Origin: Argopecten irradians
Taxonomy: Eukaryota > Mollusca > Bivalvia > Pectinida > Pectinidae
Length of the DNA: 64,000 bases
Assembly: GCF_041381155.1 (NCBI RefSeq)
Contig: NC_091142.1
Coordinates: forward strand, 27,417,963-27,481,962
Reading direction: 5' to 3'
Every line of letters starts with the position of its first letter. The first letter of the stretch is position 1. The translations under genes were made by a program, and so were the position numbers. Below, piece by piece: positions 1 to 64,000 of this stretch. The notes under the pieces were generated by a model. It was not told the DNA's origin and did not search any database. It worked only from the letters and a program-made list of their open reading frames with translations.

Positions 1-2090
1 CTGTTTAAATGTTCTGTTCATGATCTTCTAGGTCCATATTGGAAAAGTTTACTTTCAAGAGCACTCAAATCAACATTCTTCAGTCTTCATATGATGCTAA
101 TTGTATGTATATGTATACATACACTTGTATACAGGTCCAAGGGATGAACTTTCTGTATTCATGTCACTATGCATGCATGGTGCCTGAAAAAAAGAACCAA
201 CAATTTTTTATATCTGTTGAATGTGACAAAAATTGAAATGATCAATTTCAAATATATATAGGCCTAAATGAATAAATGTAGGTTCATTCTACAGGTTTTT
301 TTTTTTTATTTTAGAGAAAACATTTTATAAGTTGTGAATGTGTCACTGATGCATTTGATAGAATAAAATATTGTTTCAAAAAAGATACAAAAATCATTAT
401 CTATAGTTCCAACAAAAATTCAGAATAATTATAAATGATACATGGCTGCAGTACCAGAAATATATATACATGTATATATGTTTCTGGCAGTACATACACA
501 TGTACAAACACTATTTATTATTATGACCAGAAATAATACTGTATGTGTCCTCCAAATATATCTAAAGAACAAGCTAAAACCTACATGTACATATGTTATG
601 TGTATATCAGAACATATACAATACAAATTTTACCAATTAACCTACGATGTAAATCCTATATACAATGTATGTGTATAACACTACCAGAACATGTACAGAA
701 CAAAAATTTACAAATTAAAAAATCTATAAATATATACATCAGAACTGTATGAATTGACCGGTAGCATAATATTATAGATTAATTGAAACAAATCTTAGCT
801 TGATAATGCACAAGCGGTTACATTCTAACTGTACATGCATTACAACGGTGCATTTTATAAATATACAGGGCATTCATTACCCCTAAAGAGGCCCCACTAA
901 AGAACCGCTATTTACCCCAGGGTTACGTTTTACGCGATTGGGGAACAGGTATGAAACATGTGACCATATGTGACCACTCATTTATGAAAAAAATACTGCT
1001 AGGGACTATTTACATAATGATCAAAATACGAAGACTCACTCACTATCAGCTGAGCAGGGAGTACCGGGTAGTAGGCCTAGGTACGTACAGTAGCGGTCCG
1101 GAGCCGCGTGCTCGTTTGAACTGTTCTCTTCACTTTAACAAGTTGTATTAACACTGTCCATGCGTTGTAATGTTTACCGAGTCAGTTGTTGGGATTGTCG
1201 CTGCTCCATTGCCTTTCCTTTCGCATTTCAGGTGAGTCAGTTGGTTGTTTTGGCGGAAACATTTTGGTTCAAAACTACGGTAGCCATGTTTTGTTTACTA
1301 CGGAGAGTGGTGGGTGTTGCGCATGCTTTAAGGTTCATCATACCACCTGAGCAGGACCATAATATGATGTGCGATATTTATTAAAATTTCATTTATATAG
1401 ACTGGAGATCTAAAAGATGAATGTTATCATGGTTGAATAATGCCTGAAGCTATACATTGACACTGTTTATATACTGGAAAGGATTTGGCATATTTAGTAC
1501 TTTTGCCATAAAAATGTAAACATAGAAAAATCCAGAGCAGTATACTAAAAAACTTAGAACACTAAATATGAATTTCAACATTTTAAAAACTAAATATTTT
1601 CCCATGCCTCTTAAATTTCTTTAGGTCATACAAGGGCAAAATTTCAAATTATGATACAGTGAAAGTAGAAATTCCACAATCATTTCAAGGGATGTTCATA
1701 TCATGGAGGCAGCCATGATGGAAACCACATGTGTCTGATAAAATCTGTCTTTACCATAAAACCGTTACATTTACATTCATGCCATCACTGGTTAAGGAAT
1801 TTCCAACCTCTATCTATTACACAGACCACAATATGTTGAGATCGGCTCAATATCTGTCTAGAATTTCTTCCAACAAAATCTACATCACGAGAAGTTTGTT
1901 GACGTCTTCCTAGGGACTATGCTAATATTACTACGCCAAAACATAAAAAACAAAGTTATGCGTCATTTCAATATCAATATGTTAAAGCTTAATTCGAAAC
2001 ATTTATTACATATATGTATAACATTCTGCTGATGTCTAGTGTAAAATAATCATTATATTAATAACGTGTTACTGTTGGACTATTTTCTGT
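1..2090. other. Intergenic, AT-rich; no gene recognised
   Basis: Only short open frames without family resemblance occur here. Short palindromes of the ACATGTA/TACATGTA kind recur (about 100-130, 460-490, 585-595), as is common in bivalve DNA. Positions 1040-1260 are richer in CpG than their surroundings and contain GTGAGT-like and polypyrimidine-AG strings, so an untranslated exon or promoter is possible but cannot be shown. Confidence 0.5.
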
Positions 2091-2099
2091 GCAGCTGTT

Positions 2100-2210
2100 T
2101 CCGGTTCCTGTAAGTACAGACGGTAATTTGGCCAAAGTGAAAGTAACCAGAGTGGAAGCTCGAAAAATAGCAAATTAAACACGGATTTTGGTTATTTACA
2201 CAGCGGCAAG
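2100..2210 (+). promoter_or_regulatory. Possible 5' untranslated exon of the transposase-nuclease gene
   Basis: The stretch ends in CGGCAAG followed by a near-consensus splice donor, GTAAGTAAAT, at 2211. It lies about 340 bases before the ATG at 2547 and has no useful open frame, so it would be a non-coding leader exon. A matching acceptor before 2547 is less clear; the AG at 2483-2484 is one candidate. The transcription start is not visible. This is inference from splice-site shape and position only. Confidence 0.3.
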
Positions 2211-2546
2211 GTAAGTAAATTGGTTGAATTACTTAATAATGACACATATGTCAACGATCTTTATTATGATTTGTTGTCATCTTCCCTTGTAAATGTCACC
2301 AGCCAGCTTGTCAGCCATGATTCGACACACGATTTGCAAACTTCACAATAACATTATTTTTTTAGTTTTAGCTTTTTTTCATGTATGTATTTGATATAAA
2401 CAACCAATAAAGCCAACTTCATCATTTTTTATTTTTGTTGTTATTGTCCTAAATGACGTGTTTACTATATGAAAAATACGACAGCCCACAAGTGGATATA
2501 ATTCCTCGGAAGATGATACATAGGTAGAAAACGAAATTAATTCACC

Positions 2547-5500
2547 ATGGGAACTTTCAAAAAGCGTCAGAAAAGGTTTGGTTTGGCTTCTGGTTGGTAC
2601 CGAAATTACCGTAGAAACAAACACCATGTCGGAGGTAGAAGGAAATATAAATATTCAAGCACTCTAGTTGATAGTAAAGACACTAATCGCATAGTACTAA
2701 AGATATCACGAAACACAATAAAAAACAAGACTGGCAAATTGTTTCGTGTGGCCTCAACTAGAGCCACCAGTTGTGATGCATATGGTGTGAAATATACAAC
2801 AACCAATAGGCAGGTGCCAAAAGTATCAAACAAGACCGGTGATGGATATCGTTTCATAAACTTGTCATGTCTACAAAATAAAATTAGCGAAATAACTGTA
2901 CATTCGGCTTTGTGTGATGGTGCACGACAAATTGCATTGAAAGGGGGCAGTCCAATCACAATAGCATCGGAATGCCAGACGTATGGATTAGCGTCAATTC
3001 TTCATGTTCAGTGTAATGGATGTAAGAAATCATTCCAATTTGAAACTAGTTCTACATTGGAAAGCAGCGAAAAAAGTAGGCATTTTGACATTAATGTAAG
3101 AGCAGTGTGGGGTTCACTTGTCACTGGAAATGGCCTGGCTCATTTAAACGAGTTCTTAGCATGCACTGACTCACCAGGCATGAGCGAAAAAACCTTTTCC
3201 AACATTGAGAAGAATATAAATACATGGTGGGCAGATGTGTTGGAGGCCGAGTTGAGAGAGGCTATTGAGGCAGAAAAGGAAATTGCTATTTCTAAAGGCA
3301 AATATCATGAAGGTAAGGTTAAAACTATTTCCAACTGATATATTAAAATCTTGCTTATCACGAACCAATGAAAAAGCTGAAGCCAGTAATTCCTACATAA
3401 TTTATGTATGATGAAAAAAGTGTTAAGGCCCTCCATTAGGTTTAATGAAATGGCCGTTATCACAGTTTATTGTGGAGAATTAGATCTATCGAGTAATTAT
3501 TATAAACATTATTCTGTTATATATCTGGTCGAATTATGAACAAAATTGAAGTCTATCATATTGATTTTGCTTATGATAAAATAGATTAAATTGTTAAAGA
3601 ACAAAAGCTGTAAATCTTATCTTATTCATATGTGATATATTAAACTGAATGCAGGTTGTTGTATTGATTGTAGGAGTTCCTGCCATCGATGTTATTTGTG
3701 ATGGTGGCTGGAGCAAGCGCTCTCATAAACACACTTATGATGCGCTAGGGGGAGCAGCTGTCATTATTGGAGCAGCAACAAAAAAAGTGTTACACCTTGG
3801 CATCCGCAATAAACACTGCTACATTTGTAGTACAAGTACCTCTGATACTCCAAAGCCCCACAAGTGTTTTAAAAACTGGACAAAGTCAAGCCAGGCCATG
3901 GAGTCAGACATTATTCTCGAAGGTTTTCACAACGCTGACAAGCTTGGAATCAGATATATGAACATTATTGGTGATGGAGATTCATCCGTATTTGCCCGTA
4001 TACGCGAAGATGGACCAATATGGGGGAAGCAAGTACAGAAATTGGAATGCTCCAATCATGTGTGCAAGTGCATACGTTCACACTTGGAAGCTCTTGTTGA
4101 TGAAAATCCATCCTACAAAGGGAAAGGCAATTTATGTAAAAGCACACGTATTCGGCTAACCAGTTCCATCAGATGCGCGATACGTATGAGATCATCATTA
4201 CCAGATAAAAAGAAGGCCGCCAAATTACTTGAGCATGATATCAGAAACAGTATTTTCCACATATATGGTCAGCATGACAAATGTAGTTTAGATTTTTGCA
4301 AAGCAAGGTCACTGTCCTCCAACAGATCTGTGAACTCATTAAATGAGGAGAATACTACAGATGATGTTTTTGAACTACAGTCCAAACTTTGGTCTGAAGG
4401 GTCTTCCATTGAGGCACAGGAAGAATCACGTTTGGATACAGCCGTAACTATGGATCCCTTAAGGTCTGATATTCTGAAAGACGTGGCATTAATTCTTGAT
4501 AGGGTGGCATGCAAGAGTGCAAGATTAATTGGAAATAACACAACAAATTTGGCTGAGTGCTGGATGCACATTCGAACAAAATTTGATGGAGGGAAGAACA
4601 CCAATTTGTGCAACAGGGGATCTTGGCATACTAGGTGCTATGCGGGCGCTTTAAGATATAATTTAGGCCCCACTTGGTCTCCTCAGGTCTGGGAAAAATG
4701 TACAAAAACAAGAGCTGGTGACAACTTTACAGCCCTATATGAGAAAAGACACCGATGTCTTCAAAGCAGCGTCAAGTCAAAGTTAAAGCCAGAAGCAAGA
4801 GCAAGGCGTTGGAAAAGGAAGTTGGCCATGTCCAAGACATCATCATCCAAAAAGGCCAGGCTAGAGTATGGTAAGGAGGCTACAGATGTTACCGAAGACA
4901 TATCTCCCTCTGACCTAAAGAAAGTAGGACAGGAGTTCATGGACTCTCACTTTAACCAGTCAACTGGAGACATTGAGAAAATCGAAATTGAATCACGTAA
5001 TCAGTCATCATCTGCCGTCTGGAAATCAGAGAGAAAAATAAGATTGACCTCCTCTAACTTCGCCTCAGTATTTAAGCGTAACCCATCACTTAAAGTGGCA
5101 CCTATTGTAAGAACTCTACTCTACTCCTCTTTTAAAGGTACAGCTGCTATGAGGAAAGGTATAGCATTAGAACGTGTTACCAGACAAGAATACACCAATA
5201 TAGCTGCAAAGGAGGGGAAGAATGTCAGAGTTGTTGAGAGCGGACTAGTCATTGATCCACAACATCAGTTTCTGGCATGTAGTCCAGATGGAAAAGTAGT
5301 AGAGAATCATCACATTACAGGGCTTATTGAAATAAAAAATTTACTCCATGGTAAACCAATTAATCTAACCCAGGCAGCAAAATTAAAATGCATGAAAAAC
5401 TTTTGTTTGGAACAACAGAATGGAAAACTTTCTTTGAAAAGAACACACGATTATTATTACCAGTGTCAGGGACTACTTAATGTTACTCAACTTCCTTGGA

Positions 5501-6329
5501 TTGACTTTATAGTTCGAACAGAAAAACCATATGAAATCCATGTAGAAAGAATATACAAAGACTCGGACCTGTGGAATTTCCGAATGTTACCAAAACTCTC
5601 TAGCTTTTATAAGAAAGCCATGTTACCAGAAATTGCTGTACCAAGGAATGGGAAAAGTCCTGGAATTAGGGAACCAGGTTTATGGGTATGCATTGTGTTA
5701 AGATAATTTTTTATTATTGAAGGCTATTAGAATCAAAGCTGGCTGGTGATTAAACTTCTGTTATTCATATTTTGAAATTGTTTCAGATGTAGATGCTGTA
5801 CTTGTACTATTGTTTAAACAAAATATTTGTTTTGTATGTGTTCTGTAGTTTGAAGATATTGGAGTGGGGAGAAGGAACGAAGACAAAACAGCACAGCCCA
5901 AGCCAGCCTCACATAGACCCAACAGGTACTGTTATCACATGAATAATGTGAATGAGACATATTACAATTTACTGTAATGCTATGATAATCAAACTTAGGA
6001 TTTATTATACTTAGAACAAACCAGTCATGATATTGCACTTTAGTTTGATGTTTGATATTGATGAGTCATTAAAACTGAATATATTCTATGCATGTTTACT
6101 TTATTTCAGGAAGAAAAGACCTAGTTTTGTGGGAAGAACCATATCACATCAATGGATCACTGAGGGAAACAATCCAGAGTGGTACAATGGCACTGTTCTC
6201 TCACTTGTGAGAGGTGTAGCTGGAACCAGAAGTGCAGTGTATGAAATAGAGTATGAGGACGGCATTTATGAAATTGACCATTTGGTAGAAGACTTTGAGA
6301 TGGCACACGTCAAATTTATTGATGTTTAG
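2547..6329 (+). CDS. Mutator-like transposase fused to YqaJ-type nuclease and Spin/Ssty domain
   Basis: Four exons: 2547-3312, 3674-5685, 5849-5925 and 6110-6329. Each junction has GT-AG ends, the phases fit, and the total of 3075 nt gives 1024 residues plus stop. The ATG sits in CACCATGG, a good Kozak context. Residues about 130-590 look like the Mutator-type transposase domain found in many invertebrate proteins: a CxxC pair (CNGC), then DGGW with Asp 265, GDGD with Asp 356, and NLAECW with Glu 550 as the likely third acidic residue. Residues about 705-890 resemble the YqaJ/lambda-exonuclease nuclease fold: Glu 755, SPDG with Asp 794, EIK with Glu 808 and Lys 810, and a YYYQCQ stretch near 849-854. 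The last 70 residues (SHQWITEG, WYNGTVL, YEIEYEDG, EIDHLVED) resemble one Spin/Ssty repeat, a Tudor-like fold that reads histone methylation in spindlin. No terminal inverted repeats were found, so an active transposon and a domesticated gene are both possible. The domain calls come from memory of the families. Confidence 0.85.
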
Positions 6330-6574
6330 AGGTAATTCATAGCGGTACCATCAGAAGTTTTATTGATACCCCTCCTACAAAAAAAAAAGTGGAAAACGAA
6401 AAAGATATCAAAGTATAATAAAAATCAAAGGATTCGATATCAAATATCTTTGAATGGGAGTTAAATGGTAAGTAATCACCATATAAATAAAATCACCAGT
6501 AAAATGTAGCATTGAGTTTGAAATAAGCATTGTTTTATGGCAGAAATAGTATTCAGTATTTATTTATTTTTCAG

Positions 6575-7026
6575 ATTTCCGTGAAGTGTTGGATTGAGGG
6601 CATTGCTATATGTGGTGGAAATTGAGTCAGTTAGTGTAAAAGTAGATTTCGGCATTGATAAGTTGTTGAGAATACAGATTTCTGCATTGATAACATGGTG
6701 AGTTAAAAATATATTTCAGAGTTTGGTTGTGTCACAGTTCTTCAAATCTACTTTAGGGAATGACGTACGTGTATGCATAGACAAAAATATGCGCTAGCTA
6801 GGATAAACTTAATGAACAGAAATATTGAAAATGTGACAATAACTAAGTATTATATTAAAAAGATTATTCAATATCGGTTATCAGTGAATTTAAAATGTTC
6901 TTTTTTTTTATGCAGTTTCATGGTGCCAATACTTTACAAAGAAGGATAAAGACAAAGATACCTTTTTCTGGATAACTCAAAGTGGTAGAGTGTAAACATC
7001 CCAGAAACAAGCTCAGAGAATTCTTG
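6575..7026 (+). other. Two possible non-coding 3' exons after the transposase gene
   Basis: After the stop at 6329, two segments have good splice signals: TTTATTTTTCAG before 6575 with donor ATG|GTGAGT after 6697, and TTTTTATGCAG before 6916 with donor TTG|GTGAGT after 7026. Neither carries a long frame. They could be spliced 3' UTR exons of the upstream gene or exons of an unseen downstream gene. AATAAA-like strings also occur near 6417 and 6485, so a transcript may simply end before them. Confidence 0.25.
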
Positions 7027-8640
7027 GTGAGTGAAAAATTTATTGAAATTGATGGTTGTATCTTGAGCCATTTTCTCCTGTTGCTATTACAGCTGTAACA
7101 CTTTTATCACTTATGGGCCTCCATACTTCACTGAAAAGTAGTACCAATATGGCTGTATTCCACATTTTTCCATAATATACCCTGGTATATTTTAAACATT
7201 TATCGACTTCAAGCATAATCTTTATGTAAAAATAAACCTGGTGTGTAATTTTAGGAACAATAAGGTATCCTAACTTATTCTTATTTTGTTTTTGAAGGGG
7301 CAAGGGAAATAACTCTAAGTTTTGAAAAAAATGATATTAAAATCTTATTTAAAATTGTTATAGTGGTAATTTGCTAGCTTCTGTAAACTTTTAACATAAA
7401 TAATCAGTTAGTCTAGTGAATAGTGAACAGAATGATATACAATAATTCGCAGTTTTAAGTAAGTAAAATGAAAGAAAACTACACCCTAAAATGATAGCTC
7501 AAAGTGGTATGATGAACCTTAAGATTGACCTGCACTCATAGCCGGTCGGGAGGACTTTTAGGATTCCCATAGATATTATTATTTTCTTCGCATGTACAGC
7601 GATTTTGACGGAAAGTTTTATTTTTCTAATTCATAAGAAATTATACCGGATATATTAATACCATTTTTACCGATTTTACAGTCACTTGCCCGACTATTCG
7701 CTTTAATAGAAAAGCAATTGGTAAAATTTCTTTATGGATATTCACTGGTTTAAAGTTCAACTTTTGATAATCCGATATATTCTATCGTTTAATTGTCTTA
7801 TATGTCCGCCGTTCTTTCGTGTTTTTATATATGACTTGAGCTATGTTTATTGGCTATATATAGAATATATATAGCATGAACGACAGAAGTATTCAGTTAA
7901 GGTCACCGTTATAACAAGTTAGAATTTTAGGGCTATTAGGTTTGAGTCAGAGTCATCGTGACTATTCTTAGAAATAAAAAAAAAAAAACACACACATTGT
8001 CAGCATTTCACAGTTTAGTTTTTTTCATAGATCGTAACAAAACCTGTGAATATACATGAACTATCAAAATATCTTTGACAAGTTTGGAGTTTCATGGTTA
8101 CCAGATCAAGGTCAAAGGCACTTTTGCTGTTTCTTGGAAACATTTGTCAACATTCCCTTTTTTCTTCATTGCATCAAATATAATGTAAAAACATGTTTTA
8201 TTCAGCAGCACAGCAGGTTGCATGTACATGTTTGTTATAAGTTCGATAGTACTGTTTTACTCAAGTGACGCTCAAGATACATGTACCTCTTGGTTTCCTC
8301 AATGTACGCCATGTAAAGATACATTTTAGCAATTGTTATTACATTTGTATTGACCAAAAGAGTAAAATCAGTCTAAAGAATATCTGAGCGCCTTTACGTC
8401 TTGTCTACCCTTAAAGAATATGTCGAGCAAACTCGATTTTTAAAGGACCTCGGATTTCCTTGAAGTAACAACAACTATATCTTCCTACGCTTTTCCGGCT
8501 AATAATAAATTCTATAATTTTCTATAAGCGAATGCTATTTATTGCAGAATATTATTTTAAAATTCAACATTAAACCAAACAATATAGATTATTTTGTGGA
8601 CGTGAGAGTTTAACTTCTAAGTGAACAATAAATTTTGCGT
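7027..8640. other. Intergenic, nothing recognised
   Basis: AT-rich DNA without a recognisable frame. A TATATAGAATATATATAG palindromic run lies near 7856-7875 and an A-run near 7975-7990. No RNA gene, known repeat family or conserved peptide was seen. Confidence 0.5.
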
Positions 8641-8644
8641 TCAA

Positions 8645-8985
8645 CGTCCGCCATTTCAAAACAATAGCCGTAACGTAATCTACAAATGGGGCGCAATGAA
8701 CTAAACAATAGCCGTGACGTTTTCTACAAGTGGGCCGCAATGTACTTAACAACAGTCGTGACGTTTTCTACAAGTAGGCCGCAATGTACTTCACAATAGC
8801 TGTGACGTAATCTACAAGTGGGACATAATGTACTAAACAATAGTCGTGACGTAATTTATAAGTTGGCCACAATGCACTAAACAATAGCCGTGAAATAATT
8901 TACTAGTCGATCGCAGTGTACTAAAATAGCCGTGACGTAATCTACAAGTGGGTTTGCAAGGTACTAAACAGTCGTCGTACATACA
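8645..8985. repeat. Minisatellite of about 48 bp with CRE-like TGACGTAA in most units
   Basis: About seven degenerate units of the form ACAATAGCCGTGACGTAATC, then TACAAGTGGGCCGCAATGTA, then CTAAAC, run head to tail. Unit-to-unit differences are scattered substitutions. Most copies contain TGACGT(A/T), the half of a cAMP-response element, but this may be accidental. No open frame crosses the array. Confidence 0.8.
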
Positions 8986-11800
8986 AAAAATACATTAATA
9001 TTATGTGATCCTAGGTCAACTCACGACAGAGGCGAATGAATGGCAGTCTGTGAGTCTGAATGAAGCCTGAGAGATTTTGTTGATTTATATGAATTCTGAA
9101 ATAAGTCACTATTGTAATTAATGCAGAAATAAGACTTAATCGATGTCACTAATGTTGACATGGTTACGACCACCGTCTATATAAACCATAGATGCCATAG
9201 GAAGATAGTTTAATGCTTACGGAAATATTTTAAAGAAAAATCGAATAAATTGAGAAAAAAAAACTCTGGTGTGTCCTTCATAAACAAACCGACTTTCCGA
9301 CGTCCGCAACAATCGTACTACTTGGGGACTATTTTAAAATGACTGTATGGCTGCCATTTGTAGTTGACTACAACCTAATGGTGACGTAGATTGGCACCCC
9401 TGGATGACATATTTACATCTACTTACCACTTTTACTATATCAATTAACCAAGGCAAAGTGAAATCTATGGATATAACGGACACCCAAAACGAGACCTTTA
9501 TGACGTCACTAATGTTGAAATGGTAACTTCTGAATCAACTGATCACCGGCAAAATAGCTGTTCCATCTTGTGGATTAAATCGTCGTTGATAAACGTGTTT
9601 CCTGATCCATCTTAAGCAATGTTCATGTAGAGACACAATCAGTTAATGATGTAAATAAAAGTGTTAAACCATCTTCCAATTCAAGTGCTAGCGCGCATTA
9701 TGAAGACTGTCTGTAAAGCTCTGGAATCTATATAGACCATAGATTCTATAGGAAGACAATTCAATGCTTAAATAATTGATTGAAATCAGTAGATAATGTA
9801 AAACTAAGGAGTAAACTATTTGTTAATCAACATTGTCCATAATTTATACTGACCATAAATTTAATAAAAATAACATATTGTGACTTTAAAATTTATTATC
9901 GTTGATTTTACGGTAGCATTATGAATGAACGATTTTATAAAGTCTTTTTACGTGTATCGGTAAAATTTTAATGTATTTCCAAGAGGCGACTCCGGTATAT
10001 CCATACAATATTCATTTCAATAGTAATTTCTACACGTGATGTCATACTAGTGTTCAAATAACTTGTCTCATTACTTTACCCATAGTTACGTGTACGCGAA
10101 AATAATATAAATAAATTGCAGTAGATATCTCTATGTCTTAAGCTTTAACCACAAACTTACTTATTATCTTTTTTTAATTATGCGATTATTATCTATTCAT
10201 AGACATTTTAATGATGTTGGTGAGATAAATAATTAAACATATTTATCAAAGCAAAGAAAAGCTCATCAATATCCTCTATTGCAAGCCATGTTTTTAATTT
10301 GTCACTTCTAATTACAGCTGTCAATTTAATAATTTATAAAAAAATCATCTGTACAACCCCTGATGACTGCGTCTATGGTTTCCAAAGCACACGGGAGTAG
10401 ATGAAAGTAGTCCGCTAAACCTGCCTAATATATGCATTTTAAGAAGTATAAGATAAAAAAAAACTAATAATAAAGGCAGGTTTAGTGGAGTAGGATGGAA
10501 GCGGTCATAAGCTTCATAGATTTCAGGTTGATATATTTTGTATAGTACATCTGGGATTCCATGAGGTATGATGTATATTAAGGTGTCGCTGGGTTCTAAT
10601 TCGATGTACCTTCCAATTAAGGATAAATATATCCAATTGTTCTTGAATGAAAGACAAAAAAACAAAAACTCATGCATTCAATATGAAGAGGGTTTGCTCT
10701 ATCAAACATACCGCTAACTCTCATGTCTCGAAAATTAATTATCGAGTAATTATATAAGTCAGTAAATGTAAATCGCAAAGTGACTCATAAAAGTTCTATT
10801 CGTTGATTGCAACTTGATCTGCAAGTAATGGAACTCCGTATTGCCTACCATCTTATCAGCATCATGCATTCTATAACTGATCTGTAAGTCCTCTAAAACA
10901 TTCGCAGTACCAGCATCTCTTACTCGCGCGGAACCCTTCCCAACTGGACGATGAACTTTAGGTACATATTTCTAATTAACTTCGGATTGTTGTAAGAAAG
11001 CCCAACTTTTATGCTATTTTTCGTGAAAATCTATCTATAGCTCCATTAATCGCTATACCAAACGGTTTAAGCTTATCGTATCTATCAATATGTATGAGAT
11101 AATAATTAAGGACCTTTACTATAGTATAATTTCCGTCGTAAACAACGTCTTGATCTCAGATGCACTCCTTTTACGTCAGTGATGCTTCAGTATGTCCTCA
11201 CGGTATTCGGAAACGAACGCATCCCAAAAACAACTTGGAGTAAATTCCACAATGCTTTGTAGCCTAAATTACAGCGCAACATGATAGATATGCTTGAACA
11301 CCCAATGTATGTTACACACAAATGCATGTCAAAAATATGACAGCCAATGCTTATATTTACATTTTAAGTAGTCATTCCCAATTTAAAAAGAAATTAAGTA
11401 AAAATAAAGTATGAAAATAAAACTTATACGTCTGCATATAGCAAAATACCATTTGATAGGACAGCCTTTGAATTGGCGGAAAATAGTGTTCTTCCGGTGT
11501 GTTGTCATGGACAACCGACTCAACAATTGCAGTTATGAAATAAAGCGGATATAAATGGATAAATACAACACTTCTATCCATTTGAAATTTTTAAATTAGA
11601 ATATATTTTCATACTGACAAATTTTTAAAATCTTTCAATAATCTTTCAGTGAATTCTCACACAGACTTAAACACTGTCTTTTCGTGACCTCTTGAACTTT
11701 GATTATGGTATCAGTACGCCAGAGCCTAACTGACAATGTTAATATTGGAAAATAACACATTTTTGGCGTAGTAGCAACATATAGATACTGTGCAGTGGCA
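8986..11800. other. Intergenic with short duplicated pieces and a small hairpin
   Basis: Two short motifs occur twice: GTCACTAATGTTGAMATGGT (near 9146 and 9505) and a block like ATAGAYYATAGGAAGA followed by TTYAATGCTTA (near 9185 and 9740), consistent with an old local duplication. An imperfect inverted repeat (CCGCTAAACCTGCCT against AGGCAGGTTTAGTGGA) flanks an A-rich loop at about 10410-10495. A minus-strand frame of 110 codons at 10345-10677 overlaps this hairpin and resembles nothing I know. Confidence 0.45.
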
Positions 11801-11811
11801 ATGTAAATATT

Positions 11812-11985
11812 TGTTTGTATTATCTCTTGCAATAGCCTCTCACATGCATGTCTCCTTAATCCAAGTCTCAACTTTCGTTTTACTGTTGACATGCTGATGA
11901 CAACTCCATGATCAAGCACAAGAAAACCGCAGATCTCACGTGAATTATACAAAAGTCCAAAGTAGTACCTGAGAAGATCATCAAT
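11812..11985 (-). pseudogene. Remnant of an integrase-type transposase N-terminal helix-turn-helix
   Basis: The minus-strand peptide includes LLRYYFGLLYNSREICGFLV, then DHGVVISMSTVKRKLRLGLR. From memory this matches the N-terminal helix-turn-helix of animal proteins with an integrase core, in which a (Y/F)F.(L/G)G.(S/N).KEI..FL stretch is followed by HG..(I/L)S...LKR.L...GL.R. Only about 58 residues match; the integrase core that should follow (towards lower coordinates) is not visible, and no splice donor was identified with confidence. It is probably a stranded piece of a DNA transposon, though an exon of a split host gene is possible. Confidence 0.4.
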
Positions 11986-12455
11986 CATTATCATTATCTC
12001 CTGGGTATGGAAAAACAGTCTCCGATAATACAAAGTAATTCAGCAATATCAGGAACTGGAAAACAAACATATTGTGTTTAACACTTTCATAAACAGCTAA
12101 AACCTCACAGTACAAGCATGAAACGCCAAACATGCCTTCAGGTTATTATGTTATAGATCTAGATTATTTAGAGGGCAAAATATTTCAAATTGTGTTGATC
12201 CTGTGATGATAAATGATAATTGTATTAATTAGTTTAACGTTGTTTCTCCGTCAAATATAAAGCACATTTCAAAATGTATTTAAAAACAGAATTACAATGA
12301 ATGTAATCAGATTTTAATCATTAATTTGAATGGTATTCACATTATTACACTGTATTCACAGGTTAAGTTTAACATACCCTTTGGAAGCCCATCTTTCTTT
12401 CACCTTTGTCATTCTTCGGCTATTGATGATTGCTTGTATAATCAGGTGATATTCA
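11986..12455. other. Intergenic, nothing recognised
   Basis: AT-rich DNA between the integrase-like remnant and the GTCG-rich stretch. Only short frames without resemblance are present. Confidence 0.45.
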
Positions 12456-12459
12456 GGAT

Positions 12460-12745
12460 ATCGACTTCATGTTTTTCCAAGGCAAGTCGATTTGTTCATG
12501 TCGACATGATGTTATAACTTGTGAAATGGACGACTTTGGTAAGTCGCCTTCATATCTTTATCGGTACATGTCGACGTAATAGTAAGTCACCCGTCGTGTA
12601 TCTATTAAATGTCGTGTTTGTTACCATCGCCAAAATGTGGGTTTTAGTGATTAAGTCGTATAAAACATGTCGCTAAATCCTCAAGGAACACGTCATGTCG
12701 CGTTTTTAAAGTCGTTTAGACTATGATTTATCACGACAAAAGAAG
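12460..12745. repeat. GTCG-rich degenerate repeat stretch
   Basis: GTCG, GTCGA or CGAC recur every 10-30 bases (AAGTCGATTTG, CATGTCGACATG, TAAGTCGCC, CATGTCGACG, TAAGTCGTAT, CATGTCGCTAA, and more) in otherwise AT-rich DNA. This is the same word bias as the CGACAA arrays at 17.9 and 21.9 kb and the foldback at 22.2 kb, but with looser order. It looks like a decayed member of that family. Confidence 0.55.
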
Positions 12746-13470
12746 GCCCAAATACGTTTCCATAGTGGATTGCTATTGAATACAGAAGTCAGGAAACTTT
12801 ATGACTGTGTTGGATCATTTATTCTCTCGACGACCCACGACTATTTCTCTATAAAACTCGGGTATTGTGGCGGGTGTCCGGCGCTACCACAAAGGGCACT
12901 TATACCGAGGGCCACTCGCAGATAGGTACAGATATACACTGCAGTGGCTGTCCGCGCCAGTCCACGACCGGCGGGGGAAAAAAACGCTACAATTTGTTTA
13001 TTGTAATACAGCAAGATATATTTACATTTCCGTTTTCTCTTTGCTATATAACCTTACCAACTGCGAAATCGTTTACACTCGCGTAAACGCAGTGGTTGCC
13101 GCGCAAGAATACACACACCGGAATACTGACTTCCGCAAGTAATGTGAATGCGCATCCGGTTAGGCCTATTGTTTCTGTATGAAACATCTTCAATAGATTG
13201 CATGTTGATGTTATGTAAATCTTAAATTATATATCAGCAAATAAAAAATTAACAAATATTGTGTAAATGGGATGAAAAAAGATCAAGTCAATGTGGAACT
13301 ATATTTTGTGTACTCTCTGAATTTGACAACATTTCCCGCCAAATTGAAGCCAGCTGTTCCGGGATTCCATCAATTGACCGGCTGTTCCAACGATCGTATA
13401 ACATTGAAATAACAGAGTTTTATTTTATTTAAACACTTAATTTGAATGAAATGGTCAATCAAAATGTAAA

Positions 13471-13618
13471 TATAAGGAAGAATTTTTATTGTTTGTTGTT
13501 TACTGGTGTGTAAACTGCATTTTTGTACAGATATTTCAACATGGCGCGCTGATATCTGTACAAAAAATGGAGTTTACACACCAGTAAACAACAAACAATA
13601 AAAATCATTCCTTAATTA
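13471..13618. repeat. Near-perfect hairpin with arms of about 60 bp
   Basis: The left arm (13471-13534) and right arm (13550-13618) are reverse complements with a few mismatches. They centre on a short loop containing ATGGCGCGC, and each arm includes TTTACTGGTGTGTAAACT or its complement. The ends read AAGGAA and TTCCTT. It resembles a MITE-like foldback. It lies in a segment of copy 1 that is missing from copy 2. Confidence 0.8.
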
Positions 13619-14218
13619 ACCCTCGAAAGTTTGATTGTGTATTTTGACTACAGTAATTCATACAATAGTAATCAAATGCTGTAGCATAGATACTTCCAGT
13701 GGACATTTAATATAATGGAACTCTTGCAAAAGAAAAGTACACAATTAGTATTTCTGGGTCTAGAAATTCCTAATACACAAAACATGTGTTCATTTCACGA
13801 AATGAATATCATAATTATATAACAATCTTTCTCAAAGCGATCAATTTGTGGTTAAGAGAGACTTGGCTAATTATGATACATTCAAGTGTAATTGACCTGT
13901 GTTAATATGGTCCGAGTGCAAAGTCAATAACAGCAACTCAAGTTACATTACGCAATCATTGAGTTCTTCAGGGTGGTGTCCTATGGTCAATGTTTTTTCT
14001 TGTAAGTAACATGCACATTAGAGAATGGTTTGATACTTTTTTCTTGTAAGTAACATGCACATTAGAGAATGGTTTGATACTTGCCAAAGAAAATAATATC
14101 TAGTATAAAAAATAAGAACCACAGTTTCGGTTCATTATGGTGTTATACCGCCATGGTATAATTTTAAAAAATGACCTCGGGCTACGGTCTGGGTTATTAT
14201 TTATTCTACCAGGGCAGG

Positions 14219-14708
14219 ACTATAAGACTCTTTCATATGTGGATATGAAGGATAGGGATATTCTACCCGAGGGTCACAAAATGTAGTAAAACCCGAGGCT
14301 TGCCGAGGGTTTTGCAACATTTTGTGATCCCGAGGGTAGAATATCCCTATCCTTCATATCCACTTATGAAAGAGTATTTTTCTTTCATACCACGACGTTT
14401 TACTGCAATTTTACAACTATAATATCCCGCCATTTTGAAATAAATTCGAAGAAATCCACGACTGGAAGTCAATTTCCATACATGAAAAATTACGTGATAT
14501 TTTCAACACAAATTCCGTTGCTTGCATCTTTTATAGTAAAACCAGTCAATTTTGTGGAAAAAAAAGTTAAAATTTTACCGAAGTAATAGAGATTTTGTTG
14601 ACGCCGTGACGTCACGAGGCTTTATTGCATGGGTAGCCATGCAATACAGCCTCAGGCGACATGAGTGTTTGCCCTAGACCAGCCAGTATTACACGTGTAG
14701 GTATGAAA
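14219..14708. mobile_element. Foldback-containing segment present only in copy 1
   Basis: In copy 2 the flanks are joined directly (GGGAC followed by AACAACATATATAC at about 19413). The segment starts near GACTCTTTCATA and ends near GGTATGAAAGAA, which gives short inverted ends (TCTTTCATA and TATGAAAGA). Inside, 14226-14376 is a long inverted repeat whose arms share GGATAGGGATATTCTACCC and CACAAAATG. A second small hairpin (GAGGCTTTATTGCATGG and its complement) lies at 14615-14653. A diverged relative of the large foldback occurs at 30975-31080. A target duplication could not be defined, so deletion from copy 2 remains possible. Confidence 0.6.
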
Positions 14709-16245
14709 GAAAACAACATATATACATCCTTATACATGTATATCTGCAGTGCTTTTATCTTTATATTCGGTAATTCCAGTGTTATATTCGATACAGTTAC
14801 CATTATGCTCCGTCGTTATATCGAAATATTCGATACCTTTTCCTTTATATTATGTAGCTAAAATTAAACTTTATATTCGGTACAAATTTCTTTAAATTCT
14901 GTACACACTTCTTTAGATGATGTGCAACCTTCTTTATATAATGTGCAAACATTTATATAATAAAGATCAAATCCGTCTTATAATATATGCATAATTTTTC
15001 GGCTGATTTCGTCTTAGTGACAGAACTTTGTATAGTTGTGTGGGATTTTGAAAAGAAAATTATTGCTCTTACCAACGGTAGTAACCGTTTTTGTGAATGA
15101 AGACTTACTAGAAATATGATTTTAAACCGCTAAAACTACATGTAGGTGGACTAAGTTTTGTTTGTCTTGGGATCTATCCGTCCCTCTCAATATATATATC
15201 ACCATGTAGATTACGATGTTACCGATTTTTTGTATTTAAACTCATAAAACGTCCAAAATGGTCTATGCATGACACTCTGGTGGGTCCAAATTATTGGATC
15301 GCCATCTACATGTAGACAATTAATCCTGTGTCTGTATTGGATCACCAATATAAGAAAAAAAAAGATTTTGTTTTAATTTTAGATGTGCTACTATTTTGTT
15401 AATTCATATCATGAAAATGAAAACAATTAAGAAGCAAACGCTAATTGAATTCTTCGTTTCGGAAAGGTAGTTGGACTTTAAAGCTTTATATATGTGCCGT
15501 AATTTTCATACTCACGAATCAAGAGCTTTTGAATATTTTATTCACCATCAACCTTTCGAAAATTACATTTACAAGTATGAATAAGAACTGAAAATGATTT
15601 TGACAGTACGTATGTGGTCAGGCTATGAAGCCAAGATGTGGTCTACAATTTCATTTAACATTTTTATAAAGTAATAAGAAATTATAAAGTGATTACTGCA
15701 GGTATGCATTTATCTTAACATACATAAGACATAAATTCTGACTTGTAAATAATGTTTACAAGGCATCGTACATGGTTTTCTGATCATTTGAATGATTATC
15801 ACACCTTAAAACAACCTGATGGTTTTCAATAGTTTCTTGAAGAAAAACATGCATGCCTAGTTACGATACATTTAACTTAATTAATCAAAACATAAAATCG
15901 GGTAATTAATAAAACAAAATGTTCTCCGCCGTCATAAAACATCTATGATATAGGTACATCATACATGTATATATTATCCGAATAGCGTATATTGAACTTT
16001 TTTCCTAGGCGTGGCAACATTATAAGATTTTTTCAAATATCTACATATATATGTAGATCTGCTACCCTGTTGAGATCAGCCGCTTGATTTTTACACTTCA
16101 ACTTATCCTAAACATGTTTCCTAACAGGCTTAGTTGAATTCGGACCAGTTGAGAAGGTGATCGAATTGTTATGTTTAATGGTGATAGACGACAAATAAAA
16201 GTGATGTCGATAGGTCACCTGCCTGGGTGACCACCTTATCCTTAA

Positions 16246-16345
16246 TAGTCCGAAGGCCCGTTAATCTGAACGTCCGTTAGTCCGAACGACCGTTAGTCCT
16301 AAGGCCCATTAGTCGGAAAGTCTGATAGTCCGATAACCGATATAA
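16246..16345. repeat. Degenerate 15-bp tandem repeat, TTAGTCCGAAnGnCC type (copy 1)
   Basis: About six units in the style of GTTAGTCCGAACGACC run in tandem: TAGTCCGAAGGCCC, TTAATCTGAACGTCC, TTAGTCCGAACGACC, TTAGTCCTAAGGCCC, TTAGTCGGAAAGTC, TAGTCCGATAACC. The same array lies at 20977-21070 in copy 2. A lone related string, GGCCTTCGAACTATTAGGCC, is at about 17633-17652. Confidence 0.7.
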
Positions 16346-16399
16346 ATGTAGACTTTAATTACAAGACTCAGTAGTAAACTTGCTAAGATATGTGTAACT

Positions 16400-16915
16400 T
16401 AGCTGCAATATTGTAGCCCAAAAGACTTTTAGACCGATAATGGTGTCGTCTTTAGAGATACAATTGGTGCATATTACTGCTAATGGAGCAAAGTAATGAT
16501 TGTGTAAACCATTATTAAAACGTCTGTATGCATTTTATCTTACTTGTTTGACATCACTTACCCACTAGGCAATAAAACTGAACCGTATGAAATATAAAAT
16601 TCACAGCGAGACATTGTTTTTTTTTCACATATAAATATGATGGTCTTTTCGAAGGAAAACTATACGGCAAATCTACAAAATATGAATTTGACGTCTTATG
16701 AGTGGTAAAGTAGATATTAAGAATGTTCGTTATGTTTCTTTTGGACAAAAATAATATATAAATGCATGTATATGTTTAAAATAATTGGAAACCTACAAAA
16801 AAGTATAGAAAATTGTGCCCGAGTGATTTTCGGAGGCAGTGCTCCACTACGACACATAGGGACCAATTCGTACCCGACCGAAAGGTACAGTAGGCCGGGT
16901 ACGTATATTCGTTCT
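16400..16915 (+). mobile_element. 516-bp non-autonomous element with a 10-bp target duplication
   Basis: The element starts TAGCTGCAATATTGTAGC and ends GGTACGTATATTCGTTCT. It is flanked by ATGTGTAACT (16390-16399) and ATGTGTAATT (16916-16925), both followed in sense by CTAGATT. The matching place in copy 2 (21121-21130) has a single ATGTGTAACT joined to CTAGATT, an empty site. A relative lies inverted at 38633-39156. The element has no terminal inverted repeats and no A-tail. Its first 18 bases are near palindromic, and a CGTACCCG..CGGGTACG hairpin lies just before its 3' end. It has no coding capacity. A 9-10 bp target duplication fits Mutator-type transposases, but the family is not established. 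Confidence 0.8.
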
Positions 16916-17915
16916 ATGTGTAATTCTAGATTAACATCATCTTCAGTGACCCATGGATTATTGAACTACACTACGCTACATTTATCACAAATGTAGCGTA
17001 GGGTCACCGACAAAAAACGAAATGTGACTAATTTTAAAAATTGTGAAAAAAACATAATCTTGCAATACATGTACGTAAACGTATCCGATATGAAAGAGTG
17101 TATATGTACACTGCAATCCTGGTTATTAGTTTCCCAGAAATTACCATGATGCGAACCATTTTCATCATTGAAAAAAGGGAGAATAAACAAGTAAAAGGAA
17201 GAAGAAAACACAAAAATAAGTCGTGAAATACATATTTCAAACATGTATGCAGGTAGGAATGGGTGATATATGTCATCCATTCATGCAGCCATGTTATCTC
17301 TAATGCAATCAAATTACAGTACACATAAGCTTTACATTAGGCGTATGTTTGTAAGATAATTCATAAAATGTATATTTATGTGACATCTTATATGAAAGAT
17401 ATTTTCTTTCTCTTTATGATTTTTTTTTATTTATAATTTTGATGTATTTATCATGCAATGCTCATTGAAGAAATCACAACTTGCCGTCCATAGAAGTTTG
17501 CAGCTAAATAATTTTAAAGAATTGCCGAAAGTGTATTTATCACAATTTATTAAAAACATGTCAAACTATCAATTTACATGAAGTAAAACAACTACATAAA
17601 TTGCAATATTTTCTAATTTTCGGATGAACGGGCCTTCGAACTATTAGGCCTTAGCAGTTCAAGTGACCTTAAAATTAACAGATGACGATTACTGCTTACT
17701 AATCAGACGGCACGACCAGACTATTACTACACGATTATCATATAATAAACAAATTGTTGAAATTCATAGTTCAGAGAAAAAAATACTTTGACAACTCTCG
17801 GTAAAGAAATTGCTATCAAATATCTTCATCTAGCTACAACCACATGCACACAATTATTTTCATTAGCAATCCAATATGGCGAGTGTTATCCATTGTTTGC
17901 GCATGTGTAACAGGA

Positions 17916-18215
17916 AGGCGACAAGTCGACAACTCGACAACACGACAAGGCGACAACACGACAAGGCGACAACACGACAAGTCGACAACTCGACAACACG
18001 ACAAGTCGACATTTTACCGCGACAACACGAGATTCTGTACGCGCTAATTAGCGTGTTTGAAATGTCGACTTGTCGTGTTGTCGACTTGTCGCGGTTCGGA
18101 AACGCGACAAGTCGACATTTTAACTGTTAAATCTCGGGTTGTCGCAGTTTGAGACCGCGACAACTCGACAAGGCGACAACACGACAAGGCGACAACACAA
18201 CAACACGAGATGGCC
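17916..18215. repeat. CGACAA/GTCG array (copy 1)
   Basis: Blocks of 9-10 bases (CGACAACA, CGACAAGT, CGACAACT, CGACAAGG) are strung together for about 130 bases. A middle part with TTTTACCGCGACAACACGAG follows, then the reverse-complement form (GTCGACTTGTCGTGTTGTCG), then the forward form again. GTCGAC occurs many times. The array can fold on itself. Translations rich in Arg, Gln, Asp and Thr across it are an effect of the repeat. It is the terminal part of duplication copy 1. Confidence 0.85.
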
Positions 18216-18235
18216 GTAACCAGCCACCATAGAAT

Positions 18236-18825
18236 ATAGAACACTGAAGTCAGTGCCTGTGAATATTTGGTGTGTTTGTAAGATATTCGATGTTCAAAAT
18301 TGTTTAAAAAATATATTTTTCCCCATTGTTAACTCTTTTAAAATGTATTATACTTAACGGAAATTATAATATTAAATTAATTGAATATTAACAAAACAAA
18401 GGACATTGTCAGAACACAGAACAAAAATGTTTGTACAATGAACAGTAACAGAGAGGACAAATGTACATGTATATCAATTTAATATTGTAAAATCTCCTTT
18501 ACAAAATATTGTGTTATTAATCGGTTAAAACTTATCATTCAATTTGAAGAATTAAAGAGAACACGGATGATAAGACGATATATTATCTATTATTACTAAT
18601 TACTGTAATAGGTTATGTGTGCAGTACATCAAACAATAACCTTAATTTAAGATCTAATAAAGAATTTGATTTAAAACGATAAGAAAAAATCATTAAAACT
18701 TTCATTTAGTCCAAAGCGTTATAGAACAGATAAGATGTTGTGCCCCATCTTTCTGGTAATTAGTTCATCTATTTTGATCATCTGCATGCATCACAACGTA
18801 CATAATGTTAATATTCTTTTTATAA
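18236..18825. other. Spacer between the two duplication copies
   Basis: AT-rich, unique-looking DNA without a recognisable frame or repeat. It is present once and separates the two direct copies. Confidence 0.5.
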
Positions 18826-21800
18826 AATTTGTTTATTGTAATACAGCAAGATTTAACCCTCGAATGTTTGATTGTGTATTTTGACTACAGTAATTCATAC
18901 AATAGTAATCAAATGCTGTAGCATAGATACTTCCAGTGGACATTTAATATAATGGAACTCTTGCAAAAGAAAAGTACACAATTAGTATTTCTGGGTCTAG
19001 AAATTCCTAATACACAAAACATGTGTTCATTTTACGAAATGAATATCATAATTATATAATAATCTTTCTCAAAGCGATCAATTTGTGGTTAAGAGAGGCT
19101 TGGCTAATTATGATACATTCAAGTGTAATTGACCTGTCTTAATGTGGTCCGAGTGCAAAGTCAATAAAAGCAACTCAAGTTACATTACGCAAACATTGAT
19201 TTTCTTCAGGGTGGTGTCCTATGGTCAATGTTTTTTCTTGTAAGTAACATGGACATTAGAGAATGGTTTGATACTTGCCAAAGAAAATAAAATCTAGTAA
19301 AAAAAAAAAAGGACCTCAGTTTCGGTTCATATGGTGTTATATACCGCCCAGGTATAATTTAAAATAATGACCTCGGGCTACGGTCTGGGTTATTATTTAT
19401 TCTACCAGGGCGGGACAACAACATATATACATCCTTATGGCATGTATATCTGCAGTGCTTTATCTTTATATTCGGTAATTCCTGTGTTATATTCGATACA
19501 ATTACCATTATGCTCCGTCGTTATATCGAGATATTCGATGCCTTTTCCTTTATATTATGTAGCTAAAATTAAACTTTATATTCGGTACAAATTTCATTAA
19601 ATGTCAGAACACACTTTCTTAAAAAGATGAGCAACCTCTATTTATATAAAGTTGCAAAGCATAAATAACATGAATAAACAAATCCTTACTTAAAAATATA
19701 TGCATAATATTTCGCTTTATTTCGTACCTTAGTGGACAGCCACATTTTGTATAGTTGTGTATGAATTTTAGAAAGGAACTTATTGCTCAATCCCACGTTA
19801 GTAAACGTTAGTATGTTAAGCACTTACTAAAAAATATGAATTTAACCGCTAAAACTACATGTAGGAGGACTAATATAGTTTGATCTCGGATCTATCCGGA
19901 CCCCTCTCCAAAATATATATCACCATGTAGGAGTAAACGATGTTACCGATTTTAGTCATTAAACACATAAAACGTCAAAAATGGGCTATGGCATAGACAC
20001 TCCTGGTGGGTCCAGATATAATGGATCGCCATCTACATGTAGACAATTAATCCTGTGTCTGTATTGGATCACCAATATAAGAAAAAAATTGATTTTGTTT
20101 TAATTTTAGATGTGCTGCTATTTTGTTAATTCATATCATGAAAATAAAAACAATTAAGAAGCAAACGCTAATTGAATTCTTCGTTTCGGAAAGGTAGTTG
20201 GTCTTAAAAGCTGTATATATGTGCCGTAATTTTCATACTCACGAATCAAGAGCTTTTGGATATTTTTATTCACCATCAACCTTTCGAAAATTACATTTAC
20301 AAGTATGAATAAGAACTGAAAATGATTTTGACAGTACGTATGTGGTCAGGCTATGAAGCCAAGATGTGGTCTACAATTTCATTTAACATTTTTATAAAGT
20401 AATAAGAAATTATAAAGTGATTACTGCAGGTATGCATTTATCTTAACATACATAAGGCATAAATTCTGACTTGTAAATAATGTTTACAAGGCATCGTACA
20501 TGGTTTTCTGATCATTTGAATGATTATCACACCTTAAAACAACCTGATGGTTTTCAATAGTTTCTTGAAGAAAAACATGCATGCCTAGTTACGATACATT
20601 TAACTTAATTAATCAAAACATAAAATCGGGTAATTAATAAAACAAAATGTTCTCCGCCGTCATAAAACATCTATGATATAGGTACATCATACATGTATAT
20701 ATTATCCGAATAGCGTATATTGAACTTTTTTCCTAGGCGTGGCAACATTATAAGATTTTTTCAAATATCTACATATATATGAAGATCTGCTACCCTGTTG
20801 AGATCAGCCGCTTGAATTTTACACTTCAACTTATCCTAAACATGTTCCCTAACAGACTTAGTTGAATTCGGACCAGTTGAGAAGATGATGGAATTGTTAT
20901 TGTTTAATGGTGATAGACGACAAATAAAAGTGATGTCGATAGGTAACCTGCCTGGGTGACCACCTTATCCTTAATAGTCCGAAGGCCCGTTAATCTGAAC
21001 GTCCGTTAGTCCGAACGACCGTTAGTCCTAAGGCCCATTAGTCGGAAAGTCTGATAGTCCGATAACCGATATAAATGTACAGACTTTAATTACAAGACTC
21101 AGTAGTAAACTTGCTAAGATATGTGTAACTCTAGATTGACACCATCTTCAGTGACCCACGGATGATTGCACTACACTACGCTACAATTATCACAAATGTA
21201 GCGTAGGGTCACCGACAAAAAACGAAATGAAATTGTGAAAAAAAACATAATCTTGCAATACATGTACGTAAACGTATCCGATATGAAAGAGTGTATATGT
21301 ACACTGCAATCCTGGTTATTAGTTTCCCAGAAATTACCATTATGCGAACCATTTTCATCATTGAAAAAAGGGGAGGATTAACAAGTAAAAGGAAGCAGGA
21401 AACACAAAAATAAGTCGGGAAATACATATTTCAAACATGCAGGCAGGTTAGAATTGGTGATATATATCATCCATTCATGCAGCCATGTTATCCCTAATGC
21501 AATCAAATTGCAGTACACATAAGCTTTACATTAGGCGTATGTTTATAAGATAATTCATAAAATGTATATTTATGTGACATCTTATAAAATGAACTATTAG
21601 GCCTTAGCGGTTCAAGTGACCTTAAAATTAACAGATGACGATTACTGCTTACTAATCAGACGGCACGACCAGACCATTATTACACGATTATCATATAATA
21701 AACAAATTTTTGAAATTCATAGTTCAGAGAAAAAATACTTTGACAACTCTCGGTAAAGAAATTGCTATCAAATATCTTCATCTAGCTACAACCACATGCA

Positions 21801-22176
21801 CACAATTATTTTCATTAGCAATCCAATATGGCGAGTGTTATCCATTGTTTGCGCATGTGTAACAGGAAGGCGACAAGTCGACAACTCGACAACACGACAA
21901 GTCGACAACTCGACAACACGACAAGTCGACATTTTACCGCGACAACACGAGATTCTGTACGCGCTAATTAGCGTGTTTGAAATGTCGACTTGTCGTGTTG
22001 TCGACTTGTCGTCTTGTCGTGTTGTCGACTTGTCGCGGTTCGAAAACGCGACAAGTCGACATTTTAACTGTTAAATCTCGGGTTGTCGCAGTTTGAGACC
22101 GCGACAACTCGACAAGGCGACAACACGACAAGGCGACAACACAACAACACGAGATGGCCGTAATCAGCCACCATAG
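18826..22176. repeat. Segmental duplication, copy 2
   Basis: Direct copy of 12991-18235, shortened by four segments. It keeps the 15-bp tandem repeat (20977-21070), the empty site for the 516-bp element (21121-21130) and the CGACAA/GTCG array (21866-22155). In the array, copy 2 has fewer units in the first half and more in the second than copy 1, as expected of unequal exchange or slippage. The stretch 19600-20010 has drifted more from copy 1 than 20040-21120, where the two copies are almost the same. Confidence 0.85.
21866..22155. repeat. CGACAA/GTCG array (copy 2)
   Basis: Same structure as the array at 17916-18215: forward CGACAA blocks, an inverted GTCG block, then forward blocks again. 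The number of units in each block differs from copy 1. There is no coding potential. Confidence 0.8.
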
Positions 22177-22208
22177 TTTAGTAACCTGTCACGCTTTGTT
22201 GATTAGTA

Positions 22209-22622
22209 GCATATTTCTGCCATCGAGTTAGTTTAGGTCGACTTAGGGTAACTCAACTTTGACCAGATAGTTATGTCGGCAAGTCGAGCTATAACATGAC
22301 TTTTTGATAAAGTTATGTTGACCAGTCGAGTTATAACATGACTTGTTGAGATATTTATGTCGGTAAGATGAGTTTTAACACGACAAATCCACATAATCAT
22401 ATTGGAAAGTCGAGTTACACTATCGCGACTGACTATACTGGATCTCGTCGTAATAAGGTAAGTCAATTTTCCAGGATATAAGTCGACTTTCCGTGATGTA
22501 AGTCGGCTTGCCGACATAAATATCTCAACAAGTCATGATATAACTCGACAGGTCGACATAACTATCTCGGCAAAGTTACGTTACATAACTCGACCTAATA
22601 TAACACGATGGCAGAAATATGC
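22209..22622. mobile_element. GTCG-rich foldback element
   Basis: The ends are a 17-bp inverted repeat, GCATATTTCTGCCATCG at 22209-22225 and its complement at 22606-22622. The interior is an imperfect palindrome built from words such as AAGTCGAGTTATAACATGAC, TATGTCGGTAAG and their complements. The right end continues as GCCACCATA, like the right ends of the two CGACAA arrays (AGCCACCATAG), so all three may share a terminus. No coding capacity. Confidence 0.7.
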
Positions 22623-24680
22623 CACCATACTATTGTGCATAGATTAACACACGTGTCAAAATATTAAGAATATATTATACATTATTCATATAATCATATC
22701 GTCATCATAACTGTACAAATATTTGTAAAATTCACGTAGTCGTACATCACCCCCTTTTGTGTATAGTTGTACTTATGACGTCAAATCTGTTATTCCCCAA
22801 ATCAGCGTGACCGACCGATTCTTTAATCAAAGACACACAACCGACGGAATGTTGATCAAGCCTGGAAACTGAAGCTACAATAATTACATTACTTCAACCA
22901 CTTTACAGCAATCTGATTTCCACAAGGACGGTCCACGAATTTTAAGCACACTTGTAAATCAAGGTGCAAGACTGGAAATTCAAGCTTGATAAAAGATTTT
23001 TTTGGTCAAATCTATAGCCTGGTAACATTATTCTTGTAACAGTAAAACCTTTGCCTTTTGGACTTGAAAAGTAGTACGAAACAATCAGTTGTTCTACCTT
23101 AAGAACGATCATCACGATCTGTATGAGGTTTGAGTTTGATTGCACCTTGACAATCTTGTTGTGATATTGCCATTTGACCTTTATGACTGAAAAGCAGTCC
23201 AAACATTTTTTTTAACTTGAGTCTATGGGCAAACTTTTAAACTAATTATTGTATAGAAACCTCAGTGTAGACATTGCTGCTTATAGTAGGAGACATCAAA
23301 CCCAATTACAGGTGTGATGACAAAAATAATCAAACTTCTACAATCAAAATAAGTTTTATTGGCATTAGGATTTAAACTGCTAATTTGGGCTACGTGACAA
23401 TATGCTGTGAAAAAAATCCTTGGAATTCTTATCATTGCATAATAAAACAAAGACGACATGTAATTAGAGACAGGATAAAATTAAAGTCATAAGCATTAAA
23501 TTTGACCTGGTTTCCAAATCTAGTTATTTACCATTATGGCTATTACAATCAAATCTAACTGTGAATATAAAAACATGCCCAGCTAGATTATAATTTTCGA
23601 ATCAATTGTTTTATCTGTTTCGATCTATCAGACTTACTTCCCTTTGGTCTAAGCTTGAGAGATGTCCTCTTCCATGTAGTTGTTATAACTTTGTTATCCT
23701 AATTGGAACAACTAGGTCAAGATTTTAAAGAATACATGTATGAAATAAGGAAGAAATAAAATAATCCGAGGAATAACTCCGTTATATGGGATTTACTAAA
23801 CAGTCAAATTGTATGTAAAAACAAGAATATTCATTCAAATCTCCTTAATACTTAAAAATGCTTCACCATCGACAGAGCATAAAGGATACTCATCATTTGA
23901 ACAATAACTGATGTTTAATCGTGCTTATATGTGTCTATTTAACACAAAATTACATATAAAATAATGTTTCGACTTTGGTGCATGCGCAATCAGTGCTCTA
24001 TTCCATAGTGAGCGTGTAAATGAGAGTCTGCCTTTTGTACTTGCAGTAATTTAGAAAGAATAGCATAAATGATGGATTCAGACTGATCATCCCGTTGGAC
24101 AGGTACCTAGTTTACAAATAAGTGCTTACAGTCTATATTAAAGCATAATATTGATTTTAAGCATTTCCAGCTGTGTATTTTTTCTAGTTAAATATGAATT
24201 ACAGAGTTTTTATGATCTTAAGATATAGTTTTGTAAATGTTTTAATGATTGGTTACTTTTAATTATGTTTAAAGGGTTATTTATTAATATAAGAACATAT
24301 TTATTCCAAACAATTTATTTGTTTCTATGATAGATTATGTGCATTATACTGTGATCTGTGCCCCAAACAAAAATCTACCTATTTTTTTTTTACTTGCAAA
24401 AAGTATCTCGTTTTAAAACTAAATATCTTGAGCTGTTGCCTGTACTTCCTGTAACATAAATAAAGTATCCAGAGCGCGATCATATCTTTATTTTTATATC
24501 AAATTCATGAAACTAAAAGCTACTTAAATTTATTATTGATTAATTGCACCAAAGAGCTCGACGATCATTTTAATATACTGCATTTCTATAACATATATAA
24601 TTTAAGGGTTTAACTAAATAATTGTAATGAAAAATATCAACGATATTAAAAGTGAAAGTCTGACTTGATCACGTCAAACA
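22623..24680. other. Intergenic, nothing recognised
   Basis: AT-rich DNA with only short unrecognised frames. A string CATGCGCAATCAGTGCTCTA at about 23982 reappears in altered form near 45520 (CATGCGCGAATCAGTACTTT), so a diverged dispersed repeat may be present. Confidence 0.45.
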
Positions 24681-24687
24681 AGATCTT

Positions 24688-25005
24688 GTTTGTTTGTTTG
24701 TTTATTTGATTTATTAACGTCCTATTAACAGCTATGGTCATGTAAGGACGGCCTCCCATGAATGCGGTATGTTGCGTGTATGTTTTGCGAGGTGCGTGTT
24801 TTGGGAGACTGCGGTATATTCATGTTGTGTCTTCTTGTATAGTGGAACTGTTGCCCTTTTTATAGTGCTATATCACTGAAGCATGCCGCCGAAAACACCA
24901 AGCAACACACCCCACCCGGTCACATTATACTGACAACGGGCGAACCAGTCGTCCCACTCCCTGTATGCTGAGCGCTAAGCAGTAGCAGAAACTACAAGAT
25001 CTTGT
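24688..25005 (-). mobile_element. Mollusc tRNA-derived SINE copy with (AAAC)n tail
   Basis: On the minus strand this begins with a tRNA-like head containing GGTTCGCC, a fair B box, about 35 bases after TAGCGCTCAG, a weak A box. It passes through a body I recognise as widespread in bivalve genomes (GGTCACATT, GGCGGCATG and CCACTATACAAGAAGA in either sense) and ends in a short (AAAC)n tail, read on the plus strand as GTTTGTTTGTTTGTTTATTT. A second copy of the family in the opposite orientation is at 53795-54040. No coding capacity. Confidence 0.75.
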
Positions 25006-26860
25006 AATTATTGACAAATTCATTGAGTTATATTTGTTTCAGTACTGAAGATATGAATTACAAATTTAAGATCAATTTTCAAAATATTCACTCAAATCAA
25101 GTAAAAATTAATTATAAGCATTGATGTCAGTATCTTTAATAGATTTTTTTGCAATTTTTGTTAACTGTCATACCCCATGAAATTAAAAAAATCACACAGT
25201 CTCTTTAAGAAGTGATCCTACCTTTCCGGAGCAAAATTTAAAGGTTTCTTAAAAACATTAATAACAAAAGAAAATATATATCGATGGCTTAAGATGAGGT
25301 TACAACACCAAACATATGCAAGATTTCCTGTCTAATGTATGATAAAAGTGGAGATGCATTTCGCCGTTTTGCCGTCTGGCGCAGTGATAGTCAACTACCG
25401 CGCGGCATTTAGGACGACGGCGGGAAACATAAAACGACCCGCGTTATGAAAATTAACATTTTATTTATTCTAATTAAACAGTTCTGAAGGTGATGATAAG
25501 TGTGCTAGTAAACGTATAGTTAATAACTTCTGCGACTCTACAAAATTATTGATCTCGTTTTACATTCCCATTTTAAAAATTAAAAAAATCACACAGTCTC
25601 TTTAAGAAGTGATCCGAACGTTACTGGCATTATTTTCATGCCTTGGTCTAACTTGTGATTTTGAGTTGAGCATACGCCCCTGAAGGAAGGCTTTGTGTTA
25701 CATCTTCAACCGAGACAACCAAAGTCTACAAAATGGTAGATAGCGTATCGTTCCTGCAAGACGTGGAGCATGAGGGGAATGGACGACTGGTTTGCCAATT
25801 GTCGGAGTAAAACACATCAAAATATACCACAGTCTCCCAAAACACAGTACTTACCACTTGTAGCATAAGGCATACAGAGACGAATACTCTAAAATGACAT
25901 TAGAGACAATTAAGAGAGGCTTGTTCTATTACATAACCATGAAACAAAATATGGCATCAATGTTTGTTTTTCATTCCTTATGAAACATATAAACATTTAA
26001 TATTGAAAACATCCACGACATTTTGAAGTATTTTAATTAAAGCCGTTGAAATTCCAAATCATATAGCAATACCATTCAGCCGGTACAATATGTACGCTGT
26101 ATTCGTACTTGTGCCAATATCACGTAAGTTAAACAAATGCAATATATAACCAACAAGGAGTTGATTACATTGTTTTTTAGACAGGAGCATGCACATAATA
26201 CGGTAAACACACTACTATAAAAGCGATTTAAGTATTTCTAAACCAAAGTTACTTTAATCCCCTAGCAAGGTTCAGAGTTCGGCAGACGTCCGATTCACAT
26301 ACATTTCACCGTAGTGGGCTTTATTGGCATATCACAGTAAAACCAACTAATCTCACTTTCATTACAACTGGTTTGTTTCCGGTATATGTGCAAATTTTAA
26401 TGCACTCTTAGACTAAATTGTCCTTTTAAAGGCGCTTAAAGAAAACTACATATTTTTGTAACTTGATTTTTTATCAATATCCGTGTTGACGTTTCAATTA
26501 TCTCGCACAACCTAAGGTGACCTTTAGAAGATACCAAAACACATATAATATAGATACATATTGTAAGTACATGTATAGGCAATGAAACAATATAACAATT
26601 ATATTTATATCGTATAACAATAGTTGCAGCATAAATAGAATAATGTACTCTGAAGCTCAATGGTTGCACATTTAAAATCATTACGGCTTTGATATGCTTC
26701 TTGATTGTGCAGCTATAATAATACCCATATGAATACAAATCGGTAGACAAAAGATAGGAACGGCTCTTGACGACTACAATACTGGCTTTGTATGTTGGAT
26801 TCTAATGAAAATTGTCTTAAGTCAGTCGGCGGTTACTCGTTGCTGGTAAATTTTGTAATT
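25006..26860. other. Intergenic with a 37-bp direct repeat about 395 bases apart
   Basis: ATTAAAAAAATCACACAGTC followed by TCTTTAAGAAGTGATCC occurs at about 25181-25217 and again at about 25578-25614. The DNA between has a CpG-rich patch at 25360-25440. At about 25805-25850 a fragment like the SINE body (ACCACAGTCTCCCAAAACAC) occurs. The last 100 bases would hold the promoter of the next gene, but no TATA box is clear. Confidence 0.5.
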
Positions 26861-26862
26861 AA

Positions 26863-28846
26863 ATGGCTGACAATAACGTGGATTGTGCGCGTGAAATATA
26901 CAATTTTCGATACGTAGAGAATGTTCATGTTGGTGATAATACAAATTATAGTTCTAAAAGTGCAATACGAAGATACAAACAGAGAGCGATAAACGATTTT
27001 GTAGAGTATAGGACGTTGGCAGACAAAGTTCAAGAACAAGTGTACCAAGGAAAGCATATTATGCCCCATATCGAGTGTCTTAAAGAGTGTGAAGAATGGC
27101 TATCTTGTGATCTTGACAGAAAAGTGTATGGTTTATTATTTGCCAAGTACGAAGGACTAGCAGATACTTTAAGGACAAGCTCAGATGTAACTGAAGGCTT
27201 GGCCGATCACGATGTCTACAAATGTATGGAAAAGCTGGTGCCTCGTACTTCCTTTCAGGACATCGCAAGAATGATATACAAATTCAGGTAATTTGTGTCG
27301 TCTCCAGATTGTCATTCACAAAAACATTTCAGTATGCGTTTATTAAAATGTACACATATTTTGCTGTAAACATTACATGATATTGTATATTTATTTAACA
27401 AAAGAATAGATGTCGCACTTTTATGAATATTATACAAATATATCATTTTGATGAGGTCGATACATGGTTAAAGAAAAAGTATTGATTGAGGACGCAGTGT
27501 TGCTTGGATTGATTGATCAAGTTCATCTCGTGAAAATGAAGTGAATTCCATTTGCACGAACTTAATTGTCTTCATCAGTCAATACAAGCAAAATTGGCAA
27601 CCAATCCTGATAAATACGTTAACCAATTTAAAAATTCCCGAAGTTGAACAAATTCTATATTTTCTATATAACATTATTTATCGTGCATGCATGCACAGCT
27701 GCAGAACAGCTGCCCGTCAGTTCTTCTCGTCGCCAAGGCAACACAAAATATGACTCCGAAAAACTTCTTTCTCTGGACGTTGTTACGATTAAAATCGCCG
27801 ATTTTGAAATATTTTTTCATGTTGATGAAGAAATTTAATCTCTTTTAAATAAAGTGAACTGTGAAGCAGTTCATGTACCATTCTGCTGAAGCGACGTTAA
27901 ACTAAGCACAATGTAAACAATGTCAAAATGTTTTCTCATACCGGTCAAAGGTCAGCGCGTGACCAAACATCGCAGAGCGAAGTGAAAACGTAAATTTCAC
28001 TTTATTGGCCTCTTAATTAGTGTAATATATCATTTTAAATTGTTAAATTGTTTGTAAAGAACGGCAATCTGTACGAATCCAATATATTTCTTCTTTTGTA
28101 GATATGCAGCCGCTCTTGCTGTTTCTGGTAAAGTTGACATTGCAATGACAGAAGCAAGAGCAGGATATGAGACTCTGAGGAATTATCTTGAAGACAAAAA
28201 AATGGCGAAAGCTAACAGCAGCTGTTTCTATGGCTATATCAATGTACATCTTGGTGAGTTCAGTGTTATAGCCGCCAGAACAAATGTGTATAACAGGGAG
28301 AAAAAAACGTATATCCTGACTCAAATTGATGAAGGATTGATGCAAGTGCACAAAATAGCAGACGATGACAGAAATATCGAAATAAAGAATCGGTGGGCAA
28401 GAATGTTTCTTGTTAAGAAAGCATTTTGCTGTCTGAATATCGGCCTTAATGGCGAGGATGTGTTTGATCCAGAGGAACTTTATATAGAAAAGGTTGATAT
28501 GGATAAAGCGAGAGCATGCTTGGAGAAGGCTAAAACACAATATTGGACAAATACAGATGACAGGAGAGAGATGTTGTACAATCGTGCCCAGGCGAAGCTG
28601 ATTTGGCTTGAAGGACACCACGAAGAAGGCATCAAAACCTTGAAGGCTGCAATTGAAATTGCGGTAAAGTTTAAACGAGAAAAAAACAATTTCCAACGTA
28701 TTCTAAAGAAATGGAGACAAGCGTATTGGGTACGAAGAGCTAAATTCATACTGGCCTCTAACGCAGCAAAGACTTTCGTTATGCTCATAAGCGTTTTTCT
28801 TCTTTTGATTGCCATTTATAAAGAAATGAGACGAGTAATTCTATAG
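26863..28846 (+). CDS. Tail-anchored, TPR-like helical protein (uncharacterised)
   Basis: Two exons, 26863-27287 and 28102-28846, with a GT-AG intron of 814 bases (donor CAG|GTAATT, acceptor TTCTTTTGTAG). The phase fits (AG|A makes Arg 142) and the 1170 nt give 389 residues. The protein is charged and helical with little low-complexity sequence. Spaced helix pairs such as YAAALAVSGKVDIAMTEARA and YNRAQAKLIWLEGHHEEGIK, each with Ala/Gly at regular places, resemble tetratricopeptide-type helical repeats. Residues about 366-381 (TFVMLISVFLLLIAIY) form one membrane segment, followed by KEMRRVIL, so a tail anchor with most of the chain in the cytosol is likely. There is no signal peptide. I do not recognise the family; invertebrate TPR proteins of the IFIT type are one possible relation, not shown. 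The start is the first ATG after an in-frame stop. Confidence 0.75.
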
Positions 28847-29822
28847 CAGACATCAATCGTTTCCCCTAGAAGTTACTGCAGGGACGTGTGTGTATAGGAC
28901 TGTACTTTCATTGAATTTATGTACTTAAAAGAAGTTTGTTCTGCTTTTATAACTAATTAAAAAGTTGGAGATATCGTAACTAATTTCCAAGTGTACATGT
29001 ACGTTGTCCTCTATGTCGGACACAAAGTGTCTTAGTGACCTCAGAACTGACCTATCAAACAATACTGTAAATTGACGGATGGCCAGCTGTCAATCAAATC
29101 GCACGTGACTTTGCATTTTGTATTGTGTGTGCTACGATGTTTGCTCCGACATTGAATAGAAACACGTGCGTTTGCGAGATGGAGGCGTGGCTATATTACA
29201 CCTGGCGATCGGTCAATCGTGTGGTGAACTTCTTCTTCTCTCTTCTTCGATATTGAAATTACGTAATGTGTATGTTAAGTCTATTTACAGTTGATTTGGT
29301 TTGTAAAACGGTAAGCATCCAATGTTTCTGTTTCATAAACCAAACGTCCTTTTGTGTCTTCTCGCGTATGAAAATATCTTATTTGTGACGATGTATTATT
29401 ATGAGAAATAGGCAAGTTTTAGGTTTTGTGTCGTCTTTTGTTTTACATTGTAAAGCAACTACCACTGGTACCACATTTCATGATATCCCTTTCAAAACAC
29501 GTTTCATTTAAGAATAAAAATAATGAATTGCAGCTCCTTTGAATGTAAAAAAAAATATTCGCATAGAATGGTTTTCGTGAATTTCATTGCAAAAACCACG
29601 AAATGATTAATGTTAGTTAGTTTATGATATCAATTCATAGAATGTTGTCCGAGTGTGTGGGTGGCGTATGGAAAAGATACGAACTTAAACTGTTTTACTT
29701 TGTTTTATTACATTAACAAATCAACGTGGCTGATCTGTGGTCAGGCCATGGTTTGTAAGTGGAGAAAAGCCAGAGTAACCGGAGAAAAACGCCGAATCAC
29801 GGGCAATATCCTAAAGAAAACG
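28847..29822. other. Intergenic; possible promoter or leader and a mollusc repeat fragment
   Basis: The 3' side of the TPR-like gene comes first. At 29155-29320 there is a CpG-richer patch ending in AAAACG|GTAAGC, which could be a leader exon with a splice donor, but no downstream gene was found. At 29733-29800 a string near GTTTGTAAGTGGAGAAAAGC followed by CAGAGTAACCGGAGAAAAAC matches a dispersed repeat I know from mollusc DNA. Confidence 0.4.
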
Positions 29823-30119
29823 TCTTTCATTGAGAGATTTAATTATAGACATGTTATCATCAAATGTCTTTCATTGACAGCTTCATCTGTAGACATGTTC
29901 TCGTCAAATGTCTGTCATTGACAGGTTTAACTGTAGACATGTTCTCGTCAAATGTCTGTCATTGACAGGTTTAACTGTAGACATGTTCTCGTCAAATGTC
30001 TGTCATTGACAGGTTTAACTGTAGACATGTTCTCGTCAAATGTCTGTCATTGACAGGTTTAACTGTAGACATGTTATCATCAGGTGTCTGTCATTGACAG
30101 GTTTAACTGTAGACATGTA
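29823..30119. repeat. 44-bp minisatellite
   Basis: About 6.5 units of TCAAATGTCTGTCATTGACA, GGTTTAACTGTAGACATG, TTCTCG run head to tail with a period of 44 (unit marks at 29891, 29935, 29979, and so on). The central units are identical; the first and last are diverged. The unit contains GTCATTGAC, a small palindrome. No gene overlaps it. Confidence 0.9.
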
Positions 30120-30960
30120 CGACGTGATTTTGTAACTATGTAGTCTTCAAAGTATTGGTATTTTTTTTTGTTTGTTTGTCATTTTGCCCTCGATGTCTCC
30201 GTTCATTTTGAATACTTGTTCGTTTTATATCATCTTCTTGTTTATAAATATGGGTCCGTGTGTTTTTTTCGGTCGTACTCATGATTTTGATTCCTTTTCG
30301 TATATTCATGTCTTTTATAGTTATCAATTAATTGATATGTTGATCCCTCAAACCTAGATACAATTCCTTTTTGTATTTTTAAAAGAAAGGAATCCAAAGA
30401 AAAGCTTCTCGTACTAGTATTTGTCTTTTGCTAGTGCTGAAGTTGTATTTGATTCAATAGTATGAATGTGCCTAATACATTTGAATAATGTCACTCAAAT
30501 TAAAATTGTATCTTCTTTGTCATTCCCCGTAGAAAATTTGGGTAGTGTGTAAGGGCTTCCTTAGGCTGTGTATGATAGGTGTTTCATATCATAATCACCT
30601 TTTCAATAACATCACGACTTCAAGATCGCGCTGTACTTATTTTATGGCAGTCTGCCCAAATATGGCACAAATAGCACCAAACGATATTATCTTGAGTCCG
30701 ATAATCGATATCCGTGATATAATTCTTGTACATGCCGGATATGCACATGAGTCAGGTTTTTGTTCTATAGTTCATGTGCTGGCGACAACATCTGTGTCTG
30801 ATTAATTAATGCGTTAAACAGATATTTAATTACTTTTGAATAAAAGATATATATATGTTAATGATTATAGTTCACTGCTATAAGTACATGTATGGTATTT
30901 GATGACAATTAGTCAGTTTTCTATATAATAGGACATACAGCACTAATTCCTAATGTAAGA
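30120..30960. other. Intergenic, nothing recognised
   Basis: AT-rich DNA. An 86-codon frame at 30545-30805 resembles nothing known to me. Confidence 0.45.
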
Positions 30961-30969
30961 CTATTATTA

Positions 30970-31258
30970 AGAATAGGGATACTCTACCCGATCTAGGATC
31001 ACAAATTTTAATGTTATAAAAAACTTTAGGCTTGCCTTGAGAGTTTTACAGTATTTTGTGATCCCGAGGGTAGAATGTACGGCAGCACAGAAGTGACATG
31101 AAAAATATTTTTTTAATGTAAAAAATGTTTTTAATTTAATAAAAAAAAAAAGAAAGATTTTATGTAGGGTGAAAAATATTTTTTTTTCTTGTACGTGCTC
31201 ACGTAAAACTTATTACATGAGCACGTAAAACGTTTACGTGCTCACGCAAAACAGTTTA
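30970..31258. mobile_element. Foldback fragments: diverged relative of the 14.2-kb foldback, then ACGTGCTCACGT hairpins
   Basis: 30975-31080 is an inverted repeat with GGATACTCTACCCGA on the left and GATCCCGAGGGTAGAATG on the right, a diverged relative of the foldback at 14226-14376. From about 31085 A/T-rich blocks of the form TATGTANGGTGAAAAATATT begin. At 31192-31250 three copies of a palindromic word (ACGTGCTCACGTAA, TGAGCACGTAA, ACGTGCTCACGCAA) occur. This is the left part of a larger foldback that continues after 31654. Confidence 0.6.
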
Positions 31259-31651
31259 CGGAAGCCGTCTGGCGCCACACCAAAAAATATATTTATTGTG
31301 TTCCCTCACAATAATATTGTGAGGCCACACAATACTATTGTGAGGGAACACAATCTTATTGTGAGGCCACACAATAATTATTGTGAGGGAACACAATATT
31401 ATTGTGAGGGAACACAATATTATTGTGAGGGAACCTCACAATTATATTGTGTTCCCTCACAATAACTATTGTGTTCCCTCACAATAACTATTGTGTGGCC
31501 TCACAATAACATTGTGTTGGCCTCACAATAAATATTGTGTGGCCTCACAATAACATTGTGTTCCCTCACAATAAATATTGTGTGGCCTCACAATAACATT
31601 GTGAGGGAACACAATAAATATATATTTTGATGTGGCGCCAGACGGCTTCCG
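31259..31651. mobile_element. TA-flanked palindromic-satellite element A (393 bp)
   Basis: The ends are inverted repeats beginning CGGAAGCCGTCTGGCGCCAC, with TA on both sides (31257-31258 and 31652-31653). Inside the ends lie A/T-rich ATATTTATTGTG strings, then a tandem satellite made of a palindromic word, CACAATAnnATTGTG, separated by six-base spacers. Only two spacers and their complements are used: TTCCCT and TGGCCT (or AGGGAA and AGGCCA). Spacer orientation flips near 31430, where AGGGAACCTCAC joins the two polarities, and again near the right end. There is no coding capacity. TA flanks fit the Tc1/mariner group, but no transposase was seen. Confidence 0.8.
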
Positions 31652-31653
31652 TA

Positions 31654-32078
31654 GCAGTTTGTGTAAGACAAGAAATATTTTTTTTATGTATGGTGAAAAA
31701 TATTTTTTTTTACGTAAGACGACAAATATTTTTTTTATGTAAGGTGAAATATATTTTTTCTTTTACGTGCTCACTGACGTAATAAGTATTACGTGAACAC
31801 GTAAAAGAAAAAAATGTAATTCACCTTACATAAAAAAATATGTTTCGTCTTACATAAAAAAAAAACACATTTTTGTCCTACATTAAGAAAAAAATAAAAT
31901 CACCTTACATAAAAAAATATTTCTTGTCTTACACAAACTGTTTTACGTGAGCACGTAAACGTAAAAAATATGTTTTAACCCTACACAAAATATATACATT
32001 TTGTCCTTCATTAAAAAAAATACCGCCGTAAATATTGGAGTAACTAATGAATTGAATAACTTCAGTTGTATATCATAC
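31654..32078. mobile_element. Foldback arms with ACGTGCTCACGT core, hosting element A
   Basis: 31655-31960 is an inverted repeat. The left arm contains TACGTAAGACGACAAATATT and TATGTAAGGTGAAATATATT; the right arm contains their complements (TTCACCTTACATAAA, TTTCGTCTTACATAAA). The centre is TTTTACGTGCTCAC facing GTGAACACGTAAAAG. A further ACGTGAGCACGTAAACG lies at 31943-31960. With 31085-31258 it appears to form one larger palindromic element that element A interrupts. Confidence 0.6.
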
Positions 32079-32080
32079 TA

Positions 32081-32809
32081 CGGAAGCCGTCTGGCGCCAC
32101 ATCAAAATATATATTTATTGTGTTCCCTCACAATGTTATTGTGAGGCCACACAATAATTATTGTGAGGGAACACAATGTTATTGTGAGGCCACACAATGA
32201 TTATTGTGAGGGAACACAATCTTATTGTGAGGCCACACAATAATTATTGTGAGGGAACACAATATAATTGTGAGGTTCCCTAACAATAATATTGTGTTCC
32301 CTCACAGTAATCATTGTGTGGCCTCACAATAATATTGTGTGGCCTCACAATAAGATTGTGTTCCCTCACAATAAGATTGTGTTCCCTCACAATAAGATTG
32401 TGTTCCCTCACAATAACATTGTGTGGCCTCACAATCATATTGTGTTCCCTCACAATAAGATTGTGTTCCCTCACAATAACATTGTGTTCCCTCACAATAA
32501 TATTGTGTGGCCTCACACAATAACATTGTGTTCCCTCACAATAATATTGTGTTCCCTCACAATCATATTGTGTTCCCTCACAATAAGATTGTGTTCCCTT
32601 ACAATCATATTGTGTTCCCTCACAATAATATTGTGTTCCCTCACAATAATATTGTGTTGCCTCACAATAAGATTGTGTTTCCTCACAATAAGATTGTGTT
32701 CCCTCACAATAACATTGTGTGGCCTCACAATAAGATTGTGTTCCCTCACAATGTTATTGTGAGGGAACACAATAAATATATTTTTTGGTGTGGCGCCAGA
32801 CGGCTTCCG
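32081..32809. mobile_element. TA-flanked palindromic-satellite element B (729 bp)
   Basis: Same family as element A: ends CGGAAGCCGTCTGGCGCCAC and complement, TA on both sides (32079-32080 and 32810-32811), and an interior satellite of CACAATnnnATTGTG words with TTCCCT/TGGCCT spacers. About 33 words are present. The left quarter has the AGGGAA/AGGCCA polarity, often alternating; polarity switches at AGGTTCCCT near 32272, and the right part has mainly TTCCCT with scattered TGGCCT. The last word returns to AGGGAA. Long translations across it, made of a repeating IVFPHNK-like motif, come from the repeat. On its right it abuts a LINE reverse transcriptase frame that it cuts. Confidence 0.85.
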
Positions 32810-32811
32810 TA

Positions 32812-33184
32812 GTAAAGAGCATAAAATGCTTTATTGTCTTGAATACTCAATTGTTTTTTGGCAGCTGTAAAGCTTCCATTGTAGTTAAATAGTACACCTA
32901 AGTATGAGAAAGTATCTTGAATATCTAGTTGCATTTTGAACACCAAAAATCGGTTTCTTCCTGTAGGTTTTCGTTTTGCAAAAATTACAACTTTTGTTTT
33001 CTTTGTGTTAACCTTAAGTTTCCATTTTTGACAATATTCTTCAAACACATTTATCATATTTTGTAAACCAGTCGCTGTTTTGGACATTAAAACAGTGTCG
33101 TCAGCGTATAGAATAATAAACAGTTTAACATACATATCAATATTGTCGCGACACAGTTCATAAATTTTAGACAAACAATCAACT
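32812..33184 (-). mobile_element. LINE reverse transcriptase fragment (YADD region)
   Basis: The minus-strand frame reads LFIILYADDTVLMSKTATGL and later KWKLKVNTKKTKVVIFAKRK and SYLGVLFNYNGSF: the catalytic YADD box and following palm/thumb part of a non-LTR retrotransposon reverse transcriptase of the CR1/Jockey-like group. It continues the element at 34430-36200; the two pieces are separated by a plus-strand LINE fragment. Towards lower coordinates it is cut by element B, and the rest of the frame was not found beyond that. Confidence 0.8.
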
Positions 33185-34425
33185 TTTTTTTCAATAAAAA
33201 GTTTCTAAGTCGTTCAAATACAACCTACATAATTATTGTGAAACATGGAATCTAACTGTGAATGTTGAAAAAACAAAAATAATTGTTTTTAGAAAAAGTG
33301 GCAAGTTACTTTTAAAGAAGGTTGTTGGTTTTATGATGACAAACAGAAACCAAATGCATTACAAAAAAAAAATTGTCAGAACAAGGGCGAAAGGCTTTGT
33401 TTGCTTTGTTTTCAAAATGTAAATCTATGCAAATGAATTTTGTTACTCTTTTAAATTTATTTGATACATATGTTAACAGTGTATTAAGTTATGCATCGGA
33501 AGTCTGGGGTGGCTGCAAAGCTCCAGATATTGGTACAGCTTGAATTCTGTAAAAAGGTATTACATGTTAAAAATCCACATGTAATGTAATGGTTTATTTT
33601 GAACTTCGGCGTTTTCCTCTTGTTTACACCAGAAAGTATCGAATGATAAAATACTGGTTGAAAATTATAAATTCTAATAACTGTATTTTAACCACTACCT
33701 ATAATGTTTTATTGAATGTACCAAAATCGAACAATGTATTTAATTGGGTAGAATGTGTTAAAGATATATTGTACAGTCATGGTTTTGGTGATGTTTGGGT
33801 AAACCAGCATAAAGTTGTTCCTTCAAATATTTTACCAGTAATCAAACAAAGAATTAATGATATAGCTTTTTCAAGAGCTGTCATCTATATTAGAAAACTC
33901 TTCTAAGTGCTATTTATATCGTCACCTGGTGGATCAAGTTGTTTTGCAAACTTATTTGACAAAGTATATCCCAAACAAAAATCGTATTGTACTGACAAAA
34001 ATAAGGTTATCGGCACATAACTTGTGCATTGAATCTGGACGTTTTTTCAAATTTAGATAGAAGTGAGCGTGATTGTAAGTTTTGCGACCCTCATCGTGAT
34101 ATTGAGGACGAATATCATTTTATTCTTATTTGTCCAATTTATCAAGATATTAGAAAGAAATTTATAAAAAGACATTATTGGGAAAAACCATCTGTATTTA
34201 AATTAACCAAACTTTTGAGTACTACAAATATAAAAGAATTAAATTTTCTTAGTAAATATATTTATAATGCAAAACTATTTTGAGAAAGTCATTAATGTAA
34301 TGATTTGTCCATTCTCCACTTATCCTGTATGTATGCTAATTGTATTTTGATATTATTCTTTGTAAAAAGCAAATAAGTTGAAAAACTTAATGCAAATAAA
34401 GAATTTGAATTTGAATTTGAAATAC
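33185..34425 (+). mobile_element. LINE 3' fragment on the plus strand, inserted in an opposed LINE
   Basis: Translation gives, with frame changes, WNLTVNVEKTKIIVF, then YASEVWGG near 33490, then a long frame at 33589-33906, and CKFCDPHRDIEDEYHFILIC at 34077-34136. The C.FC...IEDEYHF...CP.Y motif is the usual C-terminal zinc-binding end of this LINE group. It ends in a short (TTTGAA)n tail at about 34400-34420, marking the true 3' end. It is 5'-truncated within the reverse transcriptase, decayed by stops and frameshifts, and belongs to the same clade as the element it interrupts. Confidence 0.75.
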
Positions 34426-34429
34426 AGAG

Positions 34430-36200
34430 CAAACAAAAACGGAGAGCAATTTTCCACTTGTTTCAAACCGATATTGGAGGTGAACATTTGTGACATTTCA
34501 TTACCATTTTTCACACAAGATTTAGTGTTTGAATACATACCATATAAAACATTAAATATCTTCCCAGTTATATTACTTTTTATATTTTTTCCATAAACCT
34601 ATACGCCAGACCGAGTCGAAGGCCTTCCTAAAATCAATAAAGGCACAATAGAGCTTTTTACCTGAAGACAGATTAAAGATGTCAGAGCATGTAGAATGAA
34701 AATATTATCTATGGTCGAGTGTCCTTTTCTAAAGTCCGCCTGAGCGCAACTAATAAGATTAATTTCATCTGATAGTGTTTGAAGTCTGGAATTTATTATT
34801 GACGTAAAAAACTTTACCCAAGCATGAGACTAGCGTTATAGCTCTGTAATTATCTAATTCTTTACGATTACCTTTGTTCTTAAAAATTGGCTTAATTATG
34901 CCAGTGCTCCAACTTTCTGGTAATATACCTGTGTCCAATACAATATTAAACAGTTTATTGTATCTGAGCATCATTTCATTAATTGTACTTTTAATGTATT
35001 CATTATTAAATATATCATCAATTCCGCACGCTTTATTATTATCTATTTTTTTTAACAAAGTCTACTATTTCTTCACTAGTAATTGGACCGTTCAGTATAT
35101 TGTCTTATAAAGGTATATCAGTCCAGACTGGACTTTCAAATTCGTCTTCAGTATTATTAGGATTCAGATTTAAATTTCTAAAGTAATCATGGAGCTCTTC
35201 AATTGTCATGTCAACTCTCATTGAATTATCTAGTTTATCAATTCTATTTAAGATATCACAGAATGCTTTCGGTTCATACATGGAGGTTTTCCTCATTTCG
35301 TTATCAGTTTTTTCTTGGAACTTTCTAAAATTTGCATTAATTATTTTTTTTTTATATTCCCTACTTTTCTTGATTGACTTTTTACGATTCTCGTTATTTT
35401 TAAGGATTTTGTGCCGTTTTTTAGCTTCATGGAATTCCTTTCTTTTATTTGCGCATTCGCGTGTAAACTATGGTTGATCTTTCCTTAGTGTAACTGAATT
35501 TGTACCCATTCTCGCCTGTTTCGTACCCAAGACATTTTTTGCCGTTTTCTTAAATATGTCTGTAAGACTATCCACAACGTCATTCATATCAGCTTGCGAA
35601 ACTAGTTTGGGGGACTCTTGCATTTTCTCGATTAAGTCATTTATATCGCGCAGTTTGCTGCCGCTCTCAGACTGTAAATTGTATACAAAATCGGCTGGTT
35701 TTTCTTTAACCCATTTACCAACTTTCTCGGTGGGTATGAATTTTTCTTCTATTTCAGTATTTATCTCCGAACGTTGGATACAAAATACTAATCTACAGTG
35801 AATATCCTATATCAGAGGATTAAAATCTAAAACTTCGAAATCATTAAGCACATAAAATACATTCGACGATACGATCAAATAGTCTACAAGACTTACATTT
35901 TTACATGTATAATTCCCAATGAATTTGTCATTGCCAACTCTGCCATTCGCAATATACAGGTTATTATTTTTACAAAGTTCCAGTAGTTTTATGCCAAATC
36001 TGTTTGGTCTTGACATATCTTGGCTAGATCTCTGTAATGGTACTCCTAATTGGGGGAGGACTTCAAAGTCATATAAATAATTATGCATTTCATTAGTTTC
36101 GATTAAATTTGACACTTCGATAAATTGTTGATTTAGTATAACATGATCATCACAAACTTGGGTTCTGGCGTTAAAATCTCCAACTATTATGATTTTTTGT
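34430..36200 (-). mobile_element. LINE endonuclease and reverse transcriptase N-part (5'-truncated)
   Basis: On the minus strand, 36196-35810 encodes IIIVGDFNARTQV and later NGRVGNDKFIGNYTC and SLVDYLIVSS: the second half of an APE-type endonuclease. 35296-35105 gives the linker (KAFCDILNRIDKL), 35058-34765 the reverse transcriptase start (KACGIDDIF, LPESWSTGIIKPIFKNKGNR, NYRAITLVSCLGKVF), and 34640-34430 the AFDSVWR and NGLKQGE-type region. Several stops and frameshifts split it. The first half of the endonuclease and any ORF1 are missing, so it is 5'-truncated at about 36200. Confidence 0.8.
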
Positions 36201-38632
36201 TAACTTTTCATAAGATTAAGACAGACTATAACTCCCTATCAACAGAATCCCTATGAAAACACCCCATCCTACCCAGAGTTGGTGTTCGGGGAACACCCCA
36301 TGGCGCATGGGCAGTAATGGGACAATATGTACGTGTGTGGTATTGAACTGACACACTGACATTAATCCTGCCCTCTGGTCATGAATTGTTTTACCTGTAA
36401 CAAACATCCTGACTTGGGTATACAGGTACAAGACCAATTTAATCCCTATATTACCCAGCAGATCTAGTGAAGCAAAGAATGAACAAAATGTCTATATACA
36501 TTATAAAACCTATATCCTAATTAAGATAGAATCATACATTTTGTAGCAATAGCTAAATGTACATGTAGCCCTCACCAGAGTGTGTGAATAGTTTTAATAT
36601 CTAATAGTATTTTGTAAACAAAACGTCATGGCGATAGCTTTACTTAATTAATAAGGTGTCCTGTTTTAAAGAAGGGGGGGGGGGTTGTTGTTTAAAAAGC
36701 TAGTTCAAGCGTACTTCGGCAAAAGCGTTGACAATAGTCTCTGAAGCCTTGCTCTTGCTTTTACAAGGCTTAAGGACTAAAAATCGAACACTTCAGAGGC
36801 GGTATCTCGGTACTGAAGCTGCCGATTTTGACCCTGCACCCCCTGGCATGCAGGCCTTTCCAATCCTAGATACGCCGCTGAAGTTATAGGAAAACCATCG
36901 TCTACCAACGGGACGCCCGATTCTCGTCCATGCGCTACGTTAGAGAGGGACGGGATCGGGACGGTAGAGAGGGACGGGATCGGGGCGGGGGGGGGGGGGG
37001 GATGGGGGGGGGGGGTTGGGGACGGCGCATGGGTGGGGTTACAGATCATGTTCACCTCAAAATATATTTATGATGAGTTTATTTCATGCACATATTTATA
37101 AGTCATCTACGTTCTTGTCTTTGGCGATATTTAAAGCTTAATCTCTGTTTAAACATATAGTTTGACATTAAAATTAATTATAGACATTTAATATTCAATC
37201 ATACCAAGGACTTGCAAATCCTTGGTCATATGCTTGAAAAAAATAGATTCATATTTTTCATTTTTATTCTTTATAATGTTATATAATGTTGTTTATAATT
37301 TTGTGTGGTATACCCATCAGCATTAGATCAACATTGAAATTACACAAAAGCTGCAGATTATGATAGCATTTAAATTTTGTAGAGTGTCTAAGTTCATGTT
37401 GTCAGAAATATTTTAATCGTCAATCTGTTTTAGTACTTTCAACACGGATTAATTACTTGTTTTATTTATTTCCATTATTTTCATTATGCACTTCATATCA
37501 TTACTCAGCTATATGTATACCCAATGCATTTATAGACATGAACATACTGATGGGGAAACAGGTACTATATAGTTGTGTAATAATCTATCTACATCTCTGA
37601 TAATTGTAACTCTAACTATCTAAAGGCACATAGGTATGTTGTCATGGCCACTAGGGCCTTCCCACCCTAATTCGAGTCATTCCCTAAGGTCATACCCCAG
37701 GCGTCACAACATGTAGGTATACCGTATTATTATATATTATCCTCAGGGGACCGGTTTATAACATTCAATTAAATTGATATCATGTTGTGACAGAATCTGT
37801 ACCTGTATAATATAACTATAGTAAAATAATTGTATATATATATTACTGTATATGAACGGTATATGTTGTCAATCAAGACTACCTTTATCCCCACCCAAAC
37901 CACGCTGACAGTTTTAACTGTAACTAACATCTTGGCTCAGGTATGTACAGGTAATTGTCCTTCAGATCTCATATAGTAATAACCTGCATTAAGTCCCGTG
38001 GAAATAAACCAGAAACAAAATAACGTAAAATCCACCTGAAGATAGAAATCTATATTCCGTGCTACATGTACATTCGTCATGAAACTTTAGTTTTACATTG
38101 CCGAGAATTTTGTTTTGTGACATATCATTTTGTGAATACACTAAAACGAATGTTAATGACAACTATCATTAATTACTGTTCAAAAGATATATGACTTTTT
38201 TGCCAAAGGAAGTCTAGAGCTACAAAACTGATTAAAAGATTTATATTTTAAATGAAACTTAGTTTATTTCAAACTCTTCATTCTACAAGCGGGATCTATT
38301 ATTTACGAATGCACACATTTTACAATCATTTTTGTCTTCGTTTTGGTTGTTTTGTATTACTAGGCCCACATACCGTACCATCACACCCATTGATGTAAAA
38401 TAATATATTTCTGATAAATAAAGTAATACAGTTTTGCGGATGTGAGGCATATACGATAATTATTTAATCTGTTGACGATAAAGACATAATTACACAAGAA
38501 CTATGAACATCCGCTGATTTCTGCCAGGTAAGGTCTGCTACTTTTGACACGCTGGTGTAATTACCAAATTGAATTGAAAAATATGTCCGGAGCCATTTTA
38601 ATAAATCATTTATAAACTGGCTCAATTGAATT
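36201..38632. other. Intergenic with G-runs; no gene
   Basis: A run of 11 G lies at about 36675, followed by TTTAAAAAGCTAGTTCAAGC. The complement of that flank lies next to the C-run at 49.7 kb. At 36984-37017 there are long G-runs, with further G-blocks before and after, able to form G-quadruplexes. CTGTAAC(A)AACATC..GGTATACAGGTA at about 36398-36430 recurs in altered form at 37918-37952. A small hairpin, CCAAGGACTTGCAAATCCTTGG-like, is at about 37205. The Pro-rich minus-strand frame over the G-runs is not a gene. Confidence 0.5.
36980..37020 (+). other. Potential G-quadruplex tract
   Basis: The plus strand has near-continuous G from about 36985 to 37016, broken by AT and TT, with further GGG blocks on both sides (GGGACGGGATCGGG, GGTGGGG). 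Such DNA can form quadruplexes and is prone to slippage and assembly error, so its length is uncertain. Confidence 0.7.
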
Positions 38633-39156
38633 AGAACGAATAATCGTACCTGGCCTACTATACCAATTTGATACCTTTCGGCCGGGTACGAATTGGTCCC
38701 TATGTGTCGTAGTGGAGCACTGCCTCCGAAAATCACTCGGGCACAGTTTTCTATACTTTTTTGTAGGTTTCCAATTATTTTATGCGTATACATGCATTTA
38801 CATATTATTTTTGTCCAAACAAACATAACTACCATTCTTAATATCTACCATACCGTTCACAAGACGTCAAATTAACAATTTGTGGACTTGCCGTATAAAT
38901 TCCCATCAAAAAGACCTTCATATGTATTATGTAAAAAAATAATGCCTCGATGAGAATTTGATATTTTATGTGGTTCAGTTTAATTGCCTAGCTAGTAGGT
39001 CAGCGATATCAAACAAGTACGATAAATGCAAACAAACGTTATACTCGTTTGCATAATCATTATTTTGCTCCATTAGCAGTAATAGGCACCAATTGTAGCT
39101 CTAAAGACGACACCATTTTCTGTCTAAAAGTCTTTTGAGCTACAATATTGCAGCTA
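38633..39156 (-). mobile_element. Second copy of the 516-bp element, inverted
   Basis: Read on the minus strand this starts TAGCTGCAATATTGTAGC near 39156 and ends ATTATTCGTTCT at 38633, matching 16400-16915 along its length with moderate divergence. The shared core includes the complement of ATAGGGACCAATTCGTACCC. The CGTACC..GGTACG hairpin before the 3' end is kept. The flanks share only AATT, so a long target duplication is not visible here. Confidence 0.75.
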
Positions 39157-42100
39157 AATTAAAATGTGCATTATCTTAGAAAACGCGTGACTTGAGTTGA
39201 GCGACTGGCACGCTTTATAAAGAAAAATCTGAGGCCAATACATCGAGCTCTTCTTTGTTCGCAAAACCAAAGACCAACATTTCAAGAAAGCATATCTAAA
39301 TCAGAATGTAATTCTGTCTGGCAGAAAAAAATGCATATACTTCCAATCATGTACTGATATTTTACTCATATATTGTACCTGTATTGAGACTGACACTGAA
39401 CGATTTATCGCGAAGGTACGTAAAACCAGAAACATATATACATAGATTGGCAACTCCTCCAATTTTACGATCGGCAGATGTACCTTTGTATGTGCTTAGG
39501 GTTTTTTAGATAAACTCTTAAATGGTTGAATATAAAAGAATAATTTTGATATGTTGTTAAAGTTCAGTAATTTTCAGATGGTTTGAGTACGATTTTGGAT
39601 GGAAAAAATAATATTTTAACTTATTTATTAATAAAACAAAACGCACTTCCGGTTTTGAATGCCGGATTTTCGAAAAACCAGGTAAAATTGCTTATTTTCA
39701 TGTTTTCAAAAATCATATTAAATAACATTAAATCGGGAAACATGATCACATCAAACCATGATATAATGTTTAAACTTTGTGATGATGCAAAAATATGAAT
39801 GTTTAAAAAGAATGCACTTAAAAGAAGTTAGCCAAGGCCAAATGCCAAAAAATGCCTATAAACCGGAGGTTACCCTCTGCCTATCAACAAAGACAAAGAA
39901 GGAGTTTCCAACCCTTGAATTAAAGACATGGACACTACTCGGGCATTTAATTGATCTCTGTCAGCTGGGGATCCAGGACACAGTGTGTTTGTGTTACAAA
40001 TCAATTTTTATTGTTTTAAGCAATTTCCCCATTTTTAACGGGCTACATGTAGCTTAGATGAACGTCGTAGGTAAAATAAAACCAATATGTTACTGTTGTT
40101 TTCACTTTTCCTCTACTTCATTCCTAAAAGTGAGAAAAGTTGAAGATATGGCCAATTTATTACAATACAGTATATTTCAGGCGCCAAGATATCTTAGGTC
40201 CTGGCATTCTCAGTGCAGAGCCACATGAATCTGACAGGTATAGTTGTCCCGACACTGTAGGTGTGACAGAAGATTCACCCATTACGCTCTCGCATCGATC
40301 GACTCAATCTATCTTGCCTAATACAGCATGGATGACAGTTAACGACTAGTCATCATACCCACATCAATATGAGGATACATCTTAGTTAGACCTTCGACAA
40401 GCTTCAAGAAATAATCATACGAGAGATATCTCGCTTAGAAATCCCTTGACGTTTAGAGTCTTAGGGTTTTCGCGTCGATTATCGTTCTTGTAAATTGTCT
40501 TACACGTACGTTAATGCATTAAAGTAAATAAATAAACACAATATAGAAATAAATCATAATTATACTTGTACGTGAAATAGCAATGATAATCATTTATTTA
40601 TTTTATTTTAAATTTCTTCACACGTAAGTGAAAGCAAGGATTTATAAATTATTGGTGAAAAGCTTAATATAAAATGAATATATGATTGTGACAATCATTT
40701 TTTTTTGCGTGTCTAATACTCGGTTTTCGGTTTAAACCGGAACAAATACAAGGAGACGGAGTACATTGTATGTTGACTCATCAGCTGGATATACATATTT
40801 ATACACGATTACATTTAAATGGTATATACCATGGACACTAGGGTCTGTTATAACTAACCATAGTGATACATCACAAACATTAAATATCGATAGTATCTAC
40901 ATTCCGAAGTAATAAGAAATATTAACCAATGGTCGTTTATCGATATAACGGTTATAATTTTAAGTATGTTTTTTAATTGAATCAAAAGATCTGCCACATA
41001 TATAGCGACTTTATTGCTCAATTTTTCGTCCATTTGTCTCAATATATTCCTTTTCAACGGTTAAGAACTAATTGTTACATACATCAGTACTTGTGATTTA
41101 CTGAATCCATATAGTATTTTTGTATGAAATCTTTACATGATAGTAAGATGTAACTATAAGTTGGAAATGACATTTAACTGCTCATGCATATAGCTTACGA
41201 AAATAATTTTTATATCTGTAATAATTGATGGTATACTCATTGGCTTGACAAACCAATTTTAGGTAGATTAAGGATTTGTGCGCCCCAAGGAGCGAGTTAT
41301 GCCTTTTCAAAACAACGTTATCTTTTCCATTATTGGTTTGGGTAAATAAAATTGATAACAAAAAATCGAATTTCAAGGACAATGAGTACAACGGACTATC
41401 GTTTTGAAGATGACATTCGTACTCCTTTCATGTTCAATTAAAATTCTTGCTCAATTCTTATCCATTCAAGTTTTGCGTTGGTGATTGACGTTCTTATACC
41501 AAGTAAGAAGATGACCCGGATCTAACAGTGTATATCTTTTATACTCGTTTGCACAAAAAGGGTAATCTAAATCTATTCCATTACAATTCTATTATCATAC
41601 TTTGATTACCTCCATCAAATCATTCGTCGTTTCTTAAACAGTCCAGTAGTAGGGACCAACCACGATTTAAAAAAAATGACCAAATTTTGAGTTACACTCC
41701 CGAGGGATTGTACAGAGTTTTTAGTTTATTCTAATACTTCAATTATTTAACTCTAAACAGCGGCGATATATTTTCACGTTTCATTTAATGCCGCTAAGTA
41801 AACGTTTACATAAACATCGAATAATACATACTAGTCTTTTGATAGAATTCATACTTAGAATTAGTCCATTTCCATGCTAAATACATTTATTTTTGCACCC
41901 GCTTTTGTATAATTCCCTTCCATAATAACGATCAACCTCGAACAGGATGGTGTTACGAGTATATGGGACAAGCGAACAGATGAAATAATGAAGACCCTTA
42001 TAAAACATTCTCCATATTCTCGGAATATTTTCTACTATATAAAGAAATATGCTAGACAATATCCTCCCTTATTTAGATTTGCTGTAACTCTTCCTCTAAA

Positions 42101-45100
42101 CACCGCTTAGTAGTCTGATGAATCGGGACAACCTACATTACTATTAGCATGTTTGTATAAATATGGTCAGTTAAATGTAGTACCACACATTGTGCAAAGA
42201 TGTGAGATATAACATTATATAAGCTAATATATCCATTTCTATATTTGGAATATGTAGCCTATTGAATGAATTATCACACCAATGATCACAAAATACAAGT
42301 ACTTAAGCGAACTCCTCGCGAACTTACATTCTGTAGAATTGGAGCTGAAATTGAATCGGGGTATAAATGCTTAAATTGACGAGAGGACGAGTGATCTTTG
42401 TCCTTTGTACAAGTGATGACGTAGACAGAAATCCAATTACTTGGTAAATATCTTAAGCAAGAACGCTGTCCCACGCAATCTATGTCATTCCTTTGACGGA
42501 TCCGTGCTATTGCGTAGGCTCTAAAAAGTCACTGCTATCTGACATTCAGCGACGAGATCGCGCTATTAGCTCGATGGACGCCCACGTATGCGCTGACGAT
42601 TACTCGTATCCACGAGATCCGTGCATCCGGTTGCCTCAAGTAGCTTCAGTGTTGCAACGTGAGCGGTAAAAAACTATGCCCAAGGATTGGTACAACGTCA
42701 GGGCGGCAATTGCGGGTCGGGTCGTCCGTGCTAGACGGTGCGTGGATTAGAATTTTGTAAAAATCACCGTTGGGCTCTTGTACTGTATATATAGTTCAAA
42801 GTAATATTGTTTGATAGGCATAGTATATGTAAATAAATTAGTAGAAAGCATAAAGATCAAATAACGATGATCATGTATTTCATCTTTTTTTTTCCAAATT
42901 ACTTTCATAAAATACTATATTTATATTCATGTGTGGAATTGATTTTTTGTCAGTATTAATAATTAAGCATAAATGTATTTATCACAACTTGGCTGATTGG
43001 AGGGGATCAAGTGAATCGCTACATCGCTTTTAAAAAAAATCTACCCTTGGAGTAAAGGTATTGAAAATGTTTCTTGTAGTAACGCGGCATTGCTGTTCTA
43101 AAAAATCAAATCTTCATTTTGTTTTTAACATATATTGAACGGAAGATAACAATTCATGGGGACAAGAAGACAGAGTGTTAATTGCCCCAAAAAAATCCTA
43201 AAAAAGCCACAAATACATGGCAATTACATACAAGACAGACCTTTTCTGATTTAGCGAGGCCAGAGGCAGGGGATTTTAGAGTCTGTTCCACTAATGGCAT
43301 TACCTTCTTGCTGCTTAATTATTGTAATTATGTATCACATGGATCACACAACACTGCAAATTAAGGCGGTAATTAATAAGAGTCTACGAATATACATTTC
43401 ATGATCGCATATGGCGAAATCAGGACTTCTTTATTTGCTTATTTTACGACAGAGCATAATGTCACAAAAAATGCGGTTTTTAAATGGCGAGCATCAAATT
43501 TTGTTAAATGTGAACGTGTCAATAATATAATATTCTAATTTTCTATCCTTAACCATCTTTATCTAAATAGGGACATTTCACCTCAGACTAACTTTCTTTA
43601 CAATAACAAGAAGACAAAATATGGCCTAAATGTACTTGTTATATATTTCTTTATGTAAGGCACATAACACTAAATATTGACAAATTCCACGGTCCATTTG
43701 TTTAGCTTTTGCAATTGGATATACGTTGCCTTAATTTACAATTCTGCTTGATCAATACCAACACATTCAGCACGTACAATGTATTATCGCAACTGTACCG
43801 CATTACCCGAGCCTAAGTCACGCACCTTAAACCAAATGTGTTACTTAAATTACCCGAGGAGTGTTAAAAAAATGATCTTTTAGGCAAGACAATTCACGCG
43901 TAAAAAAAGGTAATAACTCACACTCTCTTGTACAGAGCGATACCATTTTAATTGAGCTGTTCTTAGGACAAACAGCTGTGGACATTACTCTACGTGCATG
44001 GGCACAGGTGTCTGACGCCAACATACACGTGTTTCGACCACAATGGTGTAATGGCGGAACAGCGAGCGAGTTTGATCTTTTCACAGCCATCGTTCACACA
44101 CCGCAGGCTTTTCTGGCATAATCGCAGTAAAACATGACACTGATTCTAATTTCCATTTATAATACCGAGGTTTGTCCTCATGAAGTATTGTATAATTACT
44201 ACCAAATTTTAATTAATGTTTCTACTGTAGACTTGAATTGTCACCTTTAAAAAATTCTAAAAGGTTGCGTCTATTCTGATGAAATCGTCTGATAAAATTA
44301 TGATGTATCAAAAACTAATAAATTAGCCGCGTATATTGATTTGACAGTATAAGTTAGCTACTATGCTATACTTTCATAATGATGGTGACAAGGAGAGTAA
44401 TTCCAACACGCGTATACGTGGAACAAAAACAAATATTGTCAAATTTTCTGAGGCGATCTTTGACCCTTTATCAAGACATTACTAAACAAAACTCTACGCA
44501 TTATATTTAAAAGGATGACTGATCAGTACATTTTTAATGCGCGGACTCAAGCTCTAGACCAAAATATTATAGAAACTAGCGCTCAGAAGTATTAGCCATG
44601 AAATATCCTGTTATTTCAATGTCATATTTTATTTACACTAAATTCGCGTTCTACACTTTTTACTACTTATATATAGTAAATGGACCCTAACTATTGACCT
44701 ATACTAAGTCACAAATCAGAAGAGGATTTTGTAATATATTACGACAACGTTTCGTCTGAACTTGTAATTATTTTCACTGTAAATCTGTCATATGTATACA
44801 TAGCTATAATTTTTATATCATCTTTAGTGCTATCTTCTAGTTATTCATACATGCTAACACTATGAACAAATAATTTTTACTAATGATTTAGTGATTGAAA
44901 TGTATGAATGACCAACACGACACAGCGAACTCATAGGATCAAGGGGGAAGTTATCCCATGTGCATGGAATGAAGGTCATTGTAAACAAATGAGAAATTGG
45001 AATATCGCATATGTTAAATATATACTATCTTTATATCATAATCAGTGTCTATACATGATAAAAAACCTTTACAAGCGGTATACAAAAACCGACAACTGAT

Positions 45101-47529
45101 TACCATCCTCGTCTCTCAGTACAATAGGCGTCGGGAGGCTGATTTCTAGTTTCTGTGTTACAATTGCCGAAACAAAATGAACTGGCAAGCTAATAAAACT
45201 ATGACTTAAACAACGTACCAATTATGTAAATGAAACCATTACTGATTTCTGACGGACCAATAGACCTAAAGGCAGCTTTTACATATAAAAAACCTTACAG
45301 GTATACAAAAACTAGACATGTACCACATGACATTGTAAACTTTGTCTGGCGTTTTGGGAACTGACAAAGCTGAATATACATGGGAAAATATGTACTTCCG
45401 GGCTACAATAGAAAAAACGATACTCTGGTATATACTCATTGTATAATGCATGTCTAATTAAACACAAAACTATTGAGAATTATAGTAATAATAGTGATGT
45501 TTTGGCTTTTGGGATAACATGCGCGAATCAGTACTTTATTCCATATAGGATTCATTAGTGGACCTATGCCCCCCGATTGTTTTCGGGAACACACATTAAT
45601 GATTTTTGATATTGTTTATCTTGAAGTAATTCTGGTATGCATATAGAAGCTCAAAATTTTCAATAGGCGAAATAATGGGTGTTAAAGTAAGTACCGTTTG
45701 AAACTGAACTAAATAACTGATTCGTCTGCCGGTTTTTTGTTGATAGAAAAGAGTACATTTCGTCAAGTCGAGGTGTTTGTAGCTTACTATCATATGGTGA
45801 ATGTAGATTAATGTATGTAACGTTCACTATTATTTCCATATTTATGACATTTAAAGCAAACCGTTGTTGGGATGTTTTTTTTTCTAAAAAATCTTAGAAG
45901 AACTTATATTTTCATCTATTGATTCATATGTGCGTGCCGGCTCATTTATGATTCATTCTGAAATTAAATTACATGTAAATTCTCCTACCATCTTAAACGT
46001 TCTTGAAAACTCACAGTTAGAATTATAGGGAATCAGAGTGATTGTTTAAGTTCTTCTTTGTTGATACATAAAACTCTTAAGTATGAAGCCGACAGAAAAT
46101 AAACGCCTGTATGTTTCAACACCAGGAGGGTACCCTTCTGTGAGTATATAGTCCTTGACAAAAAACTGGCGTTAAAGGGCCGATAAAAAAAAGTCATGTG
46201 CGAAATCCAAACACGTTCGTTGTTGTATCTTTGTTTAACACTTTTTAAAAAAGCATGAACATAGGCACTACTATTTATTACTCTTGATATTTATTTGTTA
46301 TTCAATAAGTTTTCTATGATGTCTTTATTAGTATAATTAATTATAATACTAAAATCTCGCGGATAATTAATTAAAAAATATCCGTATTAACATCTTTTTT
46401 GAAATAAGTACATTTTAATAAATCATAGGATTTTTTGTTCAATACGTTAGTCCGCGTTCGATTCATCATCTTTGACTAAACATAAACTGGCGACCCATTC
46501 ATGAGTTGGCTTTGCCGGCATTCTATTATTCACAGGTTGATACTGGACTGTAATTTCGCTTATATGTGAGTTCACAAGGTGCCATGTGACCCTTTCTTTA
46601 GTAATTTATGAAGTTATTTATTTCTGGATTCTTGATCAGTAGTAAATTTGCGCAATGTTTCTAATTTTCTAGGGGGCTTTTGCCCTGCTGGCTAAAAACG
46701 ATCATGGAACATCTGTGCAGTGCCCATGACCTCGAAATAGGAGTAATTTGCTACAAATTTCACAGCCCATTTATTATAGCTTTGATGATAAACACCAACT
46801 TAGCTGACACATAGTGATCCTGCATGTATACGAAGCGGCCTTGAAATAAGTCCCTGACGGATGTAATCTAATATTAAAAATTGCGTAATGGCCTTGAGTC
46901 TGAGCAGTGAATTGTAGTAAGATCGGTTTTTTTTACTCTTTGGTCAAAGTGACCTGAAAATCGGGTTTTTTAATGACTCGGCGGCGGTCAATCGGTCTTT
47001 TATTCATTTTTATTTTAGGGTTATGCCAATATCATAATATGTCTTAAAAAACGGGTCAAACCTCTGGGGGATATCGGGGTGCAGTTGGACAAATACTGCA
47101 TTTTTGTTTATCTATTAACTACCACCGTGGGATATTAAAAAAATAAAAACGGAAGCGCACGCCTTGATATGAGCAACTAGCGTTTGTTCTACTAAAATCG
47201 GTGTATACGAGACTGGGCCCACTACAAATGTGACAATAAAGGAAGGGTCTCGGATGAGTACTTCATTGTGCAGAGTTTATGTTTTATTTTCATAAATGGG
47301 ATGTAACATGGGGGGCAGTAGTTACATAAGATTAGAAATATTAGAAATATGCCGTTGAACGTAGCGTAGGGACCAAATCCAAATTTTTAAGAGGGTACCG
47401 CGAAGGCTGACTGTTATACTAGGCAAAAAAAAAAAAAAAAAATGAAAATAAAAAAAAAAAATCCTAATAATATAGGACAGGGTTTAGCGATGGAACGCTT
47501 TGAATTTGCTGTCGCACGGAGCAGTCCGT
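39157..47529. other. Long intergenic stretch, nothing firmly recognised
   Basis: More than 8 kb of AT-rich DNA with only short unrecognised frames. 42470-42770 is richer in CpG. At 40181-40237 a 57-base segment has an acceptor (TATATTTCAG) and a donor (GACAG|GTATAG) and could be a small exon, but nothing supports it further. No RNA gene, known repeat or conserved peptide was found. Confidence 0.45.
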
Positions 47530-47840
47530 GTGTAACGACGAGAACATTTTGCTTCAGCCGCACATGTCCGTAAGGAATTTACGAAACGATTTGTTTTCTA
47601 TGGCTGTTTATTATCAAGTTTATTATACACAAAAAGTGTGGTGGGAACTGGGCCCAGCACCATAAAAACTATTCTCAGATAGATTTTTACTCAAGTATAT
47701 GATTTTCCATAGGCTTGAGGTAAAAAATTTGGTCTGAGAAAGTTTTATGGTACTGATGCCGGACCACTTTGTGTGACGAAAAAGTCCTTTTTATATTCTA
47801 TTAAACAAGGACTTCGCGTTCTCGTCGTTTGTTGTGAAGA
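47530..47840. repeat. Foldback with nested inverted repeats
   Basis: Outer arms: AACGACGAGAAC at 47534-47545 and GTTCTCGTCGTT at about 47818-47829. Inner arms: CACAAAAAGTGTGGTG facing GGACCACTTTGTGTG. Core hairpin 47660-47755: ACCATAAAAACTATTCTCAG facing CTGAGAAAGTTTTATGGT, continuing through TTTTTACTCAAG and CTTGAGGTAAAAA to a short loop. It looks like a decayed palindromic element. No coding frame. Confidence 0.65.
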
Positions 47841-49610
47841 AATAATTTCAACATTTTAATAGGACAAGATCCTGTTTCTGTTGAATTACATCCATATGTC
47901 TGACATCGCTTCCTTGCTGACCAAGCCCGCTTTGATAATTCTTTTGTTGTGTTTCATGTGTCAAAATGTGCATATTCTTTGACTTCAATCACTCTACTAA
48001 AAGACTTCGAAGGAATTTCTATGTAGTTGTGTGGTGGAAATTCTAGTCCCCACTACTAACAAAATGCGGATAGTAAGGAAACTACCAAACACCTAACGGA
48101 GTTTAATTGGATTATGTGTGGGCTATTTCAAGGTAAGTGGAGATTTTGATAAGGTCACGTATGGGGATGATTTCTTTGTGTTAAGTGTGGTGTGAAGGTA
48201 CCTTCCCTCATTCTCATTTTTTTAGTAACCCCATGGAGTTTTTTGTTTGCTAGTTTAAAAATTGTGTCGTGAACAATGTCTAAATTTCTATTTAGATCTG
48301 CCTAAATGTCGATTTATAGCGGATCGAATTGATTTTCATCGCCGATTCTTATGATAATTTTCTGGGTCATTTTTCATTCTTTGAATTCACTTGCTGGCTT
48401 TACTCAACAGTAGAATTTTCTCAATTTCGAAGTTATAATTCGTTCTGGCGTAACATTCTCCCATATCGAGATGACATCCCTATGTCTCGTTGTGCCCGTC
48501 TGTGAAAAAAGAAAAGAAAAGAAAAAAGCACATGTTTACAACATATGTGTTTTTGATAAATTGTTTGTGCATTTTGGAGGTTACCGGTTAAGCTATGTCC
48601 ATTCATTATGTAGATTCATCTGTTTACGTAGACCGTTTGATACATTGTATTTGTTGTACAATGTACAATTTTATGTTGCCATGGCTGACTTATGTAATAG
48701 GTGACAATATTTTGTGAAGATGCATTCAATGACTGTAAATGTTTTAACAGATCATATAACACTTAATTGTATGCCGCTGCTTTTACAATTTTTGCCCGGT
48801 GTGCTTTTTATTGACTGCATATTGTCTGTATTTTATAATCAGCATTTTTAGTTTAAACTTATCATACCGCATAAGCGAAATTTATTTTATCGCAAGCAAC
48901 TAAAGATTTTACCTTGCAGTATTTTCATTCCCAATTGCGTGTTTTTTATTTGTTGCCTCTGACTGCCACCATTTCTTCGTACTTTTCACATTTCTTCGTC
49001 GCTTTTGCTTTTAAATCCTTTTTTGGTATATGTTTGAGTTTCCACGGGTTTCAATTCTCGTTTCGGAGCATTATTAGGCTGACATGGCGTCTATCGTTGG
49101 TGAAGATATCTAATGCTGGACGTCGTAGTGCCTCTTGGACTGTTTTGTTGATTTTTCGCATCAATTTCATGTGTAATACAGACATTTCAATTTCAGCGAT
49201 GAATTTTTCTTTACTTCATCCCTCTCTCATTGCTAACAAGTCTGTATCCGTTAAATTCACAAAATGGAAAATTTCCATAACGGTTGTTGCATGCAGTGGC
49301 GATAAATCCATTCTTTGGACTATTGTTGCTTGCGATTTTTTCATGAAAATAAAATGATAAAAGACGCCTTGTTCACAACACGTCACTCTGTTACTATTTA
49401 TTTTCTTGTTATGGTGAGATATTTTTAATTTTTTCCCTATAATGATTTTTTTTTTTTGTCTTGATTACAAAAGCATAAGTGGTGTAATTTGTTTTAAGTT
49501 TTTTCTTCGGTCAAACATTTTTATGGTTAATTATCGAACAGATGATATCTTTCCGAATTTCGTATATCGAGTTACCTCCGCTTGATCGTTTAGCATTTTT
49601 AGCTTTCAAA
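47841..49610. other. Intergenic; one 147-codon frame of uncertain meaning
   Basis: A plus-strand frame at 48914-49357 is the longest here. It lacks any family resemblance, and its antisense strand reads as a charged, helix-like series interrupted by stops (for example KEKFIAEIEMSVLHMKLMRK), so the region may be a decayed coding remnant on the minus strand. I cannot assign either reading. Confidence 0.3.
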
Positions 49611-49615
49611 ACTGG

Positions 49616-49735
49616 TTTTACCAGGTATTGTGATCGCTAAATTCCATGGATTTACCAGGTATTGTGATCGCAATTCCGGAAGTTCGCTTGAACTAGCTTT
49701 TTAACCCACGCCCCCCCCCCCCCCCCTGGCCGGTG
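49616..49735. repeat. Short direct repeat and C-homopolymer tract
   Basis: TTTACCAGGTATTGTGATCGC occurs twice (about 49617 and 49651). It is followed by GAACTAGCTTTTTAACCCACG and a run of about 18 C ending near 49728. The GAACTAGCTTTTTAA flank is the complement of the one next to the G-run at 36.7 kb. Homopolymer length should be treated as uncertain. Confidence 0.7.
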
Positions 49736-49945
49736 TGTTGTGAAGAATAAACTGAATAACCACATATATGTCGTACATGTAGTAGTGATTTGCCCCCAGA
49801 TACAATATAAACTATTTTAGAATAATTCTGTAAACTTATTCAGCAGCATTAATATCATTGTAAGTTGATTGCGAAGAAAATAAGAAAAAATACTGTGAAC
49901 TGCAATTTATTATTAAATAAATGATAATCTTTCACATTTGATACG

Positions 49946-50045
49946 ATTACAAGTGGTGTCGTGGTAAGTACGGAGCTTTCTAATCTGACGTTCCGGGTTC
50001 AACCCTCACCGTCGGCAGAATGATCATGTGGAGGAAAACCGAAAC
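49946..50045 (+). mobile_element. tRNA-derived SINE head
   Basis: AAGTGGTGTCGTGGTAAGTA resembles a tRNA 5' end with an A box, and GGTTCAACCC about 40 bases later is a perfect B box for RNA polymerase III. The arms do not close into a full acceptor stem and no CCA-type 3' end is apparent, so this is a SINE head or tRNA pseudogene, not a working tRNA. The body after 50040 was not recognised. Confidence 0.6.
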
Positions 50046-50901
50046 AAAGAAAGTCCAACATAATCTAGAAAACAGATCAGGAATGGTTAGTTAATCCCAA
50101 AGTCGTATAGACTTTTTTCTTGCATCTAAAGCATTAAACGAGCTGCGTACAAAATATTTTTACACGGACACATCTTTTAGTGACCATGGATTTGTCACCT
50201 TGTTCTTGGATATTGAAAATGTAAAAAAAAAAGGCCCAGGGTATGTGGGTACTCAATAACTCTTTTTTGTTGCAAGAAGACTGTACTGAAAATAAAAAAA
50301 TATTATATCCTACTGCAGAGCAGGAAGAAATTATTGGAAGCAGGATAGTTGGTTGGATGGTGAGAGATAATTTAAAGTATCGTATCAAAAAAGTATCACA
50401 GTTGTATGGTAGAGATCGAAAAAAGTTTTTGAACGAAAGGTTTATTATGATACAAAACAAAATTAGTTGACCTTTCTGCCAAGTTAGCCGGCTCCCATAA
50501 CCCTGTATTGGTACAACAAATGCCACGAGGTAAAGTTTCTGAATTAGAGACCCCTACAGGTAGAAAAATGTAACAGTGTCAATTTTACGGTCAAAGGCTA
50601 AGTGGGCTATAGAGAGTGATCGCAGTACGTCCTACTTTCTGCAGTTGGAAAAATATAGACAAAATTTTCAATTCTATTAAGCTACTTCAAAATGTTAATG
50701 AGTGAATTGTTGCATTTTATTCCAAACCAGTGACTTATTAGACGAGATTTATAAATTTTACAATGAACTGTATTCTTGTGTCTCTGTTGAAGCTGATGAA
50801 ACGATGATTTTTTATGTGATATCGACAAAAAAGTCTCCTGCAAAGATAAATAAGTGTTTAGCAGCTGCCGTATCAGGTGATGACGTTGAGTTAGCTTTTA
50901 A

Positions 50902-51946
50902 GGATGTATTCTTCTGAGGTTTCAGTAACGTTGAAGTCTCGTTTCGATATAAGATCAAAGAAGTTATGAGATTTTCAAATACAATTTTATCAATATCTGT
51001 AGCAAGTTGCCGGTTGCAATAATTTTGTCAAAAATATTACGTTTCTATTCTTAGTAGATTTTGTTATACGGGGATCTTTAAGAAATGGCCAATTTAGCGG
51101 CCATTTTGAAATTGTGTCTCTTTTTCGCTTTGAGTTTAAGCCACAGTTTTTACCATATTTTTTACTGAAAATTGTTTTTACTTAAATCATCACTGCGCTA
51201 GCATTTTTAGCTGTATCGAGCTATTTTTTGCTGTAAATCTTTACCTAGGTTAGCGTGGTAATTAAAAATAATGACCTTTTATGCGTGAAAAATGATACTC
51301 TTTTTGTCATTTCATTTTTACATTTAATGGTATTTTGAGCACTTCTTATTTTTTACCTTTAAAATATTGAAAAATAACAAATATTCAAATGGGGCAAAAA
51401 AGTAAGCACACGGGACCCCCCATTTTTTATGCCTGATTTAGAGAAAACTACCCTTTCCCTATTGATATGCAAAACTATTGACAAAAGTTTAATACCAGAA
51501 CTTTTTCTAATTAAAACGGTTTAAATTTGGCAAAAAATGGCAGAAAATGGTTGCATTTTGTAGCTCAAAATTTAGGGGTAGGCGGTATAGCATATGTTAT
51601 TATTCTGTGAAAAAAATATGAGTCTTTATTAATCAAAAACTGATAATATTTTTAAAGAAGGCACTGGCTGTGTGAAATAAAATTCTACAAAGATCCATAC
51701 ATATCAAAACACCTCATGAGAGAATTATGGCTTTAATCTTTGTGTATGTGGTCAAATGGCAAAATTCCCATAAAATCCAGTATTTTGTCAACTAGGTTAT
51801 CTTTGAGTGACAATAGCTCAAAAACGAGCCACACGGACATATGTTTTTTCTTCCATTTTTCTTTATTTTGGTATGAACTCCTTTTTCCAAAAACTCTACA
51901 TAAAGTTTAATACAAGGAAATTTTGACTTCTCAGAGGAGTACATCC
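50902..51946. mobile_element. TTAA-flanked non-autonomous DNA transposon (1045 bp)
   Basis: TTAA lies on both sides (50898-50901 and 51947-51950). The ends are inverted repeats: GGATGTATTCTTCTGAGG on the left, and on the right the complement reading GGATGTACTCCTCTGAGA, about 15 of 17 matching. A TTAA target fits the piggyBac superfamily. The interior has only short frames, so it would depend on a transposase elsewhere. It sits inside the L1/Tx1-type LINE: the coding remnant resumes after it. Confidence 0.8.
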
Positions 51947-51979
51947 TTAAAGGGTAATGTCTAAGTAATAAAAGTCACT

Positions 51980-52222
51980 GGCCAGGATGGGTTAACCGTG
52001 GAGTTTTTTAAATAGTCCTGGCCAGGTTGGGTTAACCGTGGAGTTTTATAAGTCCTGGCCAGAGTCCTGGCCAGGATTGGGTTAACCGTGGTGGGAGATT
52101 TAAAAGTTCCTGGGCCCAGGTATGGGTTAATCCGTGGGTTTTAAAAGTCCTGGACCAGGTTGGGTTAAACCGTGGAGTTTTAAAAGTCCTGGCCAGGATG
52201 GGTTAACCGTGGAGTTTTATCG
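51980..52222 (+). repeat. Tandem amplification of the LINE SPGxDGL motif
   Basis: About six full and one partial units of 38-41 bases have the pattern AAAAGTCCTGGCCAGGATGG, GTTAACCGTGGAGTTTT. The last unit is in frame with the reverse transcriptase start and translates as KSPGQDGLTVEF; the others are altered by small indels and many are out of frame. It looks like slippage or unequal exchange of a coding segment after the LINE decayed. TGGCCAGG and GGTTAACC are small palindromes in the unit. Confidence 0.85.
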
Positions 52223-53794
52223 TAAGTTTTTGCCCGACTTCAAAGAATTATTTTTGCGAGTTATAGAGGGAAATTCAAGGGCGGGGGGAACTCGTTCAAG
52301 GTCCATGAAGATTGGGGTGTAATTAGTCTAATTTATAAAAAAGAGGTGATAAAGATATAATCTTTAAAAATTGGAGACCTATAAGTCTTTTAAATGTCGA
52401 CTATAAATTTTTAGCTCGGAATAATGTCTGACCGATTTGAAAAAGGTTTTACAATCTATTGTTTCGCCTTTTTCACAAGCTGTTGACATTATGGGTACGC
52501 AGACTATCTCTTGATAATTAACAGTAATGTGAGCGTGACTATAATTGATTTAGCTACCATGGATAAGTTTAGAAAGCTACATCATTGAAAAATAGATCAA
52601 GAAAAGGCGTTCGATCGGAGTAAGCCATTCATATCTCTTCAAAGTGTCTGGACGAAGTTTGGCGTTTGTATATTTTTTCATTAAAGTGGAATTAAATTTT
52701 TTTACTATGGGGATCTATAGCAGTGTGAAATAGCTAATGGTCATCTTACTAAATTATTTCCCAATTAAGGAAATTTTGTAAGACAAGGCTGTCCAATTGT
52801 GCATGCATTACTATATGTACTGTGTAGCGTGAGCCACTGCTAGGTCAAGCTGATACTTAAAAATGACGATGATTAGCGGTTTATTTCAATTCCTTATGAG
52901 TAATATGATCTGTACTAAAATTTTCCAGCATGCTGATGATTCTACACTGACTCTGGCTAACAATAACTTCCATTGACCTGGTTTTTGACTGTTTTTGAAA
53001 AATATGGCCGAGCTTCTGGCGCCAAAATAAATTATGGGAAAAAGTCTGAATTATTGTTGTATTGGTTGTGGGACAGGTTGGTTCAAGCTGCAGAAAATCG
53101 GGACGCTTTCAATGTCAAATAATTGCAAGAGTCTATTCTAGTACTCGGTGTTTTTTTCTTGGGGGTCCAATATGGTAAACTTTTGTGAATCTGTTGAATT
53201 GGGAACCTAAAATTTGCATCTCTACGCAAGATTTCTAAATATGTGGTGGTCCCATGAGACAAATTAACTATTTCAGGTGGTAGGGCTACTGTAATTTCTT
53301 CTCTGTTGCTGTTCCAAAGTCGTTGAGTATACATTGACACAGTAGAAAGTATTCCAGGATTAGATATCAAATACAACTCAAAACTTTATGTCTTAATTTT
53401 TTTATGGAATAACGGGAGCTCACTTAGTTGGTTTTTAAATACTCTAATAGGGCTCAAGTCTGAAGGTGGACTACAATATCCGGAGACTATAGACCTCAAA
53501 ATGGAAGTCCTTTAGAATCAAATTTGTTTTCAGGCTTTTTTTCAAATTCTGATTTATCAAATATTTGCAAATTGATTAAATAATAGAAATGTTTAATCTT
53601 ATAAGGTTGTTAAAAATAAATGCTCCAAAGAACTTGAAAATATTGTATGAAAAATAAATATGAACAATGAATAATGATATATATAGAATAAAAATGATGC
53701 AAGACTAATGTATATTCCTTTTGAAAGTTTGCTTGTTTTGTTTTTACATGTTTTAAATTTCAATCATGGTCTGAACTTTCTACCATCTGGGCAA

Positions 53795-54040
53795 AGTGTA
53801 TGAAAGTGGTAGTTATGGTCCTGCTGAGCTCACCATATACTGGCAGTAGAACGACTGGCTGACTCATTGTCAGTTTAATGTGACCAGGTGTGTTTGGTGT
53901 CTTCAGCGGCATGTTCCAGTGATATCATTATACATGTAACACAATGAAAGGGTAAGAGTTCCACTATACAAGAAGACCCAACAAATACAGCACTGTCTGT
54001 GCATGTTACACACATCATACATTGGAGGCCGCCATGCAAT
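53795..54040 (+). mobile_element. Second copy of the mollusc SINE family
   Basis: The plus strand matches the minus strand of 24688-25005: TGACTCATTGTCAGTTTAAT, GTGACCAGGTGTGTTTGGTG, CGGCATGTTCCAGTGATAT, GTTCCACTATACAAGAAGAC, then GGAGGCCGCCATGC. The head is diverged (the B box has lost GGTTC) and the (AAAC)n tail is missing. It therefore looks older than the copy at 24.7 kb. Confidence 0.7.
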
Positions 54041-54284
54041 TAATGAATCCAACAATCAAATATTGCCAAATCCAGTGTCAATCTGTCAATGTTAACAACA
54101 GTGTAAGGTGAAGTTGAAATCAATGTCCAACAATTTTCTCTCAGGGGATATTCCATTAAAACATCTAACCCAACTCAGGATATTAGGTATAAACATTGAT
54201 ACCCCTGATTTTAATTTACAGAAGTTAAAACTGGATTGGAATATTAATATCTTAACGGAATATCCCTTTGTATAGGATATACAA

Positions 54285-54560
54285 CATCTGCAAATAAACA
54301 AGATATTGTCTTCACAGTTTTAACAGATCAAGTGACTCTTTCAGACAGATAAAATTTTTAACTTATCATATAATATTCAAGTAATACCAGGTATCTACAT
54401 CAACTATCAAGTGAACACAACTGCAGATAAACAAGTGATTGTCTTCACATATTTACAGGTCAAGTGACTCAAGTCGGATAAGCTTTTAACTAATCATATG
54501 ACATTCAAGCATACCATGTATCTACATCAATTCTCAAGTGAACACATCAGCAGATAACCC
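54285..54560. repeat. Tandem duplication of about 135 bp
   Basis: CTGCAAATAAACAAGATATT and CTGCAGATAAACAAGTGATT start two successive units (about 54287 and 54421). Both run through GTCTTCACA, CAAGTGACT, TAACTNATCATAT, ATTCAAG, ATCTACATCAA and TCAAGTGAACACA. Identity is about 80 percent by eye. No gene. Confidence 0.75.
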
Positions 54561-57298
54561 TTTACCACATGCAAACTAGTAGACTTCATCATCATGCTTC
54601 CATTAGGAAAGTATACAATGTTCAAATCGAACATTGTTGCAACATCTGTCAAGTGTATGCACCATCTCAATGGCACTTTGTGAAGTTTTCAGTCTGGATT
54701 GATAATACTTTTTTTAAAGTTGGATTTATTTACTTTTATGTTTATTTTTGAGAAATGTTTTGTGAAAAATGTTGCTTCAGAATTAATCAAACTACACAGT
54801 GATGCTATCATTTCCAAATATTATTCGACATGAGGACTTCAAAAATTAGTAAAAACGTTTTACATGTCAGAAAATGGGCGATTTTCTCGGTCGGAAATAC
54901 TCAAAATATTGCCAATTTTTTATAACTTAAAAAATAATATATGCACAGATTACCTGAAATATCGTAAACAAACTAATTAACGTCTGTATCGTGGCTCCAT
55001 CAATATATTTGTTCTGTAAAACACTGTTATTTCTGCTTTGTCCGTGCCGGTTCACCGCCCGTTAACCGCTTCTTTCACTTTCTATCGTTCCGAGTAGTGT
55101 GTTTATTGTAGGATGTTAGTACATTATTTGTCGTTGAAAAATGCACGAAAATAATCTTATCAACTTTAAATGAAGTATATTAAAGGTTTATTGAAGTTTT
55201 GATAACAGTTTTTAACAAAATTATCAACACTCACGGCTGTAAACTCGCCAGCCATTCAAGGACCAACACGGCGTCAGGTAATGGCGATAGTACGGGACCA
55301 CGCCGTTCTTCATGAACGTCAGATTTTCGTTTGGTCAAATTGAATAAAACATCGTCTAAATCATTGTCATATTATATCCTTTTAGGCCTGTGATATTTAA
55401 ATATCGTGACATCGCACTTACAATTACAAATATATGCCGTGATATCAACAGCAGAAGCCATGATGGCGTCCCCGGTAACATGACAGGAAGCAGTGAACAC
55501 ATGTGTGATTTTCTCGGTTAATTTATTCTGAGTTTTATATAGTAACACTCTGCATGGTAGTGCGTCGGCAGAGTTTATAACAGTTGTCTCCCTTTGTACG
55601 GACTGTTCTTGCTGACATGTTCGTCAGTTTTGGGGAATTCTAGTTCATTTTTGTTAAATATTAGTGGAAAGGCCTAGCAATATTCGATTAAATACCCGTA
55701 ATTGAAAAGGCATTTATTGTCAGTTGGATTATTTTTACTAACAAACAAGTTTATATGCAATTACTGTTAGATTCGCGGTTTGTAAGTTAGTCTGCCGTAG
55801 GTTAGTAAGGCTAACAGATGCAGCGTACTCACTAGTATATAAGTATCGATATTGAGACACACTTTCGGTGAGAATAATTAATGCCTTACTGTAACATTGA
55901 AAATAAGTCTGAATTAATTAAGTGGGAAATTATAATGTGACCGAAACATGAATGTGACTGAAACATGAATGTGACTGAAACATATGTGATAAACGAAGAA
56001 CCTCTGACAGTTAGTATAGACTGCTGTACAATACACAACGTACGCTACAATACACAGTGTAAAGTTATCTCCCGTAGTTCCAGAAACTGTCGATAGGATT
56101 ACCAAGGTATAGTGTTCCGGTGACCATTGAAAACCAAAGTGATTCCATAATGGCAGGCGTGTATTACACACGCCTCCATAAAAAACCTATATACATCACA
56201 TCATTCAAATGATACAGAAATTGAAGAAGTTTGTTCTAAATTTATCTATTGTTTGGAGGGCATCCTTGACCACCGTAAAGTAGTGTGTCCAGATGAGATG
56301 GAACAAGTTAATTCAACAAAAAGTCCCTCTCAATATATGTGTAAGGTTGCATGTATTTCAGTCGCATTAGACATTAGGACATTAAGTGCTCTAGAAATGC
56401 TTCTAATATGTCAAAGATGTTTTCCATGTTAACAAACAACTAAATACCTTTACTTTGCAATCAAAAACTTCAGTGAAACAAAATTCTGTGTGCTTGAAAA
56501 CAAAGTTTAAAGTAGAATGCTCTAGCCACCGAAATGTTATGCCTTTTATCAATAACATGATTATGATTGAGTCATGTTTGTCCATACCTGAATGATTTTT
56601 AGGCAGTAGGACAAAAAGAAATTAATGATTCAATAATTGACATCTACTGCTTGCTTAACTAATCTTGAGTGTATCTGATGTAAACTCATCACAATGCACA
56701 GCACAAGACATATACTATACCAATGGAATGTTTTATCTTTGGATGGTACTAAAAGTTTCCAGTCATCACTTTTCTTTCCTCGACTATTTGAACTCCATTT
56801 GCAATAATTAATTTTGTATTGTTCCAAAAGTTGCAAAAGTCAATGAGGTGCTTATAAGTGCTACAAGCATTTGTATGATAAGCTGCATTCATTGAAGTTT
56901 TGTGAAATAAGAGTATGTTACCAACACTGTTCAATGTCTCTATGTTAATAGTAGAATATCACTGATGGGTCCAATCTTTAATGATTTGTTTTTAAAAGGT
57001 CTTTAATTGTCTCTCCATCACCATGATAAAATCAATTTAATGGGTCAAGGGCAAATGATAATTTTCTTTATACAGTAAAACATGTTTATAATGAACATGC
57101 TATTAAACAACGTATTCATGGTTATAACCTAGTCAATTTCATTCCCCATCAAAGTTCCTCTACAATGTTTGTAATTTGTGTATAATAAACTATGTTTATA
57201 AAGAAGTGAATTGCTGTGTTTTACTGTATTTGGGATTTTCTTCTCTTCTCTATAAGTTTATCTGATATTTCATTTGAGCAAATAAACGGAATTCAAAC
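54561..57298. other. Intergenic or intronic on the minus strand; few features
   Basis: If the alanyl-tRNA synthetase exons at 57.3-57.8 kb belonged to a full gene, this would be its next introns and exons, but no later synthetase exon is readable here. A 17-bp triple repeat (AATGTGACTGAAACATG type) lies at 55935-55985. A minus-strand frame at 56749-56934 resembles nothing I know. Confidence 0.45.
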
Positions 57299-57805
57299 CT
57301 GAGCTTTTTTCTTGCACTCCTGAAAGGCATCCATATCAACCAGTAACCCTTTCTCCTCAGCCATCAGCTGGGTCAGATCCACTGGGAATCCATATGTATC
57401 GTACAGTCGCCAGGCAACCTCTCCTGTTATGAAACACCACAAATTGATAAGATTTGGAAATGCATCTGATGTATATTTATTGATCAGAATTCCAGCACAC
57501 TGAGGCAGTTACCAGATATCTCTTAAAGTTCCAAGGCTTCTGTCCATCCAAACCTTACAAGACCTTACTAACCCTGTCAGTTAACAATAGGTCTAACCAA
57601 ATCAAGCCAAACATTGTCTAGTGACACTCTAACACTAGTAACAAACAGTATAGGAGATTTATAGAGCCTCTCTGGTACTCCTAAACACCTACCTGGTAAA
57701 GTTGTAGTATCGCCATAGTTTGCCTATGGTTCTCTCTAATAGACGCCGCCCTCGAGACAAGGTCTTCAGGAACTGTTGCTCCTCTTCGTTAATGATATTC
57801 TTCAA
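57299..57805 (-). pseudogene. Alanyl-tRNA synthetase fragment: two exons, frame disrupted
   Basis: Minus-strand exons 57805-57693 (113 nt) and 57423-57299 (125 nt) have AG acceptors and GT donors. The first encodes [20 protein letters not shown], the second [20 protein letters not shown] followed by [14 protein letters not shown]. Both match the catalytic domain of cytosolic alanyl-tRNA synthetase, which charges tRNA-Ala. Near 57714-57722 the first exon has one base too many: expected [11 protein letters not shown] is read as [10 protein letters not shown], and a length of 112, not 113, would fit the phase of the next exon. No other synthetase exon is visible to either side. It could be a partial duplicate that decayed, or a real gene with long introns and one sequence error. 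Confidence 0.8.
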
Positions 57806-58120
57806 CTGAAAACGGAACAAAATACCTAACATTCATCATAACCCTGGAAATGAAATATTAGAAAAAGCAATTGTGGGTGTCAATGTTTTTTCTTGGTGGT
57901 ATATTTTTTCCTTGGTACACTTTGAACAGATCAATTTTAATCAGTTTGAAGAAGTTTATGAAGTTTTTCATTAAAGTAAAATGCTGTTTTATTTCTTCCC
58001 AAAAGAAAAGACTCTATGATTAAATGTTATTCAGTGCTTCTTTGGAACAAGGAATGGTAAATGCTATTTGAAAAGTCTAGTAGCAGAAATCATTGAGCAC
58101 ATGACTGAAAAAAAAACAAA
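57806..58120. other. Short intervening stretch
   Basis: AT-rich DNA between the synthetase fragment and the first long direct repeat of the retroelement. No exon is recognised. Confidence 0.4.
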
Positions 58121-58590
58121 TTTTATATACAACAAAAACGCAATCAACAGTTTACCTGTTTATTACTACAGTAAACATAAATTTTGGCAATCAGGGGCTA
58201 CTCACTCAATATATAGCTATATACATAACATACTCTTACATACTAAAATAATACATAGAGAAGAGGCTTGACCCTGTCGAAACTCCAGAGAAGCGACTTG
58301 ACTCTAAGTATAGAACTACATAAAGAAGAAGCTTGACCCTGCCGAACTTCAGGGAAGCAACTTGACTTTACGTATAAAAGAGATGGCTAAGCATATATAG
58401 AGAAGAAGCTTGACTCCCCAGAAGTGTGAAGAAGCAACTTGACTCTAGTGTTAGCGTAAAAGAAGACATGAGAAAAAGTTTGACTCTGTACTAGGAGCCA
58501 GAGAAACTTCTTGACTCAAAGTATTCTTGAAAATATAATGTATGTGTTACTGATTTATTGGGGGTAAAAATTCCCCTGGAATTAAAAGCC
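58121..58590 (-). repeat. 3' direct repeat, distal copy
   Basis: Nearly identical to 59151-59621. It contains about nine spaced words of the form AGAAGCTTGACTCT or AGAAGCNACTTGACTCT, 25-40 bases apart, and a TATAAAAGAG string near 58374. It would be part of the terminal repeat system of the retroelement. Confidence 0.85.
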
Positions 58591-59150
58591 AGGGAATTAA
58601 AATTAAAAAAGTAATGTATATAAGTTACCAAATATTAAAAACTGGAACTAAAACCATACACGCCTAAAGAGTGAGTAGCCCATAACAAAAAGAAAATACA
58701 GACAGTAATGAACATAAGATAAACATAAGACAGAAGAGAGATAAACATAAGACAGAAAATGGAATCCAAAATAGTACAATGGTGACGCAGGGGATGGTGG
58801 GTGGGTGCTTAGAAAAAAATGACAGCCACCTCCTACGTCAAACACTGCCTCAAGCTATGGTCAATAATGGTGACCCCCTCTAGGGGATAATCCTGATTGG
58901 TCAGTTGCAACCCCTAAACTACTCATTAGCATAATCTATACATAGTACTGTAACATTTGCATACATGATAAGAACAACAAAGTCACTTACATAAATCAGT
59001 CTAAAAATTTCAAAAACCTTTAATAAAACAAACAAACAACAAAAATATAAACTTAATTAATCCATATAATATATAAAGTTAATTCCAGAGCAAAGTGAAA
59101 TAACTGTTGTATACAAACTGTAATTTAACATTTAACATGTCAAATTATCA
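58591..59150 (-). other. Segment between the two retroelement direct repeats
   Basis: About 560 bases of unique-looking DNA. GAGTGAGTAGCCC near 58669-58681 is the complement of GGGCTACTCACTC in both flanking repeats (58195-58207 and 59225-59237). In split-repeat elements such a segment corresponds to the internal repeat paired with the 5' end; that partner is not in the window, so this cannot be tested here. Confidence 0.5.
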
Positions 59151-59621
59151 TTTTATATACAACAAAAACGCAATCAACAGTTTACCTGTTTATTACTACA
59201 GTAAACATAAATTTTGGCAATCAGGGGCTACTCACTCAATATATAGCTATATACATAACATACTCTTACATACTAAAATAATACATAGAGAAGAGGCTTG
59301 ACCCTGTCGAAACTCCAGAGAAGCGACTTGACTCTAAGTATAGAACTACATAAAGAAGAAGCTTGACCCTGCCGAACTTCAGGGAAGCAACTTGACTTTA
59401 CGTATAAAAGAGATGGCTAAGCATATATAGAGAAGAAGCTTGACTCCCCAGAAGTGTGAAGAAGCAACTTGACTCTAGTGTTAGCGTAAAAAGAAGACAT
59501 GAGAAAAAGTTTGACTCTGTACTAGGAGCCAGAGAAACTTCTTGACTCAAAGTATTCTTGAAAATATAATGTATGTGTTACTGATTTATTGGGGGTAAAA
59601 ATTCCCCTGGAATTAAAAGCC
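59151..59621 (-). repeat. 3' direct repeat, proximal copy
   Basis: Same sequence as 58121-58590, lying about 200 bases beyond the end of the recombinase frame. The match begins at TTTTATATACAACAAAAACG and ends at CTGGAATTAAAAGCC. Confidence 0.85.
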
Positions 59622-59831
59622 AAAATTGAGCGAAATAAGTAAAATGAATACACTATTACTTATGAGTGAGAGCCCCCAATAAATATAGAATAATTAAGAC
59701 TGGATTGAAAATTATTAATGTAAAATTACAAAGAGTTAACTCATGAAAACAACCTATATTCAGTATATATATATCTGTAGATTGTATAGACATACAACCT
59801 AAAATATAAGAACAACATATATATATAGCTA

Positions 59832-60737
59832 CTAAGTAATGGTCATGTTCAACTGCGCTAGGGCAACAACCGAAGGATCGATGCGAATATAACGTATGTA
59901 ACAATCAGAAGACCACCTCCCAAGAGTTTGAATAACATGGTCTTCAACACCAGCTGCTGCAGCGGAAGTGGCGGCTCCAATCCGAAAGGAATGACCATTG
60001 TAATCACGGTTATCTATCCCTACACGTGTTAAAGTATCTTTCAAGTACGAGATAAAAGTACCACGCAAAAGAGGTTTGGAGGAAAGTGCATTGTCCACAA
60101 ACAATGGAGAATCGGGATTGGCCCCTTGCAAAAGGCGCAATTGTAAAAAATTCTGCATCGTGGAGACTGGAGCCAATGAACTATTCTCAAAAATCTTGAT
60201 AATCACACCATTACCGAAGGGGTCTGTTTTCGAGGAGCGTAAACACAGGTGAAAACAAGATTTGTCAGGTACCACATTTATATCACGTAAACGAATGAAG
60301 TTGTTATCTTGGAGTTTCGAACATGTAAACTCACCACATCGTAGAAAACCGTAGAAGGCAGTCTTGAACACACATATGAGCATACGGTCGATAAAAGGCT
60401 CAAACACACCACGTGTACTAGATAGAACAGAGCACAATTTTGTAAGCACATCACAAGTAATAGGAAAACGTTTAAAAGTATCACCTACACGATTTTTCTT
60501 AATTGCACGTAAAATGTATGATAGTCTTGTAGTGTAAGTTAAGGGATCTCCGAAATTGTAACGAATGTAATGAAAGCGCACACCTGCCAGGTACAGCTTA
60601 ATAGTGTCAAATTTCAAGCTTAAGGCTGTATGGCAATAGGTGACAAAACGAATTAGTAGATCTTCTGACACTGGTGGTAGCGAGTTCACTGGAAAGGCGA
60701 TACCTTGTAATAGGATGAAGGTTTGAAAGCAATTCAA
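59832..60737 (-). CDS. Retroelement tyrosine recombinase
   Basis: The 301-residue frame has the marks of a tyrosine recombinase: FYGFLRCGEF (first catalytic Arg), GHSFRIGAAT (His-x-x-Arg) and WSSDCYIRYI with the likely nucleophilic Tyr. In DIRS-type elements this enzyme inserts a circular DNA copy in place of an integrase. It lies 3' of the reverse transcriptase frame with a gap of about 70 bases. The first Met may not be the true start, since such proteins can be made from overlapping or downstream reading. It belongs to the element at 58.1-63.9 kb. Confidence 0.85.
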   Translation of the reverse strand: MNCFQTFILLQGIAFPVNSLPPVSEDLLIRFVTYCHTALSLKFDTIKLYLAGVRFHYIRYNFGDPLTYTTRLSYILRAIKKNRVGDTFKRFPITCDVLTKLCSVLSSTRGVFEPFIDRMLICVFKTAFYGFLRCGEFTCSKLQDNNFIRLRDINVVPDKSCFHLCLRSSKTDPFGNGVIIKIFENSSLAPVSTMQNFLQLRLLQGANPDSPLFVDNALSSKPLLRGTFISYLKDTLTRVGIDNRDYNGHSFRIGAATSAAAAGVEDHVIQTLGRWSSDCYIRYIRIDPSVVALAQLNMTIT

Positions 60738-60805
60738 ACCTGATCTGTAAGTGGCAAGAGTTCTTTCACTTAGAGCCGAGTTCCATAACTTGTCTACCTC
60801 AGAGG

Positions 60806-62497
60806 TTAGATCATCATTAAAGCTGACATTGGAAGACAGGGAATTGGGAAAGCATCGGCCTTGGGTGCCAGCCGCCTGAAACGCTGCATCTGGAACCGAG
60901 AAATTGCATCTGCAACATTATTGAATTTCCCGGGTATGTGTACAGCATGAATGACGTAATTGTTAATGGCAGAATGGTATGTTAGTTTTCGCATAAATCC
61001 CATGATGCTTTTAACCTTAGAACGTCCCTTCGAGAGGATTTCGACAGTGGCTAAATTGTCACAGTGAAACAAAATACGTTTCCTAGACCACTGATGTCCC
61101 CATAAAACACATGCCATTACAATTGGATAAAGTTCAAAGAGGGCCATAGACGGTTCTGTGTTTTTTAAACGTTGAGGGAAAAAACCTTGAAACCACTGAT
61201 TCTGGTAAATACCTCCAAAAGAGTCCAGAGTTGCATCAGTGAACAAATGTAAGTCAGCTGAGTTGGTTATGTGGCTATCTAAAAAGAACGATACACCATT
61301 CCACTGTCTCAAAAAGTCTGACCACATAGCGAGATCGGCGCGACACTCGTCGGTGATTTTAACATGATAATGTAATTTCTCAACTGTTGTAGAAAGTTTA
61401 ATCAAACGGGAAACAAATGAGCGACCCGGTCTGATACACCGACAAGCGAAATTCATGTGACCGAGTAGACTAAGAAGTTCACGTTTAGTACAAGATTTTC
61501 TCCACTTAAAAGAGTCTACAATAGTTGAAATCCGCGCTATCTTCTCCAAAGGTAATCGGAGTTCACTGGTAACGGAATCCAAAATGACACCTAGGTATTC
61601 TAAGGAAGTACAGGGACCCACAGTCTTGTGAGCTCCTAGAGGAATACATAATTTAGAGAAAACTGACAAGAGTCTCTCCATAGTAACAGTAGCATTCACA
61701 GCAGCTGATTCAATGACTAGAAAATCATCCAACAGATGTAAAATGTTTGGTATGTTGTAGTTATTCCTTGCAATCCAACAGACTGCTCTAGATAGGTTAT
61801 CGAATAACTTGGGGCTTGATCGGCTACCAAACACTAATCTAGTAAAGAAATAAAACTTATTGTTCCACTGAATACCATGATAAGGCCACAGATCTGGTTT
61901 GATAGGTAATAACTTGAAAGCGTCCGTGATATCGGTCTTCATTAACCATGCATTAATTCCCAGTGATTTAATAAGCTGAATAGCATCATCGATAGTGACA
62001 TAATGTAAAGAGCAAGTAGTCTTGTCAATAAGGCTGTTCAGACTAGGATTGTCAGGATCATCGTGCGGAGCTGATAGGTCGACAATAAGCCTTTTCTTTC
62101 TGGAATATTTATGCTCAGCCAGTCCGATAGGATTAATGCGGTAATTACCGGTAAATGGTATAGAGTCAAATGGGCCTAAAAGGTATCCCTTTTCTACTTC
62201 TTTACTCACTAAATCTGTAACACACTCGGGGTCATCTAAGGCTGATCTTAAATTTTTGCAGATAACGGACAGATTCGGAAGTGTTTGAAAACCGGTATCA
62301 AACCCATGACGGAGCCCATCTATTAAAAATTTAACAAACGACTTATCCGGATGGTTACGAAGTTCATACGTCAAAGCTGGTATATCAATAGGTGTAGTCA
62401 CTATTTCTTTCGGGTCGGAGGCCTGGCTACCTCTAAAGGGCACGCAAACTTGGGGTGACCAGCCTTGCAGTTCAAACACACATGATGGAAGTAACAA
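60806..62497 (-). CDS. Retroelement reverse transcriptase and RNase H
   Basis: The 563-residue frame reads, in order, RLIVDLSAPHDDPDNPSLNS, then WLMKTDITDAFKLLPI (first catalytic Asp), VFGSRSSPKLFDNL, LLDDFLVI (the catalytic DD pair), EYLGVILDS, and an RNase H part with LFTDATLDSFGG, SMALFELYPIV, FHCDNLATVEIL and NVADAISRF. This is the DIRS-type pattern. It begins inside the end of the Gag-like frame (overlap 62401-62497, different frame), an arrangement also known from other DIRS-type elements. Confidence 0.9.
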   Translation of the reverse strand: MLLPSCVFELQGWSPQVCVPFRGSQASDPKEIVTTPIDIPALTYELRNHPDKSFVKFLIDGLRHGFDTGFQTLPNLSVICKNLRSALDDPECVTDLVSKEVEKGYLLGPFDSIPFTGNYRINPIGLAEHKYSRKKRLIVDLSAPHDDPDNPSLNSLIDKTTCSLHYVTIDDAIQLIKSLGINAWLMKTDITDAFKLLPIKPDLWPYHGIQWNNKFYFFTRLVFGSRSSPKLFDNLSRAVCWIARNNYNIPNILHLLDDFLVIESAAVNATVTMERLLSVFSKLCIPLGAHKTVGPCTSLEYLGVILDSVTSELRLPLEKIARISTIVDSFKWRKSCTKRELLSLLGHMNFACRCIRPGRSFVSRLIKLSTTVEKLHYHVKITDECRADLAMWSDFLRQWNGVSFFLDSHITNSADLHLFTDATLDSFGGIYQNQWFQGFFPQRLKNTEPSMALFELYPIVMACVLWGHQWSRKRILFHCDNLATVEILSKGRSKVKSIMGFMRKLTYHSAINNYVIHAVHIPGKFNNVADAISRFQMQRFRRLAPKADAFPIPCLPMSALMMI

Positions 62498-63759
62498 ACA
62501 GGCCTGCTACAACCGTCCGAACCATTGAAATTATTGCAGATTTCACGACCCTCATGGTATTCCTTCTTCCTGCCTTTGGAATCTAAAGTAGAAGAGTTCT
62601 TGTTGGAAAAGAATCTTGGCGTACTAACAGATTTCTGGAATTGTCCTAATCTTGGGTCAGTAGTTGTAGGGCAGAAACCAGTTTGATGCAGGGTACTACC
62701 ACAAACTTCACAAGAAACTGGTCTTTGATTAGAGAAGATGTTGCAAAAGAGAGTGTTATCCCGAATGGACCAGTCTATAGGGGTGTTATTAAAACGTAGA
62801 TGGGCAGCAGCACGTAGGGAAAATTGTTTGTGGTATTCGTAGAAACCAAAAGCATAACGTGTACCCATATCGACGATATCGCGTTCATAGAGATCTAGCT
62901 CGATACGCCTTGAAGGATGTGCGGTACACATCACATGCTTGTAGACCCCGAAAGCCAAAATAAATTCACTTAGTGTGAGGGTTCTATGCAGGCGGACGTC
63001 TGGTTTCTCTGACGTGTGGGCACTGGGATCACTCTGGCCGCAGAAGTAAGGTATTAGTAGAGCTGCTAAATTAACATCTTTACCAGAGATAATTTGTTGA
63101 CGCAAAGACGGAGATACAGTCTCGACTAAAGGCATAGAATCTGCCGCGAATCCAAATCGGGTTCTTTTCAAAAAATTCTCACCTTGGGAATGACCGGGTT
63201 GAGAGTGGTTAAAACTTCTGTAAGCTGTTTCTAAGGTGTATTCCGTCGGTGGCGAAGGAAACGTGAGCTCTGGAGGAGTTCTAACATTGTCTGTTGGTGT
63301 TTGCAACTCGCTGCCGGCCGAAGATGCTGGGGCATGACTGGAGTTTGTAGCCGGTGTACGCTCATTCACTACCGTAGGCCTGGAGTTAAGGTCACTATTG
63401 CTGCTAATGACTCTCCTTTCTAGTCTAATATAGCTGTCCTGCAGCTTTGTGACGCTGTCAGCTAAGCTGTTCACTATATCCGCTAAAGTTCTTGTGTGAG
63501 TGTTGTCGGAGTCCGAATTTTGCTGTCTGTTTACATTTACGACACTGCTTCGGTCGCCATCTTGCCGCGGTGCATTTTGGGATCGCGCACTCGATGCCCT
63601 CGCGTCCTTCAACTTCCTTACAAGCACCATTCGCTTCTCGTTACTACGAAACGGCACATTTAGTCTGTTTAATTCTTCTCGTAACCTTGAAAGCGTCCAA
63701 TTTTCCAATAAATCTGGATCGTATGGTGTAGGGCGATTGTTTCTGCGTTTTGGTCCCAT
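62401..63759 (-). CDS. Retroelement Gag-like protein with SAP-like N-terminus
   Basis: The 452-residue frame starts near the 5' end of the element. Residues about 13-52 (NWTLSRLREELNRLNVPFRS and following) resemble a SAP DNA-binding helix pair. A Ser/Thr/Pro-rich low-complexity part follows. The C-terminal third has Cys/His clusters, CEVCGSTLHQTGFC and CNNFNGSDGCSRPVCYFHHV then CLNCKAGHPKFAC, the nucleic-acid-binding part usual in these Gag-like proteins. A capsid fold cannot be judged by eye. Confidence 0.8.
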   Translation of the reverse strand: MGPKRRNNRPTPYDPDLLENWTLSRLREELNRLNVPFRSNEKRMVLVRKLKDARASSARSQNAPRQDGDRSSVVNVNRQQNSDSDNTHTRTLADIVNSLADSVTKLQDSYIRLERRVISSNSDLNSRPTVVNERTPATNSSHAPASSAGSELQTPTDNVRTPPELTFPSPPTEYTLETAYRSFNHSQPGHSQGENFLKRTRFGFAADSMPLVETVSPSLRQQIISGKDVNLAALLIPYFCGQSDPSAHTSEKPDVRLHRTLTLSEFILAFGVYKHVMCTAHPSRRIELDLYERDIVDMGTRYAFGFYEYHKQFSLRAAAHLRFNNTPIDWSIRDNTLFCNIFSNQRPVSCEVCGSTLHQTGFCPTTTDPRLGQFQKSVSTPRFFSNKNSSTLDSKGRKKEYHEGREICNNFNGSDGCSRPVCYFHHVCLNCKAGHPKFACPLEVARPPTRKK

Positions 63760-64000
63760 ATTAAAAATCCAGACGAAACGGTTGAATGAGTTCGTTTACA
63801 AACAAAGGCACATGGCTATGATCACACTACGACGCACAGTAGACACACAGGTAGCGCCAAATACGAGTCTTTAAAAGCAGGTGTGTAATGTCAGTCTTAC
63901 GTTTGAACGCTGTGTTCAATTATTGTAACAAATGATCGTTAGACAAATGTCATAAAGTTAAATCCATCACGTGAAACACGACGACGCTAATCCCGCGTGA

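Follow-up and report, generated by a model that had tools for sequence, protein, structure and literature searches.

Kolobok elements show TTAA duplications, ends of the form 5'-RR..YY-3' and a C/DxxH motif, the last being common to hAT, P, MuDR, Kolobok and Dada (Kojima & Bao 2022, PMC9587614). In the same article, several Kolobok lineages are described with an accessory enzyme: a DEDDh exonuclease in KolobokD, a RecQ helicase in KolobokH, a His-Me homing endonuclease in KolobokP and, in KolobokE, a lambda-exonuclease-like PD-(D/E)XK nuclease downstream of the transposase. The fusion of a transposase with a nuclease is thus already known, because the KolobokE lineage has been published. A second group to be compared is that of the spindlins (SPIN1-4, Spin/Ssty, PF02513), which have three Tudor-like repeats and no enzyme. 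Chromoviruses, in turn, are LTR retrotransposons with a chromodomain on the integrase, that is, a recombinase that carries a histone reader.

The element described here lies in a stretch of 64,000 nucleotides of Argopecten irradians DNA (the window). We place it almost certainly in KolobokE, because its TTAA duplication, its GG..CC ends, its CxxH motif and the nuclease behind its DDE transposase match the feature descriptions given in PMC9587614. As in Kolobok, the motif (CSNH) is found between the second D and the E of the catalytic triad (D265, D356, CSNH, E550). The difference from the published KolobokE is a spindlin-like exon at the C-terminus (Table 1). With the spindlins this exon shares a sequence relation at the level of the repeat and aromatic residues at the cage positions; it differs from them in being one domain, below the Pfam cut-off, fused to a transposase and a nuclease. 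With the chromoviruses the element shares the idea of a mobile-element recombinase plus a histone reader, but it is a DNA transposon and its domain is of the spindlin type. In the main text of PMC9587614 the words "spindlin" and "Tudor" do not occur and "chromo" occurs once. In our literature search, which excluded Repbase reports and supplements, KolobokE was nowhere described with a spindlin or Tudor domain, and no other paper naming KolobokE was found; among the matches listed, none paired Kolobok with spindlin or Tudor-domain subject matter, and none naming both Kolobok and YqaJ was found. Within the literature searched, a spindlin-like domain on KolobokE is therefore undescribed.

Table 1. 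Features of the KolobokE-type element, in positions of the window.
Feature	Position	Strand	Basis or remark
Left TTAA target-site duplication	1328..1331	.	The 4 empty target-repeat copies read carry one TTAA at this point; three element copies have TTAA on both sides
Whole KolobokE-type DNA transposon	1332..7518	+	Common to the C10 (98.6%) and C1 (about 94%) copies; flanks differ outside TTAA
Left terminal inverted repeat, GGTTCATCATACCAC, imperfect to about 1352	1332..1346	+	
Exon 1: N-terminal region and start of transposase domain	2547..3312	+	ORF, donor AAG|GTAAGG; PF20700 1.2e-22
Exon 2: DDE core and YqaJ nuclease	3674..5685	+	PF20700 1e-48; YqaJ 5.6e-14
Catalytic Asp 265	3700..3702	+	Kept in L061 and L062
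Catalytic Asp 356	3973..3975	+	Kept in L061 and L062
CxxH motif (CSNH, residues 381-384)	4048..4059	+	Kept in L061 and L062
Catalytic Glu 550	4555..4557	+	Kept in L061 and L062
YqaJ / lambda-exonuclease-like PD-(D/E)XK domain; Glu 755, Asp 794, Glu 808, Lys 810	5020..5490	+	Pfam; residues kept in L061 and L062
Exon 3: basic linker	5849..5925	+	Splice sites and phase only
Exon 4: C-terminal spindlin-like (Tudor-like) domain, residues 952-1024, and stop	6110..6329	+	Genome matches, spindlin relation, selection
Trp 967, aligns with SPIN1 W62	6153..6155	+	W in 22/22 distinct peptides
Trp 976 - Tyr 977	6180..6185	+	Tyr 977 aligns with SPIN1 W72, Trp 976 adjoins (one-residue gap choice); 976: W 22/22; 977: Y 19, F 2, stop 1
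Tyr 1000, aligns with SPIN1 Y91	6252..6254	+	Y 21/22, D 1/22
Tyr 1005, aligns with SPIN1 Y98	6267..6269	+	Y 11, F 6, H 5 of 22
Right terminal inverted repeat	7504..7518	-	
Right TTAA target-site duplication	7519..7522	.	

A sequence-only reading of this locus had proposed four exons joining a transposase, a YqaJ nuclease and a spindlin-like domain in one protein. Our reading of the exons, together with the Pfam and profile matches, bears this out: four exons with GT..AG borders give one open frame of 1024 residues, and the seven residues that had been named (D265, D356, E550, E755, D794, E808 and K810) are all in place. On the nuclease, YqaJ is matched over residues 449-605 of exon 2 and Viral_alk_exo gives a second match (1.5e-5); nuclease activity is thus predicted from the domain family. 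The donor W|GT that follows REPG[LIV]W is kept in relatives, as GTATGC, GTAAGA, GTGAGT, GTATGT and GTAAGT, and, read by eye, 12 of the 16 distinct upstream sequences have an AG acceptor of matching phase ahead of the C-terminal exon, the exceptions being L046, L047, L049 and L050. Furthermore, exons 1 and 2 are fused in the relative L061, with no gap where intron 1 would be, and the window copy differs from a close copy, C10, at 13 of 3075 exon sites and at 56 of 3105 non-coding sites (Fisher p 1.5e-7). Because of the donor, the acceptor phase, the fused exons and this ratio of differences, the four-exon frame is confirmed, as judged from the sequence, to be more than chance. For exon 3 (77 bases) the support consists of its splice sites and phase. 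We infer the joining of the exons in RNA from the predicted splice sites.

The C-terminal domain very probably has a spindlin-related fold, as comparisons of profiles indicate. When the domain of the window is compared directly with Pfam, Spin-Ssty gives 14.6 bits against a cut-off of 25 (E 0.03), and it is outscored by G5 (E 0.0011), which likewise stays under its threshold; six of the 12 transposon members match Spin-Ssty at E up to 1, the best at 0.0014. A profile built from the 12 members aligns by hhalign with repeat 1 of SPIN1 (P 1.6e-6, probability 90%) and with repeat 2 (P 3e-4, probability 39%), and none of 300 shuffled controls reached either score. The same profile matches two loci of this genome that exceed the Spin-Ssty cut-off, with P values of 1.2e-7 and 5.7e-8 and no shuffle out of 150 for each. 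After these two loci were added to the profile as bridges, spindlins made up 17 of the 26 sequences listed in an hmmsearch of the PDB (E 7.8e-19 to 6.4e-17), these matches being carried partly by the two bridging proteins. In hmmsearch, the transposon-only profile found no spindlins; it has a weak match to the C-terminus of PcrA (E 0.55). The PcrA C-terminus has a Tudor-like fold and is not known to act as a histone reader. The earlier designation of the domain as Spin/Ssty-like thus stands as regards the profile relation to spindlin repeats, its recurrence and its selection (see below), but not as a match over the Pfam cut-off.

Structure prediction was also applied to this domain. A single-sequence AlphaFold model shows four strands, at a mean pLDDT of 60, which makes it a weak model, and the structure searches made with it, Foldseek included, gave no significant match. 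Among the best 20 Foldseek rows, none of them significant, 15 are, by title or fold name, Tudor, chromo-barrel or SAWADEE domains.

Another aspect to mention is the aromatic cage. In SPIN1, the cage of Tudor 1 is formed by W62, W72, Y91 and Y98, with F251 (PMC7864079). Counting residues by hand from these published positions on the profile alignments, we found an aromatic residue at each of the four Tudor 1 positions in most of the 22 distinct peptides: W967 in 22, Y or F at 977 in 21, Y1000 in 21, and Y or F at 1005 in 17. Trp 976 was considered as the counterpart of W72 and rejected, both profile alignments placing Tyr 977 there.

Taking these data together, we consider it likely that the locus is a young KolobokE transposon whose nuclease probably trims or resects ends and whose spindlin-type domain probably docks on methylated histone tails, with a bias on excision or insertion. 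In such a mechanism, the DDE transposase would cut the element out and insert it at TTAA. The lambda-exonuclease-like nuclease behind it would trim or resect DNA ends, either those of the element or those of the donor gap; as a YqaJ nuclease it would digest DNA starting at an end, and the donor break may be resected in this way, leading repair to restore the element by copying. The Tudor-like domain would dock the complex on methylated histone tails, and this docking would bias where or when excision or insertion takes place, towards marked chromatin. The confidence that we give to these steps is not the same. That the domain is a reader of methyl-histone (or methyl-arginine) is a prediction that we favour by a little; that the reader is used for targeting is possible and somewhat doubtful; and it is a yet more tentative proposal that one lineage of KolobokE elements captured the reader as a fixed part which aims transposition at chromatin marked by H3K4me3 (perhaps K9me3). 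In mice, the host spindlin 1 recognises young LINE1 copies for silencing, and in germ cells these copies are marked by H3K4me3, H3K9me3 and SPIN1 before they are silenced (PMC11499256). These active copies, or promoters, could likewise be the preferred sites of a transposon that carries a related reader.

The explanation that competes best with chromatin docking is a plain KolobokE in which the spindlin-type fold reads no mark and binds DNA, RNA or the transposase itself, with a role in assembly or autoregulation. We regard it as unlikely, though deserving of weight. It would agree with a single domain, about 73 residues long and encoded by exon 4, where spindlin has three in tandem, with a fourth cage residue that is variable and a second one shifted by one residue, and with the PcrA match; the aromatic residues at all four cage-aligned positions in most of the peptides argue for a reader instead.

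If chromatin docking is correct, chromatin-aimed transposition would have been reached a second time, independently of the chromodomain retrotransposons, by a spindlin-type reader placed on a cut-and-paste transposase that also has a resection-type nuclease fused to it, and the mark reading used by the mouse host against LINE1 would here serve a transposon. The element would also offer a TTAA transposase in which mark-guided integration can be examined. In addition, two other loci of the same genome, apparently not KolobokE, carry a spindlin-type domain over the Pfam cut-off, so that the finding bears on the origin of spindlin-type domains in animals.

To evaluate how constantly the domain accompanies the transposase, its last 73 residues were searched against the genome (845.8 Mb). 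The search gave 58 matches up to E 10, which merge to 51 places. At 37 of these a transposase-nuclease body precedes the domain on its own strand by no more than 8 kb, at 14 there is no body within that distance, and at none of the 51 is a body on the wrong side or strand. Seen from the bodies, 36 of 47 have the domain and 11 are without a match; these counts are lower bounds, since 66 of 453 body candidates were scored and C-terminal matches were taken up to E 10. One of the 11, L062, still has the exon in broken form. At 22 of the 30 loci the reading frame contains no Met from its last stop up to the domain, so that at those loci the domain would need an upstream exon; an in-frame upstream Met is present in 8 of 17 distinct stretches.

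The possibility that the C-terminal exon lies outside the transposase mRNA, as a separate gene of the host or of the element, has to be weighed against these counts. The link between exon and transposase depends on splice signals and position, and the exon-4 frame of the window is among those with an upstream Met. Nevertheless, a separate gene would hardly give 37 same-strand 3' placements in 51 and no wrong one, nor a donor kept in relatives with an acceptor phase kept in 12 of 16, nor the 22 loci without Met, and we consider it very improbable.

Regarding selection on the domain, 23 distinct nucleotide copies from the 30 loci were compared in 253 pairs, of which 183 were left out (140 as saturated or undefined, and the others because they lay outside 0.05 < dS < 2 or gave no ratio). 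In the 70 usable pairs, which are not independent of each other, dN/dS was below 1 in every case, with a median of 0.286. These ratios indicate that the domain evolves under purifying selection. Because of the same-strand 3' placement, the kept splice signals, the scarcity of Met and these dN/dS values, the domain looks like a selected, integral part of the transposon lineage and no chance read-through.

The window element is a young transposon under coding selection. It measures 6.2 kb, has inverted repeats of 15 bp, and is present in the genome in two other close copies, C10 (alike over 6.2 kb) and C1. The three copies share the left end TTAA|GGTTCATCATACCAC, C1 being off by one base, and the right end GTGGTATGATGAACC|TTAA, with termini GG...CC as in Kolobok. 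The whole frame is open in the window copy only: in C10 it is interrupted by a single frameshift in exon 2, and in C1 by several indels. The whole-frame dN/dS of the window copy was 0.25 against C10 and 0.40 against C1. Two more distant relatives that were read whole, L061 and L062, have best TTAA-flanked end pairs that start TTAAGGTTCC; these were picked from the candidates of the scan as those starting GGTTCC (two candidates with 1 mismatch in 14 for L061, one perfect pair among six listed for L062).

The insertion can also be followed at its target. When the flanks of the window element were joined at one TTAA and searched against the genome, 711 candidates were obtained, 40 of which were scored. 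All 40 contained the uninterrupted target repeat, 98-99% identical through the junction (query 1-300; 1-299 in one case), which means that a high-copy repeat hosts the window copy. The four empty copies that were read among the 40 carry a single TTAA at the junction; therefore, the insertion in the window duplicated TTAA. Three insertions, empty sites, inverted repeats and a target duplication are what an ordinary young transposon would leave, in agreement with the recent activity suggested by the sequence-only reading. The same reading had also allowed for a host-domesticated enzyme of genome rearrangement or defence, to which the intact frame of the window copy and the purifying selection between copies could be attributed. 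We find domestication highly improbable: transposition alone yields selection between copies, and the complete inverted repeats, the TTAA duplication, the nearly identical empty repeats elsewhere, the three insertions in different flanks and two related elements with TTAA-flanked ends all disfavour it.

Equally improbable is a Mutator (MuDR) element, as had been proposed in agreement with the name of PF20700, "Mutator-like transposase", since the duplication is TTAA only, 4 bp instead of 8-11 bp, and the GG..CC termini, the CxxH motif and the lambda-exonuclease-like domain are those of KolobokE, so that the Pfam label misleads. The ends, which had been expected around 1.9-7.1 kb with an 8-11 bp duplication, lie at 1332 and 7518 and are flanked by TTAA.

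With respect to the surroundings of the copies, the left flanks of the window and C1 copies differ, and their right flanks are faintly alike in BLAST for ~26 bases past TTAA, which may point to a distant relationship between the two target repeats. In L067, a relative of the C1 target at 77%, the corresponding place has no clean TTAA. The base to the left of TTAA is T in the window and G in the four empty copies.

When the sequences left and right of the KolobokE-type element were fused at one TTAA and used as an empty-site query, 711 candidate places were found in the genome, and all of the 40 that were scored presented 98-99% identity. The repeat that harbours the element is a high-copy one, and a further copy of it lies just beyond the window (C9:27415565).

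Relatives of the element are also present in other regions of the genome. Three C-terminal exons on contig C1 (L041-L043; 48929686, 48935945 and 48942202) encode an identical peptide and are spaced by ~6.26 kb, which suggests that copies of a related element are arranged there in tandem. In addition, a decayed relative (L015, G000:C10:27923767-27925240; 77%) is located ~50 kb from the C10 copy of the element.

Apart from the element, two loci used as spindlin bridges carry one Spin-Ssty domain each, both above the Pfam cut-off: L058 (G000:C5:9703742-9703873; 35.5 bits) and L059 (G000:C14:6799457-6799570; 29.3 bits). The L059 domain, searched alone, matched Spindlin-1 in PDB (E 1.3e-14), and the frame upstream of L058 gave no match in the Pfam search. 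Since a YGLWQS/FGLWQS stretch is common to both loci, they may be members of one expanded or mobile family.

The following repeats and frames were observed in the window.

Repeats and open frames in the window
Feature	Window position	Remark
High-copy repeat around the element	1182-1331 and 7523-7672	left and right flanks of the element
44-bp unit, seven tandem copies	8659-8970	1.1 kb right of the element
TATTGTGTGGCCTCACAATAA-like unit of 21/42 bp, in tandem arrays	32116-32775 and 31293-31617	
Three overlapping frames	59832-63795	minus strand

The array at 32116-32775 contains open frames of 162 and 157 residues, one per strand, which are probably due solely to the repeat structure. Regarding the three overlapping frames, a Pfam search identified a reverse transcriptase in one (PF00078, 1.8e-9) and a phage-integrase-like domain, slightly below the cut-off (6.5e-6), in the second, with no match for the third; their layout resembles that of a DIRS-type retroelement.
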